A stretch of 64,000 bases of DNA from Beroe forskalii. Taxonomy: Eukaryota > Ctenophora > Nuda > Beroida > Beroidae. Below are positions 1 to 64,000 of the stretch, one piece after another. Numbering within the stretch: the stretch's first letter is position 1; each line of letters opens with the position of its first letter. The translations under genes were made by a program, and so were the position numbers. Below the pieces are notes generated by a model. It saw only the letters and a list, made by a program, of their open reading frames with translations. It had not been told where the DNA came from and ran no database searches. The stretch covers positions 682,001-746,000 of the forward strand of contig WFMF01000019.1 of assembly GCA_011033025.1 (NCBI GenBank), given 5' to 3'.

Positions 1-2880
1 AGTCTGCAGGAGGGGGGACAGTTAGAACTTAGTGGCAACCTCCCACACCCTTATAGTCTGCAGGAGGGGGACAGTTAGAACTTAGTGGCAACCTCCCACA
101 CCCTTATAGTCTGCAGGAGGGGACAGTTAGAACTTAGTGGCAACCTCCCACACCCTTATAGTCTGCAGGAGAGACAGTTAGAACTTAGTGGCAACCTCCC
201 ACACCCTTATAGTCTGCAGGAGGGGACAGTTAGAACTTAGTGGCAACCTCCCACACCCTTATAGTCTGCAGGAGGGGACAGTTAGAACTTAGTGGCAACC
301 TCCCACACCCTTATAGTCTGCAGGAGGGACAGTTGGAACTTAGTGGCACCTCCCACCCCTTATAGTCTGCAGGAGAGACAGTTAGAACCCTCCCACACCC
401 TTATAGTCTGCAGGAGGGAGAGTTAGAACTTTTTCCCATTATAGTCTGCAAAAGTTTAATTTGATATCAAATTCAGTCTGCAACAATTATCACTTTAGTG
501 GCAACCTCCCACACCCTTATAGTCTGCAGGAGGGGGGACAGTTAGAACTTAGTGGCAACCTCCCACACCCTTATAGTCTGCAGGAGGGGGAGAGTTAGAA
601 CTTAGTGGCAACCTCCCACACCCTTATAGTCTGCAGGAGAGACAGTTAGAACTTAGTGGCAACCTCCCACACCCTTATAGTCTGCAGGAGGAGACAGTTA
701 GAACTTAGTGGCAACCTCCCACACCCTTATAGTCTGCAGGAGAGACAGTTAGAACTTAGTGGCAACCTCCCACACCCTTATAGTCTGCAGGAGGGGGAGA
801 GTTAGAACTTAGTGGCAACCTCCCACACCCTTATAGTCTGCAGGAGGGGGGAGAGTTAGAACTTAGTGGCAACCTCCCACACCCTTATAGTCTGCAGGAG
901 GGGGACAGTTAGAACTTAGTGGCAACCTCCCACACCCTTATAGTCTGCAGGAGGGGACAGTTAGAACTTAGTGGCAACCTCCCACACCCTTATAGTCTGC
1001 AGGAGGGGACAGTTAGAACTTAGTGGCAACCTCCCACACCCTTATAGTCTGCAGGAGGGGAGAGTTAGAACTTAGTGGCAACCTCCCACACCCTTATAGT
1101 CTGCAGGAGGGGAGAGTTAGAACTTAGTGGCAACCTCCCACACCCTTATAGTCTGCAGGAGGGGAGAGTTAGAACTTAGTGGCAACCTCCCACACCCTTA
1201 TAGTCTGCAGGAGGGAGAGAGTTAGAACTTAGTGGCAACCTCCCACACCCTTATAGTCTGCAGGAGGGGAGAGTTAGAACTTAGTGGCAACCTCCCACAC
1301 CCTTATAGTCTGCAGGAGGGGGAGAGTTAGAACTTAGTGGCAACCTCCCACACCCTTATAGTCTGCAGGAGGGGAGAGTTAGAACTTAGTGGCAACCTCC
1401 CACACCCTTATAGTCTGCAGGAGGGGAGGTTAGAACTTACACCCTTATAGTCTGCAGGAGGGGAGAGTTAGAACTTAGTGGCAACCTCCCACACCCTTAT
1501 AGTCTGCAGGAGGGGGGAGAGTTAGAACTTAGTGGCAACCTCCCACACCCTTATAGTCTGCAGGAGAGACAGTTAGAACTTAGTGGCAACCTCCCACACC
1601 CTTATAGTCTGCAGGAGGGAGAGTTAGAACTTAGTGGCAACCTCCCACACCCTTATAGTCTGCAGGAGGAGACAGTTAGAACTTAGTGGCAACCTCCCAC
1701 ACCCTTATAGTCTGCAGGAGGGGAGAGTTAGAACTTAGTGGCAACCTCCCACACCTTATAGTCTGCAGGAGAGACAGTTAGAACTTAGTGGCAACCTCCC
1801 ACACCCTTATAGTCTGCAGGAGGGGGAGAGTTAGAACTTAGTGGCAACCTCCCACACCCTTATAGTCTGCAGGAGGGGGGACAGGTTAGAACTTAGTGGC
1901 AACCTCCCACACCCTTATAGTCTGCAGGAGGGGACAGTTAGAACTTAGTGGCAACCTCCCACACCCTTATAGTCTGCAGGAGGGGGAGAGTTAGAACTTA
2001 GTGGCAACCTCCCACACCCTTATAGTCTGCAGGAGGGGACAGTTAGAACTTAGTGGCAACCTCCCACACCCTTATAGTCTGCAGGAGGGGGAGAGTTAGA
2101 ACTTAGTGGCAACCTCCCACACCCTTATAGTCTGCAGGAGGGGAGAGTTAGAACTTAGTGGCAACCTCCCACACCCTTATAGTCTGCAGGAGGGGACAGT
2201 TAGAACTTAGTGGCAACCTCCCACACCCTTATAGTCTGCAGGAGAGAGGGTTAGAACTTAGTGGCAACATAGTCTGCAGGAGGGGGAGAGTTAGAACTTA
2301 GTGGCAACCTCCCACACCCTTATAGTCTGCAGGAGGGGGAGAGTTAGAACTTAGTGGCAACCTCCCACACCCTTATAGTCTGCAGGAGGGGGGAGAGTTA
2401 GAACTTAGTGGCAACCTCCCACACCCTTATAGTCTGCAGGAGGGGGGAGTTAGAACTTAGTGGCAACCTCCCACACCCTTATAGTCTGCAGGAGGGGGGA
2501 GAGTTAGAACTTAGTGGCAACCTCCCACACCCTTATAGTCTGCAGGGAGGGGGACAGTTAGAACTTAGTGGCAACCTCCCACACCCTTATAGTCTGCAGG
2601 AGGGGAGCGGTTAGAACTTAGTGGCAACCTCCCACACCCTTATAGTCTGCAGGAGGGGGACAGTTAGAACTTAGTGACAACCTCCCACACCCTTATAGTC
2701 TGCAGGAGGGGAGACAGTTAGAACTTAGTGGCAACCTCCCACACCCTTATAGTCTGCAGGAGGAGAGACAGTTAGAACTTAGTGGCAACCTCCCACACCC
2801 TTATAGTCTGCAGGAGGGGAGAGTTAGAACTTAGTGGCAACCTCCCACACCCTTATAGTCTGCAAAAGGGGACAGTTAGA
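1..2880. repeat. Minisatellite, about 54 units of 52-55 bp
   Basis: Head-to-tail units each contain AGTCTGCAGGAGG, a variable run of G, ACAGTTAGAACTTAGTGG and CAACCTCCCACACCCTTAT. Unit length varies mainly by the number of G after CTGCAGGA and by a GACA or GAGA state before GTTAGAAC. One diverged patch near 430-500 breaks the array, and a few units are internally deleted (about 1430-1445, 2250-2275). The array begins at or before the window edge. It lies downstream of the last visible LIS1 exon, so it is probably in a LIS1 intron or its 3' flank. Stop-free frames through the array are repeat translations, not genes. Confidence 0.97.
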
Positions 2881-3126
2881 ATTAATATCAAGGATGTTGT
2901 CATTTCTAAAATCATAAATCATCAAGATGGTGGATTAACGTTTACATGACCCAAAAGGATTCGCGCGCTACTTTGAATAATGAAACATTCTGAAGAACGA
3001 GGCAGGAATTTAGCACATTTTAGGAATTCATCGATATTGTTCGTTATGTAGCTTAGTCAAAAGGAAGCCATAAGGTATCATGATCATCAGCACACGCACA
3101 CGTGTACGTCAGTACAAATCACTCAC

Positions 3127-5534
3127 GTGATCATTTGATCCGGAGGCGATGAGTTTGCCGTCGGGCGAGACAGTGGCCACCCTGACCCACTCGCGGTGCC
3201 CAGTGAGGGTCTTGGTACAGTAGCCGGTGGCCACCTCCCACACTTTGATGCTCTTGTCCCGGCTGGCCGAGACCAGGAAGTCCCCCGTGGGGAGGAACTC
3301 CACTGAAGAGACCGTGTGGTCGTGACCTGGAGGGGGAGAGCGGGTTAGGAGACGAGGGGGAGTGGGTTAGGAGACGAGGGGAGTGGGTTAGGAGACGAGG
3401 GGGTGGGGTTAGGAGACGAGGGGGAGGGGTTAGGAGATGGTGGGAAATTGGGGAACTCAAAGAGGAATTAACGAGGAAAAATACACCGTATTTAAAATTA
3501 CAAACTATTTGTGGCCTAAATTTTAAAATGAAATAAATAGGATTATTTTTGAATATTAAATTATTCAACAAAAAAAGAAATCGTCCCTCCGATGACGCAC
3601 CATGCAATGTTTTGATGCATTCGTATCCCACGAAGTCCCAGAGTCGGATGGTGAGGTCTGAGGAGCAGGAGGCGAGGGTTTTTCCGGAGCTCTCGAACGC
3701 GATGTCGTTCACTGCGTCAGTGTGCCCCTTCAGAGTTCTCTCGAAGTCCCCACTTTCGTAATCCCAAACCTGTCGGATTAGAGGGATTCTAATAGGGATA
3801 ACGTATTTTTTGCAGACTGGAAGAACGCCGACAAGTCGAAAAGTGGAAGTTGAAATGGAAGTGTAAGATGGAAGAGATTCATGGATCATGAGTTTCATTT
3901 CATTGTGTGTAAACGCTTCCTCCGAGCTGTGATTTATAACATCTAAATAGCATTTGCATTTATAATGTTATACACACATAATATTCAAATACGCTGAAAA
4001 TGTGACAAGTGCGTCATTTTATCTACACAAAGCGACCTTCAATATAAGCCGTTGAAGTTTGACAGGTAACTCTAATCGGTTACTTATGAAATGTTATGTG
4101 CAGGTAAAATTCATACGACTATAAGCAGTAATAAGTGTGAGCTTAGCATTCTAACAGCTCATTTCTGCGTACACGAGTGAATTGGGTACGTGACCTTCAA
4201 GAACATATTGTAGTTATAAACTAAAGTTAATTCTGCGAGAGTGTGCATGTGCAGAAATAAGGCGAGGATTCTCCTGAGTACAAAGTCCACACACGCGTGT
4301 ATAGCGTACATAGAGCAACAGTACAGTGTACACCGTACAAAACACATTGTACAGTATGCAGTACACTAAACATTGTACAGTATACAGTACATAATACAAT
4401 GTACAGTTCAGTTCACTGTACACTATACATTTTACGTTGTACTGCAGAGTCAGGACACAACGATGTACACTATACAATCCACAATACACTGCAGAATACA
4501 CTACAAACTATATATAACATATCCCAACACACTACACAGTACACGCCACTCACCTTTATCGAACCATCTTCTGAAGCTGACACCATGACGTTGTAAACTG
4601 GGTGGAACTTGACTCGGGTCACCGGCATACGGTGTCCCGTCAGGCAATACCGTTCGGGGGGTCGCGGTATCCAGTTGTCAGCTGATCTGTCCTTCTTGGT
4701 GGGGCCTCCCTCGTATTCCTTGACGGTTTCCGTCATCTTGGATTCCAGGTCCATGACTTTCTTCTGGAGACGCAGCACTGAGGTCCACTTCTTCTCGAGC
4801 AAGCCATTGAACTTCTTGTCGTTCACTTTGTCAGAGGGCTGAAGTGGGAATTGGATGATTTTACTGTTTTAAGGGAGTGAAAATACGGGCATTTCGCGTC
4901 ATTTACAGTTCACAATCTTCTGTGATTGTAATTTATTTATAGACGAAAGCTGTAAATTATACTAGCATAAGTACGTATTTATCTATGGAGGCATATTCTA
5001 AAATTATGCTTTTAAATTGCATAAAATTGTAATTACGAAGGAAAATCATGCTTGCAAATACTCGGTCGATCCCTCCAGCTTTGTTTTACTTGTATAGTGT
5101 ATTTGTATTGCGTAATCTACAACTTGGATTACAATTTTAAACAATTATTCGTAGTGGAGTGAGGAAATAGTTGCAGTACACCGGTGACGCAAGCCTCGGA
5201 ATTTGCTCTGAATGTTAAACCAAGAATTTGGATGCTAGATGCAGGACCTGCGCGCGCAGCACGCGCGCGCAAAACGCGCCAAGAACCCTTAAATTGAACG
5301 GAGATTTTAAGACCGGTAAACGAATTTTACGAATGTGACACAGGGGCACAAGTTTGATTGGATAGCCAGAAATAGCTTTAGTTGAATACATATCCGATAA
5401 TAAAGTGATACTGCATATCTCAAAAACATGCAAAAACAATCGACGAACAACCTACCACATCTGCTTCCTGCACGAAATGGTTGTAAGCCTCAATGTAACC
5501 AGAGGATTTCAGATAATCTGCAATAGCACAGTTC
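3127..5534 (-). CDS. PAFAH1B1: LIS1 / PAFAH1B1 (lissencephaly-1), partial, four exons
   Basis: Dynein regulator and PAF-acetylhydrolase non-catalytic beta subunit. Exons in transcript order: 5534-5456 (LisH core, [20 protein letters not shown]), 4838-4554 (coiled coil with [19 protein letters not shown], then WD repeat 1 from about [13 protein letters not shown]), 3769-3601 (WD repeat 2, [20 protein letters not shown]), 3326-3127 (WD repeat 3 and the start of 4, [17 protein letters not shown] to GSNDH). All have AG acceptors and GT donors and the phases agree: 79, 285, 169 and 200 nt join without a frameshift. The LisH exon starts one base into a codon, as at the human intron between DEL and NRA. 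The initiator exon (expected to encode MVLSQRQ-like residues) was not found to the right. The exons for WD repeats 4-7 lie left of the window. Sequence identity with the family is high throughout, so the gene is probably functional. Confidence 0.95.
3329..3440. repeat. G-rich 21-bp minisatellite abutting a LIS1 splice acceptor
   Basis: About five units of GGTTAGGAGACGAGGGGG with small variations. On the LIS1 (minus) strand they read as CT-rich tracts, each with a CTAAC, and the array runs directly into the CTCCCCCTCCAG acceptor of the exon at 3326. The intron's polypyrimidine tract is therefore repeat-derived. Confidence 0.9.
4290..4530. repeat. Degenerate TGTAC/GTACAGTA palindromic low-complexity tract
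   Basis: Dense TGTACA, GTACAGTA and ACAGTATACAGTAC strings lie in the LIS1 intron between the exons ending at 4554 and starting at 3769. Open frames on both strands here only reflect the repeat (Met/Tyr/Cys/Thr-rich). A smaller tract of the same kind occurs at 8570-8630. Confidence 0.75.
5240..5280. repeat. CpG/GC-dinucleotide island of 40 bp inside a LIS1 intron
   Basis: Alternating GCGCGCG segments (CTGCGCGCGCAGCACGCGCG and AAAACGCGCC) stand out in AT-rich intron sequence. They could adopt Z-DNA or form a hairpin. No function is shown. Confidence 0.5.
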
Positions 5535-8500
5535 CTGAAAGATATGTGATGTAAGCAAATTTGTCTGGAATAGACATAACAGAAACCATGAAATGAACGG
5601 AAATTGTGTTGTGAAGTGTTGCTCAAACACGACATGCAAGGTAGTCAAGTGGTAGCCAAAAGAGTTTCTCCATACCTAAGCTGTAATAACACTCTGGCAT
5701 AATACACGGTCATGTGTTGGTTAAAGTTGCAAGAAGTCATATTGCATTTAACAACATATTATAACAGTGTTTAAAACGACACCACTTCGACCAACTACGA
5801 GAATTTTTCTCATAGGAGAAGATGTGGATGCGTAATTGATAGTCCTTGGATTTATAGGGATAGTATTACAAATTGTATACACCCGTTAAATCAATAGATG
5901 TCTTGTATTGGTAAACAATCATATTGTGTATAGCATCGTTATAAGACAAATGACGTGTGAGCTACGAAAGTATAAACAATAAATCGTAAAAAGGATGTTG
6001 ACAACAAAAGGGGAACTAAAGAGCACGACACCGGCGGTAATTGATGGAGTGTAGGCACTGGTGTCAACTTGTGGCTGGCACTAGCAAGGTCTAAACAGAA
6101 CACAGTCTCTGTTATGTAGACCGAGTGAAATGTGATCTGTGTACAATATGTGTTACATAAACACAGTGTATAGTGTATAGACAGTGTATAAAAGTTTATG
6201 TATCGAATGTATAAATAAATGTGAAGTTATTGCGTAGAGGCCGTGTATAATGTATAAAAAACGTGTGTATTACTATTGTGAATTTGTGATTCGTGTAAAT
6301 GGTAATGGGGTTTTCTGAAATAAAGTTTTTAAGGAACCCATGGTACCCCGTTTTAGTAACCTTTTATTGGTCGTGGCTCTGAGGACAACTACATGAGAGT
6401 TGTAATTTGGTGTACCATGAATTCTATAAAAAGTTTATTTACCGTATCACTGACTACTAGCACAAGCTTGACTTTTGACTTGGTAAACGCAGTGATTATG
6501 GCACTGGATCACTAGGGACCTACTCAATTCCTATCCTATATATTTGTACCCTTATTAAGATACAAATGCACACTGACTGACCCAAGATGCACGATTCACC
6601 ACATCTACTGATCATTCATCAGATGTTTATAGTAGTGAAGTAGTGAGTAGATGATTAGATAACATTTAAAATGTGTATGTTAACCATACATCTTCTAGTT
6701 CTTTTGATATTCTAAGTCTGAGAAGATCAAAGTGAATCACTCACTAATAACCACATGAATTAATTAACACTGGTACGTATCGTGATTTGAATATTGTTTG
6801 TGAAATGATATCCTGCATGCCGACCACCTTAAAAGCTGGCCCAAGGACCTGGGAAAGGGTAAAATATGCAGTTAATTAACTGCTATAAGTGGTATGCATT
6901 TCAATGCATGGGTAGTGGAATAAGGACAGGTTAGAATGTTGACACTTGACGCTCTGGTGACAGAATACAAGGATACACAACTTATAAGTACACGTCATAA
7001 TGTACATATTATTCAGTATTTTATTTATTACTGTTAGAGAATTCTTATTAACGTTTACACATGTATTATGCTAAGCAGCAGGCTGTCAACGAAACAATTC
7101 ACATTTATTATATGTAGTGGGCTGGGAATTAATGGGGAAAATACTCTGAATTGTTAGCAAAGATTAATTAAAGCTCTATTGCCTATTCATAGAACATTAG
7201 AAGACATGAATTATGAACAATGAACTGTATGCACAATGCAGCATATGACTTCTTTCTTTGAACTGTTAATATCATTCAATGTGGAAACTGGTTGAGTGAA
7301 TATTGAACGCTATCGCTGATTAATTACAAACCCATTAAAGGCTAATTACCTGTTAACGGAATGTGTTTAACTTCTGACATAATGATACAAAATAATCTGC
7401 TGATTAGTGTCAATAGATAGAACTAATATTTAGCAATCTCAGAGTTCTCAAAGTACATTTGAAATGCATATATACTGTAATGATCATTTTTTTTGTTCTT
7501 GCAGCAAATTTAGTAATATATCGGATCTTTCAACAAGAGTAAATCTAGCATTGCCCTATTGAATATACATATATATTTGAGTAGTTGTACATTGTAATAA
7601 TACGCATTTTAATGCATTTCAATATTATACTATACGTACTTTTGTCGTATGATCTTTGCGACGAAAGTAACACATTATTATCAAGAGAGTATGAAGAGTA
7701 TTATTTCATTGCCGGTAATATGAATAGCAGCAGTATTTTGACTGTACCATGACTTTTGTAGTGCAATACAATTGGAGACATATTAAAGTCTGTTGTTCTG
7801 GTGGTTGCTTAAAAATATGATAATAAACACGCAGCAATAACGTCATAATCAGGGGTTAATATGGTGGGTTGATTACGTCACAAACCAATTTGTCGCAACA
7901 TACTATTGAGATACTGCTGAGATTGACAAGCTACAGAAACTGAAATGAATTAGTTTCTCTAATATATATAGTTCCATCAATCAGTCAGTGAAATTATTCT
8001 CTGATTTAACAATAAAAGTTGAACTCTTATAATTAATAGGTGGCAAATCAAAAGCATCATATTGTTCAAAAATATCTTCCAAATTATGAATATCTACCAG
8101 ATATAAGGAAGGATTAAGGTACTTAGGTAGTAGAAATGAAACCATTTAGGAAATGCACTTAGCTCCTAATTCCTAATTCGATATGTAACAGGAACTCAGC
8201 ACCCACTATTTCCGGCTTTATAAATCATTCATGATAGTTAACTGCTAACACTTGATCACTTGACAGTTATCAAAGGTTGTGAAGGGGGTTAGAGGATACT
8301 AATAGTGTTCTGTAACCTTCAACAACATGCAACTCTCTCAGAAAAAAGTGGGAAGGTTTAATCAAATAATGAAACTTCAGGAATCTGGAATGTGAAATTG
8401 ATAAGGAATTTGAAATAAAATCCTCAAATCAAAACATGAAATCAATGGCTTCAAAAACTGAAATTATAGGGAAGTACACACATTTTCCATTTTCTGCGGA

Positions 8501-8935
8501 CGTTTGAAATACAATATTTATGATTTTAACCGTACAATGCAAGTAGGCAATGGAAATGACACGCACATAACAGTACAGTACCGTACAGTTCATCAATCAA
8601 TTATACACGTCATGTACAGTACATCAAGACAGTTATGACTGAAATGAGAATCACTGAGAAACACGACGTTCAGTAAATTGTATATCATGCGCAGTGATTG
8701 AAATTATTTCAAATAGTTTTCAATTGACGATTTTTGGAGTTCAAATTCAGAGAAGGATAGAATTTGCATTATCATACTTCTCTCAAATCTCTCCCAAATA
8801 TTAATGAAATGGTAGGTCATCAGGCTAGTGTAGTTAGAGGCTGCTGCACACCGTGGTATACAATATGTTAAGTGAATATTAGGAGGCTCCGGATCCAATT
8901 ACACTGTACACACCTCCATCAGCCAGGCTTTGCAT
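5535..8935. other. AT-rich stretch without recognised genes
   Basis: Presumably the 5' intron of LIS1, because the initiator exon must lie to the right of 5534. I see no convincing exon, RNA gene or mobile element. Local low-complexity patches occur (GTGTATAGTGTATAGACAG near 6160-6190; ACAGTACAGTACCGTAC near 8575). Confidence 0.6.
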
Positions 8936-9290
8936 GTGAAGTACAAGGGACACACACACTCCATGCATCTAGAGATACAGTAGGTAGAGAGGCAGGCAAC
9001 ATATACACTGAGATACAGTAGTTACCCTAGTTAGAGAAGCATGTGAAGTACAAGGGGCACACACACTCCATGCATCTAGAGATACAGCAGAGGCAGGCAA
9101 TATATGCACAGAGATACCGCAGAGGCAGGCAAAATATACACAGAGATACAGTAGGTAGAGAGACAGGCAACATTTACACTGAGATACAGTAGGTCCAAAG
9201 GCAGGCAACATTTACACTGAGATACAGCAGATAGAGAGGTAGGCAACATTTACACTGATATACAGCAGAGGCAGGCAACGGTAGAGGTGA
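8936..9290. repeat. Degenerate minisatellite, about 38-bp units
   Basis: Units share GAGATACAGYAG, AGAGGCAGGCAAC and AT(A/T)TACACTGAGATACAG. A longer direct duplication (ACACACACTCCATGCATCTA, at 8950 and 9060) lies at the left end. A minus-strand open frame across it is a repeat translation. Confidence 0.85.
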
Positions 9291-11389
9291 CAGTGACACA
9301 AGATATCCAACAGCGGTGAGTGACACCAGTTTTAAAATGAGGCAGCACATGTTTATCCCAATTCCTAGTCTATTGCCATCATGTGAAATGTCCTAAGTCT
9401 TGACACCACTTGACACCAGTATACTTTGACGAATGGCGATTCATACCAGGAGAGGAAGACACTGATGACTTATAGCCCCGTCTAGCCTATCACCGGTCCC
9501 CTAAATCATCCTCTCTAAATTGGAAATTTTGTACAGCGCTGAGCAGTTGTAGTCCTGTACCTGATCAGCAAAGGGTTCTGCGGCACATGAACCTCTGGCT
9601 ATATGCCGATTTAGGGGGATGCTCACTGCTCACACACATTGTCGTTCCAAACCAGTAGTCAGTACCCTTCCCTTACCAAAACCCCACCCCAGACCAGGTG
9701 AGTCTAGTAACACACCTCACTCGGCTCTGTAACAGTCTCCCTGTTAACTTTGATCAACTGAGCTTGCCCTTCTCGCCGTCGGCTTGCTAGCGTATTGCAC
9801 GGTAGCAGTTAGAGTGATAAAGTCAAAAGCGAAATGCGCTGTAATTTCCCCACCAGTGTCACACTGTCACAGTCCCCAATTAAAACATGAAAGTGTGCCG
9901 CAGCGTCCCAACAGAACCAAATGTAAGTCAAAAATCTGATATCTAGTAACCACTGTACATGAATTATCTCATAATAAAATGGTGAGTTGCAACGATTTTA
10001 ATGTTTTTCAAAAATTGAAACTTTGAATCTATACTCGTTACCCATTTCATAACGCACACAGTTTTAGGCGAAGGGGGAGGGTAGTAGGTATCATCACTGT
10101 TCGATATCATGTCGCTGTGGTTGTCAAACCCATGTGTTGGGTACCTCTAAGGGCTTCAAAACAAAATATAATAATAATAATAATATGCAATATTATACAA
10201 AATATAAAAACGACCCCTCACCAGGGTACTGCAGTACGCCAATCAAGGAATCGAATACGTGGAAAAACACCACATATGAGTATGACTACTGGTAGTTACT
10301 CATTATACTCAATACACAAGTAATTATTAAACAACTATAGCCTCCTTCATTTCTATGAGGGTATAAAAATTACATTTTAGTAACATAGGTAAGTAGGTAG
10401 GTATAACTTATTTACAGAAGTATAACTTATAGCCTCTAGGTATTCAAAACCTAAATGGCTTTTCATTTATAGTATGATCTATGAAAGTGTCAAGTAAAAT
10501 GGAAGTTATGAAGGAATGTAAATCACAGGTACAACGGGACTAAAAACAAACCAATTGTCGTAAATAAACCAAAAGTTCCTTATATTACTGAATCAAGGAC
10601 AGCAAAACTTTACGTCAATATATACGCAATACTATTCAAACCTTTCAATGATAAATAAAGATCATCAATCATCGTAGACCGTAGTAGTACTAATAACGCA
10701 ATATAGTGAGCTGCACAAAGGGGCAAGGAGCAGCAAACCAAAGAAGGAGCTGCACGGGGGACAATGCGAAAGTTACTTGACACAAATGCTTTACACCACA
10801 CACTTGCAGAGTACCTATATAGCTATATATATATACTGCGCACACACACACACACACACCTCCAAATGTAACAATGAGAATAAAGACACAGAGCTCACAC
10901 CACTGTACGACCTCTAAATATATATTATATTCTCTCTCTCTTCGAAAGGAGGGCGCCAATGCAGGGTATCGTATGATAGGTCCACTTGGAATGACGCGTT
11001 TACCAAGGCCGGGAATAGTGAATTGATGACGATAAGCCGCCTAGTTCTCGTGCATGACTTGTGTACTGGAAACGAATAAGTATAAATATATGTTATGGGT
11101 ATGTGATCTACATACTGGGAGCAGGGGCATCGCTTCCACGATAGTTGACCAATTCAATTTCGAAATTTATGAACTTGTGTGCAGTGAAACAACACCTATC
11201 AAGTTGCATACAAATAGTTCAGTAAACAGGAGCTACGATTTGATTTAATTAGTTCAAGTTCAAACTGACATTATTCTCTAGGGGGGCCAACCTCGAAAAA
11301 ACCCCGTAAACCCCGAAAAAATAAACCCCTATTTGGTTCTTCTTCTATCCACTTTGAGGTTTTGGGGGGTTTAAATTTGGAGATACTGA
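9291..11389. other. Intergenic or 5' intronic sequence with microsatellites
   Basis: The part at 9400-9860 is less AT-rich than its surroundings and holds splice-site-like strings on both strands, so a non-coding 5' exon of LIS1 is possible but unproven. Microsatellites: (ATA)n at about 10168-10188, (TA)n plus (CA)n at about 10826-10860, (CT)n at about 10930-10941. No coding exon was recognised. Confidence 0.45.
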
Positions 11390-12475
11390 GTACCATTTCA
11401 AAATAGGGCCAAAAATCCTCAACTGCAATGGTACCATTTCAGAAAAGGGTCGAAAATCCTTAACAAAAATAGTACCATTTCAGAAAAGTGCCAAAAAATT
11501 TCAACATAAATGGTAAAATTTCAGATAAGTGTCGAAAATCGTAATCAAAAATGGTTCCATTTCAGAAAAAGGTCGAAAATCGTCAACAAAAAATGGTACC
11601 ATTTCCGAAAAGTGCCAAAAATCTTCAGGGAAAATGGTACCATTTCTCCTCAACACCTCGACGCAGAACTCCAGACAGTACGACACTCCCTCCTACAGAA
11701 TGGATTCCCTCCCTCCCGCATCTCCTCCATCATGACAGAGGTCTCCCAGAAGTTCAACAAACCCTCCACCCACCAATCTCTCGCTGCCTTCAACAGAGAC
11801 ATCAAACCACGACCCTCCTTGAAGACCTTCCTCCCCTTCCACCCCTCCCTCTCCCAACCCATCAAGAAGATCCTCAACGACCACGACATCGACGTCACTT
11901 TCTCCTCCAACACCTCCCTCCGGAACCTCCTCACCAAGACGAAGACTACTCCTCCCTCCTCCCAGACCCCCCACACCATCTACGAGATCAGCTGCCTCGA
12001 CTACCCCGCCAAGTACAACGGACAGACCTACCGCCCCCTCCTCGACAGAATGAAAGAACACGAACGATGCTACAGACTGAACAACGCAGTTGATGTGGAA
12101 CCATGTGGAACCCTATCCTTCGCAGGATCTCTTCAACCTTCAGACCTACTGACTCAGGAATCCTCTTCCCTAACTACTGAAACCACTTTTCTTGTTTTTG
12201 TTATTTGTGATATTGCATTTGATTATCCCGTCACCTGATCACTCACGCCCTCCACCCATCCCCCTCCCTGACACCACTCATTTCATTTATAAGCATTCTC
12301 TCACCTTCCATCTTCAGCTGACGACGATAATCACATGATTTTCGAAAGCTCCTGATTTAAAGTTTATCGTATCATTACATCATTTAACATTTTAAACTTG
12401 CTCTCTAAGAAAAGGGTTGAAAATCCTCAACAAAAATGGTACCATTTCAAGATGAGGCTCGAAAATCTTAAATTG
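11390..12475. repeat. Minisatellite of about 43 bp, split by a retroelement
   Basis: Units read roughly AAATGGTACCATTTCAGAAA then AGGGTCGAAAATCCTCAACA. About six units occupy 11390-11646 and one and a half more follow at 12408-12475. The 760 bp between them is a Penelope fragment, so the two parts were one array before the insertion. Confidence 0.88.
11647..12407 (+). mobile_element. Penelope-like element fragment with GIY-YIG endonuclease
   Basis: An open frame through 12238 encodes the end of a Penelope-type protein. It has the linker motif SNTSLRNLLTKTK, then the GIY-YIG core IYEISCLDYPAKYNGQTYR followed by LLDRMKEH. In intact family members the core reads CxDC and YIG, but here the second Cys is Tyr and Ile is Asn, so it is probably inactive. 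The reverse transcriptase domain is absent (5' truncation), and the sequence after the helix ERCYRLNN no longer matches the family. The 3' end carries CTGACGACGATAATCACATG and a TTTCGAAAGC string like Penelope 3' UTRs. The piece is GC-richer than its surroundings. Confidence 0.8.
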
Positions 12476-13000
12476 AGTGAAGGGCACTCTAAAAAATCAG
12501 GTTTGTGATGTGGCCATTTTGTTGGATTTTTGAAGGTTTTTATATAGGCTAAAATGGCCAAATAAGGTCCAATTCACTTATAAATTGGCTTTCCGATCAA
12601 TTTTGACCTAAAGGATGGGCAAACAAGTTTGAAGCTCATATCTCGAAAAGTGTGGCCAATCTGGCCACCTTTGGGTCCAAAATAGGCCAACTGCCACTGT
12701 GGCACACACACATTGCAAGGCCATAACTTGGTCATTTTTCATCTTATTTGGACTAACAAATACACAAAAATGATCAGCTTGTTGAGACGAATCAAATGCA
12801 ATCAACAGCTAAACTCTATCTGAAAATTTCGATTCTTGCAATGTTGGACCTTTGGACTTGAGACCACCACCAAAATGTTGGGAGGGGTCCAGGCCATCAT
12901 GGCTAACTCCAATCCCAAATTTGTGTTTTCCAAAATATAAGGGCTGAACCCCCCCCCCCCCCTAAAGCATATGCATGCCATTACACACTTTTTCGAGCTA
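12476..13000. other. No gene recognised
   Basis: AT-rich sequence with a run of about 15 C near 12950. I see nothing coding. Confidence 0.5.
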
Positions 13001-13075
13001 GGGGGGGCCGAGGCCCCCCCTAGATTTTTTCTAGGGGGGGGCCTTTTGAAAACTACAGGGGGCCAAAATTTACAT
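13000..13075. repeat. GC-run hairpin (GGGGGGCC / GGCCCCCCC), copy 1
   Basis: AGGGGGGGCCGAGGCCCCCC is followed by TAGATTTTTTCTA and then GGGGGGGGCCTTTTGAAAAC. A closely similar copy in the same orientation occurs at 22282-22365. The two copies lie just outside the two ends of the foldback element between them. Confidence 0.75.
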
Positions 13076-13251
13076 ATACAAATTTTCATTTTTCATAGCC
13101 ATAATTTTCACTATTTTGCATAAAAAAGTACTAAAATCATGTTTTATTCATTGATTTTACCCTGACAAAGGGTAAATTTCAGGAAAATTTCCGTCTTGAT
13201 GAACTAAATTTTCACCTCCTTTCTATGGTCAAATTTTTGAGAAAATCTTAG

Positions 13252-14424
13252 AGCCCCCATTTCACGCAGGCTCTCGCATATCAAGCAAAATTATAGCATA
13301 CGTAGATATTTAAATGCATTCTAAGAAAAATTATTGCATGGTTAGGCATTATTGCATCTTAAATCAAATGAACGCAATAATCTTTCTTACAATGCAATCA
13401 TATCACTGTATTTTTATTGCCTCACTATCGAAATTATTGCATCTTTTTGTGATCTTCATTACCTCAGGGAATATAAATGCATTGTTAGAGATATTATTGC
13501 ACAAGGAAGTAGATTACAACTTGATGCCATAATTATTGCATTGTAGTGTGGATTATTGCAAATGGATGGAGCTATATATAATCCTTCCCCTTGCAATTAT
13601 AAATGCATTGTTGGAGATATTATTGCACTAGGAAGTAGATAACGACTTGATGCCATAATTATTGCATTGTAGCGTGGATTATTGCAAATTGATGGAGCTT
13701 TATATAATCCTTCCCCTTGCGATTATAAATGCATTGTTAGAGATATTATTGCACTAGGAAGTAGATTACAACTTGATGCCATAATTATTGCATTGTAGTG
13801 CGGATTATTGCAAATGAATGGAGCTATATATAATCCTTCCCCTTGCAATTATAAATGCATTGTTAGAGATATTATTGCACTAGGAAGTAGATAACGACTT
13901 GATGCCAAAATTATTGCATTGTAGCGTGGATTATTGCAAATGGATGGAGCTATATATAATCCTTCCCCTTGCAATTATAAATGCATTGTTAGAGATATTA
14001 TTGCACTAGGAAGTCGATCAAGTAGAGTAAATTAAAGCATTCAGACCTAAACAGCAATAGAGCAATGAAAGGCATTTATATCATATCATAACACTATGTG
14101 TTAATTAGATTACACACATACACTCGTCACTCAAACATGAGTCCTGTTGTTCTGCTGAGAGGCGAGAGCCAGATACTTGTATACTTTATTTCATCCAAAC
14201 GTATTTTACAGGAAACTTGAAAGCATTGGGTGATTTGTTAATGAATATTGAATGTTCACCAAATCAGAACAAATGAAGATGTTGGTTTGAAATTAAAATA
14301 AAATCAATGTTACATTATACGATGTGTAATGTGTATATAGCTTTCAGGTAATTGTATCAAATAGGTATATTATAATCAAGATACAACTTTATACAACTAA
14401 AATGCGTCTGTTCTAAAGTTGATC
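13252..14424. repeat. Left terminal inverted repeat of foldback element 1
   Basis: The outer 220 bp have scattered ATTATTGCA/TGCAATAAT motifs in both orientations. The middle has about four tandem units of 126 bp (copies start near 13473, 13597, 13724, 13848 and 13977, each with ATGCATTGTTAGAGATATTA). The inner 400 bp are unique and match the right arm closely, including ACCTAAACAGCAATAGAGCA. Confidence 0.92.
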
Positions 14425-14556
14425 ATATAATAATATACATACTGCTTATAATTTATCATACCTTATTATTTAACTCACACTCACAGCCCGTTCGCCGAGT
14501 TTGAAATCCAGTTTACGGAGCAGCCTCGTACTTTTTTCGGATCGTTTAATAATAGT

Positions 14557-14653
14557 GTTACTACACACGGATATCGGTGTGGATTTCCCATATTCCACTC
14601 GGCTTCGCCTCGAGGAATATTCACCAATCCACACCTCAATAGTGTGTAGTAAC
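14557..14653. mobile_element. 97-bp hairpin MITE with CTCGGCTTCGCCTCG core
   Basis: Nearly palindromic over its whole length. The outer arms are GTTACTACACAC and GTGTGTAGTAAC, the inner arms GGTGTGGATT and AATCCACACC, and the centre is CTCGGCTTCGCCTCGAGG. Related motifs (gene-free, with CGAGG..GAAGCCGAGT) recur near 23250-23360, 39260-39300, 40150 and 43830. Confidence 0.7.
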
Positions 14654-14699
14654 AACAATATTCTGAAAATCTGAAATTTTCGAAAATTTTGATGAGTCA

Positions 14700-15150
14700 C
14701 AAAGCAACGTGGCAACGAATCTTCCCACTTCCCAGTGGCAACGAATCCCGGTAGTAAGGAATCTTCCTACTTCCCAGTAATATAAATAACGAATCTTCCC
14801 ACTTTCCGGTAGTGAGGAATCTTCCCACTTCTCAGTGGCAACGAATCTTCCCACTTCCTGGTAGTAAAGAATCTTCCTAATTCCCAGTGGCAACGAATCT
14901 TCCCACTTCCCGGTAGTGAGGAATTTTCCTACTTCCCAGTGATAACGAATCTTACATCTTCCCAGTGAGAACGAACCTTCCCACTTCCAAGTGGCAATGA
15001 ACCTTCCCAATTTCCAGTGGCAATGAACCTTCCCAATTTCCAGTGGCAAGACATCTTCCCACTCCTTGGTACTAACTTACTAAGGAAACTTCTCATTTCC
15101 CAGTAACTAGGAATCTTCCTAACTTCCAGTGGCAAGGAATTTTCCCAGAC
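14700..15150. repeat. Minisatellite of about 33 bp, CTTCCCACTTCCCAGTGGCA family
   Basis: About 13 degenerate units of GAATCTTCCCACTTCCCAGT plus GGCAAC. The same family appears in reverse orientation at 24900-25130 and 25350-25480. Confidence 0.88.
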
Positions 15151-15217
15151 CCCAGATATAAAGTTTAATAGAGCTGTGGATGCAAGTTTGATATATAATT
15201 ACTTAATTAGGATTTCG

Positions 15218-15510
15218 CTATATGCTAGTTGCCTCAAAATTGACAGCAAAAATCCTAAGATAACGATGTTTCTATCTACTTAAAACGTCTGGCTTGCTGG
15301 GGCTGCCGCCCCCAGACACCTGCTCATAACTGTTGGAATCATGTGGAATTACGTTTGCATTGACAGTTCTCAATGCTATTAGCCTCAAAAATGGAAGCAA
15401 AAATCGTAAGAAAACGATGTTCCTATCTACTTGAAACGTCGGGATCGCTGGGGGCTGCTGCCCCCAGACCCCTGCTTACAATTACTGTTGGACTTACGTT
15501 TATATCAGAG
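15218..15510. repeat. Tandem duplication, two diverged copies of about 150 bp
   Basis: Copy 1 (about 15218-15365) and copy 2 (about 15371-15510) share GCCTCAAAA, AACGATGTTYCTATCTACTT, the hairpin CTGGGGGCTGCTGCCCCCAG and CTGTTGGA. They differ by substitutions and small gaps. Confidence 0.75.
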
Positions 15511-15919
15511 CATCAGGATTTGTTCATGAATCATTCATATCTTGAATATGATGGAAAATATCTGCTCTCAATGGACATTTTGCGAGCGAAGCGAGCGGTC
15601 CACAAAAAGCATAAATATTTGATTTGGTGGGAAAAAATGTGGTGAGTACCGGGAAGAAAAATACTTTTGAAAGGTAAGGTTGTAAAGTTTTAAACTTTAC
15701 AACACTACTTTATACAATTAAATTTGAGGAACCCAAAGCCGAAAGTTTGATTTGATAACAGATTGTCTGTGTGCTGTCGGAATCATTCTGATTAGTACAC
15801 CGTCCTTCTGCAATTCTTGCTTGAAGTCTTGGTGGGAGTGCATCAGGCGCTGGTGTAAGTGTAGTGGTTTCAACCCTGCCCTCTCGTCCTCAAGTTTCAT
15901 TTCAGGCACTGTTTAGAGA

Positions 15920-17332
15920 GTGCATCCCACCATGGTTCTAGCTGAAGACAGCGACAATGAGACTGACATCAGTCACAACCTCACCCCTCGTCACTACCTA
16001 ACTCCAACTCCAGCCACTCCTCCACACACATCAAAGCAATCCAATTTCTCGACTCCCCACTCAAGGAAAGGTAACCCTGTTTGCACTTCTCCAACTTTGA
16101 TCAATGACTTTGGCATTGTGAAGATGATAATGCATTGGAAAAATGTGTGACATGTTTATTTTGTAACAAGAATTTTCATGCAATATGCAGATTGGCAAAT
16201 GGGGGCTCAGATAATGTGCTATGCAACAAAACATATCTTGAACATTTTTCCAAGCGATTAGAGAAAAAGGATTCATTTGGTGGTACATTCTGTTTTATTT
16301 GTGATCCATGCCTGACTGATCATGAGCACAAGCAAGCTGCATCTCTGCAAGCTCATGTTCATACACTGGAGCGGAAAATGGAATCCATGGAAAACAATAT
16401 CACTCAAATTAAGGATCTGATCGTCATGCAGGGAAATCAGACTGTTACACAACCCCAACCTGAGCCTATTAGTACCCAGCCACAGGCTGAATTAAACCCT
16501 TGGAACAATAAAGAAGGACTTGAAAAAGTCAAATCTAAAACACCCCTCATCTTGAAAATGAACTCCTCTGGTACTAATATGGCTGATGCTGATTTGGAGA
16601 AAATAGTGACTGAAAACAAAATTCATGTTAATAAAAGCTACAAAAACAAGTCTGGTGAAAATGTGCTAGTTGTTGAAAAAGCAGAGGACCGCAAAAAGCT
16701 GGCTAAAAGAATAGAGGAACTCCACCCTGAACACAAGGTTTTTCAGCCACCTGAGAGACTCCTACCATCTCTGTTGCTAACATCATTGAAAAATTTCTCC
16801 TGATCAGCTCAAGGATAGACTACTGTCAATGCACGAGGAAATATCATCACTTGTAAGCAATGGATCAACCTTTGAAGTGTTATACATCAGGGAGCAACGA
16901 AGTGGGAATAGGGTACCAGGCATGCATCAGGGTAAGCAATGAGATCAGAAAGTTCATTGAGCATCTTGGCAACAGGGTTTATATTGGAATGTACAGTTGC
17001 AGTGTTTATGACCACTCTATGTCAAACGATGTAACAACTGCCAGAAATTCCATCACTACCAGGACAAGTGCCAAGCAGTCAAACCAGTCTGTGCTAAGTG
17101 CGCTGGTGAGCACAAAACTGGTGACTGCAAATTCTGTAATGAAACAGACTTTGTTCCAACCTGTATTAACTGCAAGAATGGCAAATCTTCATTTTCCCAC
17201 ACTCATGAGGCATCATCGCTTGAATGTCCAACCTATCAGGCTGCACAAGACAAGCTGAAGAAGTCAATAAAGTTCTATAATTCAAAAACATGTAAAAAAC
17301 CTGCCACATCTCTGATCATAACAACAGTGTGA
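15920..17332 (+). pseudogene. LINE ORF1 with PHD-like finger and zinc knuckles, frameshifted
   Basis: The reading frame changes near 16110, 16795 and 16990. In order: a Thr/Pro-rich N-terminus; a PHD-like finger (CVTCLFCNKNFHAIC, later FCFICDPC); a short coiled-coil-like segment (HVHTLERKMESMENNITQI); a basic segment; then knuckles CNNCQKFHHYQDKC (CX2CX4HX4C) and CAKCAGEHKTGDC (CX2CX3HX4C) at about 17040-17130. The last frame ends in TGA at 17330, overlapping the start of the ORF2 frame by a base or two. In related LINEs this protein binds element RNA. Here it is non-functional. Confidence 0.75.
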
Positions 17333-20165
17333 GTTTAAAATGTCTCTCCTGGAATGTTAGGTCATTAAACAACAAAGTTGATCCAGTCATGGAATATTTA
17401 TCCACAGAGGACCCACAAATAGCATTTATCCAGGAAACATGGCTCACTGACTCTAAAAATCATGTAACCGCAACTATCAAAGCTCATGGATATGATGTTC
17501 ATCACCTCCATCGTCCAAACACTAGAGGTGGTGGTGTTGGTATTCTGTACAAGTCTTGTAGCATAAAGGTAGTGAAACTATTCATCAGCAACATTCCAAC
17601 ATTTGAATCTGTTACTCTCAAGGTCAAACTACCTAACAAAAAGTTCCTTCTCTGCTCATGTGTTTATAGAACTGGCCCTGTATCAACATTTATTCATGAT
17701 TTTGAAGTGTTCCTTGGTGACTTATTTACTAAATCAGACCAAATCCTCATCTGTGGCGACTTTAACATCCACATGGACGAAGCCAGCAAGCATCAAAGAG
17801 AGCTTGACAAACTCATTTCTGACTTCGGTCTCAATCAATTTTGCAACGGTTCAACACACATCTCAGGACACACACTTGATATAGTGATTGCAACCCACAA
17901 CATCCTTGCCAAAAACAAAGTCACTGCCTTGCATATGCCTGATGAATTCCCCACTTGCGACCATTTTGTCTGTCCTTCACTCTCAGCATTAAGGCACTCC
18001 CATCAGAGGACAGAAAAAGAAAATATCGTTCAGAAACATAAAGAACATTGACAGAAATGTCTTTAGGTCTGAACTGAAAGAAAACTTTCAACACTCTCAG
18101 AAACTGGCAAATCGTTTCCAGAACTTATTCTCGATTATAACAACATAATTCCATTGCACTCTGGAAAGTCATGCACCTCTATTGGAAAAAATGGATTCGA
18201 GACATACCAGATTCAAAATGGTTTTGACTCATCATACAAAGCTGCTAGAGCCAGGAGAAGAAGAGCTGAAAAGGTATGGAAAAAGTCATTGGCAGATGCA
18301 GACAGAATTGTTTTCGAACACCTCAGGAGTTACTGTAATGAACTAGCTGCTAAGAAAAAGAGAGAATACTTTAGCAATCATTTCAAAAAATATAACATCT
18401 CTCAGAAGAGTTTGTTCCAGTTCGTTGATACATTTTGGACAATGACAGATGCCTCACACTCCCAAGTTCCAACAATATTCAAGACTGTTGATCAATTCAA
18501 CTCCTACTTCACTTCAAAAATAGAGAAAATAGGAATTCATTTCCAGATCATCATGAAACATCTGATACAACACAATCTTTCTTGGGAAAATCTCTTGCAT
18601 TCTTCGAGCCAGCAACAAATCAAGAAATCAAAGATATTCTCACTGACACCAACATCAAGTCTTGTGATCTTGATCCCATCCCAGCTGTTCTACTCTCTGA
18701 AAACTCAGATCTTTCATTACCTACCTTTGTCAGATTGTTAATGCATCTCTGGCAAGTGGATCTTATGGAAAATGTCAAATCTGCCCACCACCCCCCTCTC
18801 ATCAAAGGGCAGCTCATTTGGACATAAACACCTTCAAAACTACAGGCCTGTGTCAAACTTGGCTTTTGTTGGAAAGATCATTGAGAAAACAGTCCAAAGG
18901 CGATTGAATGATCACTTGAGCAAAAACAACCTCTCAATATTGATGTAACCAATCAGCATATAAAACACTTCAGCACCGAAAACACTTCTAATTAGGGTGG
19001 TTAATGATCTTCTCATTGCCTCTGATGAAAGTAAGGCTACAGTTGTCATGCTTCTTGACTTGTCAACTGCTTTTGACACACTGTAGATCATCAAAAGTTG
19101 CTGTCCATTCTGGAGAAAGAAATTGAAATTACTGGTACTGCCTTAAAATGGTTCCAGTGTTACTTATCTGGACGTTGTCAGAAAGTCAAAATAGGGAATA
19201 CTGAATCAATTGAAATTGTTTATTCACTTTGGTGTTCACAAAGGCTCTGTTCTCAGTCCAATTCTTTTCAACATATACATCCGTTCCATCTACAACAATT
19301 ATAAACTCTGTGCTGTTCAATGTCCATGGCTTTGCTGGATGATCACCAGGTATTCAAATCCTTCAAGCCAGACAAGGAGTATCAAATTATGGCAACTGAC
19401 ATACCCCTTTGCTTCAAAGCTATCAACAACTGGATGAAGTCTCATTATCTTCAACTGAACCCTGGAAAACAGAGATAATTGTTTTGGGAGCCACAGCACC
19501 TCTCCAAGCTACAAACACACGGTCTTTTCATAACCCCAGAAATCTGTCTTAGACTTGTCTCAACAGCTAAGAACTTAGATTCCACCTAGATTCATCACTG
19601 ACATTCACCCCTCAGGTTGATAAACTCAAAGTAAAAATGCCTCCATAGCCTCAGAAAACTGTGCAAAATGAAATCATTTTTTCTGCTGAACAAATGCAAC
19701 AACTGGTACAAGCTGTTGTCATTTCTTCCCTTGGATTATTGCAATTCCCTCTATTATGGAACTCATCCAATAACTTAAGAACCCTGCAGAACATACAAAA
19801 CAGGGCATGCAGCTATTCTTGGCCTAAGGAAAAGAGACCCTAAAACTGAACACCTCAAATCACTTCATTGGCTTAAGGTGCCTGAGAGAATTGAATTCAA
19901 AATTCTTTTAACTGTCTTCAAAATCATTAATGGAATTGCACCCAATTACCTTGTTCACCTCATCAACTACAACAATATCAGTGGAAGTAGAACTCCTTCT
20001 CTCTAAGATCATATACCAAAAACTCCGAATGGGTTCTTAGATCTTTCTTTTGCTATGCCCCTAAGTTATGGAATAGTTTACCCCTTGAAGTAAAATCTTG
20101 CTGCTCAATAACTGAATTTAAAACTAAGCTGAAAACATTCCTTTTCAATAGGTCATTTAAATTGT
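17329..20165 (+). pseudogene. LINE ORF2: endonuclease plus reverse transcriptase, decayed
   Basis: 17329-18051 is still open and contains a near-complete APE-type endonuclease: CLSWNVRSLNNKV, IQETWL, GGGVGILY, ICGDFNIH, SGHTLDIV and a final CDHF. From about 18050 the frame breaks repeatedly. Reverse transcriptase traces follow: KSCDLDPIPAVLL (about 18655), FCWKDH, VHKGSVLSPILFNIYI (about 19220-19280, from GxPQGSVLxPxLF), then no recognisable YADD. The C-terminal RSFFCYAPKLWNSLPLE segment at about 20040-20090 is typical of CR1/Jockey-group ORF2 ends. Confidence 0.85.
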
Positions 20166-20371
20166 AACTAACTGTTTACTGATGTAACTTCTGATTCTTG
20201 AGCCACACTGTCACAATAGTAAATTATGGGTTCTGTTTTTAGCACACAATAGTCTTAATTTATTCTTACGATTTGTTTCTGTGACAGTTTTTAAAGTATT
20301 CCACACAGTTGTGCATAGGTACAGAGTATTAATTTATTGTGTAACCTCGTTACTGTGTTTAAGCTACCATA

Positions 20372-20405
<34 letters not shown>

Positions 20406-20440
20406 CCGTTAGATCGTCATTGTTAATATACCGTTCAAAA

Positions 20441-20480
20441 CAATTTATTACGCACTGTTGCCCGTGCATAATAAATTATT
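20441..20480. repeat. Short palindrome (CAATTTATTACGCAC / GTGCATAATAAATT)
   Basis: A 16-bp imperfect inverted repeat around TGTTGCCC, just after the LINE tail. It may be a MITE remnant. Confidence 0.45.
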
Positions 20481-20485
20481 ATGGC

Positions 20486-20921
20486 ACAACGTGTTTCGAG
20501 TATTGCTTGGTCAGTAGGTACCCAGCTTAATACCTTCTACTGGTTACTAACTTACTAAAGCTGTCAATATACACATAAGTACCATATTGCATCAGGTTGC
20601 AGGAGATACATTCCTCATCATGGCTTTATAGTGAGGGTGTGAATTCTATAGATTGCGGCATGTATTCTCAACTGTGATTATAAGTGAGTAGATTGGACGT
20701 TTATGCATAAGAATACTGCTTCGATTTTAACCCTTCAAATCTTTTACGTACAGTACATGAAACATAATTTAACATATAGACTTTGTTCATTTTTTGAATT
20801 TGTAAATTTATCTTAATTGATATAATTGATGAATTAATCTCAGAAGATGCCAAGAAGACAATGAACGCAAAACTCAACATCTCAAGACATGGGGGATGGG
20901 GATTGGGGAAGAACCCCCCTG
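20486..20921. other. No gene recognised
   Basis: AT-rich interior sequence between the LINE tail and the right arm of foldback element 1. Confidence 0.5.
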
Positions 20922-22270
20922 GATCAACTTTAAAACAGACGCATTTTATATTGTATAAGTGTATAAAGTTGTATCTTGATTATAATTTACCTATTTGATA
21001 CTTTGATACAATTACCTGAAAGCTATATACACATTACACATGGTATAATGTAACATTGATTTTATTTTAATTTCAAACCAACATCTTATTGATGGATAAA
21101 AACAGCTCTTGAGCAGTGAGAAGCAGAGTTTTAATCACAAAATAGTGAATTAATTTCTTTAATCATCAGCACTTTTATAACTTGTCATACCTATTTCATA
21201 ATCTCAAATTTGATTGTATAAAGTAGTGTAGTAAAGTTAAAACCAACATCTTCATTTGTTATGATTTGGTGAACATTTAATATTCATTAACAAATCACCC
21301 AATGCTTTCAAGTTTCCTGTAAAATACGTTTGGATGAAATAAAGTATACAGTATCTGGCTCTCGCCTTTCAGCAGAACAACAGGACTCTTGTTTGAGTGA
21401 CGAGTGTATGTGTAATCTAATTAACATAATGTTATGATATGATATAAATGCCTTTCATTGCTCTATTGCTGTTTAGGTCTGAATGCTATAATTTACTCTA
21501 CTTGATCGACTTCCTAGTGCAATAATATCTCTAACAATGCATTTATAATTGCAAGGGGAAGGATTATATTATATAACTCCATCCATTTGCAATAATCCAC
21601 GCTACAATGTAATAATTTTGACATCGAGTCGTTATCTACTTCCTAGTGCAATAATATCTCTAACAATGCATTTATAATTGCAAGGGGAAGGATTATATAT
21701 AGCTCCATTCATTTGCAATAATCCACACTACAATGCAATAATTATGGCATCAAGTTGTAATCTACTTCCTAGTGCAATAATATCTAACAATGCATTTATA
21801 ATCGCAAGGGGAAGGATTATATAAAGCTCATCCATTTGCAATAATCCACGCCACAATGCAATAATTATGGCATCAAGTCGTTATCTACTTCCTAGTGCAA
21901 TAATATCTCTAACAATGCATTTATAATTGCAAGGGGAAGAATTATATATAGCTCCATCCATTTGCAATAATCCACACTACAATGCAATAATTATGGCATC
22001 AAGTTGTAATCTACTTCCTTTGTGCAATAATATCTCTAACAATGCATTTATATTCTGAGGTACTGAAAGATCACAAAAGATGCAATAATTTCTGATAGTG
22101 AGGCAATAAAATATAGTGATATGATTGCATTGTAAGAAAGATTATTATGTTCATTTGATTTAAGATGCAATAATGCCTAACCATGCAATAATTTTTCTTA
22201 GAATGCATTTAAATATCTACTTATGCTATAATTTTGCTTGATATGCGAGAGCCTGCGTGAAATGGGGGCT
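20922..22270. repeat. Right terminal inverted repeat of foldback element 1
   Basis: Reverse complement of 13252-14424, with the same four-unit 126-bp block. It is longer only because of a 165-bp insertion (152 bp plus a 13-bp duplication) at 21088-21252. The 126-bp units carry small differences between arms, so the two arms have evolved partly independently. Confidence 0.92.
21088..21239. mobile_element. 152-bp insertion in the right arm with 13-bp target duplication
   Basis: The left arm has an uninterrupted AAGATGTTGGTTTGAAATT. The right arm carries AAACCAACATCTT twice (21075-21087 and 21240-21252) around 152 extra bases. One end of the insert (ACAATCAAATTTGAG in reverse complement) matches sequences near 15710 and 23700, consistent with the 3' end of a retroposed element. 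Confidence 0.8.
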
Positions 22271-22400
22271 TCTTAGGTAGGGCCAAGGCCCCCCCTAAGA
22301 TTTTTCTAGAGGGGGCCTTTTGAAAACTAGGGGGGGCCTGGCCCCCCCTTAGGGGGGGGGGGGCCGTGTAGTCCCATGAGCATATGCCTGCCTTTGACAC
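22271..22400. repeat. GC-run hairpin (GGGGGGCC / GGCCCCCC), copy 2
   Basis: AAGGCCCCCCCTAAGA, TTTTTCTAGAGGGGGCC and TTTTGAAAACTAGGGGGGGC match the copy at 13000-13075 in the same orientation. A further CCTTAGGGGGGGGGGGG run follows. It abuts the outer end of the right arm. Confidence 0.75.
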
Positions 22401-23140
22401 ATGTCTGCTTTTGTATTGACATAATTGTCCAAATTTGCATTCAAGAGTGGACTTCCCCCAGACTGCCCAAACTTCAACTGGCTGTTGGACATTAAACAGA
22501 TGTGACAGATACATGATCATATTGATGTTAGGGGAAATTGAGGTAGGAATAGAAATTCATCTTTCATCATCAATTTGGATTACAATAAAAAATATGTCCA
22601 GCTGTTGCTAGCAATATATCATATTAGAGTCAATGATGTCATATAGTGGTTTCAAAGATGTGACAGACTGGTGTCAGAAATACACCACATAACACTAGTT
22701 TCAGTGATACTACAGACTCGGTTCAGTGATATATGTCACTTGTCAAATGGTGAATAATTTGGGGCCAAAAACAAGCCAACAGGGCCCCTTGACAAATTAG
22801 TTTTAAAAAAGCATTATTTCTTTCCCAAATTCCATCACATAACCTTCTATAATTTGAAACCCCAAAAAATATTTTTGAAAAAAATGGTTCTCCGAAAAAA
22901 AGATCCTAAATTTTTTCGATTGCATGTTAAAATCGATCTTTTAAAAATTATCTTTAAAATTATCTTGTCCCCTTTGAAATCTTTGATTTTCTGGGATTCA
23001 AGTCAACGATTCAGTATTTTCTTTTGCATTGCATTTTTAAGACATGTTGATTTTTGAATGATTTAGTAACATATATCATAAAATTGTCTTGAAATAAAAT
23101 TTATTAAGTCAGCCAACACCTATTTGTCAACAATATCAAC
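22401..23140. other. No gene recognised
   Basis: AT-rich sequence. Short open frames here have no recognisable motifs. Confidence 0.5.
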
Positions 23141-23142
23141 GG

Positions 23143-23460
23143 GGAGTTAGATTAGGTAATTATATACAGTGCAATAGCCCCTGTTATTACACTGTGGGTT
23201 ATCTGCTGGGTGGTTTATAATAAATTTTAAAATGTATTGTTGCACTTATTGCACGAGGTGAAACCAAGTGCCAATAAGTGAACTAATTACACAAGGCGAA
23301 GCCGAGTGTTGATTAGTACACTAATGTGCACGAGGCATCAGCCGAGTGTATATTAGTGCAACAATATCACTTCTGGGGAGTTATATTAGCGTATAATATC
23401 ACAAGAGGGCAAATGGCAATATGCCCTGTTATTGCACTGCGGTTATCTGCACTCTAGTGG
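23143..23460. repeat. Hairpin repeat flanked by 75-bp direct repeats
   Basis: A palindromic core at 23235-23370 (TATTGTTGCACTTATTGCAC to TATTAGTGCAACAATA, with GGCGAAGCCGAGTG inside) lies between two direct copies that share GGGGAGTTAGATTA, CCTGTTATT(A/G)CACTG and GGTTATCTGC (about 23143-23215 and 23374-23460). Confidence 0.65.
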
Positions 23461-23578
23461 TATTATGCCACTAATTTGAGATCACAGCACCTATAGATTG
23501 AATTGAAGTGATTACCTTCAAAGTAACATTAAAACTGATTTCACAGATCAGGTTGTTGAATGAGAGTCACATTATTAC

Positions 23579-24590
23579 AATTGATGAGTAATTGATTTAT
23601 TCTCTTTTGACTCAATGGTACTGGTACAAATCTAAACTAGATGTGGTTCTTTGTATATAGTAGTGTTGTTAAGTTTAAAACTTAACAACACTACTAAAAA
23701 CAATCAAATTTGAGACCTGAAGATGTCGTAGAACGACGAAATTGATTGTCATTAAAGAACCACATCATTTAGATTTGTACCGGGGGGAGTGTCACTGTCC
23801 CAATTGTCTCTGTCCCAATTTACTTTTTTTTAGTTTGGGACTGGTTTTTGGGACAATTGGGGCAACTGGGACATTTGGGACAATTGGGACAAACAAAAAG
23901 TTGAAAAAGGCAGTCAATTATCATTTTTTACATTGATCCAAGTTTTTCTATCATTGAAATGAAAGTTATATTCCTATATACTATACTAAGTATGTATTTT
24001 GGTTGTGTTTGTTTGCAAAACAAAATCATTTGAGCCCCAGTAGTCTCTGTCACTTTTGTCCCAATTGTCCCATTTGTCCCAGTCTGCATTTGCATTTTTG
24101 AGTCCCATTTGGTCCATTTTCTCTGTCCCATTTGTCCCACTTGTCCCAATTGTCCCAGTCCGCATTCACTGGTTTGAGTCCCATTCATTCCATTTTCACT
24201 GTCCCATTTGTCCCAAATGTCCCATTTGTCTCAATTGTCCCATTTGTCCCAATTGTCCCTGTCCCAATCCACTTTTTCTAGACCAAATTTTGATTTATTT
24301 AGCTATTTAGCTATAGGGACCTTGTTGGTCATTGGTTTGATTGAACACTCTGGTTTGAAACTTTTTGTTTTTCCCTGCAAGTAGAGGGCGTGTGTCACAA
24401 GTTTGAGGTTTTTAATTCTATTTGTATATAAGTTTTAAGTTATTTTTTAATTTATTTGCATATAGTGACACATGTTATATATTAGAAGTAAATAAATAAA
24501 TCTTGAGTTTTGGACAATTGGGACAGTGACACCCCCCCCCTGTACTGGTACCATTGAGTCAAAGGAGAATAAATCAGTTACTTATCAATT
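23579..24590. mobile_element. Inverted-repeat element split by a second TIR element
   Basis: Outer arms 23579-23652 and 23754-23780 plus 24542-24590 form one continuous 75-bp inverted repeat if 23781-24541 is removed. The intruder, 23782-24540, has its own 27-bp terminal inverted repeats (GGGGGAGTGTCACTGTCCCA) and is bounded by TGTAC on both sides, a likely 5-bp target duplication. The loop of the outer element holds a 25-bp palindrome centred on AAGTTTAAAACTT and a Penelope-like 3' end (GACCTGAAGATGTCGTAGAA). Confidence 0.75.
23800..24275. repeat. TGTCCCAATTGTCCCA low-complexity blocks in both orientations
   Basis: The left block (23800-23895) contains GGGACAATTGGGACAAAC-type strings and the right block (24040-24275) the complementary TGTCCCAATTGTCCCATTTG strings. 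They make up most of the 759-bp inserted element. Gly/Thr/Gln-rich open frames here are repeat translations. Confidence 0.8.
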
Positions 24591-24651
24591 AACACTGAAA
24601 CAGCCCTTAAAAACCTAATGACTGTACAATAAAATCTTAAAAGCCTGAAGT

Positions 24652-24813
24652 AAAAAATCAATATGAATGCCATATATTTGAAACTTCTGAGAACTGCTGA
24701 AACTTGTGAGAACTTAACCTTGCTTTATTGGCCTGTTCAAATTTAGCAAAGTTAAGTTCTCAAAAGTTTCAGAAGTTCTCAGAGGTTTCAAATATGGCAT
24801 TCATATTGTTTTT
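24652..24813. repeat. Near-perfect hairpin, about 70-bp stem with 18-nt loop
   Basis: Arm 24652-24725 (AAAAAATCAATATGAATGCC through AACTTAACCTTGCT) pairs with 24744-24813 (AGCAAAGTTAAGTTCTCA through CATTCATATTGTTTTTT), with only a few mismatches and single-base gaps. There are no flanking tandem repeats. It could be a small MITE or the source of a dsRNA or miRNA-like precursor. The sequence alone does not decide. Confidence 0.8.
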
Positions 24814-24899
24814 TCCCAATCTTTCTGCCAAATTTGAGTTGATAAGCATGGTTAACTGGACTACTAAATCTCTCAACTTACATTCAACAGTTATAACCT

Positions 24900-25480
24900 T
24901 AAGAGCAGGGGTCTGGGAAAATTCATTTCCAATGGAAATTGGAAAGATTCATTCAATGGACTGTTTAGGCAACTGACTGACCATGGGCCAAGGGAAGTGA
25001 GGAGATTCCTTATTAATACAAGGAAGTGAGAAGATTTCTTACCATAGGGAAGTGGGAAGATTCATTGCCTCTGGGAAGTGAAAATATTCCTCACCATTGG
25101 GAAGTGGGAGGATTTCTTAGGTGCATGTAACATTCGTCAGTCAATCGAATGGAATTGGTCAATCGATCAACTTCATTTGATTGACTGATGTGTTTTTAAT
25201 AGAAAATCTTTAAGCTAGTAGGGAAACAACTAAATATTGCTCATTTAAACACGATTCAAGTCAACAGGGAGCATTAAAACACATCATTCGTTCAAATGGA
25301 GTTGATCAATTGACCAATTCCATTCGATCAACCAAAAAACGTTACGGGCGCCTAACGACTGGGAAGTGGAATGATTTCTTACTTACTTACTTCTACCATC
25401 AAGTTGTAAGATTTCTTGCCACTGGGAGGAGAAAAGATTCCTGGAAGTGGAAAGATTCCTTACAACTGGGGAAAGAAGAT
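24900..25480. repeat. GGGAAGTGGGAAGATT minisatellite, interrupted
   Basis: Reverse-orientation relatives of the 14700-15150 array (GGAAGTGAGAAGATTTCTTA, CCATAGGGAAGTGGGAAGAT). They are split at about 25130-25345 by an inverted-repeat element. Confidence 0.8.
25125..25345. mobile_element. Hairpin MITE, about 58-bp arms, inside a minisatellite
   Basis: Arm 25141-25198 (GAATGGAATTGGTCAATCGA, then TTGACTGATGTGTTTTTA) is the inverted copy of 25275-25331 (TAAAACACATCATTCGTTCA to CAATTCCATTCGATCAA). GTAAC / GTTAC at 25127 and 25340 may extend the ends. No target duplication was identified. Confidence 0.7.
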
Positions 25481-25930
25481 TCCTTACAGTATACCTGTAG
25501 AATAATTTGGCTGCAGAAGTAGAAATTGGAGTAAAAAGTGGCTGGTTTCAGCTTGCAGTTTATAAGCCAGTTGGTTTTGATAGTTTCTGATGCTGATAAC
25601 CGAAATTTTGAACACAATTAGTCATTCTGCTGCTGGAAGAAGCAATGAAGCTTTTAGATAAACAGGGTCATTTTTTAAAATTTATTTTCATCATTCAAAT
25701 TCTGTTCATTGAAATCATTTGCACTTGAGTTAAACACAATGAAATGTTGCAGCTGCTTTGCCTTCATGGCTCAGAATATGGTGGCTGTTTTTGGAATGGA
25801 CTGGGAATGCTGGACTTTTTAGAAAATGTAGCAGCTGGTTTAGGAATGTGTAGGTTGAGCTATTCAGCTGCCAATTATCCATGATAGTTCATGTCAATAT
25901 GTAAGGTGCAAACATCCAAACAAAAAGAAT
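25481..25930. other. No gene recognised
   Basis: AT-rich spacer between the minisatellite and the 3' tail of the minus-strand LINE. Confidence 0.5.
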
Positions 25931-28900
25931 TAATTAATTAATTAATCTGCTTAGTTATACCCACGGTATAACCTGCTCCTTATTGTGAGCCCAATGAACA
26001 ATATATTTAAAAACTATTATCATGCTATAGCACACCATGCTATTCAAATCCATTAATAAATTAAAATAAATTTAAAAGGTATGAAATGTTAAAAAACTTT
26101 AAATTGGCGTTATTAAACCCCATTGTCAAAACATTATAAAGTTTAAAAAGTAGAACAAAATATACATAAACACTAAACAGTAGTGTACCTATTTCATGGA
26201 ATAAAAATCATAAAACAATTAAATTGATTAGTCATTGTTCACCAAAACCAGGTAATCATCGTTGAAAGCTGATTCCTTACAGATCAACAGAACAAGGTCC
26301 AGGAAAAGTTTCTTGATAAACAGATCATCAGTAAACATTACTTCAAGATGAAAGTTAACTTCTAGGTCTTGTAGATGAAGCATTTGATCTCTGAGTGCTT
26401 TGACTTCAGTACTATATTGTTGACATTCAAAAAGTTTGTGGAATACTGAATCAGGCATGTTGCAACACTCCAGGCATAATGGGACAAAAGAGCTCTTGTC
26501 ATATTTTAAAACAGAATGAACAAAATTTTGGAAACGAAGACATCTTCCATGTAAAAAGTCCATTAAGACACTGCTCTGATATCTGGAATAAGATCTTAAA
26601 ACAATTGGAAAATCCATGATATTTTGAGTTCTTACAAACATCTCTAGTTCATCATGAGTATGCAGTGGCTCCAGATTATATGGATCATGATTGATGAGTC
26701 CATTAATTTCTTCTTTCAATAAACAATCCCATTGAAAACATTGGTAACGCTTCATTAACTGATCATCATAGAAGAAATTATGTATTGGTAGCTGTGTGAA
26801 GAGCATACCTCTAATAGATGACTGACTTGCTGAGTTAACAGACTGATTATTGAGGTTCAACTTCCATGTGAGGAACAGTTTCGTAGCATGGATCTGAGGG
26901 AAAAATTCATGACTGGGTGTCTCTTCAATTTGCATTATCATTGAGGTCAGTGAATCTTGCTGAGTGAGAGCCTTGAGAACAAATTTGATAGTGATTATTT
27001 TCAAAATAACTGATATTGGTGGGAGACCTATGAGAGCACCACCAAGTTGTTTTGGTGGATGGAACTGAGCTCCAAGAATCTTTAGCGTAGCTCTAGCAAA
27101 GAGGTCTTTGAATGTATCTTTCCTTTTGTGCAACCAAACTGGTGCTACATACATGAGCTTGGTAAGGACTACTGTCTTGAAGAGCAGTGCTAATGTGGCT
27201 GTATTGAGTCCCTGTTTCCTAGAGGTGTTGCCAGTCACTCGGTACCAGGCATGCCAACAACTTCTTAATGTTAAGTTTGCATGATCCTCGAAGTTTAAGC
27301 TTTCATCAATAGTTATACCTAGAACTTTACTCTTTGGTACATAGCAAAGCTTCCTATCACCAATAAATATTGGAGGAGCATGAGATAAGTCTAGTGAGCG
27401 GTTCTTTGGTCGTATGATCACAATTTCAGTCTTCCCTTCATCACAATTTATGACTAACCTCCAAAGTCTACACCAGTTGTGAATATAATCACATACCTTC
27501 TGCATTAAAGATGCACACTCAGCAGCACTGTATCCAATGACTGAAACACTACCATCATCGGCATATTTGTAGCTCTCAGTAAATTCTGATAATCCAAGAG
27601 GGAGGTTTTTTGAACATAGAAGGTCAGCAATATAGATTATAAAGAGAAGTGGCGACAGAACTGCTCCTTGAGGTAGTCCTATTAAACCACACTTACGGTT
27701 TGGTCCCAGGTAGCCATTTACCTTTAGTTTCACTGATCTTTTTGACAGAAAGGTGTGGATCAGTCGGAGGACTTTACCCTTAACACCATAACGAAAAAGT
27801 TTGATGATGAGACAAGGGATAGGAACACTATCAAAAGCTTTCTCAAAGTCAATGAGGAGTAAAAAAGCAGTTAACTTGCGTCTTTTAGCTTCATGGAGGG
27901 ATGATAACATTTTGAATAAGTACCGTGATGTACTTTTACCAGGAAGAAACCCTTCTTGTGCATCATCTATAATGTTATTCAAATTGCAATGGTTCTTGAT
28001 ACGAGACTCTATGATTCGTTCCAAAAGCTTCCCAATGTAAGGACTGATTGTAATTGGACGGTATGAGCCAGCATTCAGATATGACTTTTTATCTGATTTT
28101 TTGATGAAGGTAATATGAGAGGTTGTCCAGGGCCAGACACCAGATTTAAGACAGCAGTTGAAGAGTAACACAAGAAAGTTGCAAGAGCCAAGGCTGAGGC
28201 TCTTGAGCATTTTCGGATGAAAATCATCTCCATCTTTGGACTTACCAGTTGTTTTTTGAGCTTTTATTGCAGCAGTTACTTCACTAAGTGTTATATCGCT
28301 GTTAAAATCATCAGTGTCTCCATGATCATCTTCATCAACCCCAAAATCTTCAGCTATGATGTTCTTCAGTTGATTTTGGATATCTTCATAATGTGTTTCA
28401 TCAAACTGTTCGTTTTTCAGATGTTTACCAGTGAGAAATGTATCAAAAAGCAGCTTTTCTTTGTCATTGTTATTAGAAAGTATCTTAGTTTGATTGTGAG
28501 GGTTATCATCACAGAGCAAATTTCCAATGAAATTTTCATCACTAGATAGGAAAAGGCGTCTATACTGTTTCCAAAATAATATACTTTCTTTAGTGTTCAG
28601 CTTCTCGAGTTTTCTATGGATCCAATCATTTTTTTCCTTTATAATTGCTTTTTTGAAATCATCCTTTGACTTTTCAAATGCCATTTTGTTGGGAATTGTT
28701 GACTTAAACTTGTATAAGTCTTGACATTCTCTGAGCTTATTGGAAAGATGTGAAAGATGGTCACTCCAATATGGTTTAGAGTGGTGACACATTTTTTTTG
28801 AAGGGATGAACAAGTTAGAAGCCTCATTAACAGCATTTATTAAGACTTCATAAAGTTCTGTAGGCTTTTGATTAGAGTTATGTTGTCGATAGTTGTCAAG

Positions 28901-29530
28901 GAATTTAGTTAGGATTTCATCAATATGCAAAGACCAGTTAGACCAGTCTGCACATTCATAATTGAATACCTTTTGAACATGTTCATAAGTCTTTGATGAT
29001 GGATTTTGTTGGGGGTATACAAGATGTTGCATAACTGGTAGGTGTCCTCTTATTGGAGCTCCAGTGAAGAGTTCATGTACATCAGTGTCATCAATCCAGG
29101 AGTCTCCAAGCAACTTGACAGCACTTCCATATGAGACACACAAATCAATAACACTTCCACCAACTGTTCCATCAGAATTCTTCATTACAAAAGTATTTGA
29201 AGGAGGTGCTGAAATAACACAGTTATTTTTGTTGGAAAAATCAAGCAAAACCTTTCCCCTTGGATTTTGAATTCTATCTCCCCACTGCTGACTACGAGCA
29301 TTAAAGTCACCAAACACTGCTAATCCACTTATGTTCATTTTTTGACAAAATTTCCAAGCTTTTTTAACATTATCCAGCAGCCTAGAGAGACCATCTGTTG
29401 TGGATTTATCAGGTGTACAATAAGCAGATCCCACAATAAGTGTTTGGTTTGAAATATTCAAGAGAGAATAAACAATACCCACTCCATCTTCTTCCAACAA
29501 AATAAAATAAAATAAACAATTTTGATATTA
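25931..29530 (-). mobile_element. 5'-truncated non-LTR retrotransposon (R1/Jockey-group type)
   Basis: Read on the minus strand it has a truncated ORF2, about 300 bp of 3' UTR, and a short (TTAA)n-like tail at 25931-25948. No ORF1 and no N-terminal half of the endonuclease are found upstream (29531-30150). 5' truncation is the usual outcome of target-primed reverse transcription. The long undamaged frame implies a recent insertion. Confidence 0.8.
26228..29500 (-). CDS. LINE ORF2 protein: partial endonuclease and intact reverse transcriptase
   Basis: 1090 codons without a stop; the upstream in-frame stop is near 29530 and no ATG opens the frame (29500 is TTG). Residues 64-70 GDFNARS and 115-120 GSVIDL are APE-endonuclease motifs. 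The N-terminal catalytic Asn and Glu motifs are missing, and the usual final SDH is RGHLPV (151-156). Reverse transcriptase: YRPITISPYIGKLLERII (480-497), FEKAFDSVP (552-560), GLPQGAVLSPLLF (608-620), KYADDGS (645-651). A Cys/His motif near the C-terminus (CLECCNMPDSVFHKLFEC) resembles the gag-like knuckle of R1/I/Jockey ORF2 proteins. Reverse transcriptase may be active; autonomous mobility is unlikely. Confidence 0.9.
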   Translation of the reverse strand: MLEEDGVGIVYSLLNISNQTLIVGSAYCTPDKSTTDGLSRLLDNVKKAWKFCQKMNISGLAVFGDFNARSQQWGDRIQNPRGKVLLDFSNKNNCVISAPPSNTFVMKNSDGTVGGSVIDLCVSYGSAVKLLGDSWIDDTDVHELFTGAPIRGHLPVMQHLVYPQQNPSSKTYEHVQKVFNYECADWSNWSLHIDEILTKFLDNYRQHNSNQKPTELYEVLINAVNEASNLFIPSKKMCHHSKPYWSDHLSHLSNKLRECQDLYKFKSTIPNKMAFEKSKDDFKKAIIKEKNDWIHRKLEKLNTKESILFWKQYRRLFLSSDENFIGNLLCDDNPHNQTKILSNNNDKEKLLFDTFLTGKHLKNEQFDETHYEDIQNQLKNIIAEDFGVDEDDHGDTDDFNSDITLSEVTAAIKAQKTTGKSKDGDDFHPKMLKSLSLGSCNFLVLLFNCCLKSGVWPWTTSHITFIKKSDKKSYLNAGSYRPITISPYIGKLLERIIESRIKNHCNLNNIIDDAQEGFLPGKSTSRYLFKMLSSLHEAKRRKLTAFLLLIDFEKAFDSVPIPCLIIKLFRYGVKGKVLRLIHTFLSKRSVKLKVNGYLGPNRKCGLIGLPQGAVLSPLLFIIYIADLLCSKNLPLGLSEFTESYKYADDGSVSVIGYSAAECASLMQKVCDYIHNWCRLWRLVINCDEGKTEIVIIRPKNRSLDLSHAPPIFIGDRKLCYVPKSKVLGITIDESLNFEDHANLTLRSCWHAWYRVTGNTSRKQGLNTATLALLFKTVVLTKLMYVAPVWLHKRKDTFKDLFARATLKILGAQFHPPKQLGGALIGLPPISVILKIITIKFVLKALTQQDSLTSMIMQIEETPSHEFFPQIHATKLFLTWKLNLNNQSVNSASQSSIRGMLFTQLPIHNFFYDDQLMKRYQCFQWDCLLKEEINGLINHDPYNLEPLHTHDELEMFVRTQNIMDFPIVLRSYSRYQSSVLMDFLHGRCLRFQNFVHSVLKYDKSSFVPLCLECCNMPDSVFHKLFECQQYSTEVKALRDQMLHLQDLEVNFHLEVMFTDDLFIKKLFLDLVLLICKESAFNDDYLVLVNND

Positions 29531-30398
29531 CATCAACAAATTTCACACAACTGTTTCTATGATTCACTAGGCATTAAACTGGATCTTCCAGACCACATTA
29601 AGTATAGAAAATTAACATTAGGAAAAAAAAGGCAAGCCTACAGCTAACAAAAGTACCAGATTCATTATGGAACTCACAAACTTATGAAATTATAAAAAGT
29701 TAAAAAGCTTTACTGTACCATGAGCATGCATAAAAATAATTAATTGAGAATTAATAAATTAAATTATTCAGATAAATTAAGGAGCAGTCAGAGATTAATA
29801 GTACTGTTATGAAATTAAAAATGAAATTAAAAGTGTGCCTTATATACAAAAATTAAAATATTGATTGTAGTAACTTCTTGATTAGACCTTACTAATACCG
29901 TAAGTTGAAATACTTCTTCTTTGCAATGAATGGATGTTCTCTTAAAAAATCAACCTGTCTAGATCTACTCATTAAATAACCAGTAACATAAATACCAATA
30001 ACATAAATACTATATAACTAAACAATAATAATATAAAAACACAGTGAAATATCTTCAACAGCAAAATTTGAGAGTATAAAGGGCAATTGTCCTCAATCAA
30101 TTAATAATCAGTTTTAGGTATGAGATGTAGATTGTAGATCAAGTGTGTCCATTTATGATGTTTCCCCCTGGGTTTGCCTCTAAAGCCCCGGAGTGAAATG
30201 ACTTGGCGACTTGCTAAATACGTATACGTATATCCCTGTTATTTGCTAAACACGTATATCCCTGTCTGCGTTGCGCGGCGCGCTTCCTCAGAACAGGGTA
30301 GCGCGGCGCGCGTACGAACACCTATGCGGGCTTAGGAACCAGGGTCCTGGTGAGGGCAACTATGCGGGCACGGCTTTAATTACCAGGCGTTGTAGTTG
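29531..30398. other. AT-rich spacer, then a GC-rich segment
   Basis: 29531-30230 has no recognisable gene. 30255-30330 holds two copies of GCGCGGCGCGC, and 30330-30400 small inverted repeats (ACCAGGGTCCTGGT; GGCAACTATG / GTAGTTGCC). The GC-rich part may belong to the end of the adjoining foldback element. Confidence 0.5.
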
Positions 30399-30470
30399 CC
30401 TGACCCCCTCGTGCGCGCGAAGCGTGCGCGCCCCGACTTGGGTATCTCTCCCATATAAACGGCTCTGAGT

Positions 30471-31262
30471 GTAGAGGCTCCCACTGAATCATGAATTTTT
30501 GATATACGAAGCTCATCTGATAGAGGAGATCGTGCTGATTCCGACAAGCTAAGTCTTTTCGCTGTAGTTCATTCCTAGCATGAGATATTTTGATTTGAAA
30601 ATGAACCCACGTGACACCTCTCCTCCCATGAATTGGTCACGTGACACTACCTCACCTGACACCCACGTGACGACACTCATTCAATTAATTCGTTACTCCG
30701 CGCACGCCCGCTAATTAGATACTCGCGCCTGATCCAATTTGTATTCACTTCCCACCGAGCTGTTATGCGGATATTCAATCGAATTACATGCCTGTCCCAC
30801 ATTCACTTCTGCAGAGTGAGCATAACTGCATAAGGCTAATTAGATTGTTTGTTTAATATCAGTACGACATCAGTGTGTTGGGGTATCCGTATGGTAATGC
30901 AATGAAAGGGTCTAATTGCATCACTAATGTTCCCCTATATATCTGTGTGTGCGATGATGTAATATCGAATATGTACATGTAGGTAAATAAGCGAATGAGA
31001 TGTCACGTCATTATCATAGCGTAAAGTGTAACGTTGATGAGTGAAAACCGTCTTAGTTTCGTGTGTGACTATTAAGCTGTGATGTTATACACGCACACAC
31101 AATCATTGTACCATCCCGCAAGCTTCTCGACCTAGAAAATAGCTGGTAGTTCGGTTGGAAAAACGAGATACGAAATTTCTAAAATAATTCTTCAAAACAT
31201 GCTCCATAATAGCATAATATTACTATATTAATATCAATCTCTTAATCATAATTTACTTTAAC
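30471..31262. repeat. Left arm of foldback element 2
   Basis: Inverted copy of 33172-33967. It runs from GTAGAGGCTCCCACTGAATC to TAATTTACTTTAACCCGACC at the array border. Differences between arms are few (for example GCACGCCCGC against GCCCACGCCCGC). Confidence 0.95.
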
Positions 31263-31455
31263 CCGACCCGACCCAACGATTCGACTCAACGACTCAACTC
31301 AACGACTCGACTCGACGACTCGACTCAACGACTCGACTCGACTCAACGACTCGACTCGACTCAACGACTCGACTCAACGACTCGACTCAACGACTCGACT
31401 CAACGACTCGACTCAACGACCCGACTCAACAACTCAACTCAACGACTCAATGATT
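31262..31455. repeat. 13-bp satellite array, left (CGACTCAACGACT orientation)
   Basis: About 190 bp of CGACTCAACGACTCGACTCA units with CCCGACC variants at the outer edge. It is seven-fold shorter than its mirror array. Confidence 0.93.
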
Positions 31456-31825
31456 CACTATCATGACTAAAATATGACTTATTACACCCAATTAGCCATT
31501 AGGTACTCCGAAAGGTCATAAAAAAGTAATTGCTAATTGGTTATAAATTGTTACCATCTAGACAAGGACTGAATGTCTCCTTTTGTTTCCAGTTCATGCC
31601 ATCAATACGCTAACTAAGAGAGTACTTAATACCTACGTATCACATCCTCGTATCCTGTTATGTAAAGCTAATTACCCATTCTCCAATTCCAATGACAAAG
31701 GAAGAGCTTCCCTTTAGCGTTTGCGTGGAAAGGCGAACCACTGCGTAAACAAAGTAGGAGGTATCTGCAACAGGGTTACCTATAGCCTGTGTGAATTGAA
31801 CATGGTTCCTACTATCATGGAGGCG

Positions 31826-33171
31826 GCGATTTGAGTCGAGTCGTTGAATCGAGTCGTTGAGCCGAGTCGTTGAGTCGAGTCGTTGAATCGAATCGTTGAG
31901 TCGAGTCGTTGCGTCGAGTCGTTGAGTCGAGTCGTTGAGTCGAGTCGTTGAGTCGAGTCGTTGAGTCGAGTCGTTGAGTCGAGTCGTTGAGTCGAGTCGT
32001 TGAGTCGAGTCGTTGAGTCGAGTTGTTGAGTCGAGTCGTTGAGTCGAGTCGTCGAGTCGAGTCGTTGAGTCGAGTCGTTGAGTCGAGTCGTTGAGTCGAG
32101 TCGTTGAGTCGAGTCGTTGAGTCGAGTCGTTGAGTCGAGTCGTTGAGTCGAGTCGTTGAGTCGAGTCGTTGAGTCGAGTCGTTGAGTCGAGTCGTTGAGT
32201 CGAGTCGTTGAGTCGAGTCGTTGAGTCGAGTCGTTGAGTCGAGTTGTTGAGTCGAGTCGTTGAGTCGAGTCGTCGAGTCGAGTCGTTGAGTCGTCAAGTC
32301 GAGTCGTTGAGTCGAGTCGTTGAGTCGCGTCGTTGAGTCGGGTCGTCGAGTCGAGTCGAGTCGTCGAGTCGTCGAGTCGAGTCGTCGAGTCGAGTCGTCG
32401 AGTCGTCGAGTCGAGTCGTCGAGTCGTCGAGTCGAGTCGTCGAGTCGTCGAGTCGTCAAGTCGAGTCGTTGAGTCGAGTCGAGTCGTTGAGTCGAGTCGT
32501 TGAGTCGAGTCGTTGAGTCGAGTCGTTGAGTCGAGTCGTCGAGTCGAGTCGTTGAGTCGAGACGTTGAGTCGAGTCGCTGAGTCGAGTCGTTGAGTTGAG
32601 TCGTTGAGTCGCGTCGTTGAGTCGCGTCGTTGAGTCGGGTCGTTGAGTCGAGTCGTTGAGTCGAGTCGTTGAGTCGATCTCGTTGAGTCGAGTCGTTGAG
32701 TCGAGTCGTTGAGTCGAGTCGTTGAGTCGAGTCGAGTCGTCGAGTCGTCAAGTCGAGTCGTTGAGTCGAGTCGAGTCGTTGAGTCGAGTCGTTGAGTCGA
32801 GTCGTTGAGTCGAGTCGTTGAGTCGAGTCGTTGAGTCGAGACGTTGAGACGATTCGCTGAGTCGAGTCGTTGAGTCGGGTCGTTGAGTCGGGCCGTTGAG
32901 TCGAGTTGTTGAGTCGAGTCGTTGAGTCGAGTCGTTGAGTCGAGTCGTTGAGTCGAGTCGTCGAGTCGAGTCGTTGAGTCGAGTCGTCGGGTCGAGTCGT
33001 CGAGTCGAGTCGTCGAGTCGAGTCGTTGAGTCGAGTCGTTGAGTCGAGTCGTTGAGTTGAGTTGTTGAGTCGGGTCGTTGAGTCGGGTCGTTGAGTCGGG
33101 TCGTTGAGTCGAGTCGTTGAGTTGAGTCGTTGAGTCGTTGAGTCGAGTCGTTGGGTCGGGTCGGGTCGGGT
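31826..33171. repeat. 13-bp satellite array, right (GAGTCGAGTCGTT)n
   Basis: About 1345 bp, roughly 100 units. Variants include TCGTCGAGTC blocks near 32340-32460 and 32950-33020, and GGGTCG units at the outer edge. Because 13 is not a multiple of three and the minus-strand unit has no stop, all three minus-strand frames stay open and encode the same 13-residue motif (for example TTRLNDSTQRLDS). The 323- and 214-residue frames here are therefore not evidence of a gene. Confidence 0.95.
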
Positions 33172-33967
33172 TAGAGTAAATTATGATTAAGAGATTGATA
33201 TTAATATAGTAATATTATGCTATTATGGAGCATGTTTTGAATAATTATTTTAGAAATTTCGTATCTCGTTTTTCCAACCGAACTTATACCAGCTATTTTC
33301 TAGGTCGAGAAGCTTGCGGGATGGTACAATGATTGTGTGTGCGTATAACATCACAGCTTAATTGTCACACACGAAACTAAGAGTAAGACGGTTTTCACTC
33401 ATCGACGTTACACTTTACGCTATGATAATGACGTGACATCTCATTCGCTTATTTACCTACATGTACATATTCGATATTACATCATCGCACACACAGATAT
33501 ATAGGGAACATTAGTGATGCAATTAGACCCTTTCATTGCATTACTATACGGATACCCCAACACACTGATGTCGTACTGATATTAAACAAACAATCTAATT
33601 TGCCTTATGCAGTTATGCTCACTCTGCAGAAGTGAATGTGGGACAGGCATGTAATTCGATTGAATATCCGCATAACAGCTCGGTGGGAAGTGAATACAAA
33701 TTGGATCAGGCGCGAGTATCTAATTAGCGGGCGTGGGCGGAGTAACGAATTAATTGAATGAGTGTCGTCACGTGGGTGTCAGGTGAGGTAGTGTCACGTG
33801 ACCAATTCATGGGAGGAGAGGTGTCACGTGGGTTCATTTTCAAATCAAAATATCTCATGCTAGGAATGAACTACAGCGAAAAGACTTAGCTTGTCGGAAT
33901 CAGCACGATCTCCTCTATCAGATGAGCTTCGTATATCAAAAATTCATGATTCAGTGGGAGCCTCTAC
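33172..33967. repeat. Right arm of foldback element 2
   Basis: Inverted copy of 30471-31262. Outside it the two ends diverge: the right side has an extra roughly 175 bp containing telomere-like repeats before the shared terminal GC-rich hairpin. Confidence 0.95.
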
Positions 33968-34009
33968 TCTGAGTGACGTCACAGATCTAAACGTCAATTT
34001 TTCTGTATC

Positions 34010-34110
34010 CTAAACCTAACCATTGCCCTAACCAAAACCCTAACCTTAATCCTAACCTAGTAACCTTGAACCTAACAAATCCTGACCCTAATCAGAACCC
34101 TAACCCTAAT
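34010..34110. repeat. Degenerate interstitial telomeric repeats, (CCCTAA)n
   Basis: About 15 CCCTAA-like hexamers with substitutions and gaps (ACCCTAACC, CCTAACC, ACCCTAACCCTAAT). They are bracketed by a direct repeat CTGAGTGACGTCA at 33969-33981 and 34145-34157. The left arm of the element lacks this segment. Confidence 0.85.
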
Positions 34111-34235
34111 GCTTAAAGCGCTAGATGCGCTTAATTATATTTTTCTGAGTGACGTCATTGTCATATATAATGAAGGCTCCCGTTTACATGGGAGACGTAC
34201 CCCGACTTGCGGCGCGAGTCGGGGCGTCAGGAAAA

Positions 34236-37200
34236 TAAAATTTATGCCTAAAAGATGTTAAAATTATATATTAGAATATTCACTACCCAAAAAACTTCAT
34301 ATAAATTCCTCAAATTATCACCTCAAATTATTGAAATAAATCTTTTCACCGGTCTTAAGTTTTACTACGAGCACCTTGTCTGGGTACATAAAAGCATAAA
34401 TAATGAAAGATTGATGTCTTTTCACCAATCTTAAGTTTTACTACCAGTGCAACTAATATATTATTATATTACTAGAAAAGCCCGTTGGGCCTGCTAGATA
34501 ATAATAAGGACCAAATAATATAAGCTCTCAAAAAGTTTATAAAGGAGCAAATTTGCCACTATATATTCTTGGTTACTTTTAGTAATGCTGGACTGGGCAA
34601 GATGCGATCATTATAACTTGCTATTGTATGATCTAATGTATGATCTTAAAATTAAAACCGAGTATCGTATTCAAACTGACCGTTGAATTAAAGCATTGAT
34701 TTACGGAGATTTTTCCCCAAAAAAAAAAATTTACGTCAAGAGCTGTCTGCAAAAATCGCAATGTGCTATGCCCAAATTAGATTCAATTTGATTTTGCTTC
34801 TGTTCAATCTTAAATTGCTCTAAATTCACATTTTTCCGTTACCATCAACTCAGCATAAATTTAAATCGACCGACGTCTGCCAAAGATTTATGAAGAGATG
34901 CTATCGGAAATAGCCTCCACGATGCCAGTCATACCCGTCCTCTTTCTTCGGATCTTGAATTTGAAATGAAACACAGCAAACAGGTCATTCTTTCAAACGC
35001 TACAATGCAGCAGTCAATAACGTATCAGAAAGCACTCACATAGAAATGATCATAATCTGCACGTGCAGAATATCTGTATCCATAGCAACGGCGCGACTTA
35101 GCCCAACTTAGCCTTCGTTTCTCTTGATAATTCCTTGGCAAGCTCAAATTTAATTCGGTGCGGAAGCACAAACATTATTCACGTGCTCTTACGAAATTAT
35201 TATTAAGATTATAATGATTCACAGTTTAGTCTCTTCTGCCTCTCATGTCATGATGTCAATCCTTGAATTAGAATATTGATATGCAGTAATTTGTTAAGTT
35301 TGTAGTATACCTATACACCTCATAAGATAAGACATTGGATTGTCAGGGTACATATTACATAAAAGCATAAATAATGAAAGGTTGATGTGTTGTGTTGTTT
35401 AATATTCCATCTTCCTGCATCTTCAGGATCTTGGTGTGAATGTTAATCTGTTGTCAAAGATGATGGTAAAAGGACCACATAGAAAGACTGTGTTAAACAA
35501 CTGTGTTTTTAAAAAAATTGGGAGTTTATTGTATGATAAACATTGACTTGACAATATGAATTTTCTAAATTGTAAGCTGTAATTGTAAGCTGTAATTGTA
35601 AGCTGTAATATTTTGACTGGAGTTGGGCACCTCCAAATAAACTGCATCCTGCGAAATGAAATAGTCTAATGGGTTAAAATCTAAAATAGCTAAGTTTGAA
35701 GTGTATGTTATGCCTACGTGAAGAGGCTAGAAAGTGTAGGCTTTGGTTTATACTTTTCTCAGATTTAATAAAAATAATAAATCATCCTCAGTTAGTTAAT
35801 TTAATATGTGTTGTGTATACTATACTCTTTTAGATACTATACTCTTTTAGTCTATTGGCATATATTAATTCTTTTATTCTATTATTCTATTAATGTCATA
35901 TTAATGGAATGGGCACCAGAGTGAAATGGTGCTAAATAATTGTCAACATTTGATATTGATCAATTGGGTATGAGATTAGAGATAGTTAAATACCATTATG
36001 CTTAGATCCTGATGCTCTCCACATTGGATTACCTAAAGGGATCATGTTGGTGTTCAAGTATGGAGTTGGAGAAAAGTCTTGCAGATTGATGTCTTGGAGA
36101 AAGATTTCTTTTTAATTCAAAAACCATTGTGCTTACTTTACTTTACTTTACTATCTTCAAATCTTCTCCACAGATGTTAATGTAATGGTTGTTCACCCAG
36201 TCCCCAACTGTATAATATTCCATTCAAAATTCAAAGACTCTGATATTGTGGAGAAATGTGCAGGTTTGAAATATTCACTGGTTGTTTTTGGCTAAAAGGG
36301 ATTGCTGAAAAATTACATAATCAAATTTTCAACTCCCCTCCTGCCCCTAATAAGCAAACATAATCAAAGCCAACCCCTCTTGAGAACTAGAAATTGATCA
36401 CATTCAAGCGTAGTGAGCATTGAGCATAGGACGTAATTTCGTAGGGGTTTTTACGTTTGATGCTTAAATGCAATGTTTGAAATGTACATTTCAAGGTGCA
36501 ATGTTGTTGTTCTTATAGAAGCATAGAATAGGAGCAGTTGCTTTAAAGTAAATATTATGCCCAGAATTCAATGATAATATTTTTGGCTATTTTCAGTCAC
36601 ATAGGCGTGGAAATTAAATTATTTGCCTCCTAAGTAGGTTTATGCCAAGTATCTAGAAAAGTAGAAACCCACAGCGTAGTGGTTTATTACTTTATTATGC
36701 ACTAGGTTACTATCATTCTCCACTTATCATTCTCCAAGAAATATTATGTAAAATCAATTCAATAATTAGTATAAAATGTACTGTAGATTGATATTGGTCA
36801 CTTAAGTGGTAGAAGTTTGAACGTTTAACTGATAGTGATACGAGAGTACGAGAGTCGATAATTTTCCAGTTTTTGGTGTTTCTGATAGAGGAGAACATCA
36901 GCTACCAGCATAGAAGGTTTTACCCAATGAAATTTAAATATATTGTTCCAACTTTTCAAGGCGAAGATATGAATATTTTGAATAGCGAATTTGCCTAAAA
37001 ATTTGCCTAAAAATCACAGTGCTAGTACGAACTTCTAACGGAATGTGCCGAAAATAAACTTAAAAATCTACCTCCTCCTCAAGTTTTATGGGAAAACCCT
37101 TGAAATATGTTACAAAACACAACTTCAAATCGAGCCAAGTTTTGATCTGTGCCTCAGAAGTACCAATTTTTGAAATTTAGAAAATCAACATTTTAGCCAT

Positions 37201-37650
37201 TTTTTTGACAGGAGCCAACTTTGAAAATTCAGAACTTTTCACTTCTGAAACCTATATGATCAAAAGTGGTTCCATCTATAAAAAATATTTTTTCTTGCGG
37301 TAAAAACTTACTGGTAACTGGTTTTTGATCTCGGTTTATTTATGCGATTATAATTCATTCAGTCGGCTTGCGGTAAATGCGGCCTCGTACGCGCATAATA
37401 TCAGTGCAGTTTGCACTTTTTAATAGCTACGTAACCTTTCATCAAATATTTCCTAAAAAAATTGGGAAGACTTAACTCAAGTTTTCAAAATTTGATTCTA
37501 TAAAGGGTATAATTAGTCCAATTGACCGTGCGTCCAATTGACTATACATCCAATTAAAGAGAAAACTCAAGTTCAGGTTTCTCGTTATATGATATATTAT
37601 TATTATTATTATTGTTATCGTGAAAATTACATGCTATTCTAATTTTTTAA
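34236..37650. other. AT-rich region without a confident gene
   Basis: Short direct repeats (CATAAAAGCATAAATAATGA at 34388 and 35360), (TTTAC)n at 36140-36160 and a triplicated AATTGTAAGCTGT at 35570-35610. On the minus strand, 35170-35090 and 34946-34890 contain short exon-like frames that I cannot assign. The (TTA)n tract at 37600-37620 precedes a MITE. Confidence 0.5.
35390..35550 (+). pseudogene. Possible LINE ORF2 C-terminal fragment
   Basis: The plus-strand frame LHLQDLGVNVNLLSKMMV, ending NNCVFKKIGSLLYDKH and a stop, resembles the C-terminus of the intact LINE protein at 26228-29500 (LHLQDLEVNFHLEVMF then IKKLFLDLVLLIC). The similarity is short and by eye. Confidence 0.35.
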
Positions 37651-38072
37651 TACCTTATTGGCCTTTATTTAGCCGGCCTTTTTTTAACCGGCCCTCTTAT
37701 TCACCGGCCCTATGGACAAAAATCGAATCAATTTTGAACCGTTTTAGCCGGCCCTATGGACAAAAATTTTTCTAGTGGTCACCAGACCAAGGATATTTTG
37801 CTCTAAAATGGCCATTAAAACCCATTTATACTTAATAAATTGCACCAAAAGACCCAAATCCCGATCTTATATGATGATTTAGGTCATTATCGTGTTATTA
37901 TATAATGACGTTCACGAGAGTCGAGAATAAAAGGCAAGTCATAAAAGTTTCATTTGACCTAAATTGACTGGCCTTTAATTTGACCGGACCCACTTTAACC
38001 GGCCCTTTGGACAAAAATGTCAAAGTCATTTTTGTCCTTTTAAGTGCCGGTTACATAAAGGTCAATAAGGTA
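37651..38072. mobile_element. GGCCGGTTAA-rich MITE, copy 1 (422 bp)
   Basis: Begins TACCTTATTGGCCTTTATTT and ends with the inverted sequence GGTCAATAAGGTA. Both subterminal regions are rich in AACCGGCCC. It is non-coding. The TA at both ends suggests a Tc1/mariner-type TA target. Confidence 0.85.
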
Positions 38073-40661
38073 GTCTAATGTAGATATATGTATGATTTGA
38101 ATTGGAAAATTTGGCAATTGTTATTTTCCCATTTCATGTTTTCCATGCTATATGAGTGTTTCCGTTTGTACTTTTAACATCAAAGGCCCATAAACTATTC
38201 AGTTTGTGTGAAAAATTTCTCGCATTTTCGGCTCTTGCAATTATGGGGTGAGGATGAAGGGGCTTCTCAATGTCAATGCTGAGCTCCTTTGGCGTATACA
38301 ATATTATATAAGATATGTACTAGAGGATAATACCCGAACACCGGGAGGGGATTCTGCCTGCCTCTAACCGTTCAGGACAGTGAGGGGTGGGGGTAGTGAG
38401 GGGATGGGATGGGATGAGGGAGAGTGGTGTGTGAAGACGACTAGGGAAAAGGTGAGGATACCTTAACCAATAAAATACCAGTACTAAGGTATTAGTAGTC
38501 TATAAGACAGAGAGGTGTGAACTGTGAACGTCCTAGGGTTACCCCTAAGTTTTCCGTTTCCTCCTTCGTTAACTGAAGTCTTGCTTTTAAAGTTTTAAGG
38601 GTGTAGCTAACTGGTGAGACCCTATAATGTCGTTAATTGAGTCGTAGTATGTCCCGAGTATACATATACCTCTAATCCTCTAAGGCAGAACATTGGCCTA
38701 TGGCCCTATGAAGTGTACAACTGTCTCGTCAGTGTCAGTGCAGTAAAAGCAGTTATGAGGCCTCCGGCCAAACGAGTATGGAAGTCATGTATGTCCACTT
38801 GTCTCTCGATCGCAAATGGAAAACTGGTAAGTGGCAGTCCCGGAGGGTAAAATGTCTTTAATATGTTTTCTATGATCTAAGATCATTGATCTTATGCTGA
38901 TGTTTGTTGGTCTAAAGGTTTAACACCTCCACCTCACAATTTACACCAGGTATAAAATACACACATAGTTGTGAGCACCACAAGACCTTATTTTGATTAT
39001 ATACTATTACTTTTATTTGTATTTAGTATAATACCTAATATAGGAATACAAGCATCGGCAGAGGGATCTTCTGATAGTGGCTGGTGCTGAGGTAGCTACT
39101 ATGAAATTGCTAAACGTAGTTGTATTACAGCATAAATTCATTACCATAATGTGTTTTCACCAGAAAAATGAACTAGCCATGTTATATCTTTACGCTAATC
39201 AAGCGGCACATAGTAGTATTGTTTTTGTAATTTAACGAGACGAATATGAGTTAGATTAGTTAACACTAATTTCACGAGGAGAATCCGAGTGCAATTAGTA
39301 CAGCAATTAGTACAACAGTACCACTAGGGGCGTAAGATGATTAGCGTGTTGTACCACGACACAGCTGAGCAAATGGTAGGTGGACTGATGCGTAATTCTG
39401 GAAAATTCATGGACAAATAGATCAAATAGATAAAGTGAATGAAACATGCCGAGGCCTTCACAAGTTCACAACTCCTAAGGTGAGTGTAAAATGCTAGAAA
39501 ATGAATAAACCGTTTAAGTATTTGAAATCCGGCGAATCCTAGCAAAGTTCATCATCTTAATAGCAAATAAGAAGGACGTATATTATAACATGATTACTAA
39601 ATTTGCATGGGCGTGCAATTACAATCACTAAATCTACCCGGTCGTACAATTACTTAATCATAAACAATCGAGACTAAAAGCCATCATAGCAGTGCAAAGT
39701 AAACAAGTAAATCTTCCCGGGGCCATTTTACTCTCGAATATCCCCGAGATGTACCATTTAAATTCATCCAAACAGAGGCCCTCAAAATATAAACCTATTA
39801 ATAACGGATAACGATTAATGGGCTAAAGGAAATACCCCAAGTTCCTCTGGCATACTCCTCAACCCCCAACACGCCTCAATTTCATGTATTTTATTTTCGC
39901 CATTGCCAGTAGTAACTTATTGCCACACTTTGAAAATGAACAGTAAACACCTAGGTAGCTCATAGTACATAGAATGGGAGAGGCCGGAGCAGCTTCTTGG
40001 AGGTCACTTGACGTCCTACTTGTAGGAGGTACGTATATTTTAAGATCGTGATTTGAATCTAGTGATTTGAGGAGAACGGAATGGAGTACGAGTACCTAGT
40101 CATATATATTAGTATTCGTTAGCATTGAGATGCATAATATTAGTGCATATTGGACGAGGAAAAGCCGAGTTTCATATGCACAATATACTTCTGTACTGTG
40201 ATTTGTACATTGTTAAAATACCTGTAAAATACTTGTAAGGAACTGAATGCAAATTCAGACGTCTTGAATGTGAAATAATTTCAGATTCAAATAGTAAAAG
40301 AGTTGAATTCAACAGAGACAAATTGGCACCGGGTGCTAACATACGACTCAAAGGAACAATGGTTTAACAATCTTATTACTTTATTGGGGCCTATATTCAA
40401 CCGACTTTTTTGAACCATTTTAACTGGTCTTTTATTCTTTGACACAGTTTCTTCTTGTGGACACTACAAAAAATGAAAATAAAGAAATACTACTTTACAG
40501 GTTATCTGTTATACAGTGGAAAATTTAGAAGACCAGATGAAGAACACGGATCTAGAACACTTTACCGACATCATTGTATGGGTGGGCATTAACAGTATCA
40601 AGCACCAAAGCTGCAGCGATGCACGTGTTCGTGAGGTAACATTAAATCAAAGTATGCGAAA
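38073..40661. other. No gene recognised
   Basis: G-rich low complexity at 38380-38440 (GGGATGGGATGGGATGAGGG), a short hairpin repeat near 39225-39320, and a partial MITE-like piece (TTATTGGGGCC.. AACCG) at about 40375-40450. No coding exon is evident. Confidence 0.5.
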
Positions 40662-41050
40662 CAGTAAACGACCGAGTTCAGGTTCTTAGCCGAGGCCGAG
40701 GCCGAGTTTGCATCGTCAAGGCCGGAGCCGAGGCCGAGGCCGAGTTCATATAACTTTCGTGAAGCTACGATTTAATATTGCTATGATTTTCTGTAAAACT
40801 ATTTTAAAAGAATCTTTTGCCAATGGAATCGGGTAAATTTGTTAAATTTCTTATATCAAATTTTAATCCAGAGAAAATCTTAGCTTTTTTGACCCCTAAA
40901 ATTCAGTCTAAGTTTTGAAATAACACATAAGATTCTGGCAATTAGCTAGGTATAAAACTCGGCGAAATGAAGCAAAATTTGGCCGAGACCGAGGCCGAGT
41001 TTGAAAAAAGGGCCGATTTTGGCCGAGGCCGAGTACTCGGTCGTTTACTG
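40662..41050. mobile_element. Non-autonomous hAT-type element (389 bp) with 8-bp TSD
   Basis: Terminal inverted repeats CAGTAAACGACCGAGT and ACTCGGTCGTTTACTG; perfect 8-bp target duplication ATGCGAAA at 40654-40661 and 41051-41058. CAG-starting ends and 8-bp duplications define hAT elements. The interior carries GCCGAGGCCGAGGCCGAG runs near both ends and no coding sequence. Confidence 0.93.
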
Positions 41051-41486
41051 ATGCGAAATGCTTCGACATTCCTAGTTTTAATATTTATTATATATGATTG
41101 TTATAACCTTCCAAAGCACAAGGAAATATTTCCTGTGTACAGCTGGCGGTAAATATGCAACTTATGTCCATAGAGGAGTGGAATGAACCTACGTGCCTTG
41201 CCTGGCTTAATACGGTGGATGTCCTTGCTGTACGGCTCGTTTAACAAGGAACTGAAACTGTAGGGCTCCGTGCAGGGTTCGCTCTGCACCTTCTGGTAAT
41301 CATGTTGCGACTTGCGATGTATAAGCCTCTAGTTGTAATATAGTGTTAATAATATAGTGTTAATATGTTCCTCCAACTGTAGAATGAGCGATCTGTCAAA
41401 CTCTTGAATCAAATATAATAGTTGATTGTGCGATGCTACTTTATATATAGATGCGTCGCAAGGGCCAACTCTGATAGTCAGAGTTG

Positions 41487-41910
41487 GTCGGCCTTTTTTT
41501 AACCGGCTTTTTACCGGCCCTTTTTTAACCGGCCCTATGGACAAACATCGAATCATTTTTGAGCGGTTTTAGCCGGCCCATTTTTTTTTCTAGTGTTCAC
41601 CAAATCAAGGATTTTATGAGCTCTAAAATGGCAAATGTGACCCATTTATACTTAATAAATTAAACCAAAAAACCCCAAATCCCGATATGATATGATGATT
41701 CAGGTCATTATCGTTTTACATAATTTGACGTTCAAGAGAAATTAACACTGCATAAGGCAAATCATAAAAGTTTCATTTGACCTACATTAACTGGCCTTTA
41801 ATTTGACCGGCCCCACTTTAATCAGGCTTTTTTTAACCGCCCCTTTGGACAAAAATCTCAAAGTCATTTTTGTCTTTAAGGGCCGGTTAAATAAAAGCCA
41901 ATATTAGGTA
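41487..41910. mobile_element. GGCCGGTTAA-rich MITE, copy 2
   Basis: Same interior as copy 1 (CCCATTTATACTTAATAAAT, AATCCCGAT, CATAAAAGTTTCATTTGACC). The left terminus is altered: it starts within GGTCGGCCTTTTTTTAACCGG after a small palindrome CCAACTCTGATAGTCAGAGTTGG-like segment. The right end is AAAGCCAATATTAGGTA. Confidence 0.8.
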
Positions 41911-42138
41911 AGTTATCATAACCCTACAAAGTAACATTTTAATATTGAGTAGTTCTTACCTGTTGGTTATCAATATTTATACGTTTGCGTGTGTGCAATG
42001 ATATAAATTGACAATAAAATTTCAGCCTGATGATGTCATATGTTATGATGAAAATTCGCTACAACTAACATGTCGTGGTTACTTGTTATGAAAAAACAAA
42101 CTAACAGTATTGTACGATTATAGCGAGTCGTTTTACAG

Positions 42139-42465
42139 ATGGCAGTCAGACTGATAACGGTGGTGAGTACACTATCCCAAGGAAGGAGAGTATACGTTGT
42201 GGGCATCCCTCCAAGTCTTGACGAGGAAATTACAAGAAAAGGAATACTTTTCAACCAAGTCATCGCAAAAAATATCGGACAGTATGCTACCTTTATCTCA
42301 ACTTGCCACCTATTAAATGTAGAGGGAACAAGGTTGCAGGCAGATTATGCTGTTCATGGTGAATCTGTCTGTTTACATCTAAACCTCAAGGGTATCCGTC
42401 GTATAGTGGGCATATTGAATTCTGCAATAAAACGCAAATCAGGTATATTTAGGTTCCGGTGAAGT
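42139..42465 (+). pseudogene. Possible retroelement esterase (SGNH-like) fragment
   Basis: A 107-codon open frame. RVYVVGIPPSLDEEITRKG, then FNQVIAKN, and the C-terminal HLNLKGIRRIVGILNSAIKR resemble the last part of SGNH hydrolase domains, where a D/HxxH(L)N/S-x-x-G motif starts the final helix. Such esterase domains are known in ORF1 of CR1-like LINEs. The N-terminal GDS block is not visible. I see no splice signals that make it a host exon, but that cannot be excluded. Confidence 0.35.
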
Positions 42466-43127
42466 CTCATTAATTAATTTGCTCTTTAATTTTTACTGTA
42501 AATACAAAATGAAATACCATTAAAGCTATCGTATTAAGGTATTAGTAATTTGGAAGCAATATCAGCACGATAATTTGGCACCTAATCGTTAACGCCCATG
42601 AATCTCAAGAACCACGTATGCAGAGGTAAGATCGACTCCAAGTTTTTTTCAGCTAAAATAGGATTGCGCAATGTGTAATAGATTTTGTGAGAAGCTAGTC
42701 TGGTGACGCCATTATGGTATCATATTCAAACCCAGCGACTTTGCTACAATTTCCGCAAAAAAGGCAGTTGTTGAACTAATTTTTCGCCAAGATTCTGCCA
42801 GGTCACAGAATCGAGTTGTAAAAATATATTGCTGACAAATTTTTTAACAGTAGCTTATTGGTGATGTGATAGTGACTTTATCATTGTAAGTTTTTGCTTG
42901 ACGGTAAATAATGGAAATATATCATAAAATTGCATGGAACGTGAGTTCGCGTGGAAGTATTGTAGAAAGTGGCTATAGGAAAAGATGTATTGAAGTGATT
43001 ATGGGGTATGAGAGTTCATGAATTTTCTAATATTAATATGTTTTAATGCTTATAATTTAGGTAATTTGATATAGTATGTTGTTACATTTTTTATTATAAA
43101 GTTATGACCGTTGTGATGCATAAATTC
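42466..43127. other. No gene recognised
   Basis: AT-rich sequence with no motif I recognise. Confidence 0.5.
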
Positions 43128-43386
43128 CATTATATTTCCACTGAATAATACCAGCAGCAGTGGGGAGATTACTGATGAAAATACCTTAGCAGCACATGCC
43201 ATGGAGCACAATATACAGACCAAGGCCGGGTTCAACAGAATTTATAAGTTTTTTATTATAAGACATGTAGAGCAGGAGAACATTACTAAATCTGAACAAT
43301 TTTTCATTAACAAATTCGATACATTGAGACCATATGGCTTAAATGTGTCCAACCCAATAGGTTTAACTAATTGGTTTGAATTTTGA
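43128..43386 (+). pseudogene. Penelope-type GIY-YIG domain C-terminal fragment
   Basis: The frame reads ITDENTLAAHAMEHN, then KSEQFFINKFDTLRPYGLNV and a stop after NWFEF. The EQxxINKxxTLxPxGLN motif is typical of the end of the GIY-YIG endonuclease in Neptune/Poseidon-like Penelope elements. The reverse transcriptase and the GIY-YIG core are missing. Confidence 0.5.
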
Positions 43387-43983
43387 TAGTCGTTGTAGCC
43401 GTTTTCATTTTCAAGGCACATTTTTTAATTAATTGATACCCCTTTTTTATGTATTCATAGGTTCTTGTATATCTAGTAGCTCTATGTCTTTTCATTTTCA
43501 TTTAATTTATTTTAAATTAACTTATTAATTGACGATACAGTATAATATGATTTTTCTGATAACACACTAACTGTTGGCATTTCGATAAGCAATGGGAGCC
43601 TCAAATATGATTGTAGCGCTGATGATGTTCTGAAAGGACTTTGCTATTTAACAACCAGCTCGTGTGATTCATTAAAGTGTTGTGAAACCTGGCAATTGAC
43701 AGTGACAAAGTAATTATTGTAGAACCGATATAAATTACAGTTAATCAAATCATTTAGCTACCATCAATTATCTTTTTCAAAGAAAATTCTCAAGTGTTTT
43801 AAAGTTATAAGCACAATAATGATTTCACGAGGGGAAGTCAAGTGCAATTATTTCCATAATCGCATTCCTAGGAATCCTATTCCTTCATTAGAAGATGTCG
43901 AATGTTGCTACTATGAAAATAATTGTACGCCATACAGAATAAATTCCTAGAAAATTTTATAATACCTAATATATTTATATAGA

Positions 43984-45995
43984 ATGAAACAAATTTTAGA
44001 CGGTCGGCACGATCTCTGCTATCACGACAGCTGCAATCTTAGAGTGGAGCTAGGCTTTTACAGCACAAGGACTTCAGGTATGTCTATTTACATTCTCCTC
44101 AATAAAAGAGCAATTATATGAACAATTCTTCTCAAAAATACTAAAATAGTATATAGACGTGCAATGTAACCATCGCCAATTCAAATATTAGATTGTCTGT
44201 GTGTCTTTGGAACGTACATGAACAAGGAACACATAACAGTATCTAGGTTAATTCTCTTCAGAAATACTGATGCAACGCTTATTGAAGGAACTGCCCTGGG
44301 AACAAGATACAACGAAGCAGACAAGAAAGGTCTTGTGGTACTGTGATAATGGCGATACTGTCTACACATATGGCAAGGTATGATGACAAGGTGTCTAATT
44401 GAGTATTTAAGTAATTGACTCTGAGGGAGCAACATCACTTTTAGATTTTGGTATGGTCGACGGGCGTTCAATTGCAAAGTATAGGCCTTGTTATGATATA
44501 ACGTTCCGAATCACAATAACTCAATAATATCATTCTATCGTTGCCTGAATGTCATATTCGCTTCCTGTTATCTCACATGATACCTGTCTACCTAGTAAGC
44601 TAGTACTACTCTTTCGCCAGTACGAAATGACGCCACGAGGTCTGGCAACACAACCACTGTTGTATAGTATTAGGAACTATGTTCAAAAGGAGACACGGAG
44701 TGAATTCAACTCAGTCTTGATAAACCTCTACAAGGACCAGAGGGATTACGTGGGCTGGCATGCTGATGATGAGCCCGTGCTCGACAAGAGAGCAAACATA
44801 GCATCTCTGTCATTTGGTGAAACTAGGAGGTTTCAACTTAAAAGTAAGTTTAATCTTCAGCAGTACTGTTTACACCTCATTTAAAGTAACCTAAATTCAG
44901 AAGATATTGATTAAACTCATGAATGATTGACATCAAAGGACACTCATATCTTTAACTTAAGTTAATGAGATGAACCTCACTAATAACCACATAACGCAAA
45001 CTGTTGTAAAATATACTGTAATTACATATACATGATCAGTATATCTATCTATAAGTTTGGTCGACGTTTTATCACCCTAGTAGAAGATACTCTAACCGTG
45101 TCCCCAAGTCAAACATCTGCTCAATGCACTGAAGGCTCCCAGTGCAGCGAGCCAGTAAAGCAAATTTAGAATATCTCGATTCTAGTAAGTTTACTAAGTT
45201 AGTATAACTCAATTAAGAGCAGGTACCTTATTGGCCCTTATTTAACCGGCCCTTAAGGACAAAAACGACTTTGAGATTTTTGTCCAAAGGGCCGGTTAAA
45301 AAAATGGCCGGTTAAAATGGGGCCGATTAAATTAAAGGCCAGTTGATTGAGGTCAGATGAAACTCTTGTTACTTGGCTTATGTACTGGCAAATTCATTTC
45401 ACCGTCATAATAAAACGCAGATAATGACCTAAATCATGATATTAGACCAGTATTTGAGTTTTTTTGATACATTTTACTGAGTGTAAGTTGGTTTTTGTGG
45501 CTATTTTGAGGCAAAATTTTCTTGTTTTGGCAACTGCTTCAAAACTTTTTGTCCAAGGGGCCGGTTAAAATGGTTCAAAAATGATTCGATTTTTGTCCAT
45601 AGGGCCGGTTAAAAAAAGGGCCGGTTAAAAAAAAGGCCGGCTAAATAAAGGCCAATAAGGTATTGGGGAAATCATTTAATATGTACTTAGGTAAATCACT
45701 TCGAGATCCAAGTCTTACATAAGTATTTATAAAGAATTGCTTGCTAAAACTTTTTACTTTTCTGACATCGAGTCATTAAACAAATGAAATGAGTATGTAA
45801 ACTGTAAAGATAAATAAAATGATTGTTTCAGGAGTAAGATGGCGGGGCGCTGAAGATCGTTTTGAAGTGAAGCTGTCTTCTGGTTCCCTGGTCACAATGA
45901 GCAGCAGGGTACAGAGTCATTTCATACATAGGATCCCAGCAGAAGATCATTCATGCAAGCAGAGAATAAATTTGACTTTTCGGCGAGTGCTATGA
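43984..45995 (+). CDS. AlkB homolog, ALKBH2/3-type 2-oxoglutarate/Fe(II) dioxygenase, four exons
   Basis: Predicted exons 43984-44077, 44262-44377, 44621-44843 and 45832-45995 join in frame (597 nt, 198 codons plus stop) with GT donors and AG acceptors. Function by family: oxidative demethylation of 1-methyladenine/3-methylcytosine in DNA or RNA. Landmarks: LGFYSTRTSEILMQRLLKEL and PWEQ (about 24-48), substrate-lid VYTYGKYEMTP (65-75), FNSVLINLYKDQRDYVGWHA with H117-x-D119, IASLSFGETRRF, second metal His H177 in HFIHRIP, and 2OG-binding R189/R195 in RINLTFRR. WHADDEPVL and IASLSFG are closer to ALKBH3 than ALKBH2. The start is uncertain: ATG 43984 is simply the first in frame, and an AG at 43999 could instead be an acceptor for an upstream exon. 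The third intron contains a MITE (45234-45662). Confidence 0.88.
45234..45662. mobile_element. GGCCGGTTAA-rich MITE, copy 3, in an ALKBH intron
   Basis: Complete copy: TACCTTATTGGCC at the left and GGCCAATAAGGTA at the right are perfect inverted repeats, flanked by TA. The interior is in the opposite orientation to copy 1 (AGGTCAGATGAAACTCTTGT, ATTATGAC-type strings). Confidence 0.9.
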
Positions 45996-46379
45996 TAACA
46001 ACATAATCGGTTGGACTTTAAGGGGGCAGGGGGCCTTCGGTGGCAATGGCCAAAATGGAGTTTTTGGCCGGAAATGATTGAGGTATAAGCACCCTGGCTC
46101 CCAGAAAAATGTTACGAAATGAAAAAATATTTTTCCTAGCCTGGGTTGTGATTTTGAAAATCGAAATGTGTCTGTAATGACAGTACGCAAGCAAACTTCT
46201 ATCACGAATCGTGATTCATCATTCACGATTTACCAGAAATGAACTTCAAAATCCATCTCATAGATTTTTTGGAGTATTAATACTAATAGTATCATATTGA
46301 AACTTAACATATCATAGGTATGATCAAGGGACTAAAATACTAAAATAAAGATATTAGTTTAGTAGATTTTTGATAAGGC
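45996..46379. other. 3' flank of the ALKBH-type gene
   Basis: No clear AATAAA within the first 100 bases after the stop; ACTAAAATAAAGATA at about 46336 could serve as a poly(A) signal. Nothing else was recognised. Confidence 0.4.
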
Positions 46380-47060
46380 CTTTAATAAAGGTACTTAGGT
46401 GGTGTCAAGGTACTTAGGTGGTGTCAAGGTAATTAGGTGGTGTCAAGGAAGTTAGGTGGTGTAAAGGTCGTGAGGTGATGTCAACGTAGTTAGGTGGTGT
46501 CAAGGTAGTTTGATGTTGTCAAGGAAGTGAGGTGTTGTCACTGTCAAGGTAGTTGGATGGTGTCACGGATGTTAAGTGGTGCTAAGGTAGTAAGGTGATG
46601 TCAATGTTGTTAGGTGGTGTCAAGGTCGTGAGGTGGTGTCGAGGTAGTTAGGTGGTGTCAATATAGTTAATGGTGTCACTGTCCAGGCAGTTAGGTGGTG
46701 TCAATATAGTGAGGTGTTGTCACCGTCAAAGTAGTTAGGTAATGTCAATGTAGTTAAGTGGTTTGAAGGCAGTTAGGTGATGTCAATGTTGTTAAGTGGT
46801 GTCAAGGTAGTTAGGTGGTGTCAATGTAATTAGGTGGTGTCAAGGTAGTTAGGTGGTGTCAAGGAAGGAAACCGGTGTTAAGGTAGTAGAGCGATTCCAA
46901 GGTGGTAAAGCAGTTTCAAGGTAGTAAGAATAAGACAGCGAACTAAGGAAGCGATGTCGAGGAATTAATCTTAAAGTGATGTCTAGGCGATACAGCTGTA
47001 AAAAAGCGGTGTCAAAGAAGTCAAGTGGTGCCAAGGTAATTTATCCAGTGAAGTGCTGCA
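46380..47060. repeat. Degenerate minisatellite, 19-20-bp GGTAGTTAGGTGGTGTCAA units
   Basis: More than 30 units with point changes and occasional CACTGTCAAG spacers. Degraded relatives continue to about 47270. Confidence 0.92.
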
Positions 47061-48660
47061 AAGGGAGTAAAGCGATGTCAATTTGTGTAAAGGTGGAATA
47101 AATGAATAATGTTCATTGCAGGTGTTGAGGTGTCAATATACCAATACATATAGTGACACTTAGGTGGTGACATGGTTATAAAACGGTGTCAAGGCGAGAA
47201 TATGGTAAAGCGGTATCGAATTCCAAGTTCTCAAAGCGGCTTTAAGGTCAAGGTAGAAGAGTGATGCCAAATTAATCCGGCGGACGCCGGACTACAGTCC
47301 AAGCAGCACCCCATCGGACAATAATCCGTATTAATTACATGAGTTCAAATTACGACCGACTGGTATGGTATCCGTTCATCCTATTCCTAGGTTTATTCAA
47401 TTTATGTAAGTAAACTACAGTTAAGGAAGTTTTAAGAATATTATTTGAGTATTTAGTTTGGGAAGTTTAATTAGTTTAGGAAGAATATTATAATCATTAG
47501 TTTAGGAAGAATATTATAAAGTTAAGGAAGTTTTAAGAATGTTATTATAATATTTGTGCGTTTAAAGAGACGAGGTCAGAAATTTCGGTACCTACCCAAG
47601 ATATTTTAAGAGGAAATACTCGACTTAATCACAGGCAATAGTATCACGGACATAATTTTCACGGACATCAATAATCACGCTGAGGTGCTCTGCGCGACTG
47701 TAATGTCCGTGATAATAATGTCCGATAAGGTAAGTAATAAGTGATATTAATTTATTTGGCAGAATCAAGTCAATCCTAATCATTCTTATCTATTCTCATT
47801 TCAAGAATTCAAGATGTTCCATTTTTAGTGATCTTCGATATATCTTTTTTAGTTTTATTTCTCCACGGGTATGAATATTACCATGATTCAAACTTACATT
47901 ACACACAGTCCCACTGTCTTTTTCGCAGAACAAGAAAAATAGATTATCTCACACAGTCACACACATTCCGAGAGAGTCATTAATTATTTAATTATCAACA
48001 AGCACTAGGAACCCTTCTCGCAGCATTGGATTAGATTAGGCTTGCACTGCTAACCACCAGAAATAAAATTTACATATCGCTATAAGAATCCACAGGTAGC
48101 CTACCAATTACCCAAGCCAGGCAAGATATATTAGTAAAAGAATTTTAATGATATTCTGGCATATTCTGTACATGAATATATAGCATTTTAATTATCCAGG
48201 TCATATCACTCCAGCACTGTGGTATCTAGATCAATACTGCATACCAGTGAATCTCACCACTGTCTCTAAAGTAATTTTAAAATGATGGAGCAGTGCGTGT
48301 CCCGAACACGCCTGCGTGAGGTCCGCTGCATAATCATCCAACAGGCAACGCAACGTACAACTCACAATGTCAGATGGATGCTACGAAGTGGTCAGGCAAG
48401 CAGGTTTTCAACCTCTTTGTGTGATATCTTCCCGAGGTGTCTATTTAAATAATTTTCCAACCATTGATTTAACATTTCAATTCCAAAAAAGAAGAACAAA
48501 CCAAGCGGGCTATCTAGAAAACAGTGCACAAGTGCTGTGATTTGAACCGTATAAAAACCGTATAAAAAAACTTGGCTGCTGTCTGGTGGCACCATGACAG
48601 AGTTGTATCCTAAAAAGGGAAAATCTATCATAACTATCGATTCAATGAATCTACAACACA
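47061..48660. other. No gene recognised; small repeats
   Basis: Direct repeats of AGTTTAGGAAGAATATTATAA (47470-47530). A short inverted repeat at 47640-47735 (TATCACGGACATAAT / ATGTCCGTGATA). The minus-strand open frame at 48392-48661 shows no motif I can assign. Confidence 0.5.
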
Positions 48661-51600
48661 TTTAAATGGTTAGAAAGTCAAACCAAACCGAGCTCTGGCC
48701 ACAAACATATGCTTACAATTGTTACACGTATACGCATATATGCTTACAATTGTTACACATTTGTTCCAGAAACTATGTTCCACTATCTCGTACATCTGTA
48801 GCAACAATTTGAGTACCTATGACCCATTTTGACCGGCTAAAATCGCTTGGAAATTCGGCATTCTCTAGTACAATAATAGGTGGCTTTGGCGGCTATGTGG
48901 TGGCACCATGACGGCTATTATACCCTAAAAACCTATCAACACTATCGGTTCAGTGCCTCTACTATACATTTACATCATTAAAAAGTCAAACCAATGCGAT
49001 CTCTGGCCCCTGCAATATGACAGCAGATTGTTTACAAGTTAAGCGTATATGACAGCAGATTGTTACACGTTTGTTCCACTTTCCTCAGAAACTATGTTCC
49101 ACTTCTCCAAAAGCATTCCCAACGTAGTTTACGGATAAAAATATAAGATGCACTATCTCGTACATCTGTAGCAACAATTTGAGTACCTATGACCCATTTT
49201 GACCGGCTAAAATCGCTTGAAATTCGGCATTCTCTAGTACAAATAATAGGTGGCTTTGGCGGCTATGTGGTGGCACCATGACGGCTATTATACCTAAAAA
49301 CCTATCAACACTATCGGTTCAGTGCCTCTACTATACATTTACATCATTAAAAAGTCAAACCAATGCGATCTCTGGCCCCTGCAATATGACAGCAGATTGT
49401 TACAAGTTAAGCGTATATGACAGCAGATTGTTACACGTTTGTTCCACTTTCCTTTCCCAGCATAGTTACGGAAAAATACCATAAGATGTTCCTGTACAAC
49501 AATTTGAGTACCTATGACCCAACCGGCTAAAATTGCTTGGAAATTCATTCTCAACGTAGGTGGCTTTGGCGGCTATGTGGTGGCACCATGACGGCTATTA
49601 TACCCTAAAACCTATCAAATATCAGTTCATGCCTCTACTATCTTTACAGTACATCTGTAGCAACAATTTTACAAGAGCGTATATGACAGCAGATTGTTAC
49701 ACGTTTGTTCCACCCATTTTCCACTTCTCCAAGATTACGGTTTATGGATAAAATACCATAAGATGCACTTCTAGTACATCTGGAAAATTTGAGTACCTAT
49801 GACCCATTTTGACCGGCTAAAATTGCTTGGAAATTGGCATTCTCTAGTACAATAATAGGTGGCTTTGGCGGCTATGTGGGTGGCACCATGACGGCTATTA
49901 TACCCTAAAACCTATCAACACTATCGGTTCAGTGCCTCTACTATACATTTACATCATTAAAAAGTCAAACCAATGCGATCTCTGGCCCCTGCAATATGAC
50001 AGCAGATTGTTACAAGTTAAGCGTATATGACAGCAGATTGTTACACGTTTGTTCCACTTTCCTCAGAAACTATGTTCCACTTCTCCAAGCATTCCCAACG
50101 TAGTTTACGGATAAAATACCATAAGATGCACTATCTAGTACATCTGTAGCAACAATTTGAGTACCTATGACCCATTTTGACCGGCTAAAATCGCTTGGAA
50201 ATTCGGCATTCTCTAGTACAATAATAGGTGGCTTTGGCGGCTATGTGGTGGCACCATGACGGCTATTATACCCTAAAACCTATCAACACTATCGGTTCAG
50301 TGCCTCTACTATACATTTACATCATTAAAAAGTCAAACCAATACGTCTCTGGCCCCTGCAATGACAGCAGATTGTTACAAGTTAAGCGTATATGACAGCA
50401 GATTGTTACACGTTTGTTCCACTTTCCTCAGAAACTATGTTCCACTTCTCCAAGCATTCCCAACGTAGTTTATGGATAAAATACCATAAGATGCACTATC
50501 TAGTACATCTGTAGCAACAATTTAAGTACCTATGACCCATTTTGACCGGCTAAAATCGCTTGGAAATTCGGCATTCTCTAGTATAATAATAGGTGGCTTT
50601 GGCTATGTGGTGGCCCATGACGGCTATTATACCTAAAACCTATCAACACTATCGAGGTTCAGTGCCTCTACTATACATTTACATCATTAAAAGTCAAACC
50701 AATGCGATCTCTGGCCCCTGCAATATGACAGCAGATTGTTACAAGTTAAGCGTATATGACAGCAGATTGTTACATTTTGTTCCACTTTCCTCAGAAACTA
50801 TGTTCCACTTCTCCAAGCATTCCCAACGTATTTATGGATAAAATACCATAAGATGCACTATCTCGTACACATCTGTAGCAACAATTTGAGTACCTATGAC
50901 CCATTTTGACCGGCTAAAATTGCTTGGAAATTCGGCATTCTCGAGTATAATAATAGGTGGCTTTGGCGGCTATGTGGTGGCTCCATGACGGCTATTATAC
51001 CCTAAAAACCTATCAACACTATCGGTTCAATGCCTCTACTATAAATTTACATCATTAAAAAGTCAAACCAATGCGATCTCTGGCCCCTGCAATATGACAG
51101 CAGATTGTTACAAGTTAAGCGTATATGACAGCAGATTGTCACACGTTTGTTCCACTTTCCTCAGAAACTATGTTCCACTTCTCCAAGCATTCCCAACGTA
51201 GTTTACGGATAAAATACCATAAGATGCACTATCTAGTACATCTGTAGCAACAATTTGAGTACCTATGACCCATTTTGACCGGCTAAAATCGCTTGGAAAT
51301 TCGGCATTCTCTAGTACAATAATAGGTGGCTTTGGCGGCTATGTGGTGGCACCATGACGGCTATTATACCCTAAAAACCTATCAACACTATCGGTTCAGT
51401 GCCTCTACTATACATTTACATCATTAAAAAGTCAAACCAATGCGATCTCTGGCCCCTGCAATATGACAGCAGATTGTTACAAGTTAAGCGTATATGACAG
51501 CAGATTGTTACACGTTTGTTCCACTTTCCTCAGAAACTATGTTCCACTTCTCCAAGCATTCCCAACGTAGTTTACGGATAAAATACCATAAGATGCACTA

Positions 51601-54600
51601 TCTCGTACATCTGTAGCAACAATTTGAGTACCTATGACCCATTTTGACCGGCTAAAATCGCTTGGAAATTCGGCATTCTCTAGTACAATAATAGGTGGCT
51701 TTGGCGGCTATGTGGTGGCACCATGACGGCTATTATACCCTAAAAACCTATCAACACTATCGGTTCAGTGCCTCTACTATACATTTACATCATTAAAAAG
51801 TCAAACCAATGCGATCTCTGGCCCCTGCAATATGACAGCAGATTGTTACAAGTTAAGCGTATATGACAGCAGATTGTTACACGTTTGTTCCACTTTCCTC
51901 AGAAACTATGTTCCACTTCTCCAAGCATTCCCAACGTAGTTTACGGATAAAATACCATAAGATGCACTATCTCGTACATCTGTAGCAACAATTTGAGTAC
52001 CTATGACCCATTTTGACCGGCTAAAATCGCTTGAAATTCGGCATTCTAGTACAATAATAGGTGGCTTTGGCGGCTATGTGGTGGCACCATGACGGCTATT
52101 ATACCCTAAAAACCTATCAACACTATCAAGTTCAGTGCCTCTACTATACATTTACATCATTAAAAAGTCAAACCAATGCGATCTCTGGCCCCTGCAATAT
52201 GACAGCAGATTGTTACAAGTTAAGCGTATATGACAGCAGATTGTTACACGTTTGTTCCACTTTCCTCAGAAACTATGTTCCACTTCTCCAAGCATTCCCA
52301 ACGTAGTTTACGGATAAAATACCATAAGATGCACTATCTCGTACATCTGTAGCAACAATTTGAGTACCTATGACCCATTTTGACCGGCTAAAATCGCTTG
52401 GAAATTCGGCATTCTCTAGTATAATAATAGGTGGCTTTGGCGGCTATGTGGTGGCACCATGACGGCTATTATACCCTAAAACCTATCAACACTATCGGTT
52501 CAGTGCCTCTACTATACATTTACATCATTAAAAAGTCAAACCAATGCGATCTCTGGCCCCTGCAATATGACAGCAGATTGTTACAAGTTAAGCGTATATG
52601 ACAGCAGATTGTTACACGTTTGTTCCACTTTCCTCAGAAACTATGTTCCACTTCTCCAAGCATTCCCAACGTAGTTTGCGGATGGAAATACCATAAGATG
52701 CACTATCTCGTACATCTGTAGCAACAATTTGAGTACCTATGACCCATTTTGACCGGCTAAAATCGCTTGGAAATTCGGCATTCTCTAGTACAATAATAGG
52801 TGGCTTTGGCGGCTATGTGGTGGCACCATGACGGCTATTATACCCTAAAAACCTATCAACACTATCGGTTCAGTGCCTCTACTATACATTTACATCATTA
52901 AAAAGTCAAACCAATGCGATCTCTGGCCCCTGCAATATGACAGCAGATTGTTACAAGTTAGCGTATATGACAGCAGATTGTTACACGTTTGTTCCACTTT
53001 CCTCAGAAACTATGTTCCACTTCTCCAAGCATTCCCAACGTAGTTTACGGATAAAATACCATAAGATGCACTATCTAGTACATCTGTAGCAACAATTTGA
53101 GTACCTATGACCCATTTTGACCGGCTAAAATTGCTTGGAAATTCGGCATTCTCTAGTATAATAATAGGTGGCTTTGGCGGCTATGTGGTGGCGTGTTCAT
53201 GACGGCTATTATACCCTAAAACCTATCAACACTATCGGTTCAGTGCCTCTACTATACATTTACATCATTAAAAAGTCAAACCAATGCGATCTCTGGCCCC
53301 TGCAATATGACAGCAGATTGTTACAAGTTAAGCGTATATGACAGCAGATTGTTACACGTTTGTTCCACTTTCCTCAGAAACTATGTTCCACTTCTCCAAG
53401 CATTCCCAGCGTAGTTTACGGATGAAATACCATAAGATGCACTATCTCGTACATCTTGTAGCAACAATTTGAGTACCTATGACCCATTTTGACCGGCTAA
53501 AATTGCTTGAAATTCGGCATTCTCTAGTACAATAATAGGTGGCTTTGGCGGCTATGTGGTGGCTCCATGACGGCTATTATACCCTAAAAACCTATCAACA
53601 CTATCGGTTCAATGCCTCTACTATAAATTTACATCATTAAAAAGTCAAACCAATGCGATCTCTGGCCCATGCAATATGACAGCAGATTGTTACAAGATGT
53701 GCGTATATGACAGCAGAATGTTACACGTTTGTTCCACTTTCCTCAGAAACTATGTTCCACTTCTCCAAGCATTCCCAATGTGGTTTACGGATGGAATACC
53801 ATAAGATGCACTATCTAGTAAATCTATAGCAACAATTTGAGTACCTATGACCCATTTTGACCGGCTAAAATTGCTTGGAAATTCGGCATTCTCGAGTATA
53901 ATAATAGGTGGCTTTGGCGGCTATGTGGTGGCACCATGACGGCTATTATACCCTAAAAACCTATCAACACTATCGGTTCAGTGCCTCTACTATACATTTA
54001 CATCATTAAAAAGTCAAACCAATGCGATCTCTGGCCCCTGCAATATGACAGCAGATTGTTACAAGTTAAGCGTATATGACAGCAGATTGTTACACGTTTG
54101 TTCCACTTTCCTCAGAAACTATGTTCCACTTCTCCAAGCATTCCCAATGTGGTTTACGGATAAAATACCATAAGATGCACTATCTCAGTACATCTGTAGC
54201 AACAATTTGAGTACCTATGACCCATTTTGACCGGCTAAAATTGCTTGGAAATTCGGCATTCTCGAGTATAATAATAGGTGGCTTTGGCGGCTATGTGGTG
54301 GCACCATGACGGCTATTATACCCTAAAAACCTATCAACACTATCGGTTCAATGCCTCTACTATACATTTACATCATTAGAAAGCCAAACCAATGCGATCT
54401 CTGGCCCCTGCAATATGACAGCAGATTGTTACAAGTTAAGCGTATATGACAGCAGATTGTTACACGTTTGTTCCACTTTCCTCAGAAACTATGTTCCACT
54501 TCTCCAAGCATTCCCAATGTGGTTTACGGATGGAATACCATAAGATGCACTATCTAGTACATCTATAGCAACAATTTGAGTACCTATGACCCATTTTGAC

Positions 54601-55850
54601 CGGCTAAAATTGCTTGGAAATTCGGCATTCTCGAGTATAATAATAGGTGGCTTTGGCGGCTATGTGGTGGCACCATGACGGCTATTATACCCTAAAAACC
54701 TATCAACACTATCGGTTCAGTGCCTCTACTATACATTTACATCATTAAAAGTCAAACCAATGCGATCTCTGGCCCCTGCAATATGACAGCAGATTGTTAC
54801 AAGTTAAGCGTATATGACAGCAGATTGTTACACGTTTGTTCCACTTTCCTCAGAAACTATGTTCCACTTCTCCAAGCATTCCCAACGTAGTTTACGGATG
54901 GGAAATACCATAAGATGCACTATCTCGTACATCTGTAGCAACAATTTGAGTACCTATGACCCATTTTGACCGGCTAAAATCGCTTGGAAATTCGGCATTC
55001 TCTAGTACAATAATAGGTGGCTTTGGCGGCTATGTGGTGGCACCATGACGGCTATTATACCTAAAAACCTATCAACACTATCGGTTCAGTGCCTCTACCA
55101 TACATTTACATCATTAAAAAAGTCAAACCAATGCGATCTCTGGCCCCTGCAATATGACAGCAGATTGTTACAAGTTGAGCGTATATGACAGCAGATTGTT
55201 ACACGTTTGTTCCACTTTCCTCAGAAACTATGTTCCACTTCTCCAAGCATTCCCAACGTAGTTTACGGATAAAATACCATAAGATGCACTATCTCGTACA
55301 TCTGTAGCAACAATTTGAGTACCTATGACCCATTTTGACCGGCTAAAATCGCTTGGAAATTCGGCATTCTCTAGTACAATAATAGGTGGCTTTGGCGGCT
55401 ATGTGGTGGCACCATGACGGCTATTATGAGCACTAAAAACCTATCAACACTATCGGTTCAGTGCCTCTACTATACATTTACATCATTAAAAAGTCAAACC
55501 AATGCGATCTCTGGCCCCTGCAATATGATGGCAGATTGTTAAGTTAAGCGTATATGACAGCAGATTTGTACACAATTGTTCCATTTTCCTCAAAACTCGG
55601 TTCCAGACTCACTCATTCCCAACGTAGTGTACGGATAGGACCATAAACTTAAAATTATATCCAGGACTTTAACACAATTTCAGGACCTATGACCCATTTT
55701 ACCGGCTAAAATTTTTCGGCATTCTCCAAATTCCTTTGGCACTATTTCATGAAACTGCTATTATACCCTTAAAAACCTATCACACAATCGGTTCATTTCT
55801 TTACATTGATTTTAAAAAAGTCAAACCAATGCGATCTCTGGCCGGAATTC
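48660..55850. repeat. Satellite DNA, about 18 tandem monomers of 369 bp
   Basis: Head-to-tail monomers, anchor CATGACGGCTATTATACC near 48909, 49278, 49588, 49886, 50257, 50985, 51354, 51724, 52088 and onward to 55420, spaced about 369 bp (two early monomers are shortened to about 300). Each has an internal duplication of TATGACAGCAGATTGTTACA 31-32 bp apart. Both flanks decay gradually (48660-48900 and 55540-55850). Open frames starting MALAAMWWHHDGYYT are monomer translations repeated along the array. Confidence 0.97.
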
Positions 55851-58545
55851 CTTCAGCATAATTTCATGAAACTTTGCGTATTTGTTTGAGAGTGTTCCAT
55901 TTTGAAGGGAAAAATCGGCGAAAAATCGAAAAACTTCCGTGCTAGTTTTACCACCCTCAAACACAGTGGATTTCAGGAAATTTTAGGCCATTTCTTTTCG
56001 ATATCTCCAAATTCCTTCGTCACATTTCATGAAACTGATTTCCAGTCCGAAACACAAGGATTTCTTTTGATTTTAATTTCAAGAAACTTTGCAATCCATT
56101 CGATAATTTCATCCTAAGAACTCCTAAGAAGGGAAAAACGTCCAAAATCGAAACTCCACGTGCTAGTTTTACCGATACAGTCAAACACAAAGGATTTATT
56201 TTTGATTTTACGAAGGTCGACTTGGCACAAGGTCATATCTCAATTCCTTCGTCATAATTTCATGGAACTTTGCAATCCATTCGAGAGTGATCCTAAGAAC
56301 TTACTTAAAACGGAAAAAACGTCAAAAAATCAAACTCCACGTGCTAGTTTTACCGATAAAGTCAAACACAAGGATTTATTTTGATTTTACGAAGGTCGAC
56401 TTGGTACAAGGGTCATATCTCCGAATTCCTTCGTCATAATTTCATGGAACTGCAATCCATTCAGTGATCTAGAAAACGTCAAAAATCGAAACTCCACGTA
56501 GTTTTACCGCTAAGTCAAACTGATTTATTTTGATTTACGAAGGTCGGAGATGGAATTCCTTCGTCCTTAATTTCAGAAGGGTAAAAACGGATCTGAAAAA
56601 AAACGTTTGATACTCCACGCGCTATTTTTTCCGCTACAGTCAAACAGTTAATGAGTCGGTTGAATTTAATGGTTCATATCTCCTGAATTCCTTCGTCATA
56701 ATTTCATGAAACTTTGCAATCCATTCGAGAGTGATCCTAAGAAGGGCAAACGTCAAAAAATCGAAAGTCCACGTGATTGTTTTAAATTTTTAATGAAATT
56801 ATGACCTAGAATTCGGAGATATGACCTTGTACCAAGTCGACCTTCGTAAAATCAAAATAAATCCTTGTGTTTGACTGTAGCGGTAAAACTAGCACGTGGA
56901 GTTTCGATTTTTGACGTTTTTCCCTTCTAGGATCACTCTCGAATGGATTGCAAGTTTCATGAAATTTTGACGAAGGAATTGGAGATATGACCCTTGTACC
57001 AAGTCGACCTTCGTAAAATCAAAAGAAATCCTTGTGTTTGACTGTAGCGGTAAACTAGCACGTGGAGTTTCGATTTTTGACGTTTTTCCCTTCTTAGGAT
57101 CACTCGAATGGATCGCAAAGTTTCATGAAATTATGACGAAGGAATTCGGAGATATGACCCTGTACCAAGTCGACCTTCGTAAATCAAAAGAAATCCTTGT
57201 GTTTGACTGTAGCGGTAAAACTAGCACGTGGAGTTTTGATTTTTTAACGTTTTTCCCTTCTTAGGATCACTCTCGAATGGATTGCAAAGTTTCATGAAAT
57301 TATGCCGAAGGAATTCGGAGATATGACCCTTGTACCAAGTCGACCTTCGTAAAATCAAAAGAAATCCTTGTGTTTGACTGTAGCGGTAAAACTAGCACGT
57401 GGAGTTTCGATTTTTTGACGTTTCTCCCTTCTTAGGATCACTCTTGAATGAATTGCAAAGTTTCATGAAATTATGACGATGGAATTGAGATATGACCCTG
57501 TACCAAGTCGACCTGATCGTAAAATCAAAATAAATCCTTGTGTTTGACTGTAGCGGTGAAACTAGCACGTGGAGTTTCGGATTTTTGACGTTTTTCCCTT
57601 CTTAGACCACTCTCAAATGGATTGCAAAGTTTCATGAAATTATGACGAAGGAATTCGGAGATAGCGACCCTTGGTACCAAGTCGACCTTCGTAAAATCAA
57701 AAGAAACTCTTGTGTTTGACTGTAGCGGTAAACTAGCACGTGGAGTTTCGATTTTTTGACGTTTTCCTTCTTAGGATCACTCTCGAATAGATTGCAAAGT
57801 TTCATGAAATTATGACGAAGGAATTCGGAGATATGACCCTTGTATCAAGTCGACCTTCGTAAAATCAAATAAATCCCTTGTGTGTTTGACTGTAGCGGTG
57901 AAACTAGCACGTGGGTTTCGATTTTTTGACGTTTTTCCCTTCTTAGGATCACTCTTGAATGAATTGCAAAGTTTCATGAAATTATGACGAAGGAATTCGA
58001 GATATGACCTTGTACCAAGTCGACCTGATCGTAAAATCAAAATAAATCCTTGTGTTTGACTGTAGCGGTAAAACTAGCACGTGGAATTTCGATTTTTTGA
58101 CGTTTTTCCCTCTTAGGATCACTCTCGAATGATTGCAAAGTTTCATAAAATTATGACGAAGGAATTCGGAGATATGACCCTTGTACCAAGTCGACCTTCG
58201 TAAAATCAAAATAAATCCTTGTGTTTGACTGTAGCGGTGAAACTAGCACGTGGAGTTTCGATTTTTGACGTTTTTCCTTCTTGAGATAACTCTCAGAATG
58301 GATTGCAAAGTTTCATGAAATTATGACGAAGGAATTCGGAGATATGACCCTTGTACCAAGTCGACCTTCGTAAAATCAAAATAAATCCTTGTGTTTGACT
58401 GTAGCGGAAAAAACTAGCACGTGGAGTTTCGATTTTTTGACGTTTTTCCCTTCTTAGGACCACTCTCAAATGGATTGCAAAAAGTTTCATGAAATTATGA
58501 CGAAGGAATTCGGAGATATGACCCGTTGTACCAAGATAATGCATT
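55850..58545. repeat. Satellite of about 171 bp with an internal orientation switch
   Basis: From about 56790 rightward, some ten units read GGAGATATGACCCTTGTACC, AAGTCGACCTTCGTAAAATC, CTGTAGCGGTAAAACTAGCA, CGTGGAGTTTCGATTTTTTG. From about 55870 to 56785 about five more diverged units are in reverse complement. The head-to-head junction is near 56780. Numerous one- to three-base indels break every frame. Confidence 0.93.
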
Positions 58546-58569
58546 TGGTACAGTTGGTACACTTAGGTC

Positions 58570-60815
58570 CGACTCGTATAGTGGCAGTAGGACTTTCTCC
58601 ATTTTTGCACGTATTCATATTCGGGAAATCGGGCATTTCGGCTTATTGACATAGAATTCGAGTGAACAAGAAATGGCCTAATTCATCAACCAAATCTTGT
58701 AATCGGCTGAAACTTGCCAGTTCTGCTCATCAGGCATGGATGAACATTCCTCAGGAGTTTTGGGCTCATCATAAGAGCAATGTTTATTTTAAACGCAAGG
58801 AAAAAAATTCCAAAACTTCAAAAATCGAAAAAGTCGAATAATTAAAAAAGTGGCAATTAGAGGTGATGAAACTTGCCAAATTTACTTATCAGACATTGAC
58901 AAACATTCCTCGTGGAGTTTTATAAAATCAAAGGAGCTGTTTTTATTTAAACACAAGGAAAGTTTTCAAAACAAAATCGAAAAAGTCCAAAGTTCAAAAA
59001 CGGCACTAGAAATCGATGAAACTTGCCAAATTTACTAATCAGACATTGATAAACATTCCTGTGGAGTTTTATGAAAATCAACAGGCCGTCTTTATTTTAA
59101 ACGCAAGGAAAGTTTTCAAAAATGTATACCGTGCAAAAATCGAAAAAGTCGAATAATTCAAAAACTGGCACTTAGAGTGATAAAACTTTTCAAGTTTGCC
59201 TCAGGCATTGATTAACATTCCTGCGGAGTTTTATAAAATCAACGGAGCTGTTTTATTTTAAACACAAGGAAAGTTTTCAAAAATCGAAAAGTCGAATAAT
59301 TCAAAACTGGCACTTAGAAATTGATGAAACTTGCCAAATTTACTTATCAGACATTTATAATTGTTCTAACAGGTTTATGAAAATCAACGGAGCCGTTTTA
59401 TTTTAAACGCAAAGGAAAGTTTTCAAAAATGTATACCACCGTGCAAAAAAATCGTAAAGTCGAATAATTCAAAACTGGCACTTAGAAATTGATGAAACTT
59501 GCCAAATTTACTTATGAGACATTGATAAACATTCCTGTGGAGTTTTATGAAAATCAACGGGCCGTTTTTATTTTAAAACGCGCGGTGTATACGTGCAAAA
59601 AATCGAAAGTCGAATAATTCAAAAACTGGCACTTAGAAATTGATGAAACTTGCCAAATTTACTTATCAGACATTGATTAACATTCCTGTGGAGTTTTATG
59701 AAAATCAACGGAGCCGTTTTTTATTTTAAACGCAAGGAAAGTTTTCAAAAATGTATACCGTGCCAGTTTTTGAATTATTCGACTTTTTCGATTTTTGATT
59801 TTTGAAAACTTTCCTTGTGTTTAAAATGAAAACGGCTCCGTTGATTTTTATAAACTCCGCAGAATGTTTATCAATGTCTGATAAGTAAATTTGGCAAGTT
59901 TCATCAATTTCTAAGTGCCAGTTTTTGAATTATTCGACTTTTCGATTTTTGCAGGTATACATTTTTGAAAATTTTCCTTGCGTTTAAAATAAAACGGCAC
60001 CGTTGATTTTTATAAAACTCCCAGGAATGTTTATCAATATCTGATAAGTAAATTTGGCAAGTTTCATCAATTTCTAAGAGCCAGTTTTTGAATTATTCGA
60101 CTTTTTCGATTTTTTGCACGGTATACATTTTTGAAAACTCTCCCTGCGTTTAAAATAAAAACGGCTCCGTTGATTTTCATAAAACTCCATAGAATGTTCT
60201 TCAATGTCTGATAAGTAAATTTGGCAAGTTTCATCAATTTCTAAGTGCCAGTTTTTGAATTATTCGACTTTTTCGATTTTTGATTTTTTGAAAACTTTCC
60301 TTGTGTTTAAAATGAAAACGGCTCCGTTGATTTTTATAAAACTCCGCAGGAATGTTTATCAATGTCTAATAAGTAAATTTGGAAAGTTTTATCAATTTCT
60401 AAGTGCCAGTTTTTGAATTATTCGACTTTTTCAATTTTTTGCACGGTATACATTTTTGAAAACTTTCCTTGCGTTTAAAATAAAAAACGGCTCCGTTGAT
60501 TTTCATAAAACTCCACAGGAATGTTTATCAATGTCTGATAAGTAAATTTGGCAAGTTTCATCAATTTCTATGCCAGTTTTTGAATTATTCGACTTTTTCG
60601 ATTTTTGATTTTTTGAAAACTTTCCTTGTGTTTAAAATGAAAACGGCTCCGTTGATTTCTATAAAACTCCTCAGGGACGTTCCTCTATGTCTAATAAGTA
60701 AATTTGGCAAGTTTCATCAATTCCTAAGTGCCAGTTTTTGAATTATTCGACTTTTTCGTTTTTTTGCACGGCCGTGCAAAACGTGCAAGAAAGTCCAACT
60801 CTATAGTGGATGCAA
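58570..60815. repeat. Satellite of about 165 bp arranged as a 2.2-kb inverted repeat
   Basis: 58640-59765: units with AAACTTGCCAAATTTACTTA, TCAGACATTGATAAACATTC, GGAGTTTTATGAAAATCAAC, AACGCAAGGAAAGTTTTCAA. 59766-60780: the same units in reverse complement. The switch lies inside a GTATACCGTGCCAGTTTTTG string with no spacer. The outermost ends also look inverted (AGGACTTTCTCCATTTTTGCACG-like left, CGTGCAAGAAAGTCCAAC right), so the block may be one foldback element. Confidence 0.9.
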
Positions 60816-61304
60816 ATTGTGAAAATGCGCGCGTGCTCACAATGACGACCTGGCTGAGATGAAATTGTGAAAATTTTCACATTTTGCCAAAAGTGGATGA
60901 GAATGGCTGAAATATGTTTGATTAATCGATATAAGTGACCTAAAGCCGTTTTTGGAGTCTTGGTCATTTTTGTGTCGTCGATATAGGCGAAAAGGGTCGA
61001 ATTTAAAGATTGATCAAATCTGACTTTTCTCGGACCAAATGCATAGGAGACAGATAGGAAACATTCAGTTTAAACCAAAAAAATATTTCCCCGGGGAGGG
61101 ATGCATCCATTCCCGAATATTTAGGCGTGTAAAAACGTGGTTGCATTTTCACATTTTCTGTGAAAATGGTTTTAGCTAGTTTTGAGGACTGAAAACGTGT
61201 TAAAATCGTTTAGACATGCCTGTATAGTGAATACAAGTAACTTAAGATTGTTTTTGAGCAATTATAAAGTTGCTCAAATTTAGAATAATTACCTGGTACA
61301 TGCC
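60816..61304. other. No gene recognised
   Basis: Unique-looking sequence with a small ATTTTCACATTTT / AAAATGTG motif repeated at 60870-60890 and 61145-61170. Confidence 0.45.
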
Positions 61305-61440
61305 CTTAAATCTAACCGGCCTTCTAAAAGGGCCGGGCAAGAAAGACCGGTCAAGGCTTCAAAGTGGGGTCGGTTGAATTTAAGGCCAGTTATTTCCGTC
61401 AAACGAAACTTTTATGACCTCGCTTATACAGTGTTTAATA
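61305..61440. mobile_element. Partial GGCCGGTTAA-rich MITE, copy 4
   Basis: TCTAACCGGCC, GGGCCGGGCAAG, GGTCGGTTGAATTTAAGGCC and AAACTTTTATGACCTCGCTTAT correspond to one half of the 425-bp MITE. The far half is missing. Confidence 0.6.
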
Positions 61441-61602
61441 AGACACTTGAACACTATAAAAGATAACCTTCTTTACCTTCTCACTTACGTTGCTTATCAG
61501 CACAGATAAGAAGTTGCATCAGCGCTGCTACACATCGTGTGTATAATAATCTACATTGAAAACATACAAGTGAAATACACCTAAACTACACACTCTACAC
61601 CC

Positions 61603-62474
61603 ATGGTTTCGACTCGTTCCAGCTCCAATGCTTCAGAACCAGCACCTGCTCCTACTGTTGGAACCCCCTCTTCAACTAACGTCACCCAACGGATTGGATC
61701 TGTGACGTCCATGCTGGACAGACTGGGCCAGACGCTTGATGCCTTGCCAGCGGTCACGGAGTTCGAGAAGGGGATCAAGGACTACCTGGGTTACCTTCAT
61801 TGCCAAGTGACGGAGATCAAGTTGGAACAGGCCAAGCTGCGGGAGGAGATGTTGGTTCGGAATCACCAGGTGAGGAACTCTGTTGCGGATCTGGAAGTGA
61901 ACGTGGCAAAGAATGAGCAGTACACACGGAGGGACACGGTTACGGTGGTGGGGCTCCCTAAGCCGGAGGAGGGTGCTGAGTCTCAAGGGGACCTGTGCTC
62001 CAAGGTGGCGGAAGTGCTGTCGGCGTCCGGAGAAACGGTAACTGTTCAAGACCTGTCTGCTGTTCACAGAAACGCAAACCAAAGTCGTGTTATACGAGGT
62101 AAGACGATACCGCCATCCATTACAGTTAGGTTTCTTAGGATTAATAAGAAGGACAATGTGCTCAGGGGTTATAAGAACTATGACAGCACGCTAACAATAG
62201 ACCTCGGGATGTTAAGATTTACCAGTCTCTGTCTCCGTACTATTCTGACCTTCGAAAGTCGATATATGATTTTCTGAACTGTAAATCAGATAACCAGTTA
62301 TTTGATAAGATAAAGAATGTTGACTTAAAACCCAAGTGGGTGACGTACCAAAGCCCGACGTCGGGCTTCGCTGTAAAGTTAGCTACTGGGGAATATTTCA
62401 ATGGAATTCATTCTCTAGATGACTTTTCGAAGCATATTTATAACAAATTCCCTGCATGCAGAGTTGATGTATGA
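61603..62474 (+). CDS. LINE ORF1-type protein, coiled coil plus RRM-like, one frameshift
   Basis: The ATG at 61603 opens a frame to 62277. A -1 shift near 62203-62208 recovers a second frame to TGA at 62472-62474, about 290 residues in all. Ser/Thr/Pro-rich N-terminus (1-30); heptad-like segment to about residue 105 (VTEIKLEQAKLREEMLV; VADLEVNVAKNEQYTRRDT); then VTVVGLPKPEEGAE and AVHRNANQSRVIRGKTIPPS matching the RRM-like core of L1/Tx1-type ORF1 proteins. After the shift DVKIYQSLSPYYSDLRKSIY matches their C-terminal domain. Family role: trimeric RNA-binding chaperone of the element RNP. The 5' part is distinctly GC-richer than the 3' part. The shift may be a mutation, a sequencing error or, less likely, programmed. 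Confidence 0.7.
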
Positions 62475-62726
62475 TGAGTAAATTTGAAGTTTTAATTATC
62501 ACTCCAGTAATAATTAGATTTATTTGTTATTTACCTGAGGTATGATGTTGTTAATTGATGGATTACACCCGATAAAGCTCTTATCAAATGTTCATAATCT
62601 ATACTGAGAGTTAGCTAAAAATAAAATGTATATTGTATTGGAATACAAACTTCGTGTTATGATTAGGGCCTCTCTGTATTCTTCTGTATCCATTTAATTT
62701 TATACATGTTTTTCTACTAATTGACG

Positions 62727-63356
62727 ATGGTTTTACATTCTACAGAGTACATAACAGTGGAAAACAGTCAAGTAATTGTATCGTGTGCTGATGATTCGTT
62801 CTGTGATATGAAGAATGTTATCTGCTACATTCCCACCGTCACTTTTTGCCCTACTTTTGACTTCTACTCGCTGCTAAATTCTCTTGTTTTTGATAGGAAA
62901 TTTAGATCCGGTCGAAATACCCAGTTTTTTGGGGTTTCACCGTACAATTACGGTAAAGTTGAACACTCTCCCTGTTGTATCACGTCTAACCGATTTATCA
63001 AAGAGATGTTTGATTTTATTGAGTGCAATTTCCCCTATCTATCTGTTAATTCATGCTTGATCAATTATTATCCGGACAGATCTAGTTTTATACCAGATCA
63101 TTCTGATGACGAATCGCATATTGCACAGGGTTCATTTATCGTTACAATTTCCCTAGGTTCAACACGTAAAATGGTTTTTAAAGACTTGTCATCTGAAAAT
63201 CTGCTATGCTCAGTATCGTTAAAAAATGGCCAAGTATTAATCTTTTCTAAACTAAGTCAATCGTTTTTCACTCATGGTGTTCCCGCTTGTGTTGCTGGCA
63301 ATGCAAGTAGCGATTTCTCTCCTAGAATCTCGGCAACTTTCCGACTAATTACTTGA
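62727..63356 (+). CDS. AlkB-like 2-oxoglutarate/Fe(II) dioxygenase, retroelement-associated
   Basis: 209 codons from ATG 62727, intronless. Motifs in AlkB order: GRNTQFFGVSPYNYGK (substrate lid, about 62-77), LINYYPDRSSFIPDHSDDE with metal-binding H125-x-D127, IVTISLGSTRKMVF, LKNGQVLIFSKLSQ, second metal His H183 in FFTHGVP, and RISATFR with R200 and R206 for 2-oxoglutarate. All catalytic residues are present, and length and order match a minimal AlkB domain. It is clearly diverged from the intron-bearing ALKBH gene at 43984-45995. It lies 250 bp after ORF1 and 100 bp before the PHD frame. By family the activity would be removal of methyl groups from nucleic acid bases. Which substrate, and whether it serves the element, is inference. 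Confidence 0.8.
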   Translation: MVLHSTEYITVENSQVIVSCADDSFCDMKNVICYIPTVTFCPTFDFYSLLNSLVFDRKFRSGRNTQFFGVSPYNYGKVEHSPCCITSNRFIKEMFDFIECNFPYLSVNSCLINYYPDRSSFIPDHSDDESHIAQGSFIVTISLGSTRKMVFKDLSSENLLCSVSLKNGQVLIFSKLSQSFFTHGVPACVAGNASSDFSPRISATFRLIT

Positions 63357-63459
63357 CTGTAATATGCTATCATTTTTTTTTCACTTCATTTGGAGCGTCT
63401 CTTTTTTTAAAAAGATTTTATTGGGTGTAGAGTGTGTATTCAGCTTAATTATATTTTTA

Positions 63460-64000
63460 ATGCACAACATTCCAAAAAGAGAAAACTGTGAGCTTTGCTG
63501 CAAAGCAATTTATACGCACCAAGTAATTTTAGTATGTAATCTTAACTACAAAGTCTATCACGCAAAATGTCTCAAAATCGACAACATAACAGGACTAGAA
63601 CTACAGCGGGATAAAGATTGGTTCTGTCCGATATGTATTGAAACCAACTTGCCAATAAGTCTCCTTGATTATGATGACCAAAAAGATGGTGAATCGATAA
63701 AATGCGCATCTTGTGAAAAGTTAATGAGCAAATCCAGACATACTGTCGCTCGATGTTCTATGTGTAACAGTTCATGCCATTCTACATGCCTTCTTAAGCC
63801 AAATTTTTGCTGCATAAGCTGTTATAAGCTACCTCAGAATATCACTGTTGTTTGCGAGAACTTAAATAACATGTATGCAAACGATACATTTCAGCCATAC
63901 AACGAAACATTAGACAATGATAGTCAACGTTTCTTCGACGATGACGTTGAGAATTTTTGCGACAATGTCAGAATAAGTAAAACCGTATTGGATAGGTGTA
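63460..64000 (+). CDS. PHD-type zinc-finger protein, partial (runs off the right edge)
   Basis: ATG 63460 opens 180 codons with no stop before the window ends. The first finger has C10-x2-C13, C26, H34-x2-C37 and WFC56-x2-C59, with the fourth ligand (position 29, Asn) missing. The second is a full C4HC3 set: C82-x2-C85, C99-x2-C102, H107-x2-C110, C118-x2-C121. An acidic stretch follows (RFFDDDVENFCDN). PHD fingers occur N-terminally in proteins of CR1-like LINEs and, in host proteins, read histone tails. Continuation into an endonuclease/reverse transcriptase is expected but unseen. A host PHD protein is the alternative. Confidence 0.65.
   Translation, partial: MHNIPKRENCELCCKAIYTHQVILVCNLNYKVYHAKCLKIDNITGLELQRDKDWFCPICIETNLPISLLDYDDQKDGESIKCASCEKLMSKSRHTVARCSMCNSSCHSTCLLKPNFCCISCYKLPQNITVVCENLNNMYANDTFQPYNETLDNDSQRFFDDDVENFCDNVRISKTVLDRC

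Follow-up and report, generated by a model that had tools for sequence, protein, structure and literature searches.

Enzymes of the AlkB type take methyl groups off DNA or RNA. The AlkB domain of plant RNA viruses sits inside the replicase polyprotein. Besides these viruses (PMC544882, in its accessible text), a selfish genetic element encoding AlkB is known from the accessible text of PMC9289625, where a Ty3/Gypsy retrotransposon of orchids has an additional frame for an ALKBH5-like AlkB, which is an active demethylase in vitro. Among LINEs, the L2/CR1 elements (Jockey superfamily) with a type IIB ORF1, for example L2 subgroup 5, are described in the accessible parts of Metcalfe and Casane 2014 (PMC4120745) as having an L1-type ORF1 (Transposase_22) and then an ORF2 that probably opens with a PHD finger and continues with the APE endonuclease and reverse transcriptase (RT) domains, and the zebrafish CR1/L2 LINE ZfL2-1 has a type IV ORF1 with an SGNH esterase (PMC3905857, main text). 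No LINE with an AlkB was found in searches of an open-access library, the orchid element being the nearest precedent, and none is reported in the accessible portions of PMC10161547, PMC6338049, PMC6015446, PMC6991124 and PMC5408684.

Here we describe an element from the ctenophore Beroe forskalii which begins near the right end of the window, the stretch of 64,000 nucleotides that was analysed (contig WFMF01000019.1, here C236). COX1 of this genome is identical to that of B. forskalii. The window element belongs to one of several Beroe LINE families that carry their own ALKBH2/3-like AlkB as an accessory protein, and the favoured explanation as a whole, in which this enzyme removes methyl groups from element RNA and perhaps cDNA, has a probability of roughly 0.55.

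Anatomy of the window element

The original prediction, a non-LTR element with an AlkB between ORF1 and a PHD-bearing frame, was supported in its central reading by the anatomy, by the sequence downstream and by the multi-copy nature of the AlkB. When the contig was extended to the right, an APE endonuclease and an RT were found 3' on the same strand, giving the single-strand order ORF1, AlkB, PHD-APE-RT (Table 1). The RT frame begins 3.55 kb past the AlkB stop, with the 1.5-kb insertion counted in, and so within the distance of about 4 kb that had been foreseen. In the stretches read with copy 1 (L009) and copy 2 (L010), the RT matched RVT_1 (PF00078) with E values of 2.5e-17 and 7.9e-34, respectively, the RT of copy 1 lying in three frames (L009 5904-7593), and the APE endonuclease (PF14529) was just under the cut-off in L009 (E 1.5e-5) and just over it in L010 (E 2.4e-6). 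The frame predicted to encode a PHD protein does contain PHD-like fingers, but it is not a separate protein; it is the start of ORF2, with a likely start codon at 63460, and runs into the APE, the insertion and the RT. The fingers of the window ORF2 were under the Pfam cut-offs (PHD E 0.015; C1_1 E 6e-4), and the PHD of a sister family was above (E 5e-7).

Table 1. Features of the window element and its second copy
Feature	Position	Strand	Evidence or remark
Non-LTR retrotransposon copy 1	window 61470..64000, then beyond the window to C236:751235	+	equals L009 471-8236; 5' end at about 61470
ORF1 first part, LINE-1 ORF1p-type (type II; putative coiled coil, then RRM start)	window 61585..62277	+	profile of six ORF1s against PDB
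ORF1 C-terminal part, other frame	window 62184..62474	+	frameshifted copy; KWVTYQSP motif
AlkB-type 2OG-Fe(II) dioxygenase, 209 aa, separate frame	window 62727..63356	+	PF13532, E 1.8e-19
ORF2 N-terminal part: two PHD-like zinc fingers, then APE	window 63349..64000, onward beyond the window (L009 2350-4530)	+	
Insertion of about 1.5 kb in copy 1	L009 4449-5950		
Copy 2	C236, about 797.0-809.1 kb	minus	99% identical to copy 1

ORF1 had been predicted as a coiled-coil/RRM protein, and it is of LINE-1 type, although the window copy holds it in two overlapping frames and not in one. The top matches of a profile built from six ORF1s, the window's among them, were LINE-1 ORF1p structures with a modest E value of 0.0026, and none of five ORF1s searched singly matched Pfam Transposase_22. 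The coiled coil in the first part is putative, by analogy. The KWVTYQSP motif of the C-terminal part was found again in the ORF1s of L011 and L012. An L1-type ORF1 followed by a PHD at the start of ORF2 is the type IIB layout of L2/CR1 elements, and on its architecture the window element would probably belong to that group.

The two copies lie about 46 kb apart and their flanks are unlike at both ends. Their 3' end is common, with a tail of varying length, and similarity at this end extends to L011 and L036. No word of at least 6 bases was shared between the compared flanks of either copy as a target-site duplication, the exact ends being unsure; such duplications can be missing in LINEs of this kind. 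The window copy is broken, as ORF1 is frameshifted and ORF2 interrupted. A search of the window with Rfam gave no match. The reading of the AlkB as a host ALKBH gene or a retrocopy of one was rejected, because the AlkB lies within the unit common to the two differently flanked copies and because APE and/or RT was present on the same strand at 17 of 20 AlkB loci (exceptions L019, L027 and L028), which were read at 10 kb and chosen mostly from the top of the AlkB match list.

The AlkB enzyme and its distribution

The frame had been predicted to encode an AlkB-like enzyme with a complete H-x-D...H...R-x-S-x-T-F-R set. It matched Pfam 2OG-FeII_Oxy_2 above the cut-off, and the active site is intact, with H125, D127, H183, R200, S202, T204, F205 and R206 invariant across all 25 sequences aligned, in full agreement with that prediction. 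An AlphaFold model had a mean pLDDT of 88.4, and its closest fold in the PDB was human ALKBH2 (Foldseek E 6e-13, TM 0.68), followed by ALKBH3 and E. coli AlkB, so the H-x-D...H iron site, the R...R site and the fold of the AlkB family of 2OG-Fe(II) dioxygenases are all present. The top PDB matches by sequence were also ALKBH2 and ALKBH3. Identity to these in the Foldseek rows was 21-25%, a remote resemblance which would not fix the substrate. The closest relative was not an m6A eraser of the ALKBH5/FTO type, since ALKBH2, ALKBH3 and AlkB ranked first; ALKBH5 first appeared at rank 50 among the best 50 fold matches, and neither ALKBH5 nor FTO was among the sequence matches listed (29 of 29 in one search, the best 60 of 76 in another). 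Activity on m6A may be possible despite this ranking.

The AlkB proved not to be single-copy, as at least 150 matches were scored in the genome, from 202 candidates, a few of them being host-like genes. Two host-like ALKBH genes, L040 and L041, had no element parts in the 1.5 kb read to either side, and an exon in the window likewise had none nearby. The 21 ORF1 matches represented 17 loci, and an AlkB was located just 3' of ORF1 at ten of these (C236 twice, C581, C1094, C478, C159, C1024, C220, C2 and C360). No AlkB was present in the DNA read at five others: C55, C254, which is a deletion product, C703, which holds a fragment of ORF1, and C197 and C247, for which the DNA read was only 1.3 kb each. 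The remaining two, C236:823011 and C974, were left out of the tally. The expectation that ORF1 copies would not lack the AlkB held for the ten loci but not for the five, and since ORF1 occurs both with and without it, the AlkB is a frequent accessory and not an obligatory one. Because the RT candidates in the genome (3095, of which 83 were scored) far exceed the AlkB candidates, most related RT copies may be without an AlkB.

A sister family (L037-L039), whose RT is 61-65% identical, is laid out like the window element but has no AlkB, indicating that the AlkB is dispensable. No remnant of AlkB was detected in this family by profile (E < 10, frames of at least 40 aa), and tblastn in L037-L039 gave a best E of 0.22, outside the gap between the ORFs, and a best E of 1.4 in the L039 gap alone. 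In an ORF1 tree of nine rows with a midpoint root, the AlkB-less L039 was found within the window group and two remoter AlkB carriers outside, a position that would fit loss of AlkB, the root being unsure. L034 in this tree is the locus of L030 and hence not AlkB-less.

Two arrangements of AlkB were found, one in which it is separate between an L1-type ORF1 and ORF2, as in the window, and one in which it is fused in ORF1 ahead of an SGNH esterase. In the finger-fused families, PHD-like fingers also precede the AlkB in ORF1, and a search with the fused-family profile found a PHD of the histone demethylase Lid (E 0.0019). The model of the SGNH hydrolase had a pLDDT of 87 and as its top Foldseek match a putative platelet-activating-factor hydrolase (E 4.7e-7); Pfam GDSL gave an E of 1.3e-6 in L048 and was weak in the other fused loci, and the fused-family profile matched the ZfL2-1 esterase structure 4c1b (E 0.012; Foldseek rank 45). 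Homologues in public assemblies numbered 29 for the separate AlkB and 24 for the fused ORF1, with SGNH after AlkB in all 24, and we assume that these homologues too are associated with LINEs. No relatives were confirmed in viral contigs, and the six AlkBs from bacterial genomes, ordinary ones with 28-34% identity, served as an outgroup.

The proposed test of dN/dS across copies gave values of 0.05-0.23 in all eight AlkB pairs with dS below 1 (23 pairs in all). These eight unsaturated pairs are all of fused families, the window's separate type not being among them, and the values indicate purifying selection on the AlkB of these fused relatives. Five key residues (H, D, H, R, R) were kept in 79 of 81 AlkB sequences (71 element, 2 SGNH-first, 2 host-like and 6 bacterial), the other two deviating by gaps only, and in the AlkB tree the element AlkBs split from the two host-like ones with moderate support (86/96). 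Rows removed ahead of the tree and the residue count were P0027-P0031 and P0050 (short), L010 (split) and P0001 (the same as L009).

Possible roles of the AlkB

These observations suggest that the AlkB serves the elements to clean their own genetic material or to remove marks from it, and we infer a catalytic activity, a substrate and a place in the life cycle as follows. The AlkB would work within the element ribonucleoprotein and oxidatively strip Watson-Crick-face methyl groups (1-methyladenine, m1A, and 3-methylcytosine, m3C) off the element RNA and perhaps off single-stranded cDNA. Since m1A and m3C stall reverse transcriptases, more full-length copies would be obtained from target-primed reverse transcription once the lesions are removed. 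The original prediction had likewise proposed that methylation of RNA or cDNA may be reversed, and also that the PHD fingers may guide integration. According to the accessible text of PMC12140624, both modifications interfere with commonly used RTs, AlkB removes both, and cloning with the R2 RT, a non-LTR enzyme, is affected by m1A.

In its most specific form, the AlkB would clean the RNA template in cis of RT-blocking methyl groups, and the window-type AlkB may be made as a spliced ORF1-AlkB fusion. This is a speculative proposal, probably wrong as a whole. The three same-strand frames of the original prediction are present, but their being intronless is not certain, as there is a lead, and only a lead, for splicing that would join the 5' portion of ORF1 with the AlkB frame. 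A phase-1 GAG/GTAAGA (the slash marks the putative splice site) occurs at the RGKT motif in the ORF1s of L009, L011 and L012, and in five of six loci a phase-1 YAG lies close to where the AlkB frame begins, the best in L015 being phase 2. The top-scoring AG of L011 precedes the AlkB frame, and L013 and L016, both decayed copies, have no in-frame Met ahead of the AlkB domain. The acceptor scores are ordinary (a fraction of 0.05-0.58 of 1000 random windows equal them), an AlkB-less sister ORF1 also holds GTAAGT, and no genomic copy was within 2 mismatches of the spliced ORF1-AlkB junction. If true, splicing would reproduce at the RNA level the fusions of the other families, and a LINE would couple demethylation to target-primed reverse transcription with splicing to yield the accessory protein.

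Alternatively, the AlkB could erase a host mark such as m6A or m1A on the element's own RNA, which would thereby avoid decay or silencing, a role that has been proposed for the orchid AlkB frame. This is possible, though we do not favour it. The orchid Gypsy AlkB shows RNA binding and demethylase activity in vitro (accessible text of PMC9289625), and the Beroe enzyme is likewise a conserved extra frame; however, the ranking of ALKBH2, ALKBH3 and AlkB ahead of ALKBH5 in the fold search, and the matches listed by sequence, point away from an m6A eraser. It appears unlikely that the AlkB strips a methyl mark (for example 6mA) from the DNA of newly made or resident copies while the PHD fingers direct the machinery to chromatin that bears marks. 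PHD-like fingers are indeed located at the start of ORF2 and ahead of the AlkB in finger-fused ORF1s, but they also occur in the AlkB-less sister. We know of no ALKBH2/3-type enzyme that erases cytosine methylation. A review describes DNA methylation in two ctenophores, but on cytosine (PMC8141815, accessible text), and in PMC4120745, whose main text does not mention AlkB, PHD fingers are widespread among CR1/L2 elements. It is rather more doubtful still that the AlkB acts independently of reverse transcription and simply shields the nucleic acid of the element, or indeed the host cell, from damage by methylation: the fold and catalytic set are those of ALKBH2/3, but the genome already contains the ALKBH-like genes with no element parts nearby, which makes a general benefit less evident. 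Finally, chance capture of a host ALKBH gene that is now decaying would agree with the disrupted window copy and with stops in the AlkB of some relatives (for example one TAG in C581), but is very improbable in view of the low dN/dS, the kept catalytic set and the separation of element from host-like AlkBs.

Significance and comparison with known systems

Few genome parasites have been as successful as LINEs, and the accessory proteins they carry show what holds them back. If selection maintains an AlkB in several lineages of LINEs within a single animal, this would point to methylation of bases, whether it arises as damage or is placed by the host, as a genuine obstacle to retrotransposition, and it would open the direct question of whether copying is raised by an element-encoded demethylase. 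A non-LTR RT with its matched AlkB could also serve as a practical pair for reading methylated RNA, for which AlkB is now added by hand (PMC12140624, accessible text).

The window element shares its layout with the L2/CR1 elements of type IIB, but the main text of PMC4120745 does not mention AlkB, dioxygenase or demethylase. The fused families of Beroe share the SGNH esterase in ORF1 with ZfL2-1, but in Beroe an AlkB precedes the esterase, neither AlkB nor dioxygenase being mentioned in the main text of PMC3905857, and the window element has no esterase. Plant viruses with AlkB differ in being RNA viruses. Animal ALKBH2 and ALKBH3 have the fold and the catalytic set in common with the element AlkBs, but are cellular repair genes, with the moderately supported branch in between. 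The orchid element is a plant retrotransposon of the LTR class with an m6A-demethylase-like AlkB (PMC9289625, accessible text), whereas those of Beroe are non-LTR elements of an animal, with an ALKBH2/3-like AlkB in several lineages.

The element and its second copy

When the contig was read onward, a non-LTR retrotransposon (locus L009) was found to straddle the right end of the window, with ORF1, AlkB and ORF2 all on one strand. The original prediction, three frames in a row on one strand possibly forming a non-LTR element that carries AlkB, held in that all three parts are present and AlkB has its own frame; ORF1, however, is split by a frameshift in this copy, and the PHD fingers proved to be the start of ORF2. 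The APE endonuclease and reverse transcriptase (RT) sought to the right of the window were both found downstream on the same strand, separated within ORF2 by a 1.5-kb insertion, and the RT itself is broken over three frames. The second copy (L010) lies 46 kb from the first, is 99% identical and has ~6 kb of other sequence inside its AlkB. Both copies have a common 3' end with tails of different length, and neither showed a target-site duplication. Since the second copy is nearly identical but has different flanks, the AlkB frame is part of the mobile unit.

Positions of the element, its second copy and other features discussed in the text
Feature	Position	Strand	Content
ORF1	window 61585-62474	+	two overlapping frames
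AlkB	window 62727-63356	+	PF13532, E 1.8e-19
ORF2	window, open from 63349, likely ATG 63460	+	two PHD-like fingers, APE endonuclease, then RT
Second copy	same contig, ~797-809 kb	opposite	
Repeats directly left of element	window 58000-60760		imperfect, turning to inverted orientation near 59760 (by eye)
Host-type ALKBH2/3 exon-like frame, ~17 kb left of element	window 44549-44884	+	PF13532, E 1.3e-12
L027	4177-9900 (C847)		SGNH before AlkB, then long Pro-rich repeats
L028	3755-7261 (C225)		SGNH before AlkB, then long Pro-rich repeats
L036	C703:413379-416570		3'-end sequence of window family, stopping ~370 bp before another copy's 5' end

The arrangement at L036 is a possible tandem insertion. 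At L035 (C254), an ORF1 near-identical to that of L012 continues straight into RT sequence, and no AlkB, PHD or APE was found there; this locus is an internal deletion product.

AlkB arrangements and lineages in the Beroe genome

COX1 of the assembly (contig C1134, TGA translated as Trp) matches at 100% identity, across 507 residues, a UniRef cluster whose two members are labelled Beroe forskalii (lineage Ctenophora, Nuda), which places the genome in the comb jelly Beroe, to genus at least. The AlkB frame is multi-copy rather than single-copy, with at least 150 matches in its own genome by protein search (150 scored of 202 candidates) and at least 150 to PF13532 (150 scored of 189), both lower bounds that take in a few host-like genes (L040, L041 and the window exon, which is probably part of an intron-containing gene unrelated to the LINE). 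Twenty AlkB loci, chosen mostly from the top of the protein-search list, were read at 10 kb, and 17 of them had APE and/or RT on the AlkB strand; none was seen in the reads of L019, L027 and L028. A separate AlkB follows an L1-type ORF1 in L009/L010, L011, L012, L013 and L016, and less clearly in L015. In L018, L024 and L026 a PHD-like finger, AlkB and an SGNH esterase are fused in ORF1, followed by a PHD-APE-RT ORF2. Type C (L017, L020, L021, L022, L025) has an N-terminal region, AlkB and SGNH, then RT, with APE seen in L017 and weakly in L020; L019 has the same ORF1 order with no ORF2 seen in its 10 kb. Type D (L014, L023) is AlkB-SGNH with PHD in ORF2. Type E, a further AlkB-SGNH family of which only 1.7 kb was read, comprises L048-L051 (contigs C333, C1112, C481 and C581; AlkB 95-98% identical among the four), and C281 and C317 look like two more copies, judged by match figures. 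The order is reversed in L027 and L028, where no RT was seen; these may represent a different mobile element or a family of host genes. Two results support the SGNH domain: its model matched a putative platelet-activating-factor hydrolase (Foldseek, E 4.7e-7), and the fused-family profile hit the ZfL2-1 ORF1 esterase (E 0.012).

The AlkB tree (81 domains) puts the sequences of the separate form in a single group (95/66) and gives types C, D and E a group apiece; the finger-fused sequences also group together, enclosing long-branched type E. Element AlkBs stand apart from host-like, bacterial and SGNH-first ones at a moderate value (86/96). RT identity is 43-50% between the window and finger-fused types and 36-40% between type C and the window type, so AlkB is present in two or more LINE lineages distant from one another. 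ORF1, AlkB and PHD do not always co-occur: in a sister family (L037-L039; RT 61-65% identical), ORF1 is followed by PHD-APE-RT and no AlkB was found. L017 and L020 have RTs 89% identical, yet their AlkB domains are 54% and their SGNH domains 47% identical, which suggests that ORF1 was exchanged or that it changes very fast.

Among public protein sequences, 29 are homologous to the separate AlkB (best 84% identical) and 24 to the fused ORF1, two sets that are distinct by design since the search accepts similar-length proteins only. SGNH follows AlkB in 24/24 fused homologues, 18 of which have a PHD-like finger. Four of the 29 carry a source name, one a bacterial MAG (Tenacibaculum), assumed to be contamination.

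The enzyme, its maintenance and expression

By sequence, the nearest solved structures to the window AlkB were ALKBH2 (3e-7), ALKBH3 (1e-6) and E. coli AlkB (2e-3). Its AlphaFold model (pLDDT 88.4, pTM 0.86) matched ALKBH2 best in Foldseek (E 6e-13, TM 0.68, 22% identity), followed by ALKBH3 and AlkB, with ALKBH5 first appearing at rank 50 among the best 50. H125, D127, H183, R200 and R206 (numbered by the 209-aa window frame) are conserved in 79 of 81 sequences (71 elements or public relatives, 2 SGNH-first, 2 host-like, 6 bacterial); the other two have gaps there, one owing to a stop cutting the frame. Next to the conserved set, an acidic pair ([DN] then E) that follows the iron motif and whose residues contact the damaged base in ALKBH2/3 is retained in 68 of the 71 element sequences. 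Residue 113 is N in 30/30 separate sequences and in host-like, bacterial and SGNH-first ones, T in 28/29 finger-fused and 8/8 type C and D sequences, and S in 4/4 of the divergent type E, which have D at 108 and F at 75.

By the Nei-Gojobori method, dN/dS was 0.05 to 0.23 in the eight of 23 AlkB pairs with dS < 1 (L053/L054 0.05; L019/L022 0.06; six mutually non-independent pairs among L048-L051, 0.08-0.23); the other 15 had dS > 1 or saturated. These codon comparisons indicate purifying selection, the clean values coming from fused families, whereas the window-type pair L009/L011 was saturated in dS (dN 0.36; 40, 32 and 77 differences at codon positions 1, 2 and 3).

Splicing from ORF1 is a possible route of AlkB expression. 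A splice-acceptor-like YAG lies near the start, in the same phase, in 5/6 separate frames, a donor-like site that fits it occurs in three elements, always at the same ORF1 motif, and in two frames, each from a decayed copy, the domain is not preceded by a Met. Acceptor-like scores were no better than chance and no spliced genomic copy was found, so splicing is a lead rather than a result.

Possible function and known elements

The AlkB carried within the mobile LINE unit has a complete active site, and in relatives it is maintained by selection. The enzyme would demethylate element nucleic acid; the favoured substrates are 1-methyladenine and 3-methylcytosine, either in the template RNA or in cDNA while it is single-stranded, since the enzyme resembles ALKBH2/3 and such lesions impede copying. 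Sections of PMC12140624 state that m1G, m1A, m3C and m2,2G disturb commonly used RTs, that m1A affects cloning by the non-LTR R2 RT, and that AlkB strips m1A and m3C. The chief alternative is that the enzyme removes a mark placed on RNA by the host, the role suggested for the AlkB of orchid Gypsy elements (PMC9289625). The PHD fingers, found also in the absence of AlkB, may guide the complex to histones.

No report of a LINE with AlkB was found in the open-access literature searched. The window element is placed in the L2/CR1 group by architecture rather than by a tree with named references. The closest published layout, in the portions of PMC4120745 consulted, is L2 subgroup 5 of Metcalfe and Casane, which like the window element has an L1-type ORF1 and, probably, PHD at the start of ORF2, but is described there without the AlkB that the window element carries.
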